From assembly GCF_000423065.1 (NCBI RefSeq), contig NZ_AUHG01000011.1, forward strand, positions 806,001-870,000: a stretch of DNA of 64,000 bases, in the 5' to 3' direction. This stretch comes from Christiangramia echinicola DSM 19838 (GTDB lineage: Bacteria > Bacteroidota > Bacteroidia > Flavobacteriales > Flavobacteriaceae). Positions within the stretch are counted from its first letter, which is position 1. Each line of letters opens with the position of its first letter. This document shows positions 1-64,000 of the stretch, piece by piece. The position numbers and the translations under genes were made by a program. The notes under the pieces were generated by a model. That model did no database searches, was not told the origin of the DNA, and was given only the letters and a program-made list of their open reading frames with translations.

Positions 1-924
1 AGAGAAGCAAAAGAAGATGATCTTAGTTCAATTTTACGAGTTTTAAAAGCAAGCCTGGGAGAGACTTCATCAAAGAAGACTGAAAACGTTTGGAAATATA
101 AACATATCGATAATCCTTTTGGTAAAAGCCTGATTCTTCTTGCTGAAGAAGATAATGAAATTATTGGAGTCAGGGCTTTTATGCGCTGGCAGTGGCAAAA
201 GGGTTCAAAAATCTTTCATGCAGTTAGAGCTGTCGATACAGCAACACATCCAAAACATCAGGGTAAAGGGGTATTCAGAAAACTAACCTTAAAGGCTCTA
301 GAATTAGCAGAGGAAAGAGGTGAGTATTTCGTATTTAATACGCCTAATAGCCAGAGTAAACCAGGTTATTTGAAAATGGGATGGAGAGAAGTGGATAAAT
401 TGAAAATTCAATTACGGCCCTTAAATCCTTTTATGATAAATAGTTCTACATTTGATTATGGGGTTGCTGGCAATATATCTAGAAGCCAAGAATTAATTAA
501 ATTTTATTCTGTTAGTCAAAGAGCCACAGGCAAATTTTTCACCCCGAAATCGCTTAAATATTTAATATGGCGTTATGTTGACAATCCTCTTCAACAATAT
601 ATGGTTTTTTTTGATAAAAATTATTTTATTGCTGGTTATGTCAAACAAAGAGGAAAAATTAGTGAGTTAAGAATTTCTGAACTTATAGTTTCTACTGGCG
701 CAAGAAAACAAGCCAAATCAGTTATAATAAGTATGATTAAAACTTCGGGAGCACATATTTTAAGTTTGGCATCAAATGACGAAATTAGTTTTAAAACCAG
801 TATTATGGGTGGTTTTGGCCCTATGTTAACTATAAAAGATATTAGTTTACCTAGCGAAGATAAGCAGGAAATATTTGACTTATCCCGCTGGAATTATAGT
901 ATTGGAGACCTTGAATTGTTTTAG
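1..924 (+). CDS. GNAT-family N-acetyltransferase (5' end outside window)
   Basis: The reading frame is open from base 1 to the TAG at 922-924, so the true start lies upstream; the ATG at 181 is internal. The segment VDTATHPKHQGKGVFRKLT, shortly after that ATG, is the acetyl-CoA-binding motif A of GNAT enzymes (HPxxQGKGxF), followed by the usual helix and a LKMGW-like motif B. A less conserved C-terminal half of about 150 residues follows. Such proteins in polysaccharide loci acylate sugar amines or peptides; the substrate cannot be read from the sequence. The stop is 2 bases before the next start, so it is cotranscribed with the polymerase-like gene. Family call is good; role is inferred from the EPS context. 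Confidence 0.8.
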   Translation, partial: REAKEDDLSSILRVLKASLGETSSKKTENVWKYKHIDNPFGKSLILLAEEDNEIIGVRAFMRWQWQKGSKIFHAVRAVDTATHPKHQGKGVFRKLTLKALELAEERGEYFVFNTPNSQSKPGYLKMGWREVDKLKIQLRPLNPFMINSSTFDYGVAGNISRSQELIKFYSVSQRATGKFFTPKSLKYLIWRYVDNPLQQYMVFFDKNYFIAGYVKQRGKISELRISELIVSTGARKQAKSVIISMIKTSGAHILSLASNDEISFKTSIMGGFGPMLTIKDISLPSEDKQEIFDLSRWNYSIGDLELF

Positions 925-926
925 TA

Positions 927-2126
927 ATGTTAGGAACCTTAGTTTTATTGTTAATACTTTTTGGTATAAACCAGGCAGTTTATAACGGTCTGAGTAAAAA
1001 ACATAGCTGGTTTTCTAAAGGTTTAATGAATAATTTATTTCTTTACCATTTATTTTTCTTTGGAGTTTACTATACTTATGCAGCATTCAACAGGTCAGAT
1101 TCTAAAGCTTATTTTGAGAGACCTCAATTAATAGATGACTGGTTTTCTTTCTACGGAACCAGTACAACATTTATAGATTTTTTGTCCTGGCCATTTATAA
1201 ATTTCTTGAGCTTTAATTATGAGATGGCCATGTTGCTATTTTCTTGGTTAGGATATCTTGGGTTTGTTTATGCTTATATGTTTTTTAGGGAAAACATTCC
1301 TATAAAAATTAATGTATTCAAAAATTTTGATTTTTTAGTTCTAACTCTTTTTCTTCCAAATATGCATTTCTGGACTGCTTCGCTAGGAAAGGGAGCACCA
1401 ATATTTTTGGGTTTAATGATGTTTGCATATGCTATTAAAAAACCGAAATCTAGGTTATTCACCTTAATTCTAGGATCTATTCTCATATATTTTATCAGAC
1501 CACATGTTTTTCTTTTTGTAGCTGCCGGTACGGTTTTAGGGTATATGACCGGACGGGAAAAAATTTCTTTCGGAAAAAAATTAATGATATATGCTGGGAT
1601 GATTGGTGGGTTACTGCTGGTGCAAGATCAAATATTAGGAATGGCTGGCTTGGAAGATTCTGAAAATTTGGTTTCAGATTTTGAGGATTTTTCTGAGGAT
1701 CGAGCGGGTGGATTAAGTAATTCTGGTTCGGGTGTGGCCATCGCAAATTATCCTTTGCCCTTAAAATTGTTTACGTTTTGGTTTAGGCCTTTATTCTTTG
1801 ATGCTCCTGGGTTATTGGGATTAATAGTTTCAGTTGAAAACCTCATTTATTTATTGCTGTTTTTCAAAATATTAAAGAAGGATTTTATTTCTTTCCTTAA
1901 AAGTTCGCCTGTTACTGTAAAAATGAGTTTAACCTTATTTCTTCTTTCTTCCTTTGCTTTAACCTTTGTAATGTCTAATCTGGGAATAATCATGCGACAG
2001 AAATCTATGGTAATGTATTTCCTGTTCTTTGTTATCTATTACTATTTGGCGCAGAAGAAATATGACAAAATAGTTAAGATTAAGCGATTAAGAATGAAAA
2101 GAAATAGGGAACTTGTCATAGAGTGA
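927..2126 (+). CDS. EpsG/Wzy-like polytopic membrane protein, putative polysaccharide polymerase (copy 1)
   Basis: This 399-residue protein is almost entirely hydrophobic, with about ten membrane segments and a basic C-terminal tail (RLRMKRNRE). The size, topology and position among glycosyltransferases fit an EpsG/Wzy-type polymerase that joins lipid-linked repeat units at the outer face of the inner membrane. Conserved polar blocks shared with the paralogue at 9402-10640 are SDSKAY, NMHFW.ASLGKGAP and IRPHxFL, which are candidates for the functional site. The gene follows the acetyltransferase by 2 bases. No motif proves polymerase activity; an O-antigen ligase-like or other membrane glycan enzyme is the alternative. 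Confidence 0.65.
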   Translation: MLGTLVLLLILFGINQAVYNGLSKKHSWFSKGLMNNLFLYHLFFFGVYYTYAAFNRSDSKAYFERPQLIDDWFSFYGTSTTFIDFLSWPFINFLSFNYEMAMLLFSWLGYLGFVYAYMFFRENIPIKINVFKNFDFLVLTLFLPNMHFWTASLGKGAPIFLGLMMFAYAIKKPKSRLFTLILGSILIYFIRPHVFLFVAAGTVLGYMTGREKISFGKKLMIYAGMIGGLLLVQDQILGMAGLEDSENLVSDFEDFSEDRAGGLSNSGSGVAIANYPLPLKLFTFWFRPLFFDAPGLLGLIVSVENLIYLLLFFKILKKDFISFLKSSPVTVKMSLTLFLLSSFALTFVMSNLGIIMRQKSMVMYFLFFVIYYYLAQKKYDKIVKIKRLRMKRNRELVIE

Positions 2127-2468
2127 TATTTTGAAATTGTATAATTTAGTTTTCTGGTTTTGAGTTATAGGTTCCCGGTTTATTTTGTTTATTATTTGGG
2201 TTTCCGATTCGGGATTCAATTTTCAAATTTTTAATCCAAAATATTCAGGATGTGGTAATTATCAACTTAAAGTCACAGCTTATAAAGGGGTGTAGAGTTG
2301 GAAGGAGCTTGAAAGATATATTGCATACAGGTTTTATAAAATATAGCCAAGGAAGTTAAGAGAAGGTTCACGCCACTTCAAGAAAATTTCGCAATTTCCT
2401 GTTTAATCCTTCTGAAGCAGATTATGAGTTATATGAGGGACTAAATTTTAAGTTTTTATAGATTATTT
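2127..2468 (+). other. Intergenic stretch, no intact gene; possible gene remnant at 2360-2461
   Basis: This 342-base gap lies between the first polymerase-like gene and the deacetylase. It holds no complete reading frame and no clear terminator. A short open stretch at 2360-2461 ends at TAG (2459-2461) and reads KFRNFLFNPSEADYELYEG in protein-like style but has no start codon; another frame just upstream reads ERYIAYRFYKI before a stop. This pattern fits a decayed gene, but I recognise no family and chance cannot be excluded. Confidence 0.3.
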
Positions 2469-3443
2469 ATGGAAAATGGAGCATTAGTTATTTCACTTGA
2501 TTTTGAACTATTGTGGGGAGTGTTTGATAAAGTAAATTGGAAAGAAAAGAAACAGTATTTTCTAAACACGAGAAAGATAATTCCGGAGCTTCTCCTACTT
2601 TTTGAAAAGTATGAAATTAAATGCACCTGGGCTACCGTCGGTATGCTATTTAATGAGGCTTGGGATGAGTGGAATGAAAATATTCCGGATATACTCCCTG
2701 AATATGAGAACAGCCTTTTATCTGCATATAAGTATGGGAAATCAATCCAAATGAAAGAAACGGAGAAACTTTGCTTCGCTCCAGATATTATCAAACGAAT
2801 TAAAAAAACACCAGGACAGGAGATAGGTACTCACACGTATTCTCACTATTACTGTCTTGAAGCTGGTCAAACCATTGAAAGCTATAGGGCCGATTTAAAA
2901 AAATCCAGAGAGTTAGCAGAGAAATTTGATATAAAATTAAAATCTCTGGTATTTCCTAGAAATCAGTACAATTCAGAATACCTTAAAGTGTGTAAGGAAA
3001 TAGGTCTACAAGGGGTTAGAACCAATCCTGATGTTTGGTACTGGAATAATACACTGGAAGACAGTCTTCAGCAGAAGATATTTAGAACAGGGGATGCCTA
3101 TATCGGTTTTAACAATAAGTCTTACCAGGATATTAATGAATTATCTCTAGGCGTTACAGGTCAAAAGGCAAGCAGATTATTGAGACCAAATAGCGGAAAA
3201 CACTTTATTGATAATATTCGAATTATGAGAATTCAATCAGAGATCAGTACAGCAGCTAAGAATAAAGAAATCTACCATTTGTGGTGGCATCCGCATAACT
3301 TTGGATGGAACCCTGAAAAAAACCTCCAAGAACTGGAATTATTATTGCAACATTTTGATTCCTGTAGGAAAAAATTTGGATTTGAATCCAGGAATATGGC
3401 AGGAATTAATGAAATCACGCCTATTTCAAAAGTACATGAATAA
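2469..3443 (+). CDS. Polysaccharide deacetylase-family protein (CE4/NodB-like)
   Basis: This 324-residue protein has the NodB fold motifs: an early acidic motif SLDFELLWG (D11, E13) and the metal-binding HxxxH motif in GTHTYSHYY (H122 and H126). A third block, SLVFPRNQ, matches motif 3. A late histidine-rich stretch, HLWWHPHNF, fits the final motif. CE4 enzymes remove N- or O-acetyl groups from sugars using a divalent metal. There is no signal peptide, so this copy would act in the cytoplasm on lipid-linked or nucleotide sugars. The start ATG follows a 342-base gap, and the 3' end overlaps the next glycosyltransferase by 8 bases. The exact substrate is unknown. Confidence 0.85.
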   Translation: MENGALVISLDFELLWGVFDKVNWKEKKQYFLNTRKIIPELLLLFEKYEIKCTWATVGMLFNEAWDEWNENIPDILPEYENSLLSAYKYGKSIQMKETEKLCFAPDIIKRIKKTPGQEIGTHTYSHYYCLEAGQTIESYRADLKKSRELAEKFDIKLKSLVFPRNQYNSEYLKVCKEIGLQGVRTNPDVWYWNNTLEDSLQQKIFRTGDAYIGFNNKSYQDINELSLGVTGQKASRLLRPNSGKHFIDNIRIMRIQSEISTAAKNKEIYHLWWHPHNFGWNPEKNLQELELLLQHFDSCRKKFGFESRNMAGINEITPISKVHE

Positions 3444-4278
3444 TAAAATTTCCATCATCATTGCTTCCTATAACCGAGCATATTGCCTTCCCGATGCTAT
3501 CGAGAGTGTACTGGAGCAGTCGGGTGGTAACTGGGAACTTATAATTGTTGATGATGGCTCGAGTGATGAAACAAAAAAGGTAATTTCAAAATTTCTTACT
3601 AACGAAAGAGTTCAGTATTACTTTCAGCAAAATTCTGGGGTTTCCGCAGCGCGAAATAAAGGGGTGGAGTTAAGTAGCGGTAATCATATTATTTTTTTGG
3701 ATTCAGATGACCGTTTTTTACCCGGACTTTTTTCCGAATTAAATAAAGTTGATTATTCTTCTTATGATATTATATGCTGGCAGGTTTTAAAAAAAGTGGA
3801 TGGTAAATTATCTGTTTGGAAACCCACCAGGCTTGAAAAAATTTATAACAATATTACTGCTACCTTTTTAGCGGGAAGTATTGGTTATAAAAAGGAAGTA
3901 TTTATTGAGGCTGGAGGTTTTGATCCTAAAATGTCATTTGGCGAAAATTATGAATTAGGTATGAGAATTTCAGAACGAAAGGATTTAAAAATCAAAATTC
4001 TTGATCAACAATTTTTATCGTATACAGTCAATAATGAATTCAGAGAAAGTAATTCTTATAGCAATAAATTAGATTCTTATATACATTTATATCAAAAGCA
4101 TAAAGTAAAATATATAAAGGATAAATATTCGTACAGTCAAATCAATTATTTTTTAGGTTTTATTCATGAAAAATTAAATATGAAAGAGGAGGCGAAGAAG
4201 TTTTATACTTCATCATTCAGGATAAATCCTTTAAATCATAAAGCTTTTTTAAAGAGTTTATACTTTTTATTTAAATAA
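3436..4278 (+). CDS. Glycosyltransferase family 2
   Basis: From the ATG at 3436 the product is 280 residues and begins MNNKISIIIASYNRAYCL, the standard GT-A nucleotide-binding start. It has VDDGSSDET and later the metal-binding DSDD motif. An in-frame ATG at 3301 would add 45 residues that merely read the deacetylase gene in another frame, so 3436 is preferred. The C-terminal third is lysine-rich and may be a TPR-like helical tail. It transfers a sugar from a nucleotide donor to the growing lipid-linked unit; donor and acceptor are unknown. The 8-base overlap upstream and 1-base gap downstream indicate one transcript. Confidence 0.88.
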   Translation: MNNKISIIIASYNRAYCLPDAIESVLEQSGGNWELIIVDDGSSDETKKVISKFLTNERVQYYFQQNSGVSAARNKGVELSSGNHIIFLDSDDRFLPGLFSELNKVDYSSYDIICWQVLKKVDGKLSVWKPTRLEKIYNNITATFLAGSIGYKKEVFIEAGGFDPKMSFGENYELGMRISERKDLKIKILDQQFLSYTVNNEFRESNSYSNKLDSYIHLYQKHKVKYIKDKYSYSQINYFLGFIHEKLNMKEEAKKFYTSSFRINPLNHKAFLKSLYFLFK

Positions 4279-4279
4279 T

Positions 4280-5410
4280 ATGAAGGTATGCTTTATAATA
4301 GATACTTTGACTGGATATGGGGCAGAAAGGAGTTTAACTCAAATAATTTTACAGTTTAAAATAATTAAACCAGTTGTTATCCACTTATTCGCCGGAGACC
4401 AACTTAAGGATATTCTTCAAAAAAATAATGTAAAGGTGTATTCTTTGAATTTGAATAAAACCTGCAGGAGTCGTGAAACCACCACAGCTTTAAAACCAAT
4501 TATAAAGGCTGAAAATCCGCGAATAATTCATACTACACTATTTAGATCTGAAATGGCAGGTAGGCGATTGAAAGCAATTTTTCCTGAGATCATTTTAGTG
4601 GGCAGTTTTGTAAGTAATTCATATTCTAAACATCGGTATGGATTACTTTCGATTATAGATCGATTAAAATTGTTAAGTACCGAGTGGAGAGATAAAGCTA
4701 CAGCTAATAAGGTAGATTTCTTTATTTCTAATTCGTATGCAATTAAAGAGAATAATATAAAAGTTCTGGGCGTGCCCGAAGAAAAGGTAGAGGTTATATA
4801 TAGAGGTAGGTCAAAGGCCACTCAGTATTATTCTGATACGAAAAGAATTATTAAAGAACTTAAACTGCAGGATAAAAAAGTTTTTTTAAATATATCAAGA
4901 TTACAGGAAAGTAAAGGGCAATTGGTCCTTATAAAAGCATTCAAAAATTTTATTAAAATATATCCGGGTTCAGTGTTGCTTATTGCCGGAGAAGGAATTT
5001 TTAGAAAAGAACTTGAGAAATTTATTGAAATCAACCAACTGACCAATGTACATTTATTAGGGTATAGAACTGATATTTCTAATATTCTAGCTATTTCAGA
5101 TTTTTTTATTTTTCCTTCGTACTATGAAGGACTCCCTGGAGCTGTTATTGAATCTATTTTTTCGAGAACTCCGGTTATAATTTCAGATATTCCTGAGAAC
5201 CGAGAATGCCTTCCTGCAAACACTGCCCTGATTTTTAAAGTGGGTAACATTCTTGAAATTCAGAAAAAAATGGAAGAGGCACTTAAAATAAAAGACTGGG
5301 ATATTAGAACTAAAGCAGCATATCATTATGCAGTTGATCGATTTAATATTGATGAAATTGGAGAGAAGTATGAGAAATTTTATTTAAAAATTGAGAATAA
5401 AGTTCCTTGA
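4280..5410 (+). CDS. Glycosyltransferase family 4 (GT-B)
   Basis: This 376-residue protein starts with the GT-B N-terminal strand MKVCFIIDTLTGYGAER. Its C-terminal Rossmann half carries FLNISRLQESKGQ and LLGYRTDI, followed by the donor-site signature FPSYYEGLPGAVIESIF, which contains the E-x7-E pair of GT4 enzymes. GT4 enzymes are retaining transferases using nucleotide sugars. It is the last gene of this plus-strand run: its 3' end overlaps by 27 bases with the convergent glycosyltransferase on the other strand, and no terminator hairpin is visible between them. Confidence 0.88.
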   Translation: MKVCFIIDTLTGYGAERSLTQIILQFKIIKPVVIHLFAGDQLKDILQKNNVKVYSLNLNKTCRSRETTTALKPIIKAENPRIIHTTLFRSEMAGRRLKAIFPEIILVGSFVSNSYSKHRYGLLSIIDRLKLLSTEWRDKATANKVDFFISNSYAIKENNIKVLGVPEEKVEVIYRGRSKATQYYSDTKRIIKELKLQDKKVFLNISRLQESKGQLVLIKAFKNFIKIYPGSVLLIAGEGIFRKELEKFIEINQLTNVHLLGYRTDISNILAISDFFIFPSYYEGLPGAVIESIFSRTPVIISDIPENRECLPANTALIFKVGNILEIQKKMEEALKIKDWDIRTKAAYHYAVDRFNIDEIGEKYEKFYLKIENKVP

Positions 5411-6367
5411 TTTTAGATTTTTAACTTTCAAATATTTCCTTGTGACTTTTATCGTATTTGCTATATCGCCAGTTTTAATATGGCAAAAAAGATTTGCTTT
5501 TAATATATTTAGTAACCTGGTTTTTATAAATAGCTGCGCCTCAGTATTTTCTTGTTGAATGTAAAAAAAATGTAATTTTTCAAAAGTTAGAATTTTCGAT
5601 TTCAACTTGATCTCCTTTTCATTTTCTGTCCAGACGCCTCCTGAATGCCTTCTATAAGTAGAAGCATTAATATTCTCCAGGAACCTTGCTTTTCCGAAAT
5701 TCCCCAGAATACTTAACAAAAAACTATCTACATTTATCACTTCCATTATTTCCTCCGGAAGGTCAATTAAACAATTTCGGAAACAGGTAGTTGATAGTAA
5801 AGGATGATACAATAGACCAATTAATTCTTCCCTCGAAAGATCTTTCTCGGGTTGTTCTAAATACTGGTTTTTAGAGTCAGATTGAACTTCAAATTTTTCT
5901 TCAAACCAGTGGTAACATAATACGAAATCAGAATTTTTCATTAGAAAATCGACTTGTTTTTGAAGCTTCTTAGGATCGGTCCAATAATCATCCCCTTCAC
6001 AAAAAGCCACGAATTTTCCCCGGGCATGATAAAAATTATAAAATGCATTGAAGTTCCCCGTATTAACATTCAATACCTTAATCTTATTTGAAGGATGATG
6101 AAGAAACAGTCTGATTTTCTCGGGAAACTTTTGAGCATATTCCTTACAAATTTTTCGGGTATTATCAGAAGAAGTATCTTCCCCTAATAAGATTTCAAAT
6201 TCAAAATTTGTTTTTTGACCTAAAATAGCATCCAAACATCTTTTGATATAAAATTCGTGATTATAAGTCTGGACAAGAACACTTACAAGTATCCCACCTG
6301 GCACCTTATTAGGATAATGCTCAACTTCAGTTTGTTGATATTTGGCTTTAAATTGTTCGAAATTCAT
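5384..6367 (-). CDS. Glycosyltransferase family 2
   Basis: This 327-residue GT-A protein has a ~28-residue N-terminal lead, then VSVLVQTYNHEFYIKRCLDA and LLGEDTSSDNT. A metal-binding EGDDYWTDPKKLQKQ motif follows, typical of the GT2 subgroup common in capsule loci. It lies opposite to its neighbours together with the acyltransferase upstream of it, sharing a single base at the junction (TAATG), so the two are translationally coupled. Its C-terminus overlaps the end of the convergent GT4 gene. Sugar specificity cannot be told from sequence. Confidence 0.87.
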   Translation of the reverse strand: MNFEQFKAKYQQTEVEHYPNKVPGGILVSVLVQTYNHEFYIKRCLDAILGQKTNFEFEILLGEDTSSDNTRKICKEYAQKFPEKIRLFLHHPSNKIKVLNVNTGNFNAFYNFYHARGKFVAFCEGDDYWTDPKKLQKQVDFLMKNSDFVLCYHWFEEKFEVQSDSKNQYLEQPEKDLSREELIGLLYHPLLSTTCFRNCLIDLPEEIMEVINVDSFLLSILGNFGKARFLENINASTYRRHSGGVWTENEKEIKLKSKILTFEKLHFFYIQQENTEAQLFIKTRLLNILKANLFCHIKTGDIANTIKVTRKYLKVKNLKSRNFILNF

Positions 6368-7026
6368 TACTGTAAGAACCTATTGCCTAATACTGTTGCG
6401 TCTATCGCTCTTTTCACTGTCCCTTTGTGGCTATAAACTGAATTTTCCTTGGTGTCTTTTTCAATGGAACAATTCATACCGATAATATTTCTCCTAGCTA
6501 TGTTTACATTTTGCTTTACCGAAGCATTCAATCCAATATAACTATAACTGCCGACTCTTACATTACCGCCGGTTTTAGAGCCGCTTAATAAACTATCAGA
6601 ACATATTGTAGTATGATGCCCAAGATCTGTAGTAAATAAAATACAATTATCTTCGATATTAATGAATGGCTGTAAGACACAACCCTCATCTATAAAACAA
6701 TTAATTCCTACTTTCAAATTATCCCATTTTCTACATTTGGTTGAAACATAAGTAGCGATATTGTATTCTAATTGTATTGCACCATTTAGGATTCTTCGTC
6801 TAACATCATTGTTTCCAACTGCAATAAAAATTTCAAATTCATCAGGAGGATAGGTTTTATTCATATCCTGAAATTTTATTAGTGGTTTTCCGATAAAATT
6901 TTCTGAATTAAATAAATTTTCTTCTATGCAAAAACCATAGACCTCGTATTCTGAATCCTCATTAAAAACATATGCTACATATTCAGCGAATTTTCCAATT
7001 CCGTAAATGATCAGTTTTCTAGGCAT
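6367..7026 (-). CDS. NeuD/PglD-like hexapeptide acyltransferase
   Basis: This 219-residue protein begins with a PglD-type N-terminal domain (KLIIYGIGKFAEYVAYVF) for binding the UDP-sugar. A left-handed beta-helix follows with imperfect hexapeptide repeats (INCFIDEGCVLQPFINIEDNC and onward). The histidine pair in LGHHTTI is a candidate catalytic base, as in acetyl-CoA-dependent sugar acetyltransferases. It heads the two-gene minus-strand unit and is divergent from the lipoprotein gene at 7220. It would acetylate an amino-sugar or a hydroxyl in the EPS unit. It differs from the second PglD-like protein at 12519 and is less canonical. Confidence 0.8.
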   Translation of the reverse strand: MPRKLIIYGIGKFAEYVAYVFNEDSEYEVYGFCIEENLFNSENFIGKPLIKFQDMNKTYPPDEFEIFIAVGNNDVRRRILNGAIQLEYNIATYVSTKCRKWDNLKVGINCFIDEGCVLQPFINIEDNCILFTTDLGHHTTICSDSLLSGSKTGGNVRVGSYSYIGLNASVKQNVNIARRNIIGMNCSIEKDTKENSVYSHKGTVKRAIDATVLGNRFLQ

Positions 7027-7121
7027 AAATTCTTAGTTTCTTTTCAAAGATATCGTTTTCATTTAGATTTCTGGAAAAAGCATATATGCTTGCAGAATAT
7101 CTTTTGCGAATGTGTCCTGTC

Positions 7122-7152
7122 GGGTTTTTCTATATCCTTATCGAAAAAACCC
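7122..7152. promoter_or_regulatory. Inverted repeat in the divergent intergenic region
   Basis: GGGTTTTT at 7122-7129 pairs with AAAAACCC at 7145-7152 around a 15-base loop. It lies between the minus-strand acyltransferase start (7026) and the plus-strand lipoprotein start (7220). It could be an operator or a 5' leader hairpin; there is no U-tract placed as in a terminator. A weak -7-like TATCTTTA occurs at 7157-7164, without a matching TTG upstream. Confidence 0.3.
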
Positions 7153-7219
7153 TAATTATCTTTAAACTAAATCATTAGTCTGTTAAATTAACTTGTGATT
7201 TAATTATAAAACTATTATT

Positions 7220-8011
7220 ATGAAGAAATTTTTATTATTAGGACTTACAGTCTTCTGTTTGTCCTGTAGTGTGGAGAATGATGAAATTAACGAATTAGAA
7301 ATCTCTGAGGTGAACTTAATTACCTCAGTCGACGGATGTGCAATTTATGAACTACAGTTTGCTGATGAAGCTACTCTAGAAGTAAGAAATTTTTATGATT
7401 ATTTAGAGGTTTCGGTAATTAATCTCGGTGAAAATCAATTTAATAGTCTAAGTATTCATTTTGCTGAAACTGAAAATGAATTCCCAAGAACTGGAAAGGG
7501 CGATCTTAATGCTTCTAAGTTTTACTATTCTCAAAATGTTGATAAAGGTACTAATGAGGTTAAGGTAAACTTCACCTTTGATGAGCTTGGCCTTATGGTT
7601 GGCGATGAAATATTAATAACATCAATTGCTGAATTTGGTTCCGGTAAAAATAAATCTAAAATTATTGCGACAGATTCGGAGTTGACAGATGGTACTTATT
7701 ACTTCGAATATCTTGTTGAAGAATTTAAGTATTATGCCGGTAACGATCATATTAGAGAAATAACACTATCTGATGCGGTTGCTATACCAAGTTGGGATGA
7801 GGTAAGAAAATTATATGCTGGAATGCTTGATCCCGGAGTGCCGAAGAAAGCAGGAGATTACAACCCTAGTATATGGGATATTATAAACGATTTCAATGAT
7901 CCGAATAGAGCATCTAAAGTAGATGACTATACTACAACTTATACTTTAGGATCTGGGGAGTGTTCAGACTCTGTAGAACTAACTTTAAAAGTGGTTCCAG
8001 ATCCACTATAA
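7220..8011 (+). CDS. Secreted lipoprotein with one copy of an SWDEVRKLY repeat domain
   Basis: This 263-residue protein has a lipoprotein signal (MKKFLLLGLTVFCLSC, lipid Cys at 16) followed by acidic residues, which in Bacteroidota favours surface exposure. Residues about 40-165 form a beta-rich domain I do not recognise. Residues 172-261 are one copy of the ~90-residue repeat found three times in the next gene, with conserved SWDEVRKLY, PSIWDII and DYTTTYTL blocks. In this copy the first Cys of the repeat is replaced by Tyr, while the late Cys (GECSDS) remains. It is flanked by a hairpin upstream and a terminator downstream, so it is probably transcribed alone. Function unknown; EPS anchoring or cell-surface adhesion is an inference from location. 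Confidence 0.8.
   Translation: MKKFLLLGLTVFCLSCSVENDEINELEISEVNLITSVDGCAIYELQFADEATLEVRNFYDYLEVSVINLGENQFNSLSIHFAETENEFPRTGKGDLNASKFYYSQNVDKGTNEVKVNFTFDELGLMVGDEILITSIAEFGSGKNKSKIIATDSELTDGTYYFEYLVEEFKYYAGNDHIREITLSDAVAIPSWDEVRKLYAGMLDPGVPKKAGDYNPSIWDIINDFNDPNRASKVDDYTTTYTLGSGECSDSVELTLKVVPDPL
7733..8002 (+). repeat. SWDEVRKLY repeat, single copy in the first lipoprotein
   Basis: Encodes residues 172-261 (YYAGNDHIRE to VVPD). It aligns by eye along its full length with the three copies at 8349-9188, including SWDEVRKLY, the D.NPSIWDII block and the closing CSDSVELT..VVPD. Confidence 0.85.
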
Positions 8012-8030
8012 ATTCCAGAATAAATTTTTG

Positions 8031-8070
8031 AAAAGCGGTGCAGTTATTAAATTGTATCGCTTTTATTTTT
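8031..8070 (+). terminator. Rho-independent terminator after the first lipoprotein gene
   Basis: A 15-pair stem with some G-U pairs (8031-8045 with 8050-8064), a 4-base loop (ATTA) and a T-rich tail up to 8070. It lies 20 bases after the stop codon at 8011. Confidence 0.75.
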
Positions 8071-8162
8071 ACTACAAATTATTTCATAAACCTTCCAAAT
8101 AAAAGCTTAAAGTAAGAGGCTACTGTAGATTTAACAAGTATTTCCCCCAGATAACGAATTAA

Positions 8163-8194
8163 TTGAATTCATGTATTCAGATATCCTACATTTA
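8163..8194 (+). promoter_or_regulatory. Possible Bacteroidota promoter and leader hairpin of the repeat lipoprotein
   Basis: TTG at 8163-8165 and TACATTTA at 8187-8194 match the TTG / TAnnTTTG pattern except for the last base, with a 21-base spacer. A short inverted repeat TTTAGAA / TTCTAAA (8191-8197 and 8203-8209) overlaps the likely start of the transcript. The gene starts at 8220. Pattern match only. Confidence 0.35.
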
Positions 8195-8219
8195 GAAAAC
8201 CATTCTAAATTATATACTA

Positions 8220-9191
8220 ATGAGAACTAAATTACTTTTAAAGTTAATTTTAGTTCTTCTGTTGGTGGGGTGTTCTGTAGACCCCATTGAAGAAGATCTA
8301 ATGAAATATCCGGCAACAGAAGTAAATGCTGGTGTTGATGAATACGGTTGTGCCGGGGAGGATAAAATACAAACTATAACTCTTGCCGAAGCCTCAGCAA
8401 TAGAAAGTTGGGATGAAGTGCGAAAACTTTATCTAAGCATGCTGGACCTGGGAACGCCAAAAGATGGTGCTTTCGATCCAGCGATATGGGACCTAATTGA
8501 TGCATTTAATGATCCTGAACGCGAATCTCAATTAGGAGATTATACTACAACTTACAGTTTAAGCTCAGACGATTGTTTTGATTCTGTACAATTAACCATA
8601 AGGGTTATACCGGATTCGAGCGATCCTATATGCGAACTTTATGCTGGAGAAGATGCTTCCAGAGAGTTGCAATTTGGGGAGGCTTCAGCGATCGAAAGTT
8701 GGGATGAAGTGCGGAAACTTTATTTAAGTTTGCTTGAGCCTGGAGTTTCAAGAAATGGAAGTTTTGATCCATCTATCTGGGATTTGATAGATGCATTCAA
8801 TGATGGCAGTGATCCTCTTGGAGAATACACAACTATATATACTATTATTGACGGAGATTGTTCAGATTCTGTGGAGTTAACTATTACTGTTGTTCCAGAT
8901 AGAGCAGATCCTCCGTTTTGTGATCTGGATGCAGGTCCGGATAATGTAAAAACTTTGACCAGAAGTGAAGCTGCGGCCTTACCTAGCTGGGATGAAGTAA
9001 GAAAGCTATATCTGAGTTTACTAGCCCCGGGTATACCTAAAAATGGTAGCTTCGATCCTTCTATTTGGGATTTAATAAACCAGTTTAACGAACCGGGTGA
9101 TAATCTAGGTGATTATACAACTGTTTATACGCTTACAGATGGAGAGTGTAGAGATACTGTTAAATTAACAATTAGAGTTATAGAAGATTAA
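8220..9191 (+). CDS. Secreted lipoprotein with three tandem SWDEVRKLY repeats
   Basis: This 323-residue protein has a short lipoprotein signal (LLLVGC, lipid Cys 18), then three tandem repeats filling the rest: residues 44-132, 138-227 and 234-323. Each repeat begins with a Cys a few residues before an A-G-x-D motif, then has SWDEVRKLYLS(M/L)L, PxDGxFDPxIWDLI and (G)(D/E)YTTxYxL, and ends near a second Cys (119, 214, 310). This spacing suggests one disulfide per repeat. The layout resembles Ig-like repeats of flavobacterial adhesins with an added SWDEVRKLY helix, but I recognise no named domain. It lies between two polymerase paralogues and has its own terminator. Function unknown. Confidence 0.85.
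   Translation: MRTKLLLKLILVLLLVGCSVDPIEEDLMKYPATEVNAGVDEYGCAGEDKIQTITLAEASAIESWDEVRKLYLSMLDLGTPKDGAFDPAIWDLIDAFNDPERESQLGDYTTTYSLSSDDCFDSVQLTIRVIPDSSDPICELYAGEDASRELQFGEASAIESWDEVRKLYLSLLEPGVSRNGSFDPSIWDLIDAFNDGSDPLGEYTTIYTIIDGDCSDSVELTITVVPDRADPPFCDLDAGPDNVKTLTRSEAAALPSWDEVRKLYLSLLAPGIPKNGSFDPSIWDLINQFNEPGDNLGDYTTVYTLTDGECRDTVKLTIRVIED
8349..9188 (+). repeat. Three tandem ~90-codon protein repeats
   Basis: Copies lie at 8349-8615, 8631-8900 and 8919-9188. They are highly similar as protein (SWDEVRKLYLS in all three; FDPxIWDLI in all three), but many synonymous DNA differences are visible, so the duplication is old and kept by selection rather than recent. Confidence 0.9.
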
Positions 9192-9212
9192 GAATAATTA
9201 CTGGAGATTTAG

Positions 9213-9250
9213 AAAGAGACCGCAATTTCGGTCTCTTTTTATTTTTTATG
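9213..9250 (+). terminator. Strong Rho-independent terminator
   Basis: AAAGAGACCG (9213-9222), a 6-base loop, CGGTCTCTTT (9229-9238) and a run of T to about 9250. It closes the repeat-lipoprotein transcript 21 bases after its stop and separates it from the second polymerase-like gene. Confidence 0.92.
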
Positions 9251-9401
9251 AACTTAGTCTACAATTATTGAGATCATTTTCTACAGTCGCTACATAATTA
9301 AACCCTGTTCTACCCTGTCTGAAGGAGATATAGGTTCAATTTATCCCAAATATATCTTTTGGCAGAAGCTTTGCTTATATCTATTTCGAAATAAGAGAGC
9401 T

Positions 9402-10640
9402 ATGGAGTCAGATGATATATTAAGAATTATTGAAGCGATATTGTTAATACCTTTTCTGTATGAATTAAATCAGTATATTCTGAAAAAGATAAAGAAAAAG
9501 CATTTATTTTCTTCAAAAATGAAGCTTAATATTCTCTTTTTCTATCATTTGGTTTTCGGATGGATTTATTACCTCTATGCTTTTTTTAATCCTTCAGATA
9601 GTAAAGCTTATTACTCTAGAACCGATGATTTTAAAGGGTCCTGGTTTGAAATATTTGGTACTGAAACGAGCTTTATAGATTTTATTTCATATCCTTTTAT
9701 CAATACACTTGGCTTTAGCTATGAGATGATGATGTTGCTATTTACCTGGATAGGCTATTGGGGATTCGTATTCGGTTTTCTGTTCTTTAAAGAAAACATC
9801 CCTCAGAAGGTGAGGGTCTTTAAGCGAGTAGATCTGTTAACTCTAATACTTTTCTTTCCTAATATGCATTTCTGGTCGGCTTCTCTAGGTAAGGGAGCGC
9901 CTATATTCTTTGCTTTAATGTTGTTTGCCTATTCTATAGGAAAAATAAAGGATAGAAAAATTGGTTTATTCGTATCCTCTATGCTTATTTTTGCAATAAG
10001 ACCACATATTTTCCTGTTACTTTGTGCAGGTGGCCTCTACGGTCTCTATTTCGGAAAAAATCTGATTTCCAGGAAAAAGAAACTGGCAGGGGGGATTATT
10101 ATTCTGGCTGGCTTATTTTTGTTAAAAGAACAAATACTCGGAGTTGTTAATTTAAATGGTTCTGAAAATCTTGTGGCCGATTTTCTTGCATTTTCCTCGA
10201 CCAGGGCAAATGATCTTAGTTCCGCAACCTCTGGAATTAATATGGCTAGCTACAGCCTGCCAGAGAAAATTTTCACTTTCTGGTTTCGTCCATTATTCCT
10301 GGATGCCCCTGGTATTCTTGGAATCATAGTTTCAATAGAGAACTTTATTTACCTATTATTATTTGGAAAAATTTTCAAGAGCAATTTTTTTATGTTCTGG
10401 AAGAACGCTCCATCTCAGGTAAAATCATGTTTGATGATCTTTATCCTTACTTCAGTAGCCATGACATTTATTATGTCTAATCTGGGGATTATGATTCGTC
10501 AGAAAACAATGATTATGTATTTTATGTTTTTTGTAATCTATTATTTTCTGGCCTACGAAAAATCTGAAACTTTAAGGCACAAGTTAAAGGGAATTGGTGT
10601 GCCGACTTCTAATAAACAAGAAATAAGAGTAGGGTATTAG
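9402..10640 (+). CDS. EpsG/Wzy-like polytopic membrane protein, putative polysaccharide polymerase (copy 2)
   Basis: This 412-residue membrane protein is a clear paralogue of the protein at 927-2126. Shared blocks include PSDSKAY, FIDF.S.PFIN, ENIP.KV.VFK, FPNMHFW.ASLGKGAPIF and IRPHIFLL, at the same spacing along the full length. About ten membrane segments are visible, and the C-terminus is charged. It follows a terminator and a 210-base gap, so it probably starts a new transcript running into the bacillosamine-type genes. Polymerase function is inferred from topology and locus. The two copies may polymerise different repeat units, or one may be a leftover of locus exchange. Confidence 0.65.
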   Translation: MESDDILRIIEAILLIPFLYELNQYILKKIKKKHLFSSKMKLNILFFYHLVFGWIYYLYAFFNPSDSKAYYSRTDDFKGSWFEIFGTETSFIDFISYPFINTLGFSYEMMMLLFTWIGYWGFVFGFLFFKENIPQKVRVFKRVDLLTLILFFPNMHFWSASLGKGAPIFFALMLFAYSIGKIKDRKIGLFVSSMLIFAIRPHIFLLLCAGGLYGLYFGKNLISRKKKLAGGIIILAGLFLLKEQILGVVNLNGSENLVADFLAFSSTRANDLSSATSGINMASYSLPEKIFTFWFRPLFLDAPGILGIIVSIENFIYLLLFGKIFKSNFFMFWKNAPSQVKSCLMIFILTSVAMTFIMSNLGIMIRQKTMIMYFMFFVIYYFLAYEKSETLRHKLKGIGVPTSNKQEIRVGY

Positions 10641-10699
10641 TGATGTGTAACTTCAATAAATGATATAAAAGCGATAGATTTGCAGCTAAAATTTTTTAA

Positions 10700-11863
10700 G
10701 TGCAGAAATTAGTTCGAATTACTACGATTCCTCTTTCGTTGGAAAAACTGCTCGAAGGTCAGCTTTCATATATGAATGATCATTATGAAGTAATAGCGGT
10801 TTCTGCGGAAAAAAATAGACTTGAAAATTACGGTAAAAATAATAAAGTTCGGACTTTCTGGGTAGAGATGACGAGGGCAATCACCCCTTGGAAGGATCTG
10901 AAAAGTCTTTGGCGTTTCTATAATTTTTTAAAAAGGGAAAAACCCTTTATCATTCATAGTCATACCCCAAAAGCCGGCATAATTGGGATGCTGGCGGGAA
11001 AGATGGCAGGGGTCCCTGTTCGTTTGCACACTGTGGCGGGACTTCCCTTGCTTGAAGTGAAAGGAACGAAAAGGAAATTACTTGATGCAGTAGAAAAACT
11101 AACATATAGGCTTGCCACTCGGGTATATCCCAATTCGTTCGAATTAAAAAAAATAATACTTCAGCTTAAATATGCCGAAGAGGCGAAGTTAAGAGTGCTA
11201 GGAGAAGGTAGTTCGAATGGAATTGATACTACCTATTTCCAACCTTCTTTATTTAGTAAAAAAGATAATATTGACTTGAAAAGTGAATTAGGAATACCTG
11301 GAAAGGATTTTATATTCATTTTTGTAGGGAGACTGGTGAGAGAAAAAGGAATTAATGAACTTGTAAGGGCTTTTATTAAACTACAAAGCGATAGACCAAA
11401 TAGTTCGCTATTACTAGTAGGTCCCTTTGAGCAGGACCTTGATCCTTTGGATAAGGAAGTCTTCAGGATCATTGAAGAAAATCCAAAAATCTTTACAACC
11501 GGGTATCAGCAGGATGTAAGGCCTTTTTTCTCAATTGCCGATGTTCTGACTTTTCCCAGTTATCGCGAGGGGTTTCCAAATGTGGTTATGCAGGCAAATG
11601 CTATGAATCTTCCGGCTATTGTTACAAATATTAATGGCTGCAACGAGATTGTAGAAGAAGGAGTAAACGGGGTAATCATACCAGTTAAAAATGAAAGCAA
11701 AATCTTACAATCTATGAGGAGGCTGATGGATGATAGGGAATTATGTTCTATGTTAGCTCATAACGCACGAGAATTGATTCAGAAGAAATATGAAAGGACC
11801 AGGTTCTGGAATATTTTGTTAAAAGAATATAAAGAGTTAGAGGTCTTACATAAACATGATTAA
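10700..11863 (+). CDS. Glycosyltransferase family 4 (GT-B), GTG start
   Basis: The frame starts at GTG 10700 and gives 387 residues beginning QKLVRITTIPLSLEKLL after the initiator Met. It has the GT-B N-terminal motifs (HSHTPKAGIIGMLAGKMAGV) and the C-terminal FIFVGRLVREKGI and SYREGFPNVVMQA. The second acid of the usual E-x7-E pair is Gln here, as I would expect of the CapM/PglA-like subgroup. Its place directly before the phosphoglycosyl transferase suggests it adds the second sugar, but this is inference. Spacing to the next gene is 49 bases. Confidence 0.85.
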   Translation: MQKLVRITTIPLSLEKLLEGQLSYMNDHYEVIAVSAEKNRLENYGKNNKVRTFWVEMTRAITPWKDLKSLWRFYNFLKREKPFIIHSHTPKAGIIGMLAGKMAGVPVRLHTVAGLPLLEVKGTKRKLLDAVEKLTYRLATRVYPNSFELKKIILQLKYAEEAKLRVLGEGSSNGIDTTYFQPSLFSKKDNIDLKSELGIPGKDFIFIFVGRLVREKGINELVRAFIKLQSDRPNSSLLLVGPFEQDLDPLDKEVFRIIEENPKIFTTGYQQDVRPFFSIADVLTFPSYREGFPNVVMQANAMNLPAIVTNINGCNEIVEEGVNGVIIPVKNESKILQSMRRLMDDRELCSMLAHNARELIQKKYERTRFWNILLKEYKELEVLHKHD

Positions 11864-11912
11864 ATTCGCGGCCACAGATAAAAATTTGTCATGTTCTTTA
11901 TAATTGTTAGGA

Positions 11913-12518
11913 ATGTATAGGAAAATTATTAAACCGGCTATAGATTTTACGGTAGCTTTTATTAGCCTGGTTATTATAAGTCCCATACTGCTATCGATCA
12001 TTATATTATTGTCCCTGGCGAACAATGGAAGACCCTTCTTTTTCCAAAAAAGACCGGGTAAATTCGGTAGAAATTTTAAAATAGTTAAATTTAAAACCAT
12101 GACCGATGCTACTGATAAGAATGGGAGTTTGTTGCCAGATGCAGAGAGGTTAACTTATATCGGAAAAATCGTAAGAAAAACTTCCATAGACGAAATTCCA
12201 CAACTTTTTAATGTTGTTAAGGGTGATATGAGTATAATAGGGCCACGACCCTTGCTGCCGGAATATCTTGCTCTATATGATGAAGAGCAAAAGAAAAGAC
12301 ATGATGTAAAACCTGGAATAACTGGTTGGGCGCAGGTAAACGGAAGAAATGCTATAAGCTGGACACAAAAGTTTGAATATGATATATGGTATGTGGAAAA
12401 TCAGTCGTTTATCCTTGATTTTAAAATACTCATGAAAACAATAAAAAAGGTGTTGGTTTCTGAAGGAATTAATACCGCGAACATGGCTACAACCGAACCA
12501 TTTAACGGAAATAATTAA
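11913..12518 (+). CDS. pglC: PglC-like phosphoglycosyl transferase (initiating sugar transferase)
   Basis: From the ATG at 11913 the protein has 201 residues; a TTG nine bases upstream is a poorer start. One N-terminal membrane (re-entrant) helix is followed by FFQKRPGKFGRNFKIVKFKTM, the DEIPQLFNVVKGDMSIIGPRP block with the Asp-Glu catalytic pair, and PGITGWAQVNGRN. This is the small monotopic phosphoglycosyl transferase family, which moves a sugar-1-phosphate from a UDP-sugar onto undecaprenyl phosphate at the inner membrane. The short size and the neighbouring PglD/E/F-like genes point to UDP-diacetylbacillosamine as donor. Galactose- or GlcNAc-phosphate specificity cannot be excluded. Confidence 0.88.
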   Translation: MYRKIIKPAIDFTVAFISLVIISPILLSIIILLSLANNGRPFFFQKRPGKFGRNFKIVKFKTMTDATDKNGSLLPDAERLTYIGKIVRKTSIDEIPQLFNVVKGDMSIIGPRPLLPEYLALYDEEQKKRHDVKPGITGWAQVNGRNAISWTQKFEYDIWYVENQSFILDFKILMKTIKKVLVSEGINTANMATTEPFNGNN

Positions 12519-13133
12519 ATGATCATATACGGCGCCAGCGGGCATGCTAAGGTAATTATCGATATTATTAAATCCCTTCCGAATCATTCTATAGATCTAG
12601 TCATAGATGATAATCCCGCTATCAATAAACTTTTAGATTATGAAGTAGAGCATGAACTATTAGATATCTCACCAGACCGGGAAGTTGTGCTGGCGATTGG
12701 TAAGAACATGATCAGGTATAATCTAGCAGGGAAATTAAATATTAAATTCTGTTCCCCACTTATTCATAGTTCAGCAATCGTTTCAGATTCCTCTATGTTA
12801 GGCAATGGTAGTGTAGTAATGGCCCAGGCGGTTATTAATTCTTCAGCAGAAATTGGGGAGCATTGTATTATAAATTCCGGAGCTATGGTAGAACATGATG
12901 TTTATATTAATGATTTTGTGCATATTTCACCAGGAGCCATCATTACTGGAAATGTCAAGATAGGTACAGGGACACATGTTGGTGCAGGAGCAACCATAAT
13001 TCCAGGGATAGAAGTCGGGAAATGGGTGACTATTGGTGCTGGTGCTGTAGTTATAGAAAATATTCCTGATTTTGCAGTTGTGGTAGGAAATCCTGCAAAA
13101 GTTGTAAAATTCAATAAGATTGGTGATGAATAA
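12519..13133 (+). CDS. pglD: PglD-like sugar N-acetyltransferase
   Basis: This 204-residue protein has an N-terminal nucleotide-sugar domain (MIIYGASGHAKVIIDIIKS) and a left-handed beta-helix of hexapeptide repeats (for example IGTGTHVGAGATIIPGI). The conserved GAMVEHDVYI segment carries the catalytic His of the PglD family. It would acetylate the C4 amine of the UDP-amino sugar using acetyl-CoA, completing UDP-diNAcBac. Its ATG directly follows the stop of the transferase gene, and its 3' end overlaps the aminotransferase by 8 bases. The family is clear; the precise sugar is inferred from the gene set. Confidence 0.85.
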   Translation: MIIYGASGHAKVIIDIIKSLPNHSIDLVIDDNPAINKLLDYEVEHELLDISPDREVVLAIGKNMIRYNLAGKLNIKFCSPLIHSSAIVSDSSMLGNGSVVMAQAVINSSAEIGEHCIINSGAMVEHDVYINDFVHISPGAIITGNVKIGTGTHVGAGATIIPGIEVGKWVTIGAGAVVIENIPDFAVVVGNPAKVVKFNKIGDE

Positions 13134-14280
13134 AGAAAAGATATGGCTTTCCTCTCCGCATATGGGGGGAAATGAAATTAAATACATAAATGAAGCTTTT
13201 GATGCTAACTGGATAGCTCCACTAGGTCCTAATGTGAATGGCTTTGAAAGTGATATTCAGAACTATCTGGATGGGGATAACTCGAAAGGTATTGAAGTTG
13301 CTGCTTTGAGTTCAGGAACTGCAGCGCTACATCTAGCGTTGGTCCTGCTTGGCGTGGAAAGAGGTGATGAAGTGATCTGCCAGAGTATGACCTTTGCAGC
13401 TTCGGCTAATCCAATTGCTTATCTTGGTGCAACCCCAGTATTTGTTGATAGTGAATCCGATACTTTAAATATCTGTCCTGAACAGTTGGAAATCGCAATT
13501 AAAGATAGAATTGCCAGGAGTAGAAAGCCTAAGGCAATAATTGGAGTACATCTTTACGGGATGCCCTATAAGATTGATGAAATTAATAAGGTCGCTAAGA
13601 AATATGATATTCCTGTTGTAGAAGATAGTGCAGAAGCTTTGGGAAGCCGATATAAAGGTAAAAATTGTGGAACATTTGCAGAGTATTCTATCTTATCCTT
13701 TAACGGAAATAAGATTATTACCACCTCAGGTGGAGGTGCGTTGGTTACAAAAGATGTCGCGAAGAAACAAAAAGCTGTATTTCTAGCTACTCAGGCAAGA
13801 GATAATGCACCTCATTATCAACATAGCGAGATAGGATATAATTATCGTTTAAGCAATATTTCGGCGGGTATAGGTAGAGGACAAATGGAAGTTTTGGATG
13901 CACATGTGGAAGCCAGGCGGGAAATGTTTGAATTTTATGTAAATTTATTCCAGGAAATAGATGGGGTAAAAGTTTTTAAAGAGCCGAATGAAGATTTTTA
14001 TAGCAATCACTGGTTGACGGTGATCGAGGTGGATGAAAAGCTAACCGGAGGTATTGATAGAGAAGATCTCAGGAATTTTCTGGAAGCTGAAAATATAGAA
14101 AGCCGACCCCTATGGAAACCGATGCATATGCAACCGATTTTTAAGGATTGTCCATTTTACGGCACGGGGATTGCCGAGAATATGTTCGAAAAAGGTTTAT
14201 GTTTGCCTAGTGGTTCTAATCTAACTGATGAAGACAGGGATAGAATAGAACGGGCAATATTAGATTGTTTGAAAAAATAA
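13126..14280 (+). CDS. pglE: PglE-like PLP sugar aminotransferase (DegT/DnrJ/EryC1/StrS family)
   Basis: From the ATG at 13126 the protein has 384 residues. In-frame TTG and GTG codons just upstream are less likely starts. Family motifs are visible: LSSGTAALHLAL near the N-terminus for phosphate binding, VEDSAEALGS with the PLP ring Asp, and SFNGNKIITTSGGGA with the Schiff-base lysine at about residue 196. It would transfer an amino group from glutamate to C4 of the 4-keto sugar made by the dehydratase two codons downstream. The start WLSSPHMGGNE and the linked genes match the bacillosamine branch of the family. Confidence 0.88.
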   Translation: MNKEKIWLSSPHMGGNEIKYINEAFDANWIAPLGPNVNGFESDIQNYLDGDNSKGIEVAALSSGTAALHLALVLLGVERGDEVICQSMTFAASANPIAYLGATPVFVDSESDTLNICPEQLEIAIKDRIARSRKPKAIIGVHLYGMPYKIDEINKVAKKYDIPVVEDSAEALGSRYKGKNCGTFAEYSILSFNGNKIITTSGGGALVTKDVAKKQKAVFLATQARDNAPHYQHSEIGYNYRLSNISAGIGRGQMEVLDAHVEARREMFEFYVNLFQEIDGVKVFKEPNEDFYSNHWLTVIEVDEKLTGGIDREDLRNFLEAENIESRPLWKPMHMQPIFKDCPFYGTGIAENMFEKGLCLPSGSNLTDEDRDRIERAILDCLKK

Positions 14281-14284
14281 AATT

Positions 14285-16252
14285 ATGGGGAAAATCAACA
14301 AGACCCTTCAGAATATTATTGCCGGACCTGATAATGGATTAGATATTAGAAATATAAAATATCTTCCACGTTGGGCCGTATTTCTAATTGATATAGGTCT
14401 GGTAACTATTTCAACAGTCTTAACGATTTTTATTTTACTTGATCTTTCTCCTTTTCAATATACTTTGCTAAGTTATTTTGATAAAGCAGTACTTATAGTA
14501 GGCACTCATATTGTATTCTTCTATTTCTTTAAGACTTACTCGGGGATAATCAGGTATTCTTCTAATATAGATGCTCTCAAGCTCTTACTCGCTACAATTA
14601 GTTCTTTTATTTTTCTTCTAACAGTTAATTATGTTACTTTCTTTTCTATTGGAGAGAAAATTTTTCTTGTTGGTGGCCTACTAATTAATTTGTGGATTTC
14701 ATTCTCACTATTATTTCTTTTCCGGCTTGGAGTAAAACAAGTCTATGAATATTTTAAAATCATACAAAAAAATGAGTCTTTAATTAAGACCGTAATTCTG
14801 GGGATCGATGAGAATGCTATTTCCATTGCTGGAGCCTTAGATATTGAGCATCCTAAGCGATTCAAAATTGTTGGGTTTCTTACTCAGAATTCTCATAAAA
14901 GATTAAGAATTTTGGATAAGCCAGTGCTTCAACACAATGAACAAATTCACAAAGAAGTGGCTTCCTTGGGGGCAGAGGCGATTATTTTTTCTGAAAATAC
15001 ATTTTCTTCGGAAGAAAAATTCAAGTTGGTAGAAGAGTGTCTTGAACACAATATTGCGGTGTACAATGCTCCTCTTGTTTCCTCATGGGATGACAGTCAG
15101 CCAATAGCCCAAAAAGTAAAAACTCTGCAAATTGAGGATCTGCTGGAAAGAGAACCCATACAGCTGGAAGTTCAGAATAAAATAGATCAGCTTACCAACA
15201 GGACTATTCTGGTAACCGGAGCTGCCGGTTCTATTGGTAGTGAAATTGTAAGGCAGGTGGCCGAATACAACCCTAAAAAGCTTGTTATTCTGGATCAGGC
15301 TGAAACTCCTTTGCATAATCTACAACTGGAAATTGAATCTAAATTTCCTGACCTTAATTTTAAGGTTATTGTTTGTGATGTGGGAAATCAGAAAAGACTG
15401 GAATTGATGTTCCAGAATCAGGATATCGATGTGGTTTATCATGCCGCTGCTTATAAACATGTTCCTTTGATGGAAAGCAATCCTCATGAAGCTATTTTTG
15501 TAAATATACATGGAACAAAGAACCTGGCAGACCTGGCCGTGAAATACCAGGTTGGTCATTTCGTGATGGTTTCTACAGATAAAGCGGTAAACCCTAGTAA
15601 TGTTATGGGCGCTTCTAAAAGAGCTGCTGAAATGTATGTACAGTCCCTGTATCATGAGCAGATTAAGAGAAAAACCAGTGAAACAAAATTTATCACCACC
15701 AGATTTGGTAATGTTTTGGGATCAAATGGTTCGGTGGTACCTCTTTTCAAAAAGCAAATTGAGAAGGGAGGACCGGTTACCATTACCCATCCTGATATTA
15801 TACGATATTTTATGACTATCCCGGAAGCCTGTCAACTGGTGCTGGAAGCCGGAGCAATGGGAAATGGTGGAGAGATATTTGTTTTCGATATGGGAGAACC
15901 GGTAAAAATTATGGATCTGGCCATTAAAATGATTAAACTTGCCGGATATCAACCAAACAAGCATATAAAAGTTAGAATTACCGGTCTAAGACCCGGTGAA
16001 AAATTATACGAGGAATTATTGAATGACGAGTGCAAAACGCTACCAACACATCATAAGAAGATTATGATTGGTCAGGAGGTGGTAAGGGATTACGAAATGG
16101 TCAATGACAAAATTATTAAGATTATAAATTCTGCTAATAAGTTGAAAAATGATAAAGTAGTTGCAAAACTTAAAGACCTGATTCCCGAATTTAAAAGTAA
16201 CAACTCTTCTTACGAAAGATTGGATAATATTCCTGAATTAAAACGAAACTAA
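14285..16252 (+). CDS. pglF: PglF/WbpM-like membrane UDP-GlcNAc 4,6-dehydratase
   Basis: This 655-residue protein has four N-terminal membrane segments (about residues 28-150), a first nucleotide-binding-like domain, and a C-terminal SDR domain starting at VTGAAGSIGSEI (glycine motif from residue 312). The active-site region reads STDKAVNPSNVMGASKR; the usual SDR Tyr of YxxxK is replaced by Met (MGASK), as in the long WbpM/PglF dehydratases. It converts UDP-GlcNAc to the UDP-4-keto-6-deoxy sugar, the first step towards UDP-bacillosamine. It follows the aminotransferase by 4 bases and precedes the export genes by 10. Confidence 0.88.
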   Translation: MGKINKTLQNIIAGPDNGLDIRNIKYLPRWAVFLIDIGLVTISTVLTIFILLDLSPFQYTLLSYFDKAVLIVGTHIVFFYFFKTYSGIIRYSSNIDALKLLLATISSFIFLLTVNYVTFFSIGEKIFLVGGLLINLWISFSLLFLFRLGVKQVYEYFKIIQKNESLIKTVILGIDENAISIAGALDIEHPKRFKIVGFLTQNSHKRLRILDKPVLQHNEQIHKEVASLGAEAIIFSENTFSSEEKFKLVEECLEHNIAVYNAPLVSSWDDSQPIAQKVKTLQIEDLLEREPIQLEVQNKIDQLTNRTILVTGAAGSIGSEIVRQVAEYNPKKLVILDQAETPLHNLQLEIESKFPDLNFKVIVCDVGNQKRLELMFQNQDIDVVYHAAAYKHVPLMESNPHEAIFVNIHGTKNLADLAVKYQVGHFVMVSTDKAVNPSNVMGASKRAAEMYVQSLYHEQIKRKTSETKFITTRFGNVLGSNGSVVPLFKKQIEKGGPVTITHPDIIRYFMTIPEACQLVLEAGAMGNGGEIFVFDMGEPVKIMDLAIKMIKLAGYQPNKHIKVRITGLRPGEKLYEELLNDECKTLPTHHKKIMIGQEVVRDYEMVNDKIIKIINSANKLKNDKVVAKLKDLIPEFKSNNSSYERLDNIPELKRN

Positions 16253-16262
16253 GAACCCTACT

Positions 16263-17033
16263 ATGAAGAGAATATTTGCTCTGTTATTGTGCAGTTCATT
16301 TTTTATAAGTTGTGCAACCAAAGATGAAATAGTTTATTTTGATAATGTTCAATCATTAGAAGGCAAGCAGAATCTTCTAGAATATGAGCCGATAATAGAG
16401 CCAAATGATGTATTAAGAATTAATGTGTCTTCATCTTCGATTAATGAAGAAATAGTGGCTCCTTTCCAAATGCGAACTCAGGGACAACAAGGAGGAGGAG
16501 GTGGAAATCAAGACTCTTCCTTGAGCGGTTATATGGTAAGTCCACAAGGTAATATTCAGTTCCCAGTTCTAGGGAAGATCAAAGTAGCCGGGTTAACCAG
16601 AACCGAAATACAGGACAAACTTATCAAGGAGATTGAATCCTACGTTAAAGATCCAATTGTAGATGTGCGTATTGTGAATTTTAGTGTCACGGTTCTCGGA
16701 GAAGTAAATAGCCCTGGTAGAATTCAAATTACAGATGGTAGGGTTAGCATGCCCGAACTAATGGCAATGGCTGGAGATATTTCCTATGATGGTAAAAGAG
16801 AAAATATTACTATTATTAGAGAGCAGAATGGCGTTAAAAGTATTGGTACAATAGACATGACAGAAACTGATCTATTTTCCAGCCCATATTTCTATCTAAA
16901 ACAAAATGATATTGTATACGTAGAGCCAAGTTACAGGGCAGTCAAGTCGGCTGGTTTTTTTACCAGTTATCAAGGTATAATATCACTAGGTACCACAATC
17001 ATAAGTATATACCTCTTAATTAATAATCTGTAA
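16263..17033 (+). CDS. wza: Wza-like polysaccharide export lipoprotein
   Basis: This 256-residue protein has a lipoprotein signal (MKRIFALLLCSSFFISC) and then the polysaccharide export domain (IIEPNDVLRINVSS, SPQGNIQFPVLGKIKVAGLT). An SLBB-like domain (VTVLGEVNSPGRIQI) and a C-terminal hydrophobic helix follow. It forms the outer-membrane/periplasmic channel for EPS export with the Wzc-like partner one base downstream. A glycine-rich insert (QGQQGGGGGNQ) near residue 78 interrupts the export domain and is probably a flexible loop. Confidence 0.9.
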   Translation: MKRIFALLLCSSFFISCATKDEIVYFDNVQSLEGKQNLLEYEPIIEPNDVLRINVSSSSINEEIVAPFQMRTQGQQGGGGGNQDSSLSGYMVSPQGNIQFPVLGKIKVAGLTRTEIQDKLIKEIESYVKDPIVDVRIVNFSVTVLGEVNSPGRIQITDGRVSMPELMAMAGDISYDGKRENITIIREQNGVKSIGTIDMTETDLFSSPYFYLKQNDIVYVEPSYRAVKSAGFFTSYQGIISLGTTIISIYLLINNL

Positions 17034-17034
17034 A

Positions 17035-19437
17035 ATGGAAGAATTGCAAGATTTTAACGAAGAGAAAGAAGAGTCTAATTTTGATTTAAAAGCTGAAATT
17101 TATAAATATCTTGCTTATTGGAAATGGATACTGTTCGGTTTCCTGATTGGAGGTTTACTTGCATTTCTTTATAATAGATATACTATCCCGAAATATAGAA
17201 CAGAATCTACAATATTGATTGTGAATGATCAGGAAAAAAATGCGATGAGCGCATTACCATCGGGAGGAGGTGCTATTCTTTCTCTAGAAAATGATGGTCT
17301 GCAGAATCATATCGAAAAACTAAAATCCAAACAACTTGTTGAAAGTGTTGTAGATGAATTAGATCTGAACGTTTCTTATTTTATTGAAGGAAATGTCATT
17401 AAGGTTGAAGCCTACAAATCGAGTCCTATTCTTATTGAATTTATCACAAAGGATTCAATAGTAAATTTTTCTAATGCAAACATTTTTGTTACTCCTGTTT
17501 CAGATACTTCCTTTAGATTGGAAGTAAGTGACTCAGATTATTCTGAAATATATGAGATTGGTCAGATTATCGAATTGAATGATATAAAATTTACAATATT
17601 GCCCAGGTCTGGTGGCGAAGAGGGAAATTTCAAACGTACAAGTACTGTTAATATTAAATTAACACCATTACGAGAGGTAGCGAACAATTTTATTCAAAGC
17701 CTTTTTATTTCTCCAAAAGGTCAGGCAAAAGATATTTTGTCATTAAGTATAGTTAATCCATCTAGTCAGAAATCAGAGGATTTTCTTAATAAACTGATGG
17801 AACGTTTTAATGAAGAAGGAGTTAAAGATAAACAAGAGGTAGCTGAGAATACCACAGCATTTATTCAGGAGAGGCTTGAAATGATAACTACTGAATTAGA
17901 TTCAGTCGAGGTAGGCATTGCCGATTTTAAAAGAGAGAATCGTTTAATGAGTGTAGAGTCTGGAGCCTCAGAGTTCCAATCAAAGTTTTCAGCAGCTGAA
18001 CAGGAAATTTTTAATCTCCAAACCCAACTTGAGCTTCTTAACTCTATCGAGGATCTATTGCGTCAACAAGGAAAATATGATTTCTTACCTGAGGTAGGAA
18101 TTAGTGACGGGGGAGTTTCTGGGTTAATCTCTTCCTATAATTCCATTGTAATGGAACGTAATATGTATTTAAACGGTGGGACGGAAAAAAATCCTGTTGT
18201 TGAAACACTAACTGAACAATTGGACTCTTTGAGGGATAATCTTTTTGATAATATAAGCAGTACCAGGCAATCCCTGAATGTGAAATTAAGGAAATTAGAT
18301 CAGCGTGAAAACATAGCGGAAGGAAAATTCAGCAATTTCCCGGGGCTTGAAAAAGGGATGCGAAATATAGAAAGGCAGCAGCAAATAAAAGAACAGCTTT
18401 ATTTATTTTTATTGCAAAGACGGGAAGAAGCAGCAATTTCCTTTGCTGCGACTGCTTCTGTGGCTCGGGTTATAGATTCAGCCTTTACCATAGATAAACC
18501 TGTTGATCCTGCGCCATGGTTAATTTTGATTGGAGGTTTTATTATTGGATTAATCATCCCTATTTTAATCATTTTTATAAAGAATCTTTTAGATACAAAA
18601 GTGCATCATAAAGGGGATTTAGGGCCTTTGTTAAAATCATTGCCTTTCATAGGTGAGGTTCCTAGAATTGCGCAGGATCAAAGCGATATTATTCAATTAA
18701 ATGACAGATCTCCTTTAGCTGAGTCATTTAGAATTCTCAGAACAAATCTGGCTTACCTCATTCAGAATAAAGATAAAAGTGCAGGTGACGTAATTTTTGT
18801 AACGTCTACTGTGAAAGGAGAGGGGAAAACCTTCATATCCTATAATTTGTCCCGGACACTATCCAGTACCAATAAAACTGTATTACTTATCGGTGCAGAT
18901 ATTAGAAACCCTAAATTACATAGATATACCAGTAACACGCTGGGTGCTAAAGAAAAAGGTCTTTCCGATTATTTATATGATTACGAAGTGACCGCCAGTG
19001 ATGTTATTTCTAAGACTAATGACGATAATATCTCAGTAGATGTCATTTTATCGGGTCCAATTCCACCGAATCCTGCTGAATTATTGATGAATGATAGGAT
19101 GGAAACTTTAATTGAGCAGGCAAAAACACAATATGATTACGTAATAGTTGATACAGCCCCCGCTATGATCGTTACAGATACTCTGTTGATCAGTCAATTA
19201 GCTGATTACACTTTATATGTGACCAGAGCAGATTTTACCGAGAAGAACTTACTTGATTTCCCCAAAGATCTTAAAAAACAAGGTAAACTTAAAGGACTGG
19301 CAGTAATTCTAAATGATGTAGATTATTCTAAGTTCTCTTACGGAGCACAATACGGTTACTCCTATGGTTATGGTTATGGTTACGGAGTTGATAAGGAGAG
19401 CAGGTGGAAACGCTTGAAGAGGAGATTGTTTAGTTAA
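17035..19437 (+). CDS. wzc: Wzc-like polysaccharide co-polymerase and tyrosine autokinase
   Basis: This 800-residue protein has an N-terminal membrane helix, a Wzz domain, a long periplasmic coiled-coil region, a second membrane helix near residues 500-520, and a cytoplasmic BY-kinase domain. Walker A is VTSTVKGEGKTF (K598), Walker A' is LLIGADIRNP, and Walker B is YVIVDTAPAM. The tail is a tyrosine cluster (QYGYSYGYGYGYG) that is the autophosphorylation site in this family. It controls chain length and export. The convergent PHP phosphatase gene overlaps its last 8 bases and would reverse the phosphorylation. Confidence 0.93.
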   Translation: MEELQDFNEEKEESNFDLKAEIYKYLAYWKWILFGFLIGGLLAFLYNRYTIPKYRTESTILIVNDQEKNAMSALPSGGGAILSLENDGLQNHIEKLKSKQLVESVVDELDLNVSYFIEGNVIKVEAYKSSPILIEFITKDSIVNFSNANIFVTPVSDTSFRLEVSDSDYSEIYEIGQIIELNDIKFTILPRSGGEEGNFKRTSTVNIKLTPLREVANNFIQSLFISPKGQAKDILSLSIVNPSSQKSEDFLNKLMERFNEEGVKDKQEVAENTTAFIQERLEMITTELDSVEVGIADFKRENRLMSVESGASEFQSKFSAAEQEIFNLQTQLELLNSIEDLLRQQGKYDFLPEVGISDGGVSGLISSYNSIVMERNMYLNGGTEKNPVVETLTEQLDSLRDNLFDNISSTRQSLNVKLRKLDQRENIAEGKFSNFPGLEKGMRNIERQQQIKEQLYLFLLQRREEAAISFAATASVARVIDSAFTIDKPVDPAPWLILIGGFIIGLIIPILIIFIKNLLDTKVHHKGDLGPLLKSLPFIGEVPRIAQDQSDIIQLNDRSPLAESFRILRTNLAYLIQNKDKSAGDVIFVTSTVKGEGKTFISYNLSRTLSSTNKTVLLIGADIRNPKLHRYTSNTLGAKEKGLSDYLYDYEVTASDVISKTNDDNISVDVILSGPIPPNPAELLMNDRMETLIEQAKTQYDYVIVDTAPAMIVTDTLLISQLADYTLYVTRADFTEKNLLDFPKDLKKQGKLKGLAVILNDVDYSKFSYGAQYGYSYGYGYGYGVDKESRWKRLKRRLFS

Positions 19438-20161
19438 ACAGTTTCTTATTATTTTCTATAATCGATCTGATAATTGAAAGGTGTTTTTTACGTATTTGTA
19501 TATTTTTAATTTTTTCAATATGATCAATTCTATGTGCATCACTACTTATAAAGTCGATCATATTGTTTTCTAATAATTGATAAGCTGTTTTTTGGATCCC
19601 TATACCATAATGACCAGATAAAGAAAGCATATTCAGCTGAAAATCGCAGCCTCTCGATTTTATATCGGTATACTTGTTTAATTTTTTAGAGTGATAATAT
19701 GAGTAGCGTTCTGGATGTGCTAATATGGGTGAATATGAGTTATTCTGAAGTTTAAAAAGGATTTCGTTTAGATTTAATGGTTGTTGAAAATAAGACATTT
19801 CAACTAGGACCCTATTGCCCGAGATAGTTAGGATCTGATTATTTTCTATGATCTCAACAAAATGATGATCCATCATATATTCTGCTGAAAATTCTAAACT
19901 TACCGAATCGGATACTTTCGATTTTAATTTATTATAAGACTTCTTTATTGTTTCAGGAGTATTTGGATAATAGTCGTTCATCACATGAGGGGTGGCCACA
20001 AAGTCATGAATACCTATTTTTTCAAATTCTTTAATTAATTCAATAGATTCTTCGACAGTTTTTGCTCCATCATCAATACCTGGTAGAATGTGGTTGTGAA
20101 AATCAGTTATTCCATCAATCAGGTCTACTAAAAAAACTTTCTTTTTAAATATTGAAAACAT
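19430..20161 (-). CDS. PHP-type protein-tyrosine phosphatase (CpsB/YwqE-like)
   Basis: This 243-residue protein shows the PHP metal motif DFHNHILPGIDDGAKT (H22, H24), ATPHVMNDY, ILAHPERYSYY and SSDAHRIDH, which are the four metal-binding blocks of the CpsB/YwqE group. These Mn-dependent enzymes dephosphorylate the tyrosine tail of Wzc-type kinases. It is on the opposite strand, tail-to-tail with wzc (8-base overlap), and shares a short divergent promoter region with the Wzi-like gene at 20239. The pairing with wzc strongly supports the role. Confidence 0.9.
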   Translation of the reverse strand: MFSIFKKKVFLVDLIDGITDFHNHILPGIDDGAKTVEESIELIKEFEKIGIHDFVATPHVMNDYYPNTPETIKKSYNKLKSKVSDSVSLEFSAEYMMDHHFVEIIENNQILTISGNRVLVEMSYFQQPLNLNEILFKLQNNSYSPILAHPERYSYYHSKKLNKYTDIKSRGCDFQLNMLSLSGHYGIGIQKTAYQLLENNMIDFISSDAHRIDHIEKIKNIQIRKKHLSIIRSIIENNKKLFN

Positions 20162-20238
20162 TCAGATTATTTTACCGTTCAAAATTACATAATTTTAATT
20201 CTTATTATTAATATTTGCAGAGTTCCTAGATCTAATTT

Positions 20239-21597
20239 ATGAGATTTCTCTTGCTTTTTGTTTTTTCTGTATTAACAGGATTCCCATCTTATACCCAATC
20301 CAGTTATGAAGTTACCTTTGAAGGTCAGGGGCAATTGTTTTCAGATGATGAATCTCCATTTTGGATGCACACTAATTATCGCGGAAGGCTAGACGAAAAA
20401 TCATATCTCTCCGGTTTAATTACTTCAACTGCACGATTTGATCTTAGCCCCAAGAGTTATGCAGAATTAGGTTTGGGAGCTTTATATAAAGATGGTTATG
20501 AGGATGGAGTTAAGCTTGATGAGTTATATTTCAATTTTGTCTCTCCTAAGTTTGGTGTCGTAGTAGGTAAGAAACAGCGAGAGGATCTATTTCAGGGACT
20601 CAGTGCTACTAATGAAAGTATTTTATGGTCCTTGAATGCAGCACCTATGCCAGGTATCCGGTTTTTTATAAAAGATCCACTTTTTTTAATAGATGATCAT
20701 GGGTTAGGGATTAAGGCTAGCCTGGAAGAGTATTTAATGGATGATGAGAGATACATTGCAGATACAAGAGTTCATCATAAATCGGCACATTTAGTCTATA
20801 GAAGTAAAAATAACTTCCAGATCGATGTTGGAGTCCAGCATTTTGTACAATGGGCAGGTACTTCAGAGGAATTTGGAGTATTGCCAGGGAGCTTTGAGGA
20901 TTATATTAGAATATTCACTGGAATGGCGAGTGAAGGAGATGTGGGTAATGGTCAGGAAGTAAATGCCTTAGGTAATCAGATTGGTAGTTATGAATTAAAG
21001 ATAAAAACCAAAATTCGTGATTTAGATTTCAGATTTATTTATAATCACATTTTTGAGGATGCTTCGGGAATGAAAGGTGGAAATCTACCTGATGGTCGGT
21101 ATGCGGTTTACTTTGAAGATAATAGGGATGCTTTCTGGGGTACTTCATGGTTAAAAGCTTTTATGTACGAGTTTTACTACACTAAAAATCAAAGTAGATC
21201 TCGTGTAAGTTCCGAAATTGATGGAGCTGACAACTATTTCAATAATAACCTATACAGGTCTGGATGGACATATAATTCTCAGGTATTAGGAGTTCCTTTT
21301 ATTCTTTTGAATGACAATAATTTCAGAATTGGAACCAATATTTTAACGGTTCATCATTTAGGGATGAGAGGTCAATTGTTTGATGATTATCCATATCGAT
21401 TTCTATTAGGTTATAGAAAGAATTACGGAGTAAAGGGATCATTTTTTCCTGAAACTAAAGAGATCTTTTCATCTTTAATTGAGGTTGAACTAATAAACAG
21501 TAATTATAATTTGAAAGCTCAGCTTGGGGCTGATTTTAAATTTCAAGACAATTCAAATTTTGGAGTCGGCTTAAATTTCTCAAAAACAATTTTTTGA
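20239..21597 (+). CDS. wzi: Capsule-assembly Wzi-family outer-membrane protein
   Basis: This 452-residue protein has a signal peptide (MRFLLLFVFSVLTGFPSYTQS) and alternating hydrophobic strands typical of a beta-barrel, ending in Phe (NFSKTIF), as expected for outer-membrane proteins. Motifs such as SPFWMHTNYRGR and LYFNFVSPKFGVVVGKK match the Wzi family of Bacteroidota, which anchors or assembles capsule at the surface. Position after wzc and the phosphatase supports this. E. coli Wzi is of similar length. Confidence 0.85.
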   Translation: MRFLLLFVFSVLTGFPSYTQSSYEVTFEGQGQLFSDDESPFWMHTNYRGRLDEKSYLSGLITSTARFDLSPKSYAELGLGALYKDGYEDGVKLDELYFNFVSPKFGVVVGKKQREDLFQGLSATNESILWSLNAAPMPGIRFFIKDPLFLIDDHGLGIKASLEEYLMDDERYIADTRVHHKSAHLVYRSKNNFQIDVGVQHFVQWAGTSEEFGVLPGSFEDYIRIFTGMASEGDVGNGQEVNALGNQIGSYELKIKTKIRDLDFRFIYNHIFEDASGMKGGNLPDGRYAVYFEDNRDAFWGTSWLKAFMYEFYYTKNQSRSRVSSEIDGADNYFNNNLYRSGWTYNSQVLGVPFILLNDNNFRIGTNILTVHHLGMRGQLFDDYPYRFLLGYRKNYGVKGSFFPETKEIFSSLIEVELINSNYNLKAQLGADFKFQDNSNFGVGLNFSKTIF

Positions 21598-21686
21598 AAT
21601 TCATTTAACGATTTTTTTTGTACTTTCAACGTACTTTAAATTATTTGCCCTAAAACCTGAATCTGGAAACTACCCTACATCATACT

Positions 21687-24600
21687 GTGGCTATCATAAC
21701 TTATTGTTATAATAAAGGTGTCTGTGCATTCAATTCAAATGTGAAGGATCTTTTTTCAAGTTTTCCTAAGAGTAAAGATCTAATTGGTCTCAAGATGGAG
21801 GATCTCTTTGATAAATCTTCCGCAATTACAATTGATAAGAAGCTAAAGGTATGTATCAGTGGCAGTCCACAGACAGTTATACTTAACCGGGCAAATTTTG
21901 ATCTTAAACTTACTCTCTCTCCCATTGTTGATCTCGACGGAAAAATTGAAAAAACTTCTATAATTATAGAAAAAGTTGAAAAGCCGGAACCTCAGAATGA
22001 TATAAAATCTCAGAAAGTTGAAATAGAAAAAGAATTAGAATATAATAGGCAGGTATATTCTAATCTATTCTATAATAATCCAGACGCTGTATTTTCTTTT
22101 GATTTGGAAGGGAATTTTGTGAATGCTAATAAGAAGTCTGCAGAATTGGCCGAAACTTCCCACACTGAATTGTTAAAAATGCATTTCCTTCCACTAGTTT
22201 CTGAAAAGGATCATCCCCTTGTTTTAGAACATTTTCATAAAGCTACTTTAGGAGAGCAACAGAACTATCACATAAATTTTATAAGTGTTAAGGGAACTGT
22301 CAGAATTTTAGAGATTAATAATTTCCCTATTAAGTATAATGATAAAATCATTGGGGTATATGGAATAGCAAAAGATATAACCCGTCAAAAAAATACTGAA
22401 AATAAAATTCTGGAAGAAAGGCAAATGCTGAGAGCAATTATTGATAATATTCCTGACTATATTTTCGTAAAAAACAGAGAGCATAAGAGCATTCTTTCAA
22501 ATCGTAAATTTTACCAACAAATTTTAGGGAAGTCTAGTGATGATAGCGATATAGGGTTTACTCCACTAGATTATTTTGATTCTGAAAAAGGCGAAGCGGT
22601 CATAGCAGATAATGAATGGGTGATGAATTCTGGCCAGGAAGTGATAAATCGTCCAGATAACGTAATCAATATTAATGGCAGGCAGGAGAAAGTTTTGCTT
22701 ACCAAAGTACCATTAAGGAACCAGAACGAAGAAATAATTGGAATAGTAGGTATTGCTCGAGACATAACTGAAACGTACCTGCATAATAAAAAGCAGGATC
22801 TAATTTTTAAAGTGATCAAAGCTTTTGGTGACAAACCCACCTTTCAGGATGCTATGATAAAGACTTTAAGTCTTTTTTGTAAAGAACTTGGATTTGATTA
22901 TGCAGAATCCTATAAAGTAAGTGTTAACAATCAAAATCTAGTAAGAAAAGCATTTTGGCCTTTAAATGAAGATCTATCTGAAAATGGTACAACCTATGAA
23001 AAGGGAGAAGGTTTGCCGGGCAGTGTCTGGAAAACTGGCAAATTGAAGATTTTGAGAGCTGGGAAGGATAATACGTTACTTAAAAGCATGGTCTTTAAGG
23101 ATAAAAAATCATTAAAGTCTGCAGTAGGAATTCCAATTCTTTTTGAAGGAAAATTAATCTCTATATTTTGTCTAGGTTCGATTGAAGGTGATAAAAAAAT
23201 CGAGAGTAAACTTTTAGGAAGTTTAACGTTACAGATCGCATCTGCCATAGAACGAAAAAGAAGTCAGGAGCAGCTAAATGACTTTTTTGAATACTCACCT
23301 AACCTGATTGCCGTGGTTGGATTAGATGGATTTATTAAGAAAATAAACCCATCTTTTATTGAGAAATTTGGGTATAGTGAATATGAAATTCTGACTAAAC
23401 CATATAGTTCCTTCATTCATCCTGATGATCTTGAAAAAGCAAAGAAAGCAATTGAAAGTGTATCTGTAGAGGGATTAGATTTCGGTATTAGATGCCTTAA
23501 AAAGGACGGAGATTATCTGTGGATCTCGTGGCGTTTTTCACGTTTCTTTTCTGAAGAGAATATTGTTTTCGTTTACGGAACTGACATCACTCCTCTAAAG
23601 GAAACTCATGAAGAGCTTTCCAAACAAATCAATGTTCGAAAAAGTATTCAGGAGAAATTAGAAGAATCAGAAGAAAAATACAGGAGTTTATTTGATGCCA
23701 GTCCGCTGCCTATGTGGGTGTTAGATAGAGAGTCTTTAAAGTTTCTAAAGGTAAATAAGGTAGCCATAGATTTATATGGTTATACTGAGGCGGAGTTCAT
23801 GAAAATGACCGTTAAGGACCTCTGGGCGCCGGAGCAGGAACAAAGTATTAACCCGGTTTTACGTTCTAATAAAGATGAGTTTTTCCAGGTGAAAGTTAAA
23901 CACCTTAAAAAAAATGGGGAACTCATATATGTTAATGTAAACAGTAATCCCGTAACCTTTGCTGGTCAGAACGCAAGAGTGTCACTAATAAAAAACGTTA
24001 CAGACAGAATAAAAGCTGAAGAAAAGTTATCACATAGTGAACAAAGGTTTAAGGCTTTAGTTCAGGATGGTTCAGATCTTATTTCAATTGTAGATGCTAA
24101 TTTCAATTACATATATAATAGTCCGGCTTCTAAAACTGTATTTGGTAAAGAACCTTCTATTCTAAAAGGCTCGAACTTTAGAGATCTCATCCATAGAGAA
24201 GATAACAAAAGAATAGAGGAACATATTTCTAAATTAAAAACACAAAAGCGGGTTCAGTTGCCTTCCTATAGAGTTAAAGGTCCTAATAATAATTGGCGTT
24301 GGATAGAGACGATAATGACCGATTTAAAAGAGGAGCCAGCCATTGGAGGAATAATAATGAATTCCAGGGATATCACCGAATTTGTTGAGCAGGAGAAAGA
24401 ACTTCTGGAAAGCCTGAAGCGGTATAACATAGTTGCCAAAGCAACTAGTGATATTATCACAGATTATAATATTGAAAGAGATGAAATGAGAGTTAGTGAT
24501 GCCAGCTTTAAAATGTTTGGTTTCGAAAATGAGGAAGGCATTTATCCCGGAGAATGGTGGAGGGATCAGGTTCATCCCGATGATTATGAAAATGTAAAGG

Positions 24601-25007
24601 CAGGCGTTTGTAAAATGATAGAAAATAACCTGAAAAACCTAACTATGGAATATAGGTTTAAGTGTGCAGATGGAAGCTATAAATATATTCTGGATAGAAG
24701 CTATCTAATTTCAGACGAGAACAACAAGCCAAATAGAATAATTGGTTCCATGCAGGATATTACTGAAAGAAAACGTCATTTAATAGCTATAGAGAACCAT
24801 AATAAAAGATTAAAAGAAATAGCATGGACCCAATCTCACCTCGTACGAGCGCCATTGGCAAAAGTAATGGGACTGGTAGATCTACTTCTTAATTATAAAG
24901 ATGATTTAGATAATACTGAAGAAGTCCTGGAAAATATTTTAAATTCAGCAAATGAGCTTGATGCTATAATAAGGCAGATTGCTAGTCAGTCTGAAAAAGA
25001 ATTATAA
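21687..25007 (+). CDS. Multi-PAS/GAF sensor protein ending in a histidine phospho-acceptor domain, no ATPase domain
   Basis: GTG 21687 is the only usable start after the in-frame stop at 21651, giving 1106 residues. Domains in order, approximately: an N-terminal PAS-like segment, two PAS (120-370), a GAF (375-525), four PAS (525-1030), and a HisKA-type helix pair with the H-box QSHLVRAPLAKVMG (H1051). The protein ends 55 residues later. The N, G1 and G2 boxes of a HATPase domain are absent, and no such domain is encoded before the next gene. It therefore cannot phosphorylate itself in the normal way. A lone receiver follows 29 bases downstream. It is cytoplasmic, with no membrane segments. 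Confidence 0.85.
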   Translation: MAIITYCYNKGVCAFNSNVKDLFSSFPKSKDLIGLKMEDLFDKSSAITIDKKLKVCISGSPQTVILNRANFDLKLTLSPIVDLDGKIEKTSIIIEKVEKPEPQNDIKSQKVEIEKELEYNRQVYSNLFYNNPDAVFSFDLEGNFVNANKKSAELAETSHTELLKMHFLPLVSEKDHPLVLEHFHKATLGEQQNYHINFISVKGTVRILEINNFPIKYNDKIIGVYGIAKDITRQKNTENKILEERQMLRAIIDNIPDYIFVKNREHKSILSNRKFYQQILGKSSDDSDIGFTPLDYFDSEKGEAVIADNEWVMNSGQEVINRPDNVININGRQEKVLLTKVPLRNQNEEIIGIVGIARDITETYLHNKKQDLIFKVIKAFGDKPTFQDAMIKTLSLFCKELGFDYAESYKVSVNNQNLVRKAFWPLNEDLSENGTTYEKGEGLPGSVWKTGKLKILRAGKDNTLLKSMVFKDKKSLKSAVGIPILFEGKLISIFCLGSIEGDKKIESKLLGSLTLQIASAIERKRSQEQLNDFFEYSPNLIAVVGLDGFIKKINPSFIEKFGYSEYEILTKPYSSFIHPDDLEKAKKAIESVSVEGLDFGIRCLKKDGDYLWISWRFSRFFSEENIVFVYGTDITPLKETHEELSKQINVRKSIQEKLEESEEKYRSLFDASPLPMWVLDRESLKFLKVNKVAIDLYGYTEAEFMKMTVKDLWAPEQEQSINPVLRSNKDEFFQVKVKHLKKNGELIYVNVNSNPVTFAGQNARVSLIKNVTDRIKAEEKLSHSEQRFKALVQDGSDLISIVDANFNYIYNSPASKTVFGKEPSILKGSNFRDLIHREDNKRIEEHISKLKTQKRVQLPSYRVKGPNNNWRWIETIMTDLKEEPAIGGIIMNSRDITEFVEQEKELLESLKRYNIVAKATSDIITDYNIERDEMRVSDASFKMFGFENEEGIYPGEWWRDQVHPDDYENVKAGVCKMIENNLKNLTMEYRFKCADGSYKYILDRSYLISDENNKPNRIIGSMQDITERKRHLIAIENHNKRLKEIAWTQSHLVRAPLAKVMGLVDLLLNYKDDLDNTEEVLENILNSANELDAIIRQIASQSEKEL

Positions 25008-25036
25008 TACAACCCCTCAAATTAAACCCCTACAAG

Positions 25037-25441
25037 ATGTTGCGAACGATAATAATTGATGATGATGATATTGTAACTTTTCTTCAAAGGAAAATTGTTT
25101 CAAAATGTGAACTGGACCCAGACCCTATTTGTTTTAAGGATGGGGGAAAGGCATTGGAATTCTTAGAACATGATTCAGATCCAGAAGTAGATTATTTAAT
25201 AATGCTGGATATCAATATGCCTCAAATGAGCGGCTGGGAATTTCTAGAGAAAATGAAGCTAGTTTCAGATAATGAACGTTTTTACGTTGTTATGGTCACT
25301 TCTTCGATAGATAGAAAAGACAAACGTGAAGCTGCAAACGATTCACATGTAGTAGATTTTATAGAAAAACCTGTTTCTGCAAGACACTGCTCTAAGCTTA
25401 AAGGTATCTCTAAGTTGTCAGGCTACTTTGAGGAGGGGTGA
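25037..25441 (+). CDS. Single-domain response regulator
   Basis: This 134-residue receiver has the acidic pocket IIIDDDD, the phospho-acceptor Asp58 in IMLDINMPQMSG, VVMVTSSID with the switch Thr/Ser, and the conserved Lys in DFIEKPVS. There is no output domain, so it acts by protein contact or as a phosphate relay, as is common in Bacteroidota. It is probably cotranscribed with the PAS sensor. Its 3' end overlaps the convergent hydrolase gene by 32 bases. Confidence 0.9.
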   Translation: MLRTIIIDDDDIVTFLQRKIVSKCELDPDPICFKDGGKALEFLEHDSDPEVDYLIMLDINMPQMSGWEFLEKMKLVSDNERFYVVMVTSSIDRKDKREAANDSHVVDFIEKPVSARHCSKLKGISKLSGYFEEG

Positions 25442-26522
25442 ATTCTATCTTCCTCATTAATGGATCTGCATTTTTAATCTTTTCTTCAGCCCAGTCCTTT
25501 TCTTCTTCTGCAGGTTCATCGGTATCTTCATTGATCGCTTCCGCGGTAGGTTCATAATTTAAATTGATATACATGGGAAAATGATCAGACCCTATGTTCT
25601 TTTCGCGGGCAATTTCAATCAAAGTGAAATCCTTTGTATGAAATACATGATCTAACGGCCATCTTAACAGAAAGTATTTAGAATGAAATGTATTGAAGAA
25701 ACCTCTACCTTTTCTTGGGTCCATAAGTCCGCTTAACTTCTGGAACAATCTTGTAGTCCTGGACCAGGCAACATCATTCAGGTCTCCAATAACAAGTATT
25801 GAATCACTTTCAGCATCTATATCACGACCAAGCATTAAGAGTTCGGCGTCTCTATTTGTAGAAGTATCACTCTCAGTAGGACTTGGAGGTTTAGGATGCA
25901 GGCAATGCAGTCTAACCTTTTTTCCGTTTCGTAATATTACGTTACCATGTATGGAAGGAATATCTTCCTGAACCAAATTCCTGACCTTAATATCGTCAAG
26001 TTCAAGTTTTGAATAAAGATGCATTCCATATAAATTATCTTTCGGGATCTTGACGGTATATTGGTATTCTTCTTCCAATTCAGATAGCTCTTCCTCCCAT
26101 CGTTTATCTGACTCTAAAGTTAAAAGTATATCTGGTTTGCGTTTCTTAACTAATGCGATAAGCTTATCACTACGCTTATTTGGAGTGAGTACATTACTTA
26201 CTAGAATTGAAACGGTAGCGTTAGGATCACTGCCTTTAAATCTAAGTACCTGCTTCCTGGAAAGGTAGGTATAAGGGAATATCTTTTTAAACTGATATAG
26301 AAGACTTAATACAAGAGCAGCAATAGCAATAAATTGCCAGTTATCAGAAAAATCATATACATATACTGAAAACGCTATAACTACAATAATAAGGAAACTT
26401 ATCTGAATACGAGGAAAGTCAAAACCTCGTATCCACCATTCATCAAACCTGGTAAGCGAAGCCAGTGTAGGGATGCACATTAAAACTGTAAAGAATAAGA
26501 TTATAATTTCACCAACCGTCAT
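25410..26522 (-). CDS. Membrane-anchored endonuclease/exonuclease/phosphatase-family protein
   Basis: This 370-residue protein has three N-terminal membrane helices (residues about 5-85), then an EEP fold: ILVSNVL (catalytic Asn), LLTLESD (metal Glu), VIGDLND (Asp/Asn) and the closing GSDHFPMY (Asp-His). The C-terminus is a charged tail rich in Glu. Such proteins hydrolyse phosphodiesters in nucleic acids, lipids or sugars outside the membrane; the substrate is not evident. It lies 12 bases downstream of the PAP2 phosphatase on the same strand, so lipid or nucleotide phosphate turnover is a reasonable guess. Confidence 0.85.
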   Translation of the reverse strand: MTVGEIIILFFTVLMCIPTLASLTRFDEWWIRGFDFPRIQISFLIIVVIAFSVYVYDFSDNWQFIAIAALVLSLLYQFKKIFPYTYLSRKQVLRFKGSDPNATVSILVSNVLTPNKRSDKLIALVKKRKPDILLTLESDKRWEEELSELEEEYQYTVKIPKDNLYGMHLYSKLELDDIKVRNLVQEDIPSIHGNVILRNGKKVRLHCLHPKPPSPTESDTSTNRDAELLMLGRDIDAESDSILVIGDLNDVAWSRTTRLFQKLSGLMDPRKGRGFFNTFHSKYFLLRWPLDHVFHTKDFTLIEIAREKNIGSDHFPMYINLNYEPTAEAINEDTDEPAEEEKDWAEEKIKNADPLMRKIEFTPPQSSLTT

Positions 26523-26534
26523 TTAAATATGTTT

Positions 26535-27356
26535 TTAAAAGCTATAGTTAACAGCTATACCTTTAGTGTCTATGCCGGTTCCCATAACATTTGTCTGCGC
26601 GGTTGGATATACATCCAATCTTTCATTCCCGATCTTGTGAATTTCTGGAACTAAGATACCACATGCCGCTCCAATTCCAAAACCAATTAGATTATCTGTA
26701 AGGAAATGTTTTCCCGCTTTTGTTCTTAAATACCCAACGTAAGCTGGTACGGCTACTGCACCTGCCCAAACAAATGGAACCGCTGATGAATCGGGATTGA
26801 AATCATGAAATACTTTGGCGCTGAAAAATGTAGCAGCAGCAGTAGCAGCAGTATGCCCGGCAAAAAATGATCGTTGTGCATCTGAATCTTTCCTTTCTTT
26901 AGCTGATAAATTTTCATTATAAACTAAAGGTCTGCTTTTTTGAACCGTTCCTGCTGTTATAGTAAATAACGCTCCCGTTGTCGCCATGGTTTCAACGAAC
27001 ATCACAGAAATTTGTCCGAAATTCTTTCTTTCATCTTCACCTAATAGAAAAAGTATCGGGCTGGCAAATGATGCATAAAATGGAACGTAGCTTAGTTCAT
27101 CAGCATTTGCCGAGTAATTTCCTGCCGCCCCGCGATTAATTTTCCATATGTCATTTCTATCCAAATTTGCAAGGTCATTGTCAGTTAATTCATCTTTATT
27201 CTGAATGGTAATAACACCTAATACGTTAAGCGCAGTAGACCCTGCGATCCACGAACCATCTTTCCAGAATTCAGTTCTATAGGGAGATGAGCTTTCCTGT
27301 GCTATGAAGTTCATAGATATAAATAGCATTATTAATAGGGGAGCGATTTTTCTCAT
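26535..27356 (-). CDS. PAP2-family phosphatase
   Basis: This 273-residue protein has a signal peptide (MRKIAPLLIMLFISMNFIAQ) and the three phosphatase motifs: VQKSRPLVYN, SFFAGHTAA with the catalytic His, and RTKAGKHFLTDNLIGF with the second His. PAP2 enzymes remove phosphate from lipid or other phosphoesters in the periplasm; undecaprenyl pyrophosphate is one possible substrate. It is followed after 12 bases by the EEP protein. The upstream 164 bases are divergent with the VWA gene. Confidence 0.88.
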   Translation of the reverse strand: MRKIAPLLIMLFISMNFIAQESSSPYRTEFWKDGSWIAGSTALNVLGVITIQNKDELTDNDLANLDRNDIWKINRGAAGNYSANADELSYVPFYASFASPILFLLGEDERKNFGQISVMFVETMATTGALFTITAGTVQKSRPLVYNENLSAKERKDSDAQRSFFAGHTAATAAATFFSAKVFHDFNPDSSAVPFVWAGAVAVPAYVGYLRTKAGKHFLTDNLIGFGIGAACGILVPEIHKIGNERLDVYPTAQTNVMGTGIDTKGIAVNYSF

Positions 27357-27520
27357 TTATATTTTTTTCAAATCTCTTATATCCTGATAATAATTAGAAG
27401 TAATTAAGAAAACAATAACAATAAGAAGGATTCAAGGCCTTATTTCAATTAACAAAAGTTTAGTTAGTGTTTACGGTTGTTGTTTTTAAATTCTATTGAA
27501 AAAGGCTTAATTTTAAGGAT

Positions 27521-28651
27521 ATGGAAAGGAATGCAGATAAGGCAGTGAGAGGATTTATATTTGATAAATATGATGCTCCGGAGGTTTCACCTTTTAATAA
27601 ACTATTCGAGATCTTTAAAGAAATAATTACCCATACATCTGGTGATCTGGATGAAGCTCTGGACTGGCTAAAACAATTGGATGAGGAATATCAACTTACG
27701 AATGAAGATTACACCCTGGATGATTTAGTAGATGATCTAAAGAAAAAAGGATATATACGTGAAGAAATAGATCAGGATGGGAATGGTGCTATGGCGATTA
27801 CGGCCAAGACCGAAAGAGCTATAAGGCAACAAGCCCTGGAACAGATCTTTGGTAAACTAAAGAAAGGTTCATCAGGAAACCATAGAACAAATCAAATTGG
27901 CAGAGGAGATGAGCATACCGGTGATTTTAGAGCATACCAGTTCGGGGATTCTTTAAGTAGGATATCAGTTACAGAAAGTCTTCGTAATGCCCAGATCAAT
28001 CACGGAATTGACGATTTTAAAATGTCTGAAGATGATCTTGTTGTAGAAGAGACGCATTATAAATCCCAGATGAGCACTGTGCTTATGATAGATATTAGTC
28101 ATAGTATGATCTTGTATGGCGAGGACAGGATCACTCCGGCGAAGAAAGTGGCAATGGCTCTTTCAGAATTAATTACTACCCGTTATCCTAAGGATACTCT
28201 GGATATTCTGGTTTTTGGAAATGATGCCTGGCCCATTTCTATTGCAGAATTACCTTATTTAAAAGTAGGTCCTTATCACACAAATACTGTGGCAGGTCTA
28301 GAATTAGCCATGGATCTTTTGCGTAGAAAAAGGAATACCAACAAACAGATATTTATGATCACAGATGGTAAACCTAGCTGTGTTCGAGAAAGGGATGGGA
28401 GTTACTATAAGAATAGTATGGGCCTTGATCCTTATATAGTTGATAAATGCTATAATATGGCCCGGCAGGCAAGAAAGATCAGAGTTCCCATCACAACATT
28501 TATGATCGCACAGGATCCTTACTTAACCCGATTTGTGCAGGAATTTACTATGGCCAATCAGGGGAAGGCATTTTATACCGGTTTAAAAGGTTTGGGTGAA
28601 ATGATATTTGAAGATTATGAAATTAACCGAAAAAAAAGAATTAGAGGCTAA
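27521..28651 (+). CDS. VWA-domain protein of a MoxR/chelatase-like pair
   Basis: This 376-residue cytoplasmic protein has an N-terminal helical region and then a von Willebrand A domain with an intact metal site: DISHS at residues 191-195 (DxSxS), TNTVAGL and MITDGKP. VWA proteins of this kind work with an AAA+ ATPase of the MoxR/ChlI group, here encoded directly downstream (11 bases after the stop), to remodel or insert metal into a target protein. The target is unknown; there are no chlorophyll genes here, so magnesium chelatase naming would mislead. Confidence 0.85.
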   Translation: MERNADKAVRGFIFDKYDAPEVSPFNKLFEIFKEIITHTSGDLDEALDWLKQLDEEYQLTNEDYTLDDLVDDLKKKGYIREEIDQDGNGAMAITAKTERAIRQQALEQIFGKLKKGSSGNHRTNQIGRGDEHTGDFRAYQFGDSLSRISVTESLRNAQINHGIDDFKMSEDDLVVEETHYKSQMSTVLMIDISHSMILYGEDRITPAKKVAMALSELITTRYPKDTLDILVFGNDAWPISIAELPYLKVGPYHTNTVAGLELAMDLLRRKRNTNKQIFMITDGKPSCVRERDGSYYKNSMGLDPYIVDKCYNMARQARKIRVPITTFMIAQDPYLTRFVQEFTMANQGKAFYTGLKGLGEMIFEDYEINRKKRIRG

Positions 28652-28661
28652 GATTAAGAAT

Positions 28662-30125
28662 ATGAATAAAGACAATATAAAGAATTTAGGAGATCTCAAG
28701 AAAGCAGGTTATGAATCCAAAAGCATAAAAGATGAGCTTAGAGATAATCTGAAAATAAAGATAAGGAATGGTGAAAATGCTTTTGAAGGTATTCATGGAT
28801 ATGATTATACGGTAATACCTGAACTTGAAAGAGCTATTCTATCCCGTCATAATATTAACCTTCTAGGCCTTCGAGGTCAGGCGAAAACGAGACTGGCCAG
28901 GCTAATGGTACAACTTTTGGATGAATGGATTCCAACTATCGAAGGTTCAGAGATCAACGATGACCCGTTGAAACCTATAAGCAGATTTGCCAAAGATCTT
29001 ATAAGTGCCAAAGGAGATGACACTCCTGTTTCCTGGATTCACAGAGAAGAGCGGTTTTTTGAAAAGCTGGCCACTCCAGATGTTACCGTAGCCGATCTTA
29101 TTGGAGATGTAGATCCTATTAAAGCTGCAAATCTTAAGTTAAGTTATGCAGACGATCGGGTGATCCATTACGGAATGATCCCTCGCGCGAACAGAAGTAT
29201 TTTTGTGATCAATGAATTACCAGATCTACAGGCCAGGATTCAGGTGGCTCTTTTCAATATACTACAGGAAGGGGATATTCAAATTAGAGGATTTAAATTA
29301 CGATTACCTTTAGATATGCAGTTTGTATTTACGGCGAATCCTGAAGATTATACTAATCGTGGTAGTATTGTAACGCCTTTAAAAGACAGGATAGGTTCCC
29401 AGATCCTGACGCATTATCCTGAAAGTATTGAAATAGCTAAAGTTATAACTTCTCAGGAAGCACATTTAGATGAGCGGCAGAGAGATATCATACATGTGCC
29501 TGAAACTGCGAAGGATCTTCTAGAACAGATAAGTTTTGAAGCGCGGGATAGTGAATTTATAGACCATAAAAGTGGGGTAAGCGCCAGGATGAGTATTACT
29601 GCTTTTGAGAATCTATTGAGTACAGCTGAAAGAAGGGCCATCAAGAATGGAGAAGAGGAAACTCTGCTTAGATTTGGAGATTTTCTTGGAGTGATACCTT
29701 CTATTACCGGTAAAGTAGAATTGGTTTATGAAGGGGAGCAGGAGGGAGCTGTTTTTGTAGCTCTTCAGTTAATTGGCGATGCAGTAAAATCTTTATTTCC
29801 TGATTATTTTCCGAAGATTGAAAAGCTTCAAAAGCCAGATGCGACCACACCATATGATGATTTAATCGAATGGTTCTTTGAAAGTTCAGGTTTTGAACTT
29901 CCAGATGATCTTCCGGATGCTGATTATAAGGAAAAATTAGATTCGATAGCACCTTTGAATAAACTCCTAGAAAAGTATCAGCCAGAACTCAAGGAGGAGG
30001 ATAAATACTTTATGAAGGAGTTCTTATTATGGGCACTTGTAGAGCATAAAAAACTCAGCAAACAGAGATTTTCCAAAGGCCTTCAATTTAAAGATCTCTA
30101 TGGAAGCTATATAAGCGGCCTATAA
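28662..30125 (+). CDS. MoxR/ChlI-like AAA+ ATPase
   Basis: The start at ATG 28662 (MNKDNIKNLGDLKKAGY) is chosen because it avoids overlap with the VWA gene; TTG 28608 and ATG 28617 would overlap it. The protein has 487 residues with Walker A LLGLRGQAKTR (K75), the Walker B-like IFVINELPDL, sensor motif FTANPEDY and an arginine-containing PLKDR loop. It acts with the VWA partner just upstream as a putative ATP-driven chaperone. A strong terminator follows after 27 bases, so the two genes form a unit. Confidence 0.87.
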   Translation: MNKDNIKNLGDLKKAGYESKSIKDELRDNLKIKIRNGENAFEGIHGYDYTVIPELERAILSRHNINLLGLRGQAKTRLARLMVQLLDEWIPTIEGSEINDDPLKPISRFAKDLISAKGDDTPVSWIHREERFFEKLATPDVTVADLIGDVDPIKAANLKLSYADDRVIHYGMIPRANRSIFVINELPDLQARIQVALFNILQEGDIQIRGFKLRLPLDMQFVFTANPEDYTNRGSIVTPLKDRIGSQILTHYPESIEIAKVITSQEAHLDERQRDIIHVPETAKDLLEQISFEARDSEFIDHKSGVSARMSITAFENLLSTAERRAIKNGEEETLLRFGDFLGVIPSITGKVELVYEGEQEGAVFVALQLIGDAVKSLFPDYFPKIEKLQKPDATTPYDDLIEWFFESSGFELPDDLPDADYKEKLDSIAPLNKLLEKYQPELKEEDKYFMKEFLLWALVEHKKLSKQRFSKGLQFKDLYGSYISGL

Positions 30126-30152
30126 AACCTGAATCATATATATCTAAAAAAC

Positions 30153-30182
30153 AACCCGATAAAATCAATTATCGGGTTTTTT
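30153..30182 (+). terminator. Rho-independent terminator of the VWA-AAA operon
   Basis: AACCCGATAA (30153-30162), a 6-base loop, TTATCGGGTT (30169-30178), then Ts. The stem has ten perfect pairs. Confidence 0.92.
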
Positions 30183-30235
30183 GTGGGTTTAAATTATGAA
30201 TTTGATAATTTTCAACCTGAATTAAAGAAAAAATT

Positions 30236-30264
30236 TTGTCGCTAAATTAAATTGAATACCTTTA
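30236..30264 (+). promoter_or_regulatory. Probable thr operon promoter
   Basis: TTG at 30236-30238 and TACCTTTA at 30257-30264, with an 18-base spacer, fit the Bacteroidota TTG / TAnnTTTG consensus except for the last base. The transcript would start about 23 bases before the leader peptide GTG. Pattern match only. Confidence 0.45.
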
Positions 30265-30286
30265 AAAAACTTATCGAGAAAAAATC

Positions 30287-30400
30287 GTGAAAGAACTTCA
30301 AATAAATAACAATAGAACTGCCGGAAATGAAAATTTCCGAATGCTTTCTATTGCTATCACGATTACGCGTATTACCCCTTTTGGGGTCCTTACTATATAA
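30287..30400 (+). CDS. thrL: Threonine operon leader peptide (Thr/Ile-rich)
   Basis: A 37-codon frame runs from GTG 30287 to TAA 30398-30400, lying 56 bases before thrA. Its second half reads MLSIAITITRITPFGVLTI: nine of these 19 residues are Thr or Ile, with ATT/ATC/ACG/ACC/ACT/ATA codons clustered at 30350-30397. This is the hallmark of a leader whose translation slows when charged tRNA-Thr or tRNA-Ile is scarce, which would let transcription continue into thrABC. A shorter form starting at ATG 30341 is possible. The symbol is by analogy with enterobacterial thrL; no homology to it is claimed. Confidence 0.75.
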   Translation: MKELQINNNRTAGNENFRMLSIAITITRITPFGVLTI

Positions 30401-30406
30401 TTTCCG
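30322..30406 (+). promoter_or_regulatory. Candidate attenuator RNA with mutually exclusive pairings
   Basis: CGGAAAT (30322-30328) can pair with ATTTCCG at 30333-30339, forming a 7-pair stem with a GAAA tetraloop, or with an identical ATTTCCG at 30400-30406 just after the leader stop. A further hairpin, ACCCC-TTTT-GGGGT (30374-30387), lies over the end of the leader. In addition ATCGTGA around the leader start (30284-30290) is complementary to TCACGAT within the Ile/Thr codons (30357-30363). The arrangement could switch with ribosome position. No classic U-tract follows the GC hairpin, so the mechanism (termination or translation) is open. Confidence 0.5.
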
Positions 30407-30456
30407 TCCGCACCAGTATATTTAATTTTATATAAATCTTATAAACAATTTCAGTT

Positions 30457-32904
30457 ATGTATATCCTGAAATTTGGTGGTTCATCTTTGGCCACCTCAGA
30501 GCGCATTAAGCTAGTCTCTAAAACAATTCAAGAACACTTAAAACAGGATGCTGTGATTTCAGTATTTTCGGCATTTGGGGGTGTTACCAACGATCTATTG
30601 TTGATGGCAGAACTAGCGGCTAAAGAAGATCTAAGTTACAAGGAAATCCTCGAAAGAAACGAAAAGAGACATCTGGAAGTGGTTAGGGATCTTATTCCTG
30701 TGACCGCTCAAAGTAGTATTCTAAGTAAGGTCAAGAATCAGTTCAATAGACTGGAAACTCTTTATGAAGGGGTTTATCTTTTAAATGAACTTTCAGATAA
30801 GACCAGGCATGTAATCTCCGGATTCGGTGAAATTTTAAGCTCATTGATCATTGCTGAATACTTTAAAAGTCTGCAACTTGACAGCCTTTTTACAGATACA
30901 AGAGAACTGATTGTTTGTAAAAATAATAATGAAAAGGTTCTGGTTAATTACGAGGTCACCAATTCCAACCTGAAAGAATTTTTTAATAGCAATAAAGCCG
31001 AGTTCTATATTGTTCCAGGTTTTGTGGCGAGAAACGATCAGGGGGTACTCAGTACATTAGGCAGAGGTGGATCAGATTTTACCGCGGCTATTATTGCCGG
31101 AGCTCTGGATCTGGATAAAGTCTTAATTTATACTGATGTGAACGGCATGTTCACGGCCAACCCAAATCTTGTACCGCAGGCTTATTCCCTCAAAGATATC
31201 TCTTATGAAGAGGCGATGGAGCTTTCTCATTTTGGAGCCAAGGTGCTTTATCCTCCAACATTACAACCTTTGCTGGATAAGAATATAGAGATCCATATAA
31301 AAAATACCTTTGACCCGGAACATCCCGGGACGGTCATCTCAAAATCCAGTAAGAAAAATTTTCGCTGGGTAACCGGGATCACTCATATAGACGCTATTAA
31401 ACTTTTGAATATTGAAGGTAGTGGAATGGTGGGCATTCCAGGTTTCTCTAAAAGGTTTTTTGAAATCCTGTTTCAGGAGCATATAAATGTTGTTTTGATC
31501 ACCCAGGCTTCTTCTGAACATAGTATCTGTATCGCCGTTAAAGCTGATGAAGCTGAAAAAGCGAGGGAAGCTTTAAACGAAGCCTTTGAAGCCGAAATAG
31601 CATTCAAGAAAATCAAACCGGTAGAAATTGAGGAAAATGTTTCTATTATCGCCCTGGTCGGAGATAGGATGAAAAGCCACCATGGTCTAAGCGGAAAAAT
31701 GTTTAGTGCTCTCGGGAATAATAATATCAATATAAGAGCTATAGCGCAGGGATCTTCAGAAAGGAATATATCTGCCGTCATCGCCAAAAAAGATGTCACT
31801 AAAGCTCTTAATACGCTTCATGAGCAGTTCTTTGAAGTGCCTTCTAAAGAATTGAACTTATATATTACCGGAGTTGGAAATGTAGGTAGTAAATTGTTAG
31901 AGCAATTGAAAAAGCAGGAAAGCTACTTACTTGATAAATTAAGATTAAAAGTGCGGGTGCTGGCAGTTTCAAATTCCAGGAAGATGCTTTTTAATGAAGA
32001 TGGGATAGATCTCAACAATTGGAAGAAATCTCTGGAAAATGGGGAGAAGGCCAATAAGAAAACGTTCTTTCAAAGAGTTAAAGAATACAACCTTCGTAAT
32101 AGCATTTTTGTAGATAATACTGCAAGCCCTGATATTTCTGAATGGTATAAGGAATATCTGGCGAATTCAATTTCGGTGGTGACCTGTAATAAAATTGCCT
32201 GTGCAGATGCATTTGAGAATTATGAAAATCTGCAAAATCTGGCCCGGGAATATGGAGCCTCTTTTATGTACGAAACTAATGTGGGAGCTGGACTACCAAT
32301 TATAGATACTTTACAGAATCTGATGGCTTCTGGGGACAGGATCAGGAAAATTCAGGCGGTACTTTCAGGAAGTTTAAATTTTGTATTCAACAATTATGAT
32401 GCTACAGAACCATTTTATAAAGTAGTAGAAACTGCAATGAAAGAAGGTTTTACCGAACCAGATCCTAAGATAGATCTAAGTGGGGTAGACGTGGCCAGGA
32501 AAATATTGATCCTTTCCCGTGAAAGCGGACATAGATTAGAACTGGAGGATATTGAGAGAGATAATTTCCTTTCAGAAGAAAGTCTCAATTCAGAAAACAA
32601 TGAAGAATTCTTTAGATTATTGAAAGAAGATGAACCAGAGTTTGCTAAAATTTATAAAGATGCAGTGAGCGAAAAGTCAGAATTAAAATATGTGGCTCAG
32701 TTGGAAAACGGCCAGGCAAAAGTCGGACTTCAAAAGGTAGGTGAACATCATCCTTTTGCCAATCTTAGCGGAAGCGATAATATTGTGCTGTTCTTTACTG
32801 AAAGATATCCTGAGCAACCTTTGATCGTTAAAGGAGCAGGAGCAGGAGCAGATGTAACGGCCTCAGGGATCTTCGCTGATATTATACGAATAGGAAAGAA
32901 GTAG
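30457..32904 (+). CDS. thrA: Bifunctional aspartate kinase / homoserine dehydrogenase
   Basis: This 815-residue protein is the fused enzyme typical of ThrA. The aspartokinase domain (about 1-290) starts MYILKFGGSSLAT and has GRGGSDFTAA. ACT-type regulatory segments (about 310-460) include NINIRAIAQGSSERNIS. The homoserine dehydrogenase domain (470-815) starts YITGVGNVGSKLL and contains ETNVGAGLP. It catalyses the first and third steps of the aspartate pathway; Thr feedback through the ACT region is usual. It heads thrABC and is preceded by the Thr/Ile leader peptide. Confidence 0.96.
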   Translation: MYILKFGGSSLATSERIKLVSKTIQEHLKQDAVISVFSAFGGVTNDLLLMAELAAKEDLSYKEILERNEKRHLEVVRDLIPVTAQSSILSKVKNQFNRLETLYEGVYLLNELSDKTRHVISGFGEILSSLIIAEYFKSLQLDSLFTDTRELIVCKNNNEKVLVNYEVTNSNLKEFFNSNKAEFYIVPGFVARNDQGVLSTLGRGGSDFTAAIIAGALDLDKVLIYTDVNGMFTANPNLVPQAYSLKDISYEEAMELSHFGAKVLYPPTLQPLLDKNIEIHIKNTFDPEHPGTVISKSSKKNFRWVTGITHIDAIKLLNIEGSGMVGIPGFSKRFFEILFQEHINVVLITQASSEHSICIAVKADEAEKAREALNEAFEAEIAFKKIKPVEIEENVSIIALVGDRMKSHHGLSGKMFSALGNNNINIRAIAQGSSERNISAVIAKKDVTKALNTLHEQFFEVPSKELNLYITGVGNVGSKLLEQLKKQESYLLDKLRLKVRVLAVSNSRKMLFNEDGIDLNNWKKSLENGEKANKKTFFQRVKEYNLRNSIFVDNTASPDISEWYKEYLANSISVVTCNKIACADAFENYENLQNLAREYGASFMYETNVGAGLPIIDTLQNLMASGDRIRKIQAVLSGSLNFVFNNYDATEPFYKVVETAMKEGFTEPDPKIDLSGVDVARKILILSRESGHRLELEDIERDNFLSEESLNSENNEEFFRLLKEDEPEFAKIYKDAVSEKSELKYVAQLENGQAKVGLQKVGEHHPFANLSGSDNIVLFFTERYPEQPLIVKGAGAGADVTASGIFADIIRIGKK

Positions 32905-32906
32905 TT

Positions 32907-33827
32907 ATGGAAGAATTAAAGATTTTCGCGCCAGCAACTGTAGCTAATCTTTCCTGCGGGTTTGATGTACTGGGATGTTGTCTGGATTCTGTTGGCGATG
33001 AAATGCTCATTAAAAAGAATGATCTAAAGGAAGTAAGAATTACAAGAATTACCGGTCAGGACTTACCTATGGAAGCAGATAAGAATGTAGCAAGTGTAGC
33101 TGTAAAAGCGCTGTTAGAACAAATAAAATCAGACCAGGGATTCGATATAGAAATTGATAAAAAGATCAAGCCGGGAAGCGGAATAGGTAGTAGTGCTGCA
33201 AGTTCTGCAGGAGCAGTGTTTGCGGCGAATAAACTATTAGGAGAGCCTTTTAAGAATAAGGACCTAATTTCTTTTGCCATGCAGGGAGAGCTTCTGGCCA
33301 GTGGGAATGCCCACGCAGATAATGTTGCTCCGGCCTTATTAGGCGGTTTTAGCCTGGTTCGAAGTTATTGCCCACTGGAAGTTTTAAGCTTACCGGTACC
33401 TGAGGAATTGAGGGTGGTCATACTACATCCTTTGATCGAAATCAAGACTAAAGATTCAAGATCCATCATTAAACAAAATGTAAGTTTAAAGTCGGCGATC
33501 AATCAATGGGGAAATTTAGGAGCTCTGGTAAGTGCACTTTATACTGAAGATTATGATCTGTTAGGCCGAAGTTTACATGATGATATAGTAGAGCCGGTAA
33601 GATCTATTTTGATCCCGTATTTTAAGGAGCTGGATGAACTGGTAACTAAAAATGGTGCTTTAGGTTTCGGGATTTCAGGATCAGGGCCTTCAGTTTTTGC
33701 TTTATGCCGGGGTGATGAAAATGCGAATAAGGTTAAAAATGTCATTTCAGAATTTTATTCAGATAAAGAAATTGACTTTGAATTACACCTTTCATCTATT
33801 AATAAAAAAGGAGTGAAAATCTTATGA
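32907..33827 (+). CDS. thrB: Homoserine kinase
   Basis: This 306-residue GHMP-family kinase starts KIFAPATVANLSCGFDVLG, has the ATP-binding glycine/serine loop PGSGIGSSAASSAG, and the C-terminal GISGSGPSVFAL motif. It phosphorylates homoserine for threonine synthase. It starts 2 bases after thrA and overlaps thrC by 4 bases (ATGA), so the operon is translationally coupled. Confidence 0.95.
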   Translation: MEELKIFAPATVANLSCGFDVLGCCLDSVGDEMLIKKNDLKEVRITRITGQDLPMEADKNVASVAVKALLEQIKSDQGFDIEIDKKIKPGSGIGSSAASSAGAVFAANKLLGEPFKNKDLISFAMQGELLASGNAHADNVAPALLGGFSLVRSYCPLEVLSLPVPEELRVVILHPLIEIKTKDSRSIIKQNVSLKSAINQWGNLGALVSALYTEDYDLLGRSLHDDIVEPVRSILIPYFKELDELVTKNGALGFGISGSGPSVFALCRGDENANKVKNVISEFYSDKEIDFELHLSSINKKGVKIL

Positions 33828-35119
33828 GGTATTTCAGTTTAAATGATAGAAGTCACACAAGTAGTTTTGAAAATGCAGTGGTTAAAGGCCTGGCACCAGA
33901 CAAAGGACTCTATTTCCCGGAAGAGATCGTAAAACTATCTGCTTCGTTTATTAAGGATCTGCAAAATTTGGATAAAACAGAGATCGCCTTCCGGGCTATA
34001 AAGGAATATGTAGGAAGTGAAATTCCAGACTCAGGCCTTATAGATATTATCAATGAAACCCTGGATTTTGAATTTCCGGTGGTAAAAATTACCAATGATA
34101 TAGGCAGTCTTGAATTATTTCATGGTCCTACCCTGGCTTTTAAAGACGTGGGAGCGAGGTTCATGGCCGGTAGCCTGGGTTATTTTATTAACAAAGGTAA
34201 TTTAGGAAAGATCACTGTTCTGGTAGCAACATCAGGGGATACTGGTGGCGCGGTAGCAAATGGATTTCTTGGGGTAGAGGGAATAGATGTGGTAATTCTA
34301 TATCCTAAAGGAAAAGTAAGTGATATACAGGAGAAGCAGCTAACCACTCTAGAGCAAAATATCACCGCCATAGAGGTAGATGGAGTTTTTGATGACTGTC
34401 AAAGAATGGTTAAACGTGCTTTTTTAGATACTGATATTACAGAAAAGCGCAAATTAACTTCTGCAAATTCTATTAATGTGGCCAGGTGGTTGCCTCAGAT
34501 GTTCTATTATTTCCTTGCCTATAAACAGCTTCAGGGAAAAGATAAAAAGCTGGTTTTTTCTGTTCCAAGTGGTAACTTCGGAAATATATGTGCAGGGATG
34601 CTGGCCAGAGAAATGGGATTGCCTATAGATCATTTTGTAGCAGCCAATAATTCTAACGATACAGTCACTAATTATCTGGAGACTTCAGAATATAGATCAA
34701 AACCAAGTGTTCCAACCATTTCTAACGCTATGGATGTGGGAGATCCAAGCAATTTTGTTAGGGTACTGGAATTATTTGATAATAAATATTCCTCTCTAAA
34801 GGATGCTCTATCAGGATATAGCTTTGATGATTCCCAAACTAAAGAGGCAATTAAGGAGGTATATTCTAAAACCGGATATATAATGGATCCTCATGGTGCA
34901 GTTGGCTACCTGGGACTTCAGGAATATTTAAAAGGTAAGAAAGGATATTACGGAACTTTCCTGGAAACAGCACATCCAGTGAAGTTCCTGGATACTGTAG
35001 AAGAAGTGATTGGTAAGAAAGTTGCGATTCCTGATTCTATCAAACATTTAATGGATAAAGAAAAAAATTCCCTTCAAATCAGCAGTTACGAAGATCTAAA
35101 GGGATATTTATTAAGTTAG
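33824..35119 (+). CDS. thrC: Threonine synthase
   Basis: This 431-residue PLP enzyme begins with a typical threonine synthase N-terminal domain (MRYFSLNDRSHTSSFENAVVKGL). The Schiff-base lysine is K107 in GPTLAFKDVGARF, followed by LVATSGDTGGAVANG and SVPSGNFGNICAG, which bind PLP phosphate. It converts O-phosphohomoserine to threonine, the last step of the operon. Its stop is 7 bases from the convergent S10 peptidase stop; no terminator hairpin is evident. Confidence 0.95.
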   Translation: MRYFSLNDRSHTSSFENAVVKGLAPDKGLYFPEEIVKLSASFIKDLQNLDKTEIAFRAIKEYVGSEIPDSGLIDIINETLDFEFPVVKITNDIGSLELFHGPTLAFKDVGARFMAGSLGYFINKGNLGKITVLVATSGDTGGAVANGFLGVEGIDVVILYPKGKVSDIQEKQLTTLEQNITAIEVDGVFDDCQRMVKRAFLDTDITEKRKLTSANSINVARWLPQMFYYFLAYKQLQGKDKKLVFSVPSGNFGNICAGMLAREMGLPIDHFVAANNSNDTVTNYLETSEYRSKPSVPTISNAMDVGDPSNFVRVLELFDNKYSSLKDALSGYSFDDSQTKEAIKEVYSKTGYIMDPHGAVGYLGLQEYLKGKKGYYGTFLETAHPVKFLDTVEEVIGKKVAIPDSIKHLMDKEKNSLQISSYEDLKGYLLS

Positions 35120-35126
35120 TGGCTTG

Positions 35127-36614
35127 TTAATATTTCGCTGGCTCTTCTCCCGGAAGCGTATTTTGAATAAAGATTCGTAGATCATCATTCGCTTTTTTGA
35201 GATCCTCGCTTCTTAAATACATCATATGGCCGCTTCGGTAACCTTTAAAGCTTAAGCGGTCTTTCATTTTTCCACTTGGATCCAACTGCCACATAGAATA
35301 TTTAGCATTGAAGTAAGTAGTAGCACCGTCAAAATATCCAGACTGGATCAACACATCAAGATTCTTATTTTGAGCCATGGCCTGTCTTAAATTTTCTCCG
35401 CTATTATTCCCGCTTCGATCCCAGGGGTGAACAGGTCCAAACATATTGTACTTAAGATCTGTCTTAAAATTAAGCTCTTCTCTAAGGTAATGGTTTATGG
35501 CAGGAGTGAAAGAATGTAACCAGGAAGTAAGCTCAACATTATAATCTGGATTATCTCCGGCTTCTTTTGCATCCAAACCTCTATATCTTGAATCAAGGCG
35601 TCCTACCGTAAATCCTCCTTCTTCTCTTAAAAGATCTTTCCAGAAATATCTGAATGGAACTTCTAAATTATTCTGAAGGATCACTTTTTTATCGATTCCA
35701 GAGTAGTAAGCCATTTTTTCAGCAACCTCCTGTTTTTTGGAATTATCCATAAAACCTCCTTTTACCAATGCAGGTAATAACTCATTTATCGCATATTCTT
35801 CAACTTCAGGTAATAGATCATCGAGATCTCTTTGCTGCAATTCTGCTGGTAATGCCTTGTGATACCAGGCTGCAGCAGCAAAATAAGGTAATCTGTTAGC
35901 TACTTCCACCGGACCTTCACGATCTAAACCAATTTCAGTAGGAGAAACAAGAATAACTCCGTTTAGATACATCCACTGGCTGTCCTGTAATTCTAGTGCT
36001 AATCCAGAAACACGAGTTGTCCCATAACTTTCTCCAATAAGGTATTTAGGTGATAACCATCTGTTCTTCCTGGTCACAAAAGTATTAAGCCATTCCGCTA
36101 AATATCTGATATCTGCCTGAACTCCGAAGAATTTCTCTCGATCAACTTTTCCTTCAGCATTAGGAATAGCTCTGGAATACCCAGTATTCACAGGATTTAC
36201 AAAAACAATATCTGCTACATCTAAAATAGAATGCGGATTGTCTTTAATTCCGTAAGGCTGAATAGGAAAACCTTCGTCATCGATTTTCAAAACACGTGGC
36301 CCCGTATAGGCAATGTGCATCCAAACCGATGCAGATCCCGGTCCTCCATTAAAGGAGATCACTAAAGGACGATTTTCGGTATTTTTTATTCCGCTACGTT
36401 TGTAATAAGTGTAGAATAAACTGGCTATAGGTTCTCTATCGTTATTCCAAAGTGGCATAAAACCGGTTTCAGCGGAATAGTCTATAGATTTTCCATTGAT
36501 ATTTACTGAATGTTGTGTAGTAACTGCAGTATCTGTGGGGATCTCTACTTTCTGTGCATGGACAGATAACAGAGGTAAAAGTCCCAGGATAATAATAAAT
36601 GAAAGTTTCTTCAT
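35127..36614 (-). CDS. Secreted S10-family serine carboxypeptidase-like protein
   Basis: This 495-residue protein has a signal peptide (MKKLSFIIILGLLPLLSVHAQ), the oxyanion motif SFNGGPGSAS (about 88-96), the nucleophile elbow GESYG (S196), Asp429 in SGYFDGATTYF and His463 in YRSGHMMY, so the catalytic triad is complete. It would act in the periplasm or outside, trimming peptides. It is the last gene of a minus-strand run (antiporter, UbiB-like kinase, carboxypeptidase) with gaps of 39 and 29 bases, probably one operon. Confidence 0.9.
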   Translation of the reverse strand: MKKLSFIIILGLLPLLSVHAQKVEIPTDTAVTTQHSVNINGKSIDYSAETGFMPLWNNDREPIASLFYTYYKRSGIKNTENRPLVISFNGGPGSASVWMHIAYTGPRVLKIDDEGFPIQPYGIKDNPHSILDVADIVFVNPVNTGYSRAIPNAEGKVDREKFFGVQADIRYLAEWLNTFVTRKNRWLSPKYLIGESYGTTRVSGLALELQDSQWMYLNGVILVSPTEIGLDREGPVEVANRLPYFAAAAWYHKALPAELQQRDLDDLLPEVEEYAINELLPALVKGGFMDNSKKQEVAEKMAYYSGIDKKVILQNNLEVPFRYFWKDLLREEGGFTVGRLDSRYRGLDAKEAGDNPDYNVELTSWLHSFTPAINHYLREELNFKTDLKYNMFGPVHPWDRSGNNSGENLRQAMAQNKNLDVLIQSGYFDGATTYFNAKYSMWQLDPSGKMKDRLSFKGYRSGHMMYLRSEDLKKANDDLRIFIQNTLPGEEPAKY

Positions 36615-36643
36615 TTGGATTTAATAATTCTGAAGGTTAAAAA

Positions 36644-38317
36644 TTAGTCTTTATTATTTAAGTTTTCATCTCTAAAAATTATAACATAACTTAAAACAAT
36701 GGCACCTGCTGCAGCTAGTAAAAAGAAGAGCATGGCCAATCCTGGATAGCCGAAAATGGTAAAATCTGAAGGCACCTGCATTAACATCGAGGCTCCAATG
36801 ATCATGGCCGCTATTATCAACCCTAAGGTTATACGGTTGGCAACTTTCTGAAATCCATCGGTTACCCGTTTTTCATCTATAGCATCAATTTTAATCTTGA
36901 ATTCATTATTAGCGAGGTTTTCAGAGATCCGGTTCATTCTTCCCGGCATATTCTCCACGAAATGTTTTGTCTCTATGAGAGTACTAAAGAAATTTTCAGG
37001 CTTAAGCTCTGTAAGCATCTTTTTGCGCATGATCTCATGCACATTTCTCTGTATCGCTGCTCTAAGATCGAATTCAGGATCTAGCATGGCAACAATCTGG
37101 TCGAGATTTAAAAGTATCTTACCTAGAATATTGATCTCAACCGGTAATTTTATATGGGTGGCTAAGGCTAGCCTGTTAAGCTGAATAAGGATCTTTCCTG
37201 TTTGCAGGTCTTTAGCGACACTGTTTTCACTTTCCATGATAACATCGCTAACCGTCTTCGCAAATTCCTTTTTTTGAGATTCTTCGGTAAGTTCACTCAT
37301 TTTCAAGAGCGAATGCGCGGTCTTTTCTCCATTGCTCTGGCTTATAGCCAGGAGTAACTCTATAAGATTTTCCTGTAGCTGAGGGGTAAATCTTGCTACC
37401 ATTCCCAGATCTATAAGAGCGATCTGGTTATTTTCTGTGAACTTGATGTTTCCAGGATGAGGATCAGCGTGTGCGAAACCATCATTGATGATCTGCTGTA
37501 AATAGGCTTCTACTAATTCTTCAACAAGTTCAGAAAAATCATTTTCCATTTGTCTTAATGGAGATAGGGAAGTGATCTTTTTACCACTTACAAATTCCAT
37601 AGTTAAAACTCTAGCGGAACTATAGTCATCTACCGGAGCAGGAATGATGAGGTTTTCGTATTGCTCGAGATTCTTTTTTAAAGTTTTTAAGTTTTGAGCC
37701 TCTTTTTTATAATCCAGCTCATTTAAAAGAATTCGCCTAAGTTCAGCGAAAACTTCATCTATAGCATAGGTTTTCGCAGTTTCAAGATGTTTTACTGCAA
37801 GCGCGGTCAACTCATCCAGGGTATCCAGGTCATCTATAAATTGTTTCGCGATACCAGGTCTCTGGATCTTAACTGCAACCGGTTTACCTGAGTGAAGCTC
37901 TGCACGGTGTACCTGGCCAATTGAGGCACTGGCCAAAGGTTTCTCCTCAAATGATTTAAAGGCCTTAGAGATCTTAGTTCCTAATTCCTTTTCGATAATT
38001 TCTTTAACCTCCTCGAATGGTACCGGGGAAACATTATCCTGCAAATGAGATAATGCCTTAAGATATTCGTCTGGAAGTAGGTCTGGCCGGGTAGAGAGTA
38101 ACTGACCTAATTTAATATAGGTAGGTCCCATTTCCTTAAGATCTTCTACCAGTTCTTCTGGAGACTGATCAAATTGATGGTCATCCTCCTCCTCTTCAGA
38201 AAGGGAATTATTCATTGCTACTGCACTGGTTTGCCGAAACAGGTCACTGTTCCAGTATTTCAGCATAAAATGAATGAACTTATAATAACTCTTGATCTTA
38301 TCTGGCGTATTGCTCAT
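36644..38317 (-). CDS. ABC1/UbiB-family atypical kinase
   Basis: This 557-residue protein shows the ABC1 KxGQ motif YIKLGQLLSTRPD (K69-Q72), the Ala-rich ASASIGQVHRAEL, K150 in VAVKIQRPG, and the C-terminal catalytic blocks ADPHPGNI and LIDLGMVAR. Two C-terminal membrane helices follow (about 500-550). In proteobacteria UbiB supports ubiquinone synthesis, probably as a lipid-handling ATPase; a flavobacterium would use menaquinone, so the role here is open. It lies between the antiporter and the S10 peptidase. Confidence 0.88.
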   Translation of the reverse strand: MSNTPDKIKSYYKFIHFMLKYWNSDLFRQTSAVAMNNSLSEEEEDDHQFDQSPEELVEDLKEMGPTYIKLGQLLSTRPDLLPDEYLKALSHLQDNVSPVPFEEVKEIIEKELGTKISKAFKSFEEKPLASASIGQVHRAELHSGKPVAVKIQRPGIAKQFIDDLDTLDELTALAVKHLETAKTYAIDEVFAELRRILLNELDYKKEAQNLKTLKKNLEQYENLIIPAPVDDYSSARVLTMEFVSGKKITSLSPLRQMENDFSELVEELVEAYLQQIINDGFAHADPHPGNIKFTENNQIALIDLGMVARFTPQLQENLIELLLAISQSNGEKTAHSLLKMSELTEESQKKEFAKTVSDVIMESENSVAKDLQTGKILIQLNRLALATHIKLPVEINILGKILLNLDQIVAMLDPEFDLRAAIQRNVHEIMRKKMLTELKPENFFSTLIETKHFVENMPGRMNRISENLANNEFKIKIDAIDEKRVTDGFQKVANRITLGLIIAAMIIGASMLMQVPSDFTIFGYPGLAMLFFLLAAAGAIVLSYVIIFRDENLNNKD

Positions 38318-38356
38318 TAATCACGATAAATGGTTAGGGTTCTAAATTTATAAAAT

Positions 38357-40369
38357 TTAGTGAGACTTAAATGAAAGCAAATTATTTAAATGATTAATAT
38401 TATTTGGATGACCAAATAAATAAAGCAGATCACCCTGCTCAATAACCGTATCTGGAGAAATCTCTGTAAGGTAGCGACGGTCACGATGAATGGCTAATAA
38501 GGTAACTCGGTAGTTTTTTCCGATACCTGATTCCTCAATTGTTTTACCAACGATCTGGTGATTATTACGCTGCACCTTTAAGGTTACGATCTCACGATTT
38601 GGAATATTTAAATGCTGGAGAGCCGGGGAGTGCGGGCTCTTTTTCATGGAAGTAAGCATCTCATAATCTGAGGATCGAATCTGGTTGATAAACTCCTGAA
38701 TTTCATCAAATGGGACCAGGTATTTTTTAAGAACCCTGGTAAAGATCTCGATAGAAGTTTCAAACTCTTCGGGAACCACTTCATCTGCACCCAGTCTCAT
38801 GGCATCTTCCATATCTCTCACATACTTGGTTCTTACGATAATAGTAGCTGTTTGAGTGAATTGCCTGATGCTCGTTAGCATTTTTCTGGTTGCACCAGGA
38901 TCTGATATGGCGATTACGATTACCCTGGCCTCCTGAATATGGGCATGTTTTAAAATTGTAGCTTGTGTGGCATCCCCGAAAATTATAGGTTCGTTGTTCT
39001 TTTTTGCTTTTTCGAAATTCTCGGGATTCATGTCTATGATCACGTAAGGTATTTCGGCTTTTGTCGCCGCTTTAGAGATATTTGAACCATTTATCCCGTA
39101 ACCGATAAGCACTAAATGATCGTGCAGGTTTTCTTCTGAAAATTCCTCTTCAGCCTGCGAACTTTTCTTAATATTCTCGAGCCTCTTTCTTACTGCCGGT
39201 GGAATTGGAGCTTTAAGAATTGCATAAGTCATTCGGGGGGCAGAAGATATTAAGAATGGTGTAATTCCCATGGTAATTATAGATATCGCCAGGAAATACT
39301 GGTAAATATTTTCAGGAATAATACCGCTCTCTTTACCAACTCCTGAAAGTAATAAAGAGAATTCCCCAACCTGGAATAAACTGAATAAAGCAAGAAATAC
39401 AGTTCTGGCAGGATATTTCAGAATTATAACAGTAATACCAACTACCAGCATTTTAAGTAGAATAACCCCAATAATTAAAAGAGAAATATTCAATAGGTTG
39501 TTAAAAAAGAATTCAAGGTTAAGTAGCGTCCCAACCGAGATAAAGAAAAAGCTTATAAAAATCTCCCTGAAAGGTAATACGTTGGCAGTAGCCTGATGAC
39601 TATAATCAGATTCAGAAATAATAAGTCCGGCGAAAAATGCACCAAGAGCCAGTGATAGTCCTACGGTAGAAGTAAGCCAGGCTACGCTAAAACAAAATAC
39701 AACTACCGTGAGTACGAATAATTCCTGGTTTTTAGTTTTTACGACCCAACCAAATATTTTTGGAGCAACATACTTTGCAAGAATGTAAACGATGATCAAA
39801 ACGAGAATGATCTTAAGAGCCATTATGGCGATAGTTGAAAGTATATTCGGAGTTTCCCCGGCAAGAAGCGGGGTGAACAACATCATGGGGACGACAATGA
39901 TATCCTGAAATATTAATATTCCCAGTCCTATTTTTCCGTGAGGTGTAGAAATCTCACCCCTTTCCTGTAATAATTTTAATACAATTGCGGTACTACTTAA
40001 ACTAAAAAGAAAACCCAGGAAAATTGCGGTATTCATCGGCAAACCTAAGAAGGTTGATATCGCTGCGGTGATTAGAATGGTTCCACCAACCTGTAATCCT
40101 CCTCCAAGGAAGATGATCCTTTTAATTGAGGCAAGACCCTTAAGGGAGAGTTCGATCCCAATCACAAAAAGTAAAAATATTATCCCGATCTCAGATAGTA
40201 ATTCTACCTCATGCTGAGAGCTAATAAGGTTGAATGCGTGAGGTCCAGCGATAATTCCCGCGATTAAAAATCCAAGGATCGCTGGTAATTTCAACCGGTT
40301 AAACGCAAGGATTATCACTATAGATAAACCTAAAATTATAACTATATCCTGCAGGATAGGTATTTCCAT
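38357..40369 (-). CDS. CPA2-family K+(Na+)/H+ antiporter with RCK domains (KefB-like)
   Basis: This 670-residue protein has about 12 membrane segments (1-385) of the Na+/H+ exchanger fold, including FLLFVIGIELSLKGL and ALGAFFAGLIISES. A TrkA-N NAD-binding domain follows (LVLIGYGINGSNISKAA) and then a TrkA-C domain near the end. It would exchange monovalent cations for protons across the inner membrane under nucleotide control. It starts a likely three-gene operon and lies downstream of the M61 gene's terminator. Confidence 0.92.
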   Translation of the reverse strand: MEIPILQDIVIILGLSIVIILAFNRLKLPAILGFLIAGIIAGPHAFNLISSQHEVELLSEIGIIFLLFVIGIELSLKGLASIKRIIFLGGGLQVGGTILITAAISTFLGLPMNTAIFLGFLFSLSSTAIVLKLLQERGEISTPHGKIGLGILIFQDIIVVPMMLFTPLLAGETPNILSTIAIMALKIILVLIIVYILAKYVAPKIFGWVVKTKNQELFVLTVVVFCFSVAWLTSTVGLSLALGAFFAGLIISESDYSHQATANVLPFREIFISFFFISVGTLLNLEFFFNNLLNISLLIIGVILLKMLVVGITVIILKYPARTVFLALFSLFQVGEFSLLLSGVGKESGIIPENIYQYFLAISIITMGITPFLISSAPRMTYAILKAPIPPAVRKRLENIKKSSQAEEEFSEENLHDHLVLIGYGINGSNISKAATKAEIPYVIIDMNPENFEKAKKNNEPIIFGDATQATILKHAHIQEARVIVIAISDPGATRKMLTSIRQFTQTATIIVRTKYVRDMEDAMRLGADEVVPEEFETSIEIFTRVLKKYLVPFDEIQEFINQIRSSDYEMLTSMKKSPHSPALQHLNIPNREIVTLKVQRNNHQIVGKTIEESGIGKNYRVTLLAIHRDRRYLTEISPDTVIEQGDLLYLFGHPNNINHLNNLLSFKSH

Positions 40370-40431
40370 GTTTTGGTTGGTTTGTTGGAATTTAAAGATA
40401 AGAAGTTAAATAAGCTTATTCATATAAGATC

Positions 40432-40462
40432 AAAAAAAAGCGGCAGGATTTTCCTGCCGCTT
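40432..40462 (-). terminator. Rho-independent terminator of the M61 peptidase gene
   Basis: Read on the minus strand: AAGCGGCAGGA, a 3-base loop, TCCTGCCGCTT, then a T-run (the A-run at 40432-40439 on the plus strand). The stem has eleven perfect pairs. Confidence 0.93.
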
Positions 40463-40485
40463 AGTAATATGATTTAATCTATTAT

Positions 40486-42360
40486 TTAGCCTTTAAGCCA
40501 TGCATTTCGAAGCTCAATTTGATCTCCATCTGCATTCTGGATCTCTACATAGGTTTTTTGACTATCCATTGGGGTAGTGATCTTTCCTTCTAATTTCATT
40601 TCTTCGCCATCTCTGGTAATGGTCATGGTGATATCATCACCTTCACTCCAGGACTGGCTGGCCATAATTAAGTCGTAGACATTCTGAATATTATATTCAG
40701 TTCCATTAATAGATTTTATGGTATCGCCTCCTTTAATACCTAGTTCTTTTAAAAAGGTATTTAATTCGATATTGTCTCTGAAAACGATTTCCATCGTTTG
40801 TTGATTTCCGGTGATATAAGGTGTTTGTCCTTTGATGAAAAAACCAACCTCATTCATAATCTCGTCTTCTTTAAGACCAACTTTATCAAAAAACTCATCA
40901 TAAGGGATTGGGGTTGAGCCACTCACATAAGTGTCGAAGAACTCCTGGATTTCAGGATAGGTAAGTTCTACTATTACCGGGATAAGGTTGTCATCTTCAA
41001 ATGGTCTATCCTTCCCGTATTTGCTGTTCAACTTTTTCATGAGGTTGAGAATTCCCATTTTTCCTCCGCTAAGTTCCCTTAAACGAATATCTAATGCCAT
41101 CCCAATTAGAGCCCCTTTCAAGTATACATTATAATAGCTGTCTTTATATTCATCATCCAGAATATTCTTGCTCATTACGGTAAAAGGAACTGTATCATCA
41201 AACCTTTTAGAAGTATTGATCTTCTCGACCATTCTATTGTAGAATTCCTGATTGTTGATCAATCCCTGATTCACCTGAAACAGGTTTGCAAAATATTCAG
41301 TTACCCCTTCATACATCCAAAGATGCTGGGACATTTTAGGATCATTATAATCAAAGTAATGCACTTCATTGGAGTGAATTCCAAGTGGAGTGATAATATG
41401 AAAGAATTCGTGCGAAACAATATCTGTCATGCTTTTATCAAGCGCTTCTGCTTCCATAGATTCGGGCATAACCACTACCGTTGAGGTATGATGCTCGAGG
41501 GCTCCAAAGTTCCCGGCATTACCTTCTCCCGGAGAATCTGAAAGATAGACCAGGATCGCATACTTATCTGTACTGTTGATATCACCTAAAAACTTTTTCT
41601 GACCACGGATCATTTTTTCCATTTCCGGCTTCAGACTTTGAGCAGTATGCTTCTTATTAGGTGAATATACACTAACTAAAACCTGCATATCCTGAACCAT
41701 GAAACTTGTGGTGTCTGGTGAAGAATACATAATTGGGTTGTCTATAACCTCAAAATATCTGTCAAGATTATAGATATCGGTTTTGCTATTCGCATCTTTT
41801 CCGGCGATGGTTTTGTCGATCGTTAAAGAAGTACCGGCAATAAGATCTGAGGGTCTTAATATTTCAAGACGAAACTTCTTTTCTTTCATTTGGTCAAAAT
41901 AGCCAACGAAACCGTGAAGATTTAAAAGAAAATTTTCATCTTTTAAGATATTAGTTCCCGCCATGGAATAAACTCCACCTTCATTTTCCCAGTCAAAAGA
42001 ATCATTAACCAGGTACATCACCTTGTCCAGATCCTTCGCATTTGCAATGGTATAGCTGTTATCATCAACTTTAGTTACGGGAATTTCATTGCCCTTGTAA
42101 TCTATAGCTTTGAAGTCTTCTGCAAATTTCCCGTAGTTATCTTCAGAATATGTACCGGGAACAGTTCTAGGTATATTGAAAGTTGTTGTTTCTACGGTAA
42201 ATTTATCTGGATCTACAGTTACCCAAACCTTATCGTTTTCTACATCCACAAGATTGATGCTCGCAACAATAGGTTGTTCCGGTTGTGGTTGAGTTACATT
42301 TTGAGTTTTGCAGGCGAAAAGCAAAGACGCCGTTGCAACTCCCATTAATATTTTTTTCAT
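40486..42360 (-). CDS. M61 glycyl aminopeptidase-like lipoprotein with PDZ domain
   Basis: This 624-residue protein has a lipoprotein signal ending LLFAC, an N-terminal beta domain, and a zinc peptidase domain with SHEFFHIITP (H317, E318, H321) followed by WMYEGVTEYFANLF, which provides the third ligand. A C-terminal PDZ segment (ELGIKGGDTIKSINGTEYN) completes the M61 layout. It would cleave peptides in the periplasm or at the surface. It has its own terminator and a 159-base divergent region shared with the secreted nuclease. Confidence 0.9.
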   Translation of the reverse strand: MKKILMGVATASLLFACKTQNVTQPQPEQPIVASINLVDVENDKVWVTVDPDKFTVETTTFNIPRTVPGTYSEDNYGKFAEDFKAIDYKGNEIPVTKVDDNSYTIANAKDLDKVMYLVNDSFDWENEGGVYSMAGTNILKDENFLLNLHGFVGYFDQMKEKKFRLEILRPSDLIAGTSLTIDKTIAGKDANSKTDIYNLDRYFEVIDNPIMYSSPDTTSFMVQDMQVLVSVYSPNKKHTAQSLKPEMEKMIRGQKKFLGDINSTDKYAILVYLSDSPGEGNAGNFGALEHHTSTVVVMPESMEAEALDKSMTDIVSHEFFHIITPLGIHSNEVHYFDYNDPKMSQHLWMYEGVTEYFANLFQVNQGLINNQEFYNRMVEKINTSKRFDDTVPFTVMSKNILDDEYKDSYYNVYLKGALIGMALDIRLRELSGGKMGILNLMKKLNSKYGKDRPFEDDNLIPVIVELTYPEIQEFFDTYVSGSTPIPYDEFFDKVGLKEDEIMNEVGFFIKGQTPYITGNQQTMEIVFRDNIELNTFLKELGIKGGDTIKSINGTEYNIQNVYDLIMASQSWSEGDDITMTITRDGEEMKLEGKITTPMDSQKTYVEIQNADGDQIELRNAWLKG

Positions 42361-42519
42361 GAATATTAGAATTTTAAATATTTGACTAAGGAAATATTAA
42401 AAAGTTACAGTATATCCTCAATTTTTTGCCGCCTGTTCATGCTTTGTTAATAATTTGATAACGGGTAATCGTATTAATTTCGGTTTCTTGCAGCGCGTAA
42501 AACCATACAACACAAACAC

Positions 42520-45500
42520 ATGAAACAAAAATTACATTCGAGCTTAATTTTCTTAAGCTTTTTACTTTTTACCACTCTTGGATTTTCCCAGGCAGTGTGG
42601 ATCAATGAATTTCATTATGATAATGACGGAAGTGATGTAAATGAAGGATTTGAGATCGCCGGGCCTGAAGGAACAGATCTTACCGGATATTCTGTAGTTT
42701 TCTATAACGGAAATGGCGGTGGAGAATATACCAGTTCAACTTTAGATGGTATAATCCCAAATAAACAGGGTGGTTATGGAATGCTTGCTTTTATCAAATC
42801 TGGTATCCAGAATGGACCAGATGCATTAGCTCTGGTTGATCCTTCCGGAACAGTTTTACAGTTTATTAGCTATGAAGCTGAAATTACTGCTACCGATGGG
42901 CCTGCAATTGGAATTACCAGTACAGATGTTCTGGTTGAAGAGGGTAGTAGTACTCCTGCTAGTTATTCTCTTCAGCTAGAAGGCGCAGGTCAGGACTATT
43001 CAGCATTTAGCTGGGTCTCTCCTGCAGAAAGTACATTTGGAGAAATAAATAACAACCAGGATTTTGGAGGAGAGATCGTAGATCCAGAGCCAGAACCCGA
43101 GCCGGAACCAGAACCAGCGAACAGTATTGTTTTTATCAATGAGATCCATTATGACAATGCAAGTAGTGATACTGGAGAAGGAATTGAGATCGCCGGGACT
43201 GCCGGAACAGATCTTTCAGCATATAGCATTGTGCTCTATAATGGAGCAGATCAGGAAGCTGATGATACTATAAATTTATCGGGAATTCTTCCTGATCAGT
43301 TAGGTGGTTATGGAACTCTGGAATTCTTTATTTCAGGAATCCAGAACGGTTCTCCTGACGGTATTGCTTTAGTAAAAGGAGATGAAGTAATTCAGTTCTT
43401 AAGTTATGAGGGAGATTTTACGGCAGTTGATGGTCCTGCGGCAGGAATGCTTAGTACAGATATTGGTGTGGAAGAATCAAGCTCAACGCCTGCAGGTTAT
43501 TCTCTTCAGCTTAAGGGTGAAGGAAGCTATTACGAAGATTTTGAGTGGGCTGCTGCTGCTGCTATAAATACCTTCGGAGAAGTAAATAATGATCAGATCT
43601 TTGTTTTACCAGAACCTGTCGTTTTCATTAATGAATTACATTATGATAATACGGGAAGTGACTCTGGAGAAGGTTTTGAAATTGCTGGTACTGCCGGTAC
43701 AGATCTTTCAGAATACAGCGTTGTTTTTTATAACGGAAGTGATCAGCAAGCTGATGATACCGTAAATTTAACCGGAACTCTTCCAAACCAGGATAATGGT
43801 TACGGAACATTAGAATTTTATATTTCTGGAATTCAAAACGGAGCTCCAGATGGTTTAGCTCTTTTCAAAGGAGATGAAGTTATTCAGTTCTTAAGTTATG
43901 AAGGTTCATTCACTGCAGTTGATGGACCAGCTGCCGGTATGTTAAGTACAGATATTGGAGTAACGGAATCAAGTTCAACCGCTGTTGGATATTCTTTACA
44001 GCTTACCGGAGAAGGAAAAGTGTATGAAGATTTTGTGTGGAGCGAGGCTATGGTTAATACCTTCGGAAATGTAAATACAAATCAGTCTTTTGGCGGAACT
44101 GTTGTTGAACCGGAGCCAGAAATTACTGAGCCTATTACTATTGCTGAAGCACGAGCTTTAGATCTTGGCGATAAAGTGATCGTAGAAGGTGTCTTAACAG
44201 TTTCAGATCATTTAGGTAATACCGCTTATATACAGGATGAAACAGGCGGAATTGCAATCTATGGTGATCTTGTAACCGAGGCAGGTCTTTATCAAATTGG
44301 AGATAAATTAAGAGTAACAGGTTCTAGAGCCGTATTTCAGGAAAGCCTTGTTCAGATCTCAGATCTTACAGAGGTTGAATTGATCGCTGAAAGTGAAGGT
44401 AATGTTGCACCTTTAGATATAACACTTGCTGAATTAGACCAGCACCAGGGAGAATTAGTAAGAATCACTGATGCAAGTTTCATTACAGATCAAATCCTGT
44501 TATTCGAAACTACTACCTATCCTATTTCTGATGGGTCTGCGGAAGCAATTCTATTTATAAACTCTGCAACTAACCTGGTTGGACTTGCTCAACCTGATTC
44601 TTGCCAGGAGATCATTGGTGTGGTTGGAAGTTTCCGTGGCACATCACAGTTAGTTCCAAGATTTATTCAGGATCTTCCATGTGCAGAAGAATATGATGCT
44701 AACAATGGGATTGATATCGCTTACGATCAAACACTGGACGTAGTAACATGGAACCTTAAGTTTTTCGGATTTTATGAAGAAGGAGGAAGAAAAGCTCCGG
44801 CGCCAGAAGCGATTCAGAAGGAAGCAGTAAAAAATGCAATTATCGCTCTGAATGCAGATATCATTGCTGTTCAGGAAATTGTAAATGTAGATTTACTCGA
44901 AGAAATGGTAAATGAACTTGAAGGATATGATTTTATTATGTCTGATGCGGTTTCTTATCCAAATAGTGACGATACTAGTTTTGGTACTCAAAGAGTAGGA
45001 TTTATTTATAATTCTGAGGTGATCCAGATCAATGAATCTAAAGCATTGCTTGAAGCTATACATCCTTATTATAACGGAAATGATTCTAGTTTTATAGTAA
45101 ATTATCCAACAGGAGACAGCAGTCAGCTTTGGGCCAGTGGGCGTTTACCCTTCCTTATCGAGACAACCGTTACACTAGACGGAGAATCTAAAGATTATAA
45201 TTTTGTGGTTGTTCATGCCAAGTCTGGAGACAGTGGTGATGATTATCAGAGAAGAGAGTATGATAACGCTGTTTTAAAGGATAGCCTGGATGTATATTAC
45301 GGAGATAAGAACCTAATGTTACTAGGTGATTATAATGATGATGTAGATCAATCTATTTCTAGTGGTTATGCTTTTGAGAGTTCTTATTATGAATTTATTG
45401 ATTCTGAAGATTACTGGGTGGTGACTAAAACCTTAAGTGAATCAGGTTACAAGTCCACCGTGTCTTATCCTGATATGATAGACCATATTATGATCTCAGA

Positions 45501-46008
45501 TGAATTGTATAATAATTATGTAGAGAACAGTGTTGCAGTGCGTTATGATCTTTATAGCTCAGAGTATTCTTCTACAACCTCAGATCACTATGCGGTATCT
45601 GCAAGATTCACCTTATTCGATATCAATGAGACCGGGAAGAATAATCCTCAAATGGTTCAACTTTGTTTTAATGGTAAAGCTATTTTTGTTTCGAATAATG
45701 CGGTAGATGCGCTACTTGCAAAAGGAGCCGTAAAAGGAAGTTGTTCTGAAAATGAGGTTGCGGTATATGCGGCTCCTAATCCGGTTGTATCTGAAACGAC
45801 TATCAATGTTGAAAATTTCAAGACAGGCCAGGCTTATATGATTGTATATAGCTTAAGCGGAAATGTAGTTTTTACTGATAAAATACAAGTGAAGAAAGGT
45901 AAATCTGCTTATGAATTCAATATGAGCGGGTACAATCCCGGAATCTATATTGTTGAAGTTAAAAACAGTTTCGGACAGATCACCTACACAAAAGTGGTGA
46001 AAAAGTAA
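42520..46008 (+). CDS. Secreted multidomain nuclease with lamin-tail-like repeats and type IX sorting domain
   Basis: This 1162-residue protein has a signal peptide (through FSQA). Three lamin-tail-like repeats follow (about 26-187, 204-365, 367-530), the first two separated by a PEPEPEPEPEPEP linker. Then come an OB-fold-like domain (IAEARALDLGDKVIVEGVLT), an EEP nuclease domain starting DVVTWNLKFFGF with AVQEIV, LLGDYND and TSDHYAV motifs, and a C-terminal type IX sorting domain (APNPVVSETTINV to the KVVKK end). It resembles extracellular DNases of the ExeM type. Secreted or surface-bound DNA degradation for phosphate or nutrient supply is the likely role. Confidence 0.9.
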   Translation: MKQKLHSSLIFLSFLLFTTLGFSQAVWINEFHYDNDGSDVNEGFEIAGPEGTDLTGYSVVFYNGNGGGEYTSSTLDGIIPNKQGGYGMLAFIKSGIQNGPDALALVDPSGTVLQFISYEAEITATDGPAIGITSTDVLVEEGSSTPASYSLQLEGAGQDYSAFSWVSPAESTFGEINNNQDFGGEIVDPEPEPEPEPEPANSIVFINEIHYDNASSDTGEGIEIAGTAGTDLSAYSIVLYNGADQEADDTINLSGILPDQLGGYGTLEFFISGIQNGSPDGIALVKGDEVIQFLSYEGDFTAVDGPAAGMLSTDIGVEESSSTPAGYSLQLKGEGSYYEDFEWAAAAAINTFGEVNNDQIFVLPEPVVFINELHYDNTGSDSGEGFEIAGTAGTDLSEYSVVFYNGSDQQADDTVNLTGTLPNQDNGYGTLEFYISGIQNGAPDGLALFKGDEVIQFLSYEGSFTAVDGPAAGMLSTDIGVTESSSTAVGYSLQLTGEGKVYEDFVWSEAMVNTFGNVNTNQSFGGTVVEPEPEITEPITIAEARALDLGDKVIVEGVLTVSDHLGNTAYIQDETGGIAIYGDLVTEAGLYQIGDKLRVTGSRAVFQESLVQISDLTEVELIAESEGNVAPLDITLAELDQHQGELVRITDASFITDQILLFETTTYPISDGSAEAILFINSATNLVGLAQPDSCQEIIGVVGSFRGTSQLVPRFIQDLPCAEEYDANNGIDIAYDQTLDVVTWNLKFFGFYEEGGRKAPAPEAIQKEAVKNAIIALNADIIAVQEIVNVDLLEEMVNELEGYDFIMSDAVSYPNSDDTSFGTQRVGFIYNSEVIQINESKALLEAIHPYYNGNDSSFIVNYPTGDSSQLWASGRLPFLIETTVTLDGESKDYNFVVVHAKSGDSGDDYQRREYDNAVLKDSLDVYYGDKNLMLLGDYNDDVDQSISSGYAFESSYYEFIDSEDYWVVTKTLSESGYKSTVSYPDMIDHIMISDELYNNYVENSVAVRYDLYSSEYSSTTSDHYAVSARFTLFDINETGKNNPQMVQLCFNGKAIFVSNNAVDALLAKGAVKGSCSENEVAVYAAPNPVVSETTINVENFKTGQAYMIVYSLSGNVVFTDKIQVKKGKSAYEFNMSGYNPGIYIVEVKNSFGQITYTKVVKK
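42595..44090 (+). repeat. Three lamin-tail-like repeats in the secreted nuclease
   Basis: Each unit starts with (V)(F/W)INE(F/I/L)HYDN and continues through (E)IAG..GTDL..YS(V/I)V(F/L)YNG to a GYSLQL segment. Copies begin near 42595, 43129 and 43618. Copies 2 and 3 are the closest pair as protein but differ at many synonymous sites, so they are not an assembly artefact. Confidence 0.9.
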
Positions 46009-46027
46009 ACGAAAAGTGCTTTATAAT

Positions 46028-46062
46028 AAAAATCCCGGCGATTGCCGGGATTTTTTATTTTT
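46028..46062. terminator. Bidirectional terminator between the nuclease and proA
   Basis: AATCCCGGC (46031-46039), loop GATT, GCCGGGATT (46044-46052), extended by A-runs on one side and T-runs on the other. It can end both converging transcripts. Confidence 0.93.
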
Positions 46063-46075
46063 ATGTATAGAGTGA

Positions 46076-47275
46076 TTATTCTCTAATATGGCCTTCACCA
46101 AGTACGTAATACTTATTGGTTACAAGCTGTTTCAATCCTAACGGACCTCTGTGATGAAGTTTATCGGTACTAATAGCAAGTTCAGCACCAGCACCCATTT
46201 GTCCACCATCAGTGAATCGGGTAGAGGCATTGTGATATACAGCTGCACTATCTACCTGCTCCATAAAAGTAGCAGCCTCATCTTTATCTTTGGTGATGAT
46301 TACAGAAGAATGACCTCCTGAGTATTTATTTATTTTCTCAATCGCTGCTTTGGTTCCGTCAATTGCACCAAGTACAATTCTCATAGCAAGAAACTCTTCG
46401 TACCATGTATCTTCAGAAGGAATTTTCTCTTCCTTAGGAAGTACTTCAGCAACATCGTCGTCAACGAGGATATTCACTTTATTTTCCGTGAACATATCGT
46501 AAAGCTCTTTCACCTTATTTTCAAAATCAGGCAGATTTTTGTCGATAAGTACCTTATCAAGTGCATTACATCCTGAGATCTTATCGATCTTAGCATTCAG
46601 CATTACTTTTTTAGCTACTTCAAAATCGGCATTTTTAGAAAGATACAGGAAGTTGTTTCCTCTACCACTTACAAGCACCGCTCCAGTAGAATGTTCTTTT
46701 ACAAAGGCAATTAGGCGTTCTCCACCTCTTGGTACGATAAGGTCTAATTGCTCTGGCGGATTCTTAAGAAATTCCTGAGTGGCATTTCTGTCTAAATGCA
46801 GTAACTCAATCCAGTTAGTATCGAGACCATTTTCCTTTAAGGCTTCATGCCAGCACTCTTCAAGAATTTTATTACTATTAATCGCTTCTTTACCACCTTT
46901 AAGATAGATCTTGTTATTTGCTTTAAAAGCAAGAACAGCAGCTTCAATGGTCACATCGGGTCTTGATTCATAGATGATCATGATATTTCCGAAAGGAGCT
47001 GTTTTGTTAGTGATATCCAGGCCGGTATCAAGTTTTTTATGCTCAATGGTCTTTCCAACCGGATCATCCTGATCCATTACTTCCTGTACAGACTGGATCA
47101 TACCGTCTACTTTTTTATCGTTCACGATAAGACGGTCGTACATGGCCTGATCTTCTTTATTAAATGCATCCAGATCTTTTTTATTGGCTGCAATTATTTC
47201 TTCACGTCTTCTGTCCAGGATATTCATCATGGATTTAAGTACGTTATTCTTAGTTTCAGATTTTATCAACTTCAT
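46076..47275 (-). CDS. proA: Glutamate-5-semialdehyde dehydrogenase (gamma-glutamyl phosphate reductase)
   Basis: This 399-residue aldehyde-dehydrogenase-fold enzyme has GNIMIIYESRPDVT, LKGGKEAINSN, VPRGGERLI and the catalytic cysteine in KISGCNALDK (C236). It reduces gamma-glutamyl phosphate with NADPH in proline synthesis. It is the third gene of the minus-strand unit proC-proB-proA, 35 bases after proB, and is followed by the bidirectional terminator. Confidence 0.95.
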   Translation of the reverse strand: MKLIKSETKNNVLKSMMNILDRRREEIIAANKKDLDAFNKEDQAMYDRLIVNDKKVDGMIQSVQEVMDQDDPVGKTIEHKKLDTGLDITNKTAPFGNIMIIYESRPDVTIEAAVLAFKANNKIYLKGGKEAINSNKILEECWHEALKENGLDTNWIELLHLDRNATQEFLKNPPEQLDLIVPRGGERLIAFVKEHSTGAVLVSGRGNNFLYLSKNADFEVAKKVMLNAKIDKISGCNALDKVLIDKNLPDFENKVKELYDMFTENKVNILVDDDVAEVLPKEEKIPSEDTWYEEFLAMRIVLGAIDGTKAAIEKINKYSGGHSSVIITKDKDEAATFMEQVDSAAVYHNASTRFTDGGQMGAGAELAISTDKLHHRGPLGLKQLVTNKYYVLGEGHIRE

Positions 47276-47310
47276 TTTCTTCGTTTCTTTAGTTTTGTTA
47301 ATCTAATTTT

Positions 47311-48084
47311 TTATGAGGTAAACTTTGTTCCTACCGGCTTACCCGCCATTATATCAAGGATCACATCTTCACGTTTACCATTTGCGATATAGGTAGTAAT
47401 GTTTTTGGAAGCAGTACCCTTGGCGATCTTAATTTTAGATTCCATTCCGCCACGGCCTTCACCTTCACCTTTGTCAGACTCCTGAACATATTTCTCTACA
47501 TTTTCATCTACCTGAACTTTATTCAGTTTTTCTGAATCGTCATCCTCCGGGTGGCCGGTGTATAATCCTTCAGTGTCACTTAAAATGATAAGCTTTTCTG
47601 CTCCTATCAATTCAGCAACAAGACTTGCCAGTTCATCATTATCAGAGAACATAGACATGGTTACAGAAACCGCATCATCTTCATTAGCAATCGGGATGAT
47701 ACCTTCAGAAAGTAAAGATTCATAACAATTGATCATGTTTTCTCTGTGAATTCCCGGACTAAAGTCACGTTTGGTAGCAAGAACCTGAGCACATCTCATT
47801 CCGTAATCATGGAAGATACTATAATAGTGTCTCATCATTCTTGGTTGTCCTACTGAAGAGTAAACCTGTCTTCTTTTACTATCATCTTCGATGTTTATCT
47901 CTCCCAGGATCTCTTTACCTGCAATGGCAGACCCTGAGGATACTAATACTACAAGAATATCTTCTTCATATAATGTAGCGATCTGTCTTACCAGACTTTT
48001 TAAAACGGGCCCTAAAATTCTATTGTCTTTATTGGTCATTACATTAGTACCAACTTTAACAACAATTCTTCTCTTATTATCCAT
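47311..48084 (-). CDS. proB: Glutamate 5-kinase without PUA domain
   Basis: This 257-residue amino-acid kinase has RRIVVKVGTNVMT, LVSSGSAIAG, the ANEDDAVS block, ILSDTEGLYTGHP and a C-terminal GGMESKIKIAKGTA. It activates glutamate for proline synthesis and is usually inhibited by proline. The E. coli enzyme (about 367 residues) carries a C-terminal PUA domain that is missing here. It lies 32 bases downstream of proC and 35 upstream of proA. Confidence 0.93.
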   Translation of the reverse strand: MDNKRRIVVKVGTNVMTNKDNRILGPVLKSLVRQIATLYEEDILVVLVSSGSAIAGKEILGEINIEDDSKRRQVYSSVGQPRMMRHYYSIFHDYGMRCAQVLATKRDFSPGIHRENMINCYESLLSEGIIPIANEDDAVSVTMSMFSDNDELASLVAELIGAEKLIILSDTEGLYTGHPEDDDSEKLNKVQVDENVEKYVQESDKGEGEGRGGMESKIKIAKGTASKNITTYIANGKREDVILDIMAGKPVGTKFTS

Positions 48085-48116
48085 TTTTAGAATTTTTATC
48101 TAATTTTTGAATATTA

Positions 48117-48923
48117 TTATTTTTCTTCTCCAAGTTCAACTGCACGATCAAAAGCCGCATAAGCTGCATCCTTGATTAATTCCTTTACATTATTATCGTC
48201 CATAGAGTCTAATGCAGCCCTGGTAGTTCCACCTTTAGAAGCTACACGATCCATCCAGGTATCTGGTGATAGATCATTCTGGTTGAATAGTTCTACAGCT
48301 CCTTCAAAGGTTTGACTCACTAATACTTTTGAGTCATTCTTGCTGAATCCCATTTTGCGTGCTGCCTCGAGCATAGAGTTCATGAAATAGAAAACGTATG
48401 CTGGTCCGCTACCAGAAATTCCTGTAGAGGCATCAATAAAGTTTTCGTTTTCTACATGTATTGACTCTCCAGTAGTATCTAGTAAGTTGCGTACCATTAA
48501 TAATTCTACTCTGGAAACTTCTCTGGATGCGGTATAAGAGGTAACTCCTTTTCCTACCTGAGCTGGTAAATTAGGCATAGACCTAACTACTTTTCGTACT
48601 CCAAGGCCTTCCTGTATTCTATTAATGGTAACTCCAGCCATAAGAGAAACAAAGATTTGCTCTTTGTTTACCATAGGTTTCATTTCTTCAAAAAGATCAT
48701 CACAGTGGTAGGGTTTAACAGCTACGAATACCATATCTGCCTGGGGCAGGCATTCTTCAAGAGATTCATATACATCAAAATGGTCCAGATCTCTCAATCT
48801 AGCGATCACATCTGCAGACTTATCAAAAACCATTAAGTTTCTTCTATTAAGCATTGCAGATTGTGCCATTCCTTCGGCATATGTTAATCCCATGTTTCCT
48901 GCTCCAATTACTAATGTCTTCAT
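48117..48923 (-). CDS. proC: Pyrroline-5-carboxylate reductase
   Basis: This 268-residue protein has the NAD(P)-binding start MKTLVIGAGNMGLTYAEGM, the KPYHCDDLFEEM segment, RSMPNLPAQVGKG and the C-terminal SGSGPAYVFYFM and GGTTRAAL motifs typical of ProC. It performs the last step of proline synthesis. It is the first gene of the proC-proB-proA unit. A short inverted repeat TTGGC/GCCAA lies at 48949-48963 in its upstream region; no leader peptide was found. Confidence 0.94.
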   Translation of the reverse strand: MKTLVIGAGNMGLTYAEGMAQSAMLNRRNLMVFDKSADVIARLRDLDHFDVYESLEECLPQADMVFVAVKPYHCDDLFEEMKPMVNKEQIFVSLMAGVTINRIQEGLGVRKVVRSMPNLPAQVGKGVTSYTASREVSRVELLMVRNLLDTTGESIHVENENFIDASTGISGSGPAYVFYFMNSMLEAARKMGFSKNDSKVLVSQTFEGAVELFNQNDLSPDTWMDRVASKGGTTRAALDSMDDNNVKELIKDAAYAAFDRAVELGEEK

Positions 48924-49526
48924 TTTTACTTTTTTGGTTCAATTTGTATTGGCTTTCTGCCAAATGATTGCGCCCCATATTGGACAAAGACCATGCGACA
49001 TTACCAATACTTTTAGTTAGTAATTAATTTCAACAGATAATTTACCCTGATTTTGTGGAAGCTTGCATTAAGAAAAACATAAATTCCTATAAATTATCTT
49101 AAACTGTAAAGGTGCTATCCTTCGAAATGTCTAAATAAGATGTCTTATTCTTAGAAAATTGTACGAATAATGGGTGTAAGATTGTAAATATGATAATCAA
49201 GAAAAATAAGGATTTTAGCCATCCTGCCTCTTTTTCTTAAATAAATGTTATTTATAATTTAGATTTCTTAATAATTGCAAATATTTGCAGAAATGGCAAT
49301 TTGCTGCAATTATGTCAGGTTTAAGTAGTTCTTGTAAATAGACTAAGAAAACTTCTGGCATGATATTTCCTTAGTATAAGCGCAGATTACCGAATTGACT
49401 ATAAAGGCTGGCATATGACGCAATAATTGTTCGATATGTAGTATTTTCTTAAAGAAAAAAACTTTATAATTATGAATTCTGAATGATCTGTATGATTATA
49501 TAAGCAACAACCTACTACTCAGATTA
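48924..49526. other. 603-base divergent intergenic region
   Basis: It separates proC (minus) from the light-signalling operon (plus). No reading frame or RNA gene is convincing. It contains the TTGGC/GCCAA hairpin near proC (48949-48963), a dense set of inverted repeats at 49273-49311, and otherwise AT-rich DNA. Promoters for both directions must be here, but I see no good TTG / TAnnTTTG match. Confidence 0.5.
49273..49311. promoter_or_regulatory. Nested palindrome, candidate operator
   Basis: TGCAAATATTTGCA at 49276-49289 is a perfect 14-base palindrome. An outer pair AATTGCA (49273-49279) and TGCAATT (49305-49311) encloses it together with a further ATTTGC-like copy. This is typical of a site for a dimeric regulator. 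It lies about 215 bases before the CheB-CheR kinase gene. Confidence 0.45.
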
Positions 49527-52500
49527 ATGAAAAGTACACAAGAGAGTTCTACAGCTGAATCTGTAAAAGAGAAAAATATTGATGAACCCAGAATTATTGC
49601 TGTAGGAGCAAGTGCTGGTGGGCTGGAAGCTCTGAAGGCTTTTTTTAAAAAAATTCCTGCAGGCGACAATAATGCTTATGTGGTTATTCAACATCTATCT
49701 CCCGATTATAAAAGTATGATGGGAGAACTGCTGAGTAAAAACACCAATTTGCCTATTGTTCAGATCACAGACGAGATGGAAGTGAAGTCTGGACATGTAT
49801 ATCTAATACCACCCGTAAATAATCTTATACTGGAGGGAGATCGTCTTATCCTTACCGATAAACCTAATAACCAGACCCTCAATTTACCTATAGATATGTT
49901 CTTTGAATCCATGGCGAAACAAAGAAAAGAGAAGAGTATTGGTATTGTTCTTAGCGGAACTGGGAGTGATGGTACACGAGGTGTAAGAGCAATTAAGGAA
50001 AATGACGGGATGGTGATGGTACAGGATCCATCTGAGGCGAAGTTTGATGGTATGCCAAAAAGCGCCATCAATACAGGGCTGGTAGATTATATACTTTCTG
50101 TGGATGAAATGGGACCAGAGCTGATTGAGTTTATTTCTGCTCCTCCAATTTTTCATTTTAAAGATGGTGATGTACAGTACGATGAAAAGGAGCTTAACAG
50201 GATCCTTAATTATATAGATAAGCAGGCAGGTCTCGATTTCAGGGAATATAAATATGCAACTCTTGCCAGAAGAGTGGCCCGGAGGGTAAATATCTGCAAG
50301 TGTAAGAATTTAAAGGAATATTACGAATATTTAACTTCAAATGAAGAAGAAGTAGAAATTCTCTACAGGGAATTCCTGATTGGGGTCACCAAATTCTTCA
50401 GAGATGATAAGGTCTGGGAGAGACTTAGAAATGATGTTTTTCCAGAATTGATTGAAGGTGTGAGTGATGGGGGTACCCTGAAAATTTGGGATGTGGCATG
50501 TAGTACCGGTGAAGAGGCCTATTCTTTTGCCATGTGTATTCATGAAGAAATGGAGAAGCAAGGTAAGAATCTTGAAATTAAAATCTTTGCTACAGATATT
50601 TCTCAGCCTCATTTAGATATTGGTAGTAAGGGTATTTATCCTGAAAGTATTGTAGCTGACGTCTCTAAAGAATTTTTACTTAAATACTTTTTAAGCAAAT
50701 CTAATGGTTATCAGGTTTCAGAAAAGATAAGACGAACAGTCATTTTTTCCAGACATAATATAATTAAAAATCCACCTTTCAGTAATATGGATATGGTGGT
50801 TTGCCGTAATTTATTGATCTACTTCCAGAATTCTATTCAAAAGAAAGCAATGAATATGCTCCATTATGCTCTTAAGGAGGACGGTATACTCGTTCTTGGA
50901 ACTAGTGAGAGTGTGCATAGCCACAAGGAAAATTTTGCCGAGATCGATAGAAAGTGGAAAATATATAGGAATATTCAACCCAGTACCAGAATTAAAAACG
51001 GAATTAGTCATGCTTCAGCAAATGATAGTATGAATGCCGGTTTGCTTGAAAACAAGACAGTTCGCGATAGAAAGAAATTCAGAACCCAGGCGAGTAATCC
51101 TATAAAACAGAAACTGCAATCTGAGCTAAACGAAACCATCCTGGAACAGTTTGGTGGCGCTTCGGTATTTGTAGATTCAGATTATAATATACTTCAGGCC
51201 GTAGGAGAATTTAGAAAATATGCCAATTTACCACTGAGCGGTTTCTCTATAAATCTTCTGGATATGCTGGACCAGGACCTGAAATACATAGTTCAGTCAA
51301 CATTCAATAAAGCATATAAGGAGCAGAAAAGAGTTGTATATAGAGATATTGTCATTGAAAGTAAAGATGGTGATATTGGTGCAGATATAGTGATCAAACC
51401 GTTCACAGATCATAGTCTTGAAGGTGAAACAAACTATGTTATTACTTTTATTGAGAAGGAACTAAACTTCGAAAAGGTAGAACAGGTAGCAAAGATTAGT
51501 CCTTCTAATCAAACTAAAGAGTATGTTACCAGTCTGGAGAATGAACTAAAGAGCACTAAAGAGGATCTACAGACCTCACTTGAGGAAATTGAGACCAGTA
51601 ATGAGGAATTACAGGCCGCTAATGAGGAATTATTAGCTTCTAACGAGGAGTTACAAAGTACCAACGAGGAGCTGCAAAGCGTGAACGAGGAAATTAATAC
51701 GGTTAATGCAGAGAATATCCAGAAGATGGATGATCTTGCTGCGCTTAATGCAGATATGAATAACCTTCTTAAAAGCACCGAAATTGGTGTAATTTTCCTG
51801 GATTCAAGTTTAAAGATAAGAAAGTTCACTCCAGCCATTAAGAAGCATTTCAGTCTTATAAACGGAGATATTGGAAGGCCAATAGATAATTTCACCAATA
51901 GTTTTGGCCTAACCAGGAAGCAAAGTTTCCTTGATAGATGTCATAAGGTACTGGATACAGGCAAAATTCTTGAAAAGCATATAGTTTCCAGAGAAGGGAA
52001 AAATTACCTGCAACGTATAAGTCCTTATATGGACTCCAATAATGAGATCGATGGAGTTGTAATTTCTTTTATAGATATTGAAAATATTCAGAAATCTAAA
52101 GAGAAACTTATTGCCAGCGAACAGAGATTCAAATCCTTTTATGAGGATGATCCTGTTTTACATATAAGTGTAGATCCTAAGAATTCAAGGATAGTACAGT
52201 GCAATAGAAAAGCAGTACAAAAACTTGGTTTCGATTCAAAAGAAGACCTTATAGGTAAGGCAATTCATGAGCTCTTTGATAAAAATTCGCAATTAACAGC
52301 GATGAAATTAAAGTCGAGTATTAAAAAGACCGGCGAGCTCGTGAACCTTGAGCAGAACATGATCACAAATAAAGGAAAAATTTTACCCGTGATCCTTAAT
52401 GCTACTGCAGAGAAAGATGAGAATGACGAATTAATTACCATTAGGTATACCTGTGTGGATATTTCGGCTCTTAAAAAGGCTGAAGTACAATTAAAAGAAC

Positions 52501-53192
52501 AGAAAAATGATCTTGAAAGGGCGAATAGAGACCTGGAGCAGTTTGTTTCTATCTGTTCTCATGACCTCCAGGAACCACTGGCAACTATCAAATTTGGTAG
52601 TGATGTACTTGGTAAAATGTATGCGAGTAAGCTGGACGAGAAAGGCGAGAATTATATAAAATACATCAAGAATGCTTCAGATAGGCTTTCCGCTCAGATT
52701 AGAGCATTATTAGAACATTCCAGAATTGGTAAGAACGGTCAGAAGACTTTGGTGGATACCAAAGAGGTTGTTGAGGTAGTGAAGTATGATCTTGGAAAGA
52801 GCATAAGGGATGCCAATGCAAAAGTCCATACGGGAGCATTGCCAGAGTTAAAAGGGTATGAAGTAGAATTGAGACTTTTATTCCAGAACCTTATTAGTAA
52901 TGCCATTAAATATGTTCCTAAAGATAGAGATCCTGAAATAAGGATTTCGGCCTATAAAGAGAATGAATTCTGGGTTTTCTCTATTATGGATAATGGAGTT
53001 GGTATTTCTAAAGAAGATCAGAGAAACATTTTTACAATATTTAACCGCGTGCCAGGGAACGAAGATATGCAAGGAACCGGGGTAGGTCTTGCCCATGTAG
53101 AAAAGATCGTTCTATTGCATGAAGGTTCAATCTGGGTAGACTCACAAGAGGGAGTAGGGAGTACGTTCTACTTCAAATTAAAAGCAGAATAA
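49527..53192 (+). CDS. CheB-CheR-PAS-histidine kinase fusion
   Basis: This 1221-residue soluble protein joins several modules. CheB methylesterase (about 20-205) has S29 in VGASAGG, H56 in QHLS and D148 in GTGSDGT. CheR methyltransferase (about 215-480) has GVTKFFRDD and DVACSTGEEAYS. A PAS segment follows, then a coiled coil of repeated SNEELQ/ANEELL units (about 660-740) and two PAS domains. The histidine kinase has H1012 in CSHDLQEPLA, NLISNAIKY, DNGVGI and GTGVGLA. Such fusions are common in Bacteroidota; no chemoreceptors are seen here, so the methylation target is unknown. It precedes bphP by 4 bases. Confidence 0.92.
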   Translation: MKSTQESSTAESVKEKNIDEPRIIAVGASAGGLEALKAFFKKIPAGDNNAYVVIQHLSPDYKSMMGELLSKNTNLPIVQITDEMEVKSGHVYLIPPVNNLILEGDRLILTDKPNNQTLNLPIDMFFESMAKQRKEKSIGIVLSGTGSDGTRGVRAIKENDGMVMVQDPSEAKFDGMPKSAINTGLVDYILSVDEMGPELIEFISAPPIFHFKDGDVQYDEKELNRILNYIDKQAGLDFREYKYATLARRVARRVNICKCKNLKEYYEYLTSNEEEVEILYREFLIGVTKFFRDDKVWERLRNDVFPELIEGVSDGGTLKIWDVACSTGEEAYSFAMCIHEEMEKQGKNLEIKIFATDISQPHLDIGSKGIYPESIVADVSKEFLLKYFLSKSNGYQVSEKIRRTVIFSRHNIIKNPPFSNMDMVVCRNLLIYFQNSIQKKAMNMLHYALKEDGILVLGTSESVHSHKENFAEIDRKWKIYRNIQPSTRIKNGISHASANDSMNAGLLENKTVRDRKKFRTQASNPIKQKLQSELNETILEQFGGASVFVDSDYNILQAVGEFRKYANLPLSGFSINLLDMLDQDLKYIVQSTFNKAYKEQKRVVYRDIVIESKDGDIGADIVIKPFTDHSLEGETNYVITFIEKELNFEKVEQVAKISPSNQTKEYVTSLENELKSTKEDLQTSLEEIETSNEELQAANEELLASNEELQSTNEELQSVNEEINTVNAENIQKMDDLAALNADMNNLLKSTEIGVIFLDSSLKIRKFTPAIKKHFSLINGDIGRPIDNFTNSFGLTRKQSFLDRCHKVLDTGKILEKHIVSREGKNYLQRISPYMDSNNEIDGVVISFIDIENIQKSKEKLIASEQRFKSFYEDDPVLHISVDPKNSRIVQCNRKAVQKLGFDSKEDLIGKAIHELFDKNSQLTAMKLKSSIKKTGELVNLEQNMITNKGKILPVILNATAEKDENDELITIRYTCVDISALKKAEVQLKEQKNDLERANRDLEQFVSICSHDLQEPLATIKFGSDVLGKMYASKLDEKGENYIKYIKNASDRLSAQIRALLEHSRIGKNGQKTLVDTKEVVEVVKYDLGKSIRDANAKVHTGALPELKGYEVELRLLFQNLISNAIKYVPKDRDPEIRISAYKENEFWVFSIMDNGVGISKEDQRNIFTIFNRVPGNEDMQGTGVGLAHVEKIVLLHEGSIWVDSQEGVGSTFYFKLKAE

Positions 53193-53196
53193 GAGA

Positions 53197-55407
53197 ATGC
53201 CCCATAATTTTTATCCTGAAAAAGTAGATCTTTCCAGTTGCGAAAAAGAGCCTATTCATATTATTGGAGCTATACAATCACATGGAGTATTAGTTGCCTG
53301 TGATAAATCTACCGGTATAATCACTCAAATTGGTGAAAATAGTAAGGATATCTTCGGAATTTATGCAGAAGAACTTTTAGGGAGTGATCTTGGTTTATTA
53401 GTAGGAAATGATCTTTCTGAAAAATTACGAAATATAATAGTCGAGGACGGAATTTTCGAAGCTAATGAAATTACTATCAATGGCAGTCATTTCATAGTAA
53501 TCCCTCATATTTCAGAAGGAAACCTTATTCTCGATATTGAATCAATAGATTCTAAAAATAACAATTACGATTTTCAGAAGGAACTATCCAACCTTTTAAA
53601 TACTCTTAGTGCTTCAGAAACTTCAGATGAATTATGTGCCGATGCGGCAGAGATCACTAAGAATATCTTTGGTTATGATCGTGTAATGATTTACAAGTTC
53701 GATGAGGAGTGGAATGGGAAGGTTATAGCTGAAGAAAAGAATAAGGAAATGGACAGCTGGTTGGGTTTGCATTATCCTGCCAGTGACATTCCAAAACAAG
53801 CCAGAGAATTATTTCTTAAAAATAGAGTAAGGATCATCTCAGACGTGAATTATTCACCTGTAAAGATTGTTCCTAATATCTCGCCTTTAAATGGGCAGCC
53901 ACTAGATCTGTCTAATTCAAAATTAAGGGCTGTCTCACCAATTCATATAGAGTATTTACAGAATATGAAAGTTGGTGCGTCACTTACCGCTGCTTTAATA
54001 AGTAATGGTAAACTGTGGGGATTATTAGCCTGTCATCACTATGATGCGAAATTTCTAAATTATTATCAGAGACAAACCTGTGAATTTCTAATCCAGATTT
54101 TTTCTAATGAATTAACGCTGAAAAATTCTAATAACTTTCTTAAGAATATTGACAAATCTGATGAAATAAGAAATAAACTTATCCAGCAGATAAAATTAGA
54201 GGAAAGTATCAAAAAAGGTCTGGGAAATCTTGCATTAAAAGTAACCGATCTATTTCCTTGTTCCGGAGCAGCGATCATTCTTAACGGCAAGATCAAATTA
54301 GTTGGAAATACACCTCAAAAATCTGAAATAAAGAAACTGACTAAAAATTTCCTTTCCGGCAGAAAAGACAATTTGTTCTTTACCAGGAATCTTTTTCAGT
54401 TCTATCCAGAAGCTCAGAATTTCAAAGAAACCGGTTCTGGTATGCTTAGCATAAGGCTGGGACAGAGCGATCGGGATTTTTTAATTTGGTTCAGGCCAGA
54501 GGTAGTTCAAAGTGTAGACTGGGGTGGGAATCCAGAAAATAAAGCAACTTACGACGAGGAAAAGAAACGTTTGACGCCTCGAAAATCTTTTGAAAAGTGG
54601 ACAGAGCAAGTTAATGGTGTTGCCGATACCTGGAAAGATTTTGAGATAAGTGCTGCAAGAAAGTTAAGTGAAAGTATTAGTTATGCTATCCTTGAGAAAC
54701 AAAAGGTAAAGATAGATAACCTCAATGAACAACTGTTGACGGCACATGATGAACTTGAGTTATTCAGTCAGGGTCTTTCTCATGATCTAAAAGCACCTTT
54801 AAGAGGTATTAATGGATATGCACAGATCTTAAAAGAAGATCATTATAATTCTTTAACTAAACCAGGCCAGAAGGCGGTAGATACTATTCTGAATTCTACA
54901 AAAGAGATGGGGGAGCTCATTGATAATATTCTTTCTTTTGCCGGGGTTTCCGAGCAAACTTTGAACAAGAATATTTTCTCTGTTAATCACCTTATTGAGG
55001 ACACATTAAATTCGGTTAACATACATGTGAATTATCCCAATACTGAAGTAAAGATTGATAAGGACTTACCTGGAATGATGGCAGATAAGCGTATGATAGC
55101 TCAGGTATGGTCCAATCTTGTTACCAATGCTCTGAAGTATTCAGAAACAAAAGAGAATCCTAGAATAGAAATAGGTTCAGAAGCCAGAGATAATAAAACC
55201 ATCTATTTTGTTAAAGATAACGGTGTTGGGTTTGATCCTAAATATAAAGAGGAGATTTTCGATTTATTCTCCAGGTTTTCCGGAGATAAATTCAAGGGAA
55301 CCGGTATTGGCCTGGCAATTGTAAAAAGGATTATAGAAAAACATAATGGTAAGATCTGGGCTGAAAGTATTCCAGATCAGGGATCGACCTTCTACTTTTA
55401 CGTTTAA
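53197..55407 (+). CDS. bphP: Bacteriophytochrome histidine kinase
   Basis: This 736-residue protein has the full photosensory core. The PAS domain starts DLSSCEKEPIHIIGAIQSHG, with C15 placed as the biliverdin attachment Cys of bacteriophytochromes. The GAF domain has the PASDIP motif (194-199) and H250 in SPIHIEY. The PHY domain has the tongue PRxSF motif (461-465). The kinase follows with H529 in LSHDLKAPLRG, NLVTNALKY, DNGVGF and GTGIGLAIV. It should sense red/far-red light. It is 4 bases after the CheB-CheR kinase and is followed by a receiver and a heme oxygenase. Confidence 0.94.
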   Translation: MPHNFYPEKVDLSSCEKEPIHIIGAIQSHGVLVACDKSTGIITQIGENSKDIFGIYAEELLGSDLGLLVGNDLSEKLRNIIVEDGIFEANEITINGSHFIVIPHISEGNLILDIESIDSKNNNYDFQKELSNLLNTLSASETSDELCADAAEITKNIFGYDRVMIYKFDEEWNGKVIAEEKNKEMDSWLGLHYPASDIPKQARELFLKNRVRIISDVNYSPVKIVPNISPLNGQPLDLSNSKLRAVSPIHIEYLQNMKVGASLTAALISNGKLWGLLACHHYDAKFLNYYQRQTCEFLIQIFSNELTLKNSNNFLKNIDKSDEIRNKLIQQIKLEESIKKGLGNLALKVTDLFPCSGAAIILNGKIKLVGNTPQKSEIKKLTKNFLSGRKDNLFFTRNLFQFYPEAQNFKETGSGMLSIRLGQSDRDFLIWFRPEVVQSVDWGGNPENKATYDEEKKRLTPRKSFEKWTEQVNGVADTWKDFEISAARKLSESISYAILEKQKVKIDNLNEQLLTAHDELELFSQGLSHDLKAPLRGINGYAQILKEDHYNSLTKPGQKAVDTILNSTKEMGELIDNILSFAGVSEQTLNKNIFSVNHLIEDTLNSVNIHVNYPNTEVKIDKDLPGMMADKRMIAQVWSNLVTNALKYSETKENPRIEIGSEARDNKTIYFVKDNGVGFDPKYKEEIFDLFSRFSGDKFKGTGIGLAIVKRIIEKHNGKIWAESIPDQGSTFYFYV

Positions 55408-55422
55408 CAATTCAAAATTGTT
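55406..55422. promoter_or_regulatory. Small inverted repeat after bphP
   Basis: AACAATT-CAA-AATTGTT overlaps the bphP stop codon. It is A/T-only at the base and lacks a T-run, so it is unlikely to end transcription; it may modulate expression of the downstream receiver gene. Confidence 0.25.
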
Positions 55423-55470
55423 AGTTAAAGCACTTTGTAATACTTTCGTATACTTTATAACCTTAATTGA

Positions 55471-56034
55471 ATGATCAATACATCTCTCAGAATTTTACTG
55501 GTTGAGGACCTTGAGACTGATGCTGCTCTAATTAAAAGGCAAATCAACAAAATTGTAAAGTCACCAGAGATCGAGGTGACAGATAATCTTGAAGACAGCA
55601 AGGAACTCTTGCTTAATTTTGCCCCAGACGTGGTACTGTCAGATTACAACCTACCCACCTGCACAGGTTTGGATATTCTTGAAATGGTCAAGGAATATGA
55701 TGAGAATATTGCTTTTATCTTTATTACCGGTACGGTCAACGATGAAGAGCTTGCTGCAAATACTATTTTAAACGGTGCATCGGGATATATTCTGAAAAAA
55801 CATATGAATAATCTTGCTGAGAAATTGGAGCCTTTATTAAAAAAGGTCGTTATCAATATGGTGTCTAAAAATGAATTGAGAGAAAGGATAAGAGATAATA
55901 AGATCACGGTGAACCAGATCTACGATTATCTTGATAAGATCAATCAGGATAATGCAGAACACAGGCAGAATATAGACAGGATCAAGAATGCAATTAACCA
56001 GTTTAAGATAGATGATGACGAAGATATTAGATAG
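55471..56034 (+). CDS. Response regulator with short C-terminal helical tail
   Basis: This 187-residue protein has a receiver domain (about 5-125): acidic VED, phospho-acceptor D58 in VLSDYNLPTCTG, IFITGTVND and GYILKKHM with the conserved Lys. About 60 residues of charged helix follow (ELRERIRDNKITVNQIY and on), with no DNA-binding or enzyme domain. It is the likely phosphorylation target of the phytochrome. Its last 23 bases overlap the heme oxygenase gene, indicating tight coupling. Confidence 0.9.
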   Translation: MINTSLRILLVEDLETDAALIKRQINKIVKSPEIEVTDNLEDSKELLLNFAPDVVLSDYNLPTCTGLDILEMVKEYDENIAFIFITGTVNDEELAANTILNGASGYILKKHMNNLAEKLEPLLKKVVINMVSKNELRERIRDNKITVNQIYDYLDKINQDNAEHRQNIDRIKNAINQFKIDDDEDIR

Positions 56035-56575
56035 TTTACGCGAAGAGACATCTGTGCTGCATAAGGAGCTAGAAAAGGATAATCTGGCCAACAAGATCAT
56101 GGATCACTCGATTAAGCTGGAAGAGTATAAGCTTTTATTATTTCAGAATTTTATAGCCTATAAAAGTGCAGAATCTCAGATCGCTAAATTCTTAGCTGGA
56201 TATAATAGTGACAAATCTGTCAGACTTGAAAACGATTTAATAGGATTGGGGTTTACTGACTTTACTTATGATCTTAATTTCTCCTGTACTAATGAAGCTG
56301 AAGCTATTGGTGCTGCCTATGTTATAGAAGGTTCAGCAATGGGAGGGATGCTTATAGGGAAAGAGGTTTCGAATTGTAAATCGTTGAATGCTATTCCAGA
56401 ACAGGAATTTTTCAATGGAAATAAGAGCAATGTAAAAGCCTGGAATAATTATCTAAAATTCTTAAGAAGTAGGGATTTTACTAACCACGAAATAGACCAG
56501 GCTTCAGCAAAGGCAAAAGAAACCTTCCTGTTATTTAAAGATGCTTTTAAAGTTCAGTTTTCTAATAGTTATTAA
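56012..56575 (+). CDS. bphO: Biliverdin-producing heme oxygenase
   Basis: This 187-residue all-helical protein has the proximal heme ligand H17 in EETSVLHKELEKD and the distal-helix block AAYVIEGSAMGGMLIGKEV. These are the signatures of the BphO-type bacterial heme oxygenases, which open heme to biliverdin, iron and CO. Being coupled to bphP, it should supply the phytochrome chromophore; iron release from heme is a secondary possibility. ATG 56015 is an alternative start. Its stop overlaps the convergent rluE by 4 bases. Confidence 0.92.
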   Translation: MMTKILDSLREETSVLHKELEKDNLANKIMDHSIKLEEYKLLLFQNFIAYKSAESQIAKFLAGYNSDKSVRLENDLIGLGFTDFTYDLNFSCTNEAEAIGAAYVIEGSAMGGMLIGKEVSNCKSLNAIPEQEFFNGNKSNVKAWNNYLKFLRSRDFTNHEIDQASAKAKETFLLFKDAFKVQFSNSY

Positions 56576-57144
56576 AGAGCGACCTGATCTATTTCTATAA
56601 CCTCACCGTCCTTCATATTTTCTAATTTTTCGTTTCCAATTCTAACTCTTACTAACCTTAGTGTTGGAAAGCCCACCGCTGCAGTCATTTTTTTAACCTG
56701 GCGAAATTTACCCTCAGTTAATGTAATGCTAACCCAACTGGTTGGGCCGTGACGTTCATCTCTTATTTTCCTGGCTCTCTCGGGAAATACTGGAGCTACT
56801 CTTAATTTCTCAGCTTTACAATTTTTTGTTTGATAAGGTTTGCCATAAATACTTATTTCAACCCCCTGTTTTAATTGAGAAACTGCTTCATCAGTAATTT
56901 CACCATCAAGCTGAACATAATATTCTTTTTCACTATTTCCTGCTGTTATTTTTGTACTCAATTTGCCGTTTGTAGTGAGTAATAAAAGTCCTTCGGAATC
57001 TTTGTCTAGCCGACCAATGGACATAGTACCCTTTGGAAAATCGTTTAATTCACCCAATAGTTTATGCTTACCTGCTTTATTTTGATTAGTAATAAACTGG
57101 CTTAGGTATCCGTAGGGCTTATAGATCTTAAAATGTTTATGCAT
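56572..57144 (-). CDS. rluE: RluE-type rRNA pseudouridine synthase
   Basis: This 190-residue protein lacks the S4 domain and starts directly with the catalytic fold: FKIYKPYGYLSQF, then SIGRLDKDSEGLLLLT with the catalytic D47, and the C-terminal PTSWVSITLTEGKFRQVKKM and GFPTLRLVRVRIG blocks. These match RluE, which modifies a uridine in 23S rRNA (U2457 in E. coli). It is a stand-alone gene between convergent bphO and the M3 peptidase gene. Confidence 0.88.
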   Translation of the reverse strand: MHKHFKIYKPYGYLSQFITNQNKAGKHKLLGELNDFPKGTMSIGRLDKDSEGLLLLTTNGKLSTKITAGNSEKEYYVQLDGEITDEAVSQLKQGVEISIYGKPYQTKNCKAEKLRVAPVFPERARKIRDERHGPTSWVSITLTEGKFRQVKKMTAAVGFPTLRLVRVRIGNEKLENMKDGEVIEIDQVAL

Positions 57145-57156
57145 AGGCCGAAAATA

Positions 57157-57185
57157 AAAAATGCCCCGAATTTTCAGGGCATTTT
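57157..57185 (-). terminator. Terminator of the M3 peptidase gene
   Basis: AAAATGCCC (57157-57165) pairs with GGGCATTTT (57177-57185). On the minus strand it is followed by a T-rich tract, 18 bases after the M3 stop codon. Confidence 0.8.
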
Positions 57186-57202
57186 ATTATATAAATGATT
57201 TA

Positions 57203-59350
57203 TTACTGGTTTTCTTCTGGCACCGGAAATCCGCGATCGCGCATAAGAGCATCAATTTTCGCGTCCCTTCCTCTAAATTTTTTATATGCTTCCGCAGGAT
57301 CCATCGCATTTCTAGGTGCAAAAAGATATTTTACAAGTTTGGAGGCCATCTCCTTATCGTAAAACCCTTCAGGAGCTTTAGCAAATGCTTCTGCAGCATC
57401 TGAGGTTAGTACATCTGCCCAGAGATAACCGTAGTAACCGGTTGCATATCCTTCACCAGAGAATACATGTCCAAAATGTGGGGTGCGGTGACGCATTACG
57501 ATCTCCTCTGGCATATTTAATTCTTTTAAAGTTTCTCTTTCAAAAGTATCCGGATCTATATTTTCAGGATCTGTAGTATGATATTTCATATCCATGATCG
57601 CCGAGGCCAAAAATTCTATAGTGGCAAAACCCTGATTAAAAGTAGAAGCCTTTTTTATCTTTCTCACCAATTCGTCAGGGATGACTTCATTGGTCTCATG
57701 ATGTCTAAGAAATTGGTTTATCACCTTATCTGTAGACAGCCATCTTTCCAGTAGCTGAGATTGAAATTCGGTATAATCACGAACTCCGCTATTAAGTGTT
57801 GGGTACTCTATATCTGCTGAAAGGAAGTGTAAGGCATGACCAAATTCATGAAAAAATGTTTCGGCATCATCCCAGGAAACTAATACTGGTTCCCCCGGGG
57901 CTGGTTCAATAAAATTAGAATTGTTTGATGATAGAACCGGTTTGCCGCCCATCAACTCGTTATAGCTTCTATAGGTGGTAGCCCAGGCTCCAGATCTTTT
58001 ACCCTGTCGTGCATAAGGATCAAGGTACCAGAGTCCAATTAAATCTCCGGAATCTTTAATAGTCACTTCCCATACCTTTACATCTTCATGAAAAACGGGA
58101 ACACTACCTTCTTCTACAGGTGTAAAATTAAAATTGAATAATTCACCGGCAGTGTAAAATAATGCCTGGGTTAGATTTCCTAATTCTAGGTACTGTTTTA
58201 CTTCTTCACTATCCAGGTCATATTTTTCTTTGCGTACTTTTTCTGCATAGAACCTATAATCCCAGGGCTTGATCGTGATATTTGCGTCCTGTGAATCTGC
58301 GATCTTTTGCATGTCTTTTACTTCCTCTTCGACTCTTGCAAGAGCTGCAGGCCAGACTTTCATCATAAGATCCATCGCGTTTTCAGGATTCTTAGCCATT
58401 CTGTTTTGTAATCTCCATTGAGCATAGTTATCATAACCTAAAAGTTCAACTCTTTCGTCACGTAACTTGAGGATTTGTTTAACGATTTCATTATTATCAT
58501 ACTCATCGCCGTTGTCACCCCTGGAATAATAGTTTTTCCATACCTGCTCTCGGATTTCTCTTTCCGTAGAATATGTAAGAAAAGGATCCATGGAAGAACG
58601 AGTATTGGTTACTGCATATTTACCATCGTTACCTCTATCTGCAGCTGCCTGGGCCGCAGATTTTATATAAGATTCAGGTAATCCTCCTAGCTGGTCTGCA
58701 TCCAGATAGATCACATAATTTTCTTCATCTGCCAGTACATTTGTAGAAAACTGGGTATATAATGCAGACAATTCTTTGTTTATCGCCGCGTACCTTTCTT
58801 TGTCTTTTTTGCTTAATTCGGCACCCTGCATAGCAAAATCTTCATAAATGAGATCTATCACTCTTTGCCTTGCCGGCGATAATGGTTCTTTTTGAGACCT
58901 CTCGTAAACGGTTTTAATTCGATTGAAGAGCTTTTCATTCTGACTGATCTTAGAAGAAAATTCAGAAATTTCAGGAGCTAGTTCTTTTTGAACTTCTCTG
59001 AATTCAGGGCTGGAAACATTACTGCTGTAGATTCCGTAATAGGTAAAAGCTCGATCGAGTTCTTCTCCTGCTTTTTCCATAGGAATTATAGTATTCTCAA
59101 AAGTAGCTTCCTCTGAATTTTCTGAAATTTTATCAATTTCAGCCAGATGTAATTCCATACCTTTTCTAATGGCTGGTTTTACATACTCAATTTTCATTTT
59201 ATCAAATGCAGGTACCCCTTCATAAGGACCGTTCCATTCAGATAATAAAGGATTGTTCATAGAATTTTGTTCGTTTTCCTGGCCATTACAATAGCCAATT
59301 ATTGAAACCAAAGCAAAGATGCTAAGGCCTTTTTTAATTCGAAATGTCAT
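57203..59350 (-). CDS. dcp: M3-family peptidyl-dipeptidase (Dcp-like), exported
   Basis: The start at 59350 (MTFRIKKGLSIFALVSIIGYCNGQ) gives a clean export signal; an upstream ATG at 59386 would bury it. The product has about 715 residues. The zinc site is HEFGHALHFL (H501, E502, H505 from this start), with the third ligand in the YTEFQSQLLERW segment; the C-terminal block HTPHFGHVFSGEGYATGYYGY is characteristic of M3 enzymes. It removes dipeptides from C-termini of small peptides, here probably in the periplasm. The Cys before NGQ could make it a lipoprotein, but the preceding Tyr is unusual. Confidence 0.9.
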   Translation of the reverse strand: MTFRIKKGLSIFALVSIIGYCNGQENEQNSMNNPLLSEWNGPYEGVPAFDKMKIEYVKPAIRKGMELHLAEIDKISENSEEATFENTIIPMEKAGEELDRAFTYYGIYSSNVSSPEFREVQKELAPEISEFSSKISQNEKLFNRIKTVYERSQKEPLSPARQRVIDLIYEDFAMQGAELSKKDKERYAAINKELSALYTQFSTNVLADEENYVIYLDADQLGGLPESYIKSAAQAAADRGNDGKYAVTNTRSSMDPFLTYSTEREIREQVWKNYYSRGDNGDEYDNNEIVKQILKLRDERVELLGYDNYAQWRLQNRMAKNPENAMDLMMKVWPAALARVEEEVKDMQKIADSQDANITIKPWDYRFYAEKVRKEKYDLDSEEVKQYLELGNLTQALFYTAGELFNFNFTPVEEGSVPVFHEDVKVWEVTIKDSGDLIGLWYLDPYARQGKRSGAWATTYRSYNELMGGKPVLSSNNSNFIEPAPGEPVLVSWDDAETFFHEFGHALHFLSADIEYPTLNSGVRDYTEFQSQLLERWLSTDKVINQFLRHHETNEVIPDELVRKIKKASTFNQGFATIEFLASAIMDMKYHTTDPENIDPDTFERETLKELNMPEEIVMRHRTPHFGHVFSGEGYATGYYGYLWADVLTSDAAEAFAKAPEGFYDKEMASKLVKYLFAPRNAMDPAEAYKKFRGRDAKIDALMRDRGFPVPEENQ

Positions 59351-59612
59351 TTTAAATTTAGTTTTGATACTGGCCTGAATATACAAAGAAATGGACTTTT
59401 AACCGTTACAGGTAATGAGAAAGTAATGATGTACCATGACGAAGAAAAAAGATGAAAATTTTAGAATTAAAATTGAATATTATGTATTTAAAAAATGGCT
59501 AACTCAACAAAATATACTTTGATGTAAAGTTTTGATTATCATTTACATATAGAGTGTGGGCCTGTTTCAAATGTTTTCAGACTTTTATGAGAAATATGAT
59601 CTAAGGATTGAT

Positions 59613-60647
59613 CTAATTTTCCTTAACCTTTTTTGCCAGAGATTTTCTGGAGAGTACTTTTCGAGGAGAAATCCCATACTTTTCCTTAAATATCTTTGAA
59701 AAGTAGCTCCTACTGGAAAGTCCTAATTCATAAACTACTTCACTAACATTTTTATTCCCTGTAGAAAGAATGTTTAAAGCCTTAGTTAGTCTTATATCCC
59801 TTATATACTCATTGACTGTCTTACCAAAAATAACATGAAAACCTTCCTGTAGTTTGTTAGAATTTACTCCGGCAATTTTGGACAGATCATTAACGGTTCC
59901 AGTATTGGCAATATTTGCATCTATATATTCAACAGCCTTTTCTATAGCCTTCATGTCTTTATCCTTGAGCCTCTTATTGCCAACATTTTGATCATCTTTT
60001 TTAAAACGGTTGAGCATATAGCTTAGGATTTCGAGAGCTTTCGCACCTATAAAATTGATCCTGGGAAATCCTTGAATATCAGAATTCCTGATCTCTTTTA
60101 TAGCCTCTGCAGTTTTTAAGCTATAACTTGATTTTTCTGAAATCCTGGTCTGAGCGTCGGTATCACTAAATAATTCGTAAAATATGGGTTCAAGATCCCG
60201 CAGATCGAATGAAAAATATTGCTGAAACTTTACCCTGTCTATTTCCAGATAACAAAGAACAACATCTTCGTTTCTAGGTATTATAAGGTTGTGTGTTTCT
60301 AGTTGTTTAGGAGCGGCGATGAGATATTCATGTTCTTTAACAGTATCTCCTTCTTCTTTGTTTCCAAAATTACTGGTAAGAGAACCTTCTACGCAGTAAA
60401 TAAACCTGATTGGCTTTACCTGAAAATGGAATAACCTTAATTCAATATCTTCCTTAAAGTTGCAATGGTAAGTATGGAGACCTATTCCATTTGGAAAGTT
60501 TATAACCTTAATTTCTCCTTTACCTTTAGTTTCAGGAATCTTTAAATTATATTCTCCAAGTTGTTCAGTATATATAGTTCCGAAGTGATTTGCTAGTTCC
60601 GGAATAATATCGTCTACATCATTTAATTCTAAATGATAGGTTTCCAT
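59613..60647 (-). CDS. AraC-family transcriptional regulator
   Basis: The start METYHLELNDVDD at 60647 is preferred because the family usually begins there; ATG 60701 would add 18 residues. The protein has about 344 residues: an N-terminal sensing domain (INFPNGIGLHTYHCNFKED, RFIYCVEGSLTSNFG) and two C-terminal helix-turn-helix motifs (TVNDLSKIAGVNSNKLQEGF and NVSEVVYELGLSSRSYFSKI), ending with the AraC signature FKEKYGISPRKV. The ligand and targets are unknown. It is flanked by long gaps, so it is transcribed alone. Confidence 0.9.
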   Translation of the reverse strand: METYHLELNDVDDIIPELANHFGTIYTEQLGEYNLKIPETKGKGEIKVINFPNGIGLHTYHCNFKEDIELRLFHFQVKPIRFIYCVEGSLTSNFGNKEEGDTVKEHEYLIAAPKQLETHNLIIPRNEDVVLCYLEIDRVKFQQYFSFDLRDLEPIFYELFSDTDAQTRISEKSSYSLKTAEAIKEIRNSDIQGFPRINFIGAKALEILSYMLNRFKKDDQNVGNKRLKDKDMKAIEKAVEYIDANIANTGTVNDLSKIAGVNSNKLQEGFHVIFGKTVNEYIRDIRLTKALNILSTGNKNVSEVVYELGLSSRSYFSKIFKEKYGISPRKVLSRKSLAKKVKEN

Positions 60648-60698
60648 TTGTTGGTTATTTAATATTAAGCCAATTTTAAAAGTAAGATTACCTGCATT

Positions 60699-60714
60699 CA
60701 TTCTTGTAAGAATG
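60699..60714. promoter_or_regulatory. Palindrome upstream of the AraC gene
   Basis: CATTCTT-GT-AAGAATG is a perfect 7+7 inverted repeat, about 50 bases before the chosen start codon. It could be an operator for self-regulation or for another dimeric factor. Confidence 0.35.
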
Positions 60715-60807
60715 ACAGTTAAACTTATACTAAATGATAATTAAAAATAATGTAACTATTTGATTATAAGGCGTTAATAAAGAGTCCTGTTTTTTTATTT
60801 TCTTAAA

Positions 60808-60945
60808 AAAGCTAAGTGCTTTTATCGGCAAACAAGATTTGATTCGATCTATACCGGCTCAATTTCAGATCCTCAATTCAGGGAGATTTATGCCCCAGTG
60901 GATGGTTTTGTAATTAACGAAGGAAGTAAGATCAACGTTCTGTAA
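60808..60945 (+). pseudogene. C-terminal remnant of a lost gene
   Basis: A plus-strand frame runs open from the stop at 60778 and ends at TAA 60943-60945. It has protein-like sequence including SIYTGSISDPQFREIYAPV and DGFVINEGSKINVL but no ATG or other good start. The APVDGFVxxEG pattern resembles a lipoyl/biotinyl-like or aspartoacylase-type C-terminal segment, but I cannot assign a family. The upstream part of the gene is missing. It sits between two convergent-free minus-strand genes and probably marks an old deletion. Confidence 0.4.
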
Positions 60946-60957
60946 TTCAGGAAATCA

Positions 60958-63516
60958 TTAACCCAACTCCTTTCTCAAAACCTCTAGTGGCGGACTTTTG
61001 ATTACTCCTAAACTATTACCTAATCCTATGCCCATTACCAGTAAAATGATCCCTGGTAATAAAACTAAAAATGGAATCCAGGAAGGAATAAAAGTGGTTT
61101 CAAATACAAAATATCCAAGTAACTGACTGCTAATTAGGGAAAGTAAGATTCCCGAAAGAGCTCCCAGTATTCCAAGGTATAGATATTCGAGTGCCAGGAT
61201 CTTAAGGATCTGCTCACTTTTTGCTCCCAGCGTACGTAAAAGGACACTTTCTCTAATACGTTGATATTTACTGGTTCGAACAGCTCCAATTAAAACTATG
61301 ATTCCGGTTAGAATACTGAAAAATGCCATAAAATTAATGAGCCACGAAATTTTAGCGAGGATCTTTTCTATTACATTTAAGACCTGGCGCAGGTCTATGA
61401 TGGTTAAATTCGGAAAGTTCTTTACCAGTTCTTTCTGTAGGCTAGCCGAGTTTTCATCATCTGGAACTTTTGTAGTTAGAACTCTGAATTGAGGAGCTTC
61501 CTCCAAAACACCGGTAGGGAAAACAATGGAGAAATTTAATTGCATTCTGCTCCAGTCTACTTGTCTGATGCTTGCTATCTCTGTGTTAAGCAATACTCCC
61601 TGCACATTAAAGCTTACTTTATCTCCCACCGTAACTTTTGCGTCTTCAGCAAAATTATCACTAATGGATATAGGAATTGTGCCATTCTCTGAATTAGAAC
61701 CTATCCATTCTCCAGCTTCCAGAACTTCAGAAGATATTAAAGAATCTCTATAGGTGGTCCTGAATTCATGATGTAAGATCCAACCGTTTATGTTAGAGGT
61801 AGTATCTTCCCTGATCTCTGAGGCAGGTCTTCCCTTCAGGCTTTCTACCCGCATACTTACAATGGGAATATTTTCCAGAACCGGCATGTTCTGAGAATTG
61901 ATCGTGTTTGCAACCGCTTCCTGTTGTTCAGACTGAACATCGAGTAAGATCATATTGGGGCTTTCAGCCTGTTCATCCAGAGATGCCTGAGCCAGTAGTA
62001 GGTCTTTTGTAAAGTATAAAGTGCTTATTAAAAAAGTTCCTATCCCAATGGCTAATACCAGGATCAAAGTTTGATTTTGAGGTCTGAATAAATTAAGAAG
62101 GCTTTGTCTGGGAATAAAACCCCAGCTGCTCGGGAAATAACGTTTGATGGCCTTCATAAATAAATTGGCAACCCCGGCCAGAAGAGAGAAGGTGATAATA
62201 ATCCCTAAAACGAAGAATAATGAGTATTTCCAGTCTTCCAGTAGCCAGAATGCAAAAAGGAATATGAAAATAAAGATTGCACCTAAAACCAGTATACCTG
62301 CTTTTACTGATTTTGATCTTTCAGAATCCTGAACGCGTAGTGTTTGTAATGGTGAAACATATAAAGTCCCGATCAATGGATACAAAGCGAATAGAACTGA
62401 CATCAAAATGCCCTGTAGAACACCAATTGCCATCACCCGGAAATCGAATGAAATTTCAATATTTATAGGTAATAGATCCTGAAGGATAAAAGGAAATAGC
62501 TGTTGCAGAAATAGCCCAAGTATAGTACCAACGATCCCGCCAATTAATCCAATTATTGCAATTTGAATCAGGTAAATGGAAAAAGTTTGCTTTTTACTGG
62601 CGCCAAGGCATTTTAAAACAGCTATAGCTCGTAACTTTTCTTTTATATAAATATGGATAGCACTTGCTATTCCCACACAACCTAGCAATAAAGCGATAAA
62701 AGCGACCAGGTTCAGGAATTTACCGAAATTTTCATAGCGACGACCCATGCGCTCACTGGTAGAAAGGTGAGTGTCAAGATCGGCGTCATTGTTATCGAGG
62801 ATAGGGTCTATTTCCTTATCCAATTGCTCCAGGTCCATCTTAGGATCTGCTTTGAAGTAATAATTATACCCAATCCGGCTGCCTACCTGTACAAGTCCGG
62901 ATTCTTCAATATATCTATGCGGAATAACAACCGGAGGAGCAATAGAACTGAAAACAGAACTGCTTCCCGGTACAGCTTTTAAAGCTCCTGCAACAGGTAA
63001 AACTACATTACCAATCTTAATACTATCTCCAGGTTCAATACCTAATTGTAGCATGACCGTGGCATCCAGAAGTGCCGCTCCGTTTTCCTGATATTCATTA
63101 GCAGCAGAAACGGGGTCTGTCTCCATTTCTCCATAAAAAGGAAAACCGCCTTTAATTCCTCGAACCCGAACCAGTTTGGTTCCCTGTTTGCCTGGAAATG
63201 CGGCCATGGAGGCAAAACTTATCTCCTCTGCGTCTGACCCTCCCAGGGAATCCATAATAAAAGTTACCCGTTCATTCACAGGTTTATCACTATCTATGAT
63301 ATAATCGGCGCCCATCAGGGATTTAGATTGTAGCGCAATGTTCTCCTTTAGGTTATTACTGAAAGACTGTATAGAAACCACCGCGGCTATTCCCAGGACT
63401 ATAGATGCCATGAATAGCACCAGTTTTCTACTACTGGCTTTTCCGTCTCTTATAGCCATTTTCAAAAGCCAGCTGAAACCTGCTTTCTTGGTACTTTTAT
63501 AATTGGTTCGAGACAT
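60958..63516 (-). CDS. FtsX-like ABC transporter permease (YbbP-like)
   Basis: This 852-residue inner-membrane protein has about ten membrane segments in the YbbP arrangement. There is one N-terminal helix, a long periplasmic domain (about 60-260), a first FtsX block (VAFIALLLGCVGIASAI, AVLKCLGASKKQ), a second four-helix group, another periplasmic domain, and a final FtsX block (VLLRTLGAKSEQ). It does not move a solute in the usual way; this family is thought to act on lipids, lipoproteins or cell-envelope complexes by transmitting force. Its ATPase partner ends 2 bases upstream of its start. Confidence 0.9.
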   Translation of the reverse strand: MSRTNYKSTKKAGFSWLLKMAIRDGKASSRKLVLFMASIVLGIAAVVSIQSFSNNLKENIALQSKSLMGADYIIDSDKPVNERVTFIMDSLGGSDAEEISFASMAAFPGKQGTKLVRVRGIKGGFPFYGEMETDPVSAANEYQENGAALLDATVMLQLGIEPGDSIKIGNVVLPVAGALKAVPGSSSVFSSIAPPVVIPHRYIEESGLVQVGSRIGYNYYFKADPKMDLEQLDKEIDPILDNNDADLDTHLSTSERMGRRYENFGKFLNLVAFIALLLGCVGIASAIHIYIKEKLRAIAVLKCLGASKKQTFSIYLIQIAIIGLIGGIVGTILGLFLQQLFPFILQDLLPINIEISFDFRVMAIGVLQGILMSVLFALYPLIGTLYVSPLQTLRVQDSERSKSVKAGILVLGAIFIFIFLFAFWLLEDWKYSLFFVLGIIITFSLLAGVANLFMKAIKRYFPSSWGFIPRQSLLNLFRPQNQTLILVLAIGIGTFLISTLYFTKDLLLAQASLDEQAESPNMILLDVQSEQQEAVANTINSQNMPVLENIPIVSMRVESLKGRPASEIREDTTSNINGWILHHEFRTTYRDSLISSEVLEAGEWIGSNSENGTIPISISDNFAEDAKVTVGDKVSFNVQGVLLNTEIASIRQVDWSRMQLNFSIVFPTGVLEEAPQFRVLTTKVPDDENSASLQKELVKNFPNLTIIDLRQVLNVIEKILAKISWLINFMAFFSILTGIIVLIGAVRTSKYQRIRESVLLRTLGAKSEQILKILALEYLYLGILGALSGILLSLISSQLLGYFVFETTFIPSWIPFLVLLPGIILLVMGIGLGNSLGVIKSPPLEVLRKELG

Positions 63517-63518
63517 AA

Positions 63519-64000
63519 TTAAACGTTTACCGTTTCCAGGACTCTACCGCCTTTAAGCTTAAGGATCCTTTGAGTTTTCCTGGCCAGTTCCATATCATGG
63601 GTCACTATAACCAGGGTTGTACCAGATTCTGTATTAAGATCTATAAGCAGCTCAACCACTTTCTTACCGGTTTCTTCATCCAGGTTACCGGTAGGTTCAT
63701 CAGCAAATAGTATAGCGGGTTTGGTGCTGAAAGCTCTTGCAAGAGCCACACGTTGTTGCTCTCCTCCTGAAAGCTGTGAAGGATAATGGTCAAAACGGTC
63801 ACCTAAACCAACCTTATCCAGAAGTTCCTTTCCTACCTGTGATGCATTTTTATCACCTCGAAGTTCTAACGGAACAGCTACATTTTCCAGCGCAGTGAGC
63901 GTTGGGATAAGCTGAAAATCCTGAAAAACAAAACCTACTTTTTGATTTCTTAATAATGCTCTTTGATCTTCATTAAGTTCATTTATTAAGGTTCCGCAAA
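63519..64000 (-). CDS. ABC transporter ATP-binding protein (LolD/YbbA type), 5' part outside window
   Basis: The minus-strand frame is open to the window end, so the start and the Walker A motif lie outside. Visible are the Q-loop VGFVFQDFQLIPTLTALENV, the ABC signature SQLSGGEQQRVALARA, Walker B ILFADEPTGNLDEETG, and the His switch VTHDMELA. The NLD and LIPTLTALENV features are typical of the LolD/YbbA/MacB group. It is coupled to the FtsX-like permease, with a 2-base gap. Confidence 0.95.
   Translation of the reverse strand, partial: CGTLINELNEDQRALLRNQKVGFVFQDFQLIPTLTALENVAVPLELRGDKNASQVGKELLDKVGLGDRFDHYPSQLSGGEQQRVALARAFSTKPAILFADEPTGNLDEETGKKVVELLIDLNTESGTTLVIVTHDMELARKTQRILKLKGGRVLETVNV

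Follow-up and report, generated by a model that had tools for sequence, protein, structure and literature searches.

Leader-peptide attenuation is textbook knowledge for enterobacteria, where the thr attenuator (thrL; Thr_leader in Rfam) places a Thr/Ile-rich leader before thrABC. In Christiangramia echinicola DSM 19838, the 64,000-nt stretch analysed here (the window) carries a short frame rich in Thr and Ile codons in front of thrA, and this locus raises two questions: is the frame a leader gene, and how would the position of a ribosome on it be read out? An earlier reading of the letters alone had suggested an analogous but differently built switch with no obvious U-tract terminator. The leader, its different build and the missing U-tract are borne out below, while the proposed hairpin switch is not, since its second pairing lies at the level of shuffled sequences. 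On the comparative evidence we favour, with fair confidence, a ribosome-mediated attenuator of thrABC that would sense charged Thr (and Ile) tRNA and be read out without a terminator or competing hairpins.

A Thr/Ile-rich leader frame before thrABC

The thrA, thrB and thrC products all exceed their NCBIfam cut-offs (Table 1). The sequence-only reading placed a 37-codon GTG-started frame 56 bases before the thrA ATG at 30457, counted nine Thr or Ile among the last 19 codons (MLSIAITITRITPFGVLTI), and noted that the 8-base AATTTCCG occurs at 30332-30339 and again at 30399-30406; all of this is exact. It missed three elements: a hairpin at the leader end (P2), a conserved motif behind it (M) and a promoter-like site. 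The latter resembles TTTG/TAnnTTTG, which we take to be the Bacteroidota promoter consensus, and would put the transcription start about 20 nt before the leader gene. The region as a whole (30270-30480) has a more favourable fold than dinucleotide-shuffled sequence (z -3.5), matched by 1 shuffle of 200.

Table 1. Features of the thr locus (window coordinates)
Feature	Position	Strand	Remarks
Promoter-like TTTTG-N18-TACCTTTA	30234..30264	+	from the sequence; -7 box has a final A instead of G
Leader peptide gene VKELQINNNRTAGNENFRMLSIAITITRITPFGVLTI	30287..30400	+	37 codons; start GTG 30287-30289, stop TAA 30398-30400
P1 hairpin CGGAAAT-GAAA-ATTTCCG, inside leader gene	30322..30339	+	CGGAAAT 30322-30328, GAAA 30329-30332, ATTTCCG 30333-30339; covariation vs shuffles
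P2 hairpin ACCCC-TTTT-GGGGT (ACCCCTTTTGGGGT)	30374..30387	+	perfect; overlaps the leader's last-but-one Thr codon
Motif M, TATATAATTTCCGTCCGC	30394..30411	+	conserved, unpaired; contains second AATTTCCG
thrA, bifunctional aspartate kinase/homoserine dehydrogenase I	30457..32904	+	NF006959, 1054.6 bits, cut-off 726
thrB, homoserine kinase	32907..33827	+	TIGR00191, 239.5 bits, cut-off 168.25
thrC, threonine synthase	33824..35119	+	TIGR00260, 291.7 bits, cut-off 167.1

Using ThrA as query, we collected upstream regions in four sets: 19 named loci with a gene start (20 were retrieved, one of them incomplete), 90 Flavobacteriaceae regions at one genome per genus, 20 further genomes of the genus (21 with the window's own), and 40 regions from outside the family. 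The closest named ThrA records belong to Christiangramia/Gramella species, at 86-91% identity for the best six. The pattern ACCC-N4-6-GGGT within 350 nt of thrA, our definition of P2, was found in 16 of the 19 named loci and, together with the frame, in 76 of the 90 genera, whereas the earlier reading had named lack of conservation in relatives as the observation that would speak against a leader. Allowing another loop or last base adds three genera (L040, L041, L049), and P2 is absent even by this relaxed pattern in 11 of the 90. By eye, there seems to be little space between the end of another gene and thrA at L053, L066, L068, L100 and L113 (also L184), and no P2 is seen there. In the stretch corresponding to the promoter-like site, an exact TAnnTTTG occurs in 64 of the 76 P2-bearing genera, against 8.1 in shuffled sequences.

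In all 76 genera the frame running through P2 is open over the preceding 20 codons, giving 0.00 stops per 20 codons compared with 1.21 and 0.74 in the other two frames. Thr and Ile make up on average 39% of these 20 codons (8% and 5% for the two alternative frames), a contrast that is inflated because the frame was picked by its Thr/Ile content. The last 22 leader codons hold 4 to 13 Thr/Ile, with only 4-5 in four of the 76 genera. With the start codon chosen to give a length closest to 35 codons, the median leader has 34 codons and begins with ATG in 68 of 76 genera (GTG in the window); in 67 of 76 the leader stop falls between -7 and +3 relative to where P2 ends, and in the window 10 nt past it. 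The peptide itself is poorly conserved across genera, and within the genus the codon-position bias is slight (0.36, 0.42, 0.43; for the last 12 codons 0.36, 0.26, 0.43). A small frame ending near ITPFGV had been expected in relatives: the frame is kept and so is the hairpin underlying its end, but the peptide end is not (ITPLG*, TTLWGC* or TTP* elsewhere). Its open frame and Thr/Ile content make it very likely that the thr leader is a genuine, ribosome-translated leader gene, and it probably senses threonine supply.

Hairpins of the leader and the unpaired motif M

The letters of P2 are read in different frames in different genera (TPLG, TTLWG), and in three loci from another family of the class (L146, L149, L151) the hairpin is turned to ACGGG-loop-CCCGT, with the stop codon in its loop. 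Because the frames differ and the C-G pairs are turned in these three loci, P2 is a feature of the RNA and not a by-product of peptide conservation. Among 22 Flavobacterium-like genera, picked for covariation analysis because they can be aligned, four of its five pairs never vary. For 25 close relatives the RNAalifold consensus consists of P2 plus a 2-bp stem within thrA; neither P1 nor a third hairpin, P3, described below, is part of it. Two P2-like sites exist elsewhere in the genome (L055 and L057/L058), both unrelated.

Downstream of P2, an EM motif search recovered M (ATATATTCTTCCG-like) with a log-likelihood of 248, compared with 36-45 for shuffled input. M starts 6-12 nt past P2 in 70 of the 76 genera and exactly 8 nt past it in 33. 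Predicted pairing across M (D+12 to D+22) is 0.29-0.34 as opposed to 0.42-0.44 in shuffled sequences, and M seems to be kept single-stranded. With up to three mismatches, three M-like sites turned up elsewhere in the genome (L120, L121, L122); they are unrelated and none has a leader-end hairpin. We also considered M as a promoter and rejected this by eye, the spacing to the TTTG in P2 being unsuitable.

P1 corresponds to the first pairing of the sequence-only reading, CGGAAAT with ATTTCCG across a GAAA loop, and it holds up in comparison. In a set of 23 distinct sequences from the genus and its neighbours, the pairs of P1 form in 60.2% of cells versus 47.0% after shuffling (0 of 500 shuffles as high), with 18 double-changed cells versus 11.4 (11/500). 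In the columns of the window, seven outgroup rows (L012, L014, L015, L017, L018, L022, L026) form no more than 2-3 of the seven pairs; by eye, several have a hairpin in another register (CTCCT/AGGAG in L015), and other genera carry hairpins of other sequence at this place. A base-pair map averaged over 75 genera gave 1.66 for P1 (U-52:U-40) against 0.31 in shuffles, 2.46 against 0.29 for P3 (D+33:D+45), and 1.00 against 0.08 for an outer helix (U-74:U-22). In the 22 Flavobacterium-like genera, P1 and P3 together show 29 double-changed cells where shuffling gives 7.6, and changes on both sides affect seven of eight pairs in P1 and four of eight in P3. In the window P3 is weak, at -1.3 kcal/mol, and the regional fold z-scores are modest (P1 -0.79, P3 -1.31, controls -0.29 to -0.49). 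An outer helix P0 around P1 was set aside for the Flavobacterium-like genera as weak (83.1% vs 79.8%, 11/500). The leader start had also been said to pair with the leader's own Ile/Thr codons; this pairing exists in the window (AATCGTGA at 30283-30290 with TCACGATT at 30357-30364) and has some covariation support, confined to the set of close relatives (78.5% vs 73.7% shuffled, 3/500).

Terminators, pairing tests and the readout

Scanning 29900-30700 for intrinsic terminators gave four sites, namely both strands of P1 (30321-30340), whose plus-strand tail AATGCTTTCT is weakly T-rich, and both strands of 30153-30178, a strong hairpin, terminator-like in both directions, that separates the thr leader from the gene before it. 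Between P2 and thrA there is none in the window, none in the 21 genomes of the genus and one among the 76 genera (L044; 0.2 in shuffles), in agreement with the earlier remark that no U-tract terminator is obvious. When P2 itself is allowed as the stem, the count remains 0 of 21 in the genus and becomes 14 of 76 across genera (13 by P2, one by the other hairpin of L044). We rejected P2 as the terminator, as its tail is no T-richer than chance: shuffling the sequence behind P2 gives 15.9 (9-21) such genera. In some genomes P2 may nevertheless act as a weak terminator, given the T-rich tails in 13 of 76 genera and in three loci outside the family (L162, L163, L165) where P2 with such a tail scored as terminator-like.

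The same scan behaved differently on other leaders. In the same genome, the his leader MRNYTVHHHHFSTHAHAR is followed by the terminator AACCCGTTTGAGCAATCAAACGGGTT-TTTTTATT and the ilv leader MITAVQNIIASIIEVLFVFENRP by AAAGCCATCTTTATAGATGGCTTT-TTTTATTT; terminator-like sites lie upstream in 16 of 16 hisG and 10 of 13 ilvD loci, counts that take in the loci of this genome. The his leader locus (L188 1200-1300, G000 contig 6, upstream of hisG) looks classical, and runs of His codons are visible by eye in other hisG loci (L185-L200). The probable ilv leader occupies L208 1132-1260 (G000 contig 2), with its terminator and then about 190 nt to ilvD.

Outside the family, a Thr/Ile-rich short frame is present in 16 of the 40 regions upstream of thrA; the opposite strand gives 1 of 40. 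By reading, eight of the 16 have P2 in its usual sense (L145, L147, L148, L150, L162-L165), three have it turned and five have a terminator (L152, L153, L155, L156, L159). CATATC, as in M, follows P2 in six of the eight, L148 and L150 being the exceptions, and the P2 type extends beyond the class (L162-L165). In the terminator-bearing leaders, the leader end is complementary over 5-8 nt to the 5' arm of the terminator (e.g. GGAGGAAG/CTTCCTCC; a candidate pairing). Both forms of thr leader therefore coexist in the phylum, and the strong terminators of L152, L153, L155 and L156 suggest that its thr leaders can act by transcription attenuation.

For the window we propose that the position of the ribosome over the Thr/Ile codons, reaching into the 5' arm of P2, would decide whether P2 folds; the anatomy follows from comparing the sequences and the dynamics are our extrapolation from it. 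With ample Thr and Ile, the ribosome would read on to its stop codon, close to the base of P2, and come off, P2 would refold, and M and the G-poor stretch behind it would lie single-stranded. A ribosome stalled beside P2 would block the hairpin. The readout would then most likely fall to a factor, or a state of the polymerase, that makes use of M being unpaired. Our first guess is Rho-dependent termination, a tentative one that is somewhat more likely to be wrong than right. The stretch after P2 is poor in G (C/G 2.24 over 76 genera vs 1.10 in 23 intergenic controls, all from the window and so from one genome) and the genome has a Rho gene, which together make Rho the first candidate; M is short and mildly C-rich (YC 9.3 vs 7.9 per 100 nt). 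The polarity poses a problem, because a ribosome stalled on Thr codons does not obviously cover M and so would not obviously spare the transcript under starvation.

A related but unlikely possibility is polymerase pausing, with P2 as the pause hairpin and M as the pause site, the arriving ribosome freeing or dislodging the polymerase. The nearly fixed distance of M past P2 (8 nt in 33 of 76 genera, 6-12 in 70) speaks for it, yet within those 70 it still varies by up to 6 nt, and the sequence data do not separate pausing from termination.

It is also improbable, in our view, that control falls on thrA translation or mRNA stability and not on transcription, with the leader ribosome altering access to the thrA start. 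The failure to find a terminator is in keeping with such control, as is the toiL uORF of E. coli, which acts on translation with Rho behind it according to the portion of the source available (PMC12121999). Pairing around the thrA start is locally enriched over 71 genera (-8 with +2, 1.45 vs 0.74; -5 with +11, 0.59 vs 0.24), and in the window AATTTCAG before the ATG is, as read from the sequence, complementary to CTGAAATT after it. On the other hand, overall pairing of the start region does not exceed what shuffling the upstream sequence gives (at 0 to +4, 0.48 vs 0.53), no enriched pairing of the start with parts of the leader was seen, and P2 ends a median of 86 nt before the start codon in the genera set. 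A hairpin over the thrA start was accordingly dropped as a general feature, the enrichment across genera being local only.

Classical competing hairpins are very unlikely. They could take two forms: CGGAAAT pairing with either copy of AATTTCCG, as the sequence-only reading had it, or the 3' arm of P2, which a stalled ribosome would leave free to form an antiterminator with M. The window does offer perfect 7-bp pairings for the first form, but the second of them is found in 59.4% of cells versus 59.6% in shuffles (equalled or exceeded in 333 of 500). This pairing is kept in near relatives and falls to three or fewer of seven pairs in L140, L143, L012, L014, L015, L017, L018, L022 and L026. The second AATTTCCG lies within M, which gives it another reason to be there. 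In L137 and L138 the P1 arms have changed to AAAGATC/GATCTTT (with one pair fewer in L138), and M keeps ATTTCCG. P1 of L140-L143 is GAAGAA/TTCTTC, with one mismatch in some; M there has turned into ATACTCG, and the pairing is not restored.

The antiterminator form looked plausible at first: once the 5' arm of P2 is made unavailable, M at D+16 becomes the favoured partner of the GGGGU arm (0.55 vs 0.21). It was ruled out by the interaction energies. Over 70 genera the arm binds its own M more weakly than Ms permuted among genera (-3.92 vs -4.31, with 99.9% of 2000 permutations lower) and more weakly than shuffled M (-4.73; 200/200), and total pairing of the arm is not above shuffles. The averaged map does show a few weak but enriched long-range pairings (U-59:D+21, 0.35 vs 0.06; U-96:D+51, 0.47 vs 0.12; U-92:D+11, 0.33 vs 0.06), of which U-59:D+21 is of the ACGGAC/GTCCGT type and belongs to one subclade. 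RNAduplex swap tests nonetheless gave mean z values of just -0.24 for upstream with M, 0.39 for M with downstream and 0.02 for upstream with downstream, that is, no general long-range pairing. Swap, arm-M and shuffle tests thus found no general, mutually exclusive antiterminator pairing, and the U-tract terminator that it would serve is missing. In one subclade (L045, L047, L051, L060, L071) the leader contains (A)CGGAC complementary to GTCCG(T) in M, a match that may be inherited rather than coevolved.

That the frame is a translated short ORF with no regulatory role, perhaps only aiding thrA expression, is scarcely credible: the poorly conserved peptide and the four Thr/Ile-poor genera would suit it, but Thr/Ile codons, matching the operon's own product, stand at the leader end over the 76 genera (4-13 in 22 codons) and P1, P2 and M are conserved.

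Relation to known attenuators

The thr leader shares with its enterobacterial counterpart a Thr/Ile-rich leader directly before thrABC and the logic of ribosome position; it differs in having, in the window, neither a U-tract terminator nor general competing hairpins, and in having P2 and an unpaired M. The his and ilv leaders of the same genome likewise put codons for the end product (His; Ile/Val) before the operon and, unlike thr, are followed by intrinsic terminators. L152, L153, L155 and L156, from another family of the class, share the Thr/Ile leader before thrA and, by their strong terminators, are of the classical type. Rfam (release 15) gave no match at gathering thresholds in the whole window or in seven loci searched; for 30220-30500 with E up to 10 it gave four matches far below their gathering scores, none of them a leader and none Thr_leader. 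In E. coli tnaC, a leader peptide is combined with Rho as executor, and the ribosome stalls at high tryptophan. The thr leader would share the leader peptide and the Rho idea, while a stall that needs high tryptophan is unlike one brought about by starvation. RF01692, which we take to be a trp leader attenuator, concerns trp and not thr. The accessible part of its source presents this Bacteroid-trp RNA as a cis-regulatory motif of Bacteroidetes (PMC2864571).

Leader peptides of actinobacterial cys operons lack a conserved terminator hairpin, and Rho was proposed for them (PMC1262725, as far as the available part goes); they concern another amino acid and phylum, and that part of the source describes no stop-codon hairpin. 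Within Flavobacteriaceae, 'strong clues' of leader attenuation at amino-acid operons have been reported for Flavobacterium psychrophilum, with elements at pheA and hisG named; the main text, in the portion available, has no match for threonine or thrA (PMC9723704). The leader-like sORFs in the accessible part of PMC7366714 do not include thr, and that of PMC2965389 has no match. Among the matches listed in our literature search, no title or abstract deals with the thr element described here. An attenuation survey of 2004 reportedly touched Bacteroidetes and may already have predicted a thr attenuator for them.

Taken more broadly, the locus may represent a type of thr attenuator widespread in Bacteroidota. 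In place of competing hairpins and a terminator, a stop-codon hairpin (P2) beside the conserved single-stranded M would convey the ribosome's position, M being recognised by a trans-acting factor or by the polymerase, and the type would coexist with classical-looking his and ilv attenuators in one genome; we put this possibility a little below an even chance. The working parts of attenuation in Bacteroidota are hardly described in the literature searched. Here, within one family, most of the genera read have a Thr/Ile leader that has no terminator and in which a hairpin and an unpaired motif have been fixed instead. With his and ilv leaders of textbook form beside the thr leader in the same genome, the organism offers a natural side-by-side comparison.
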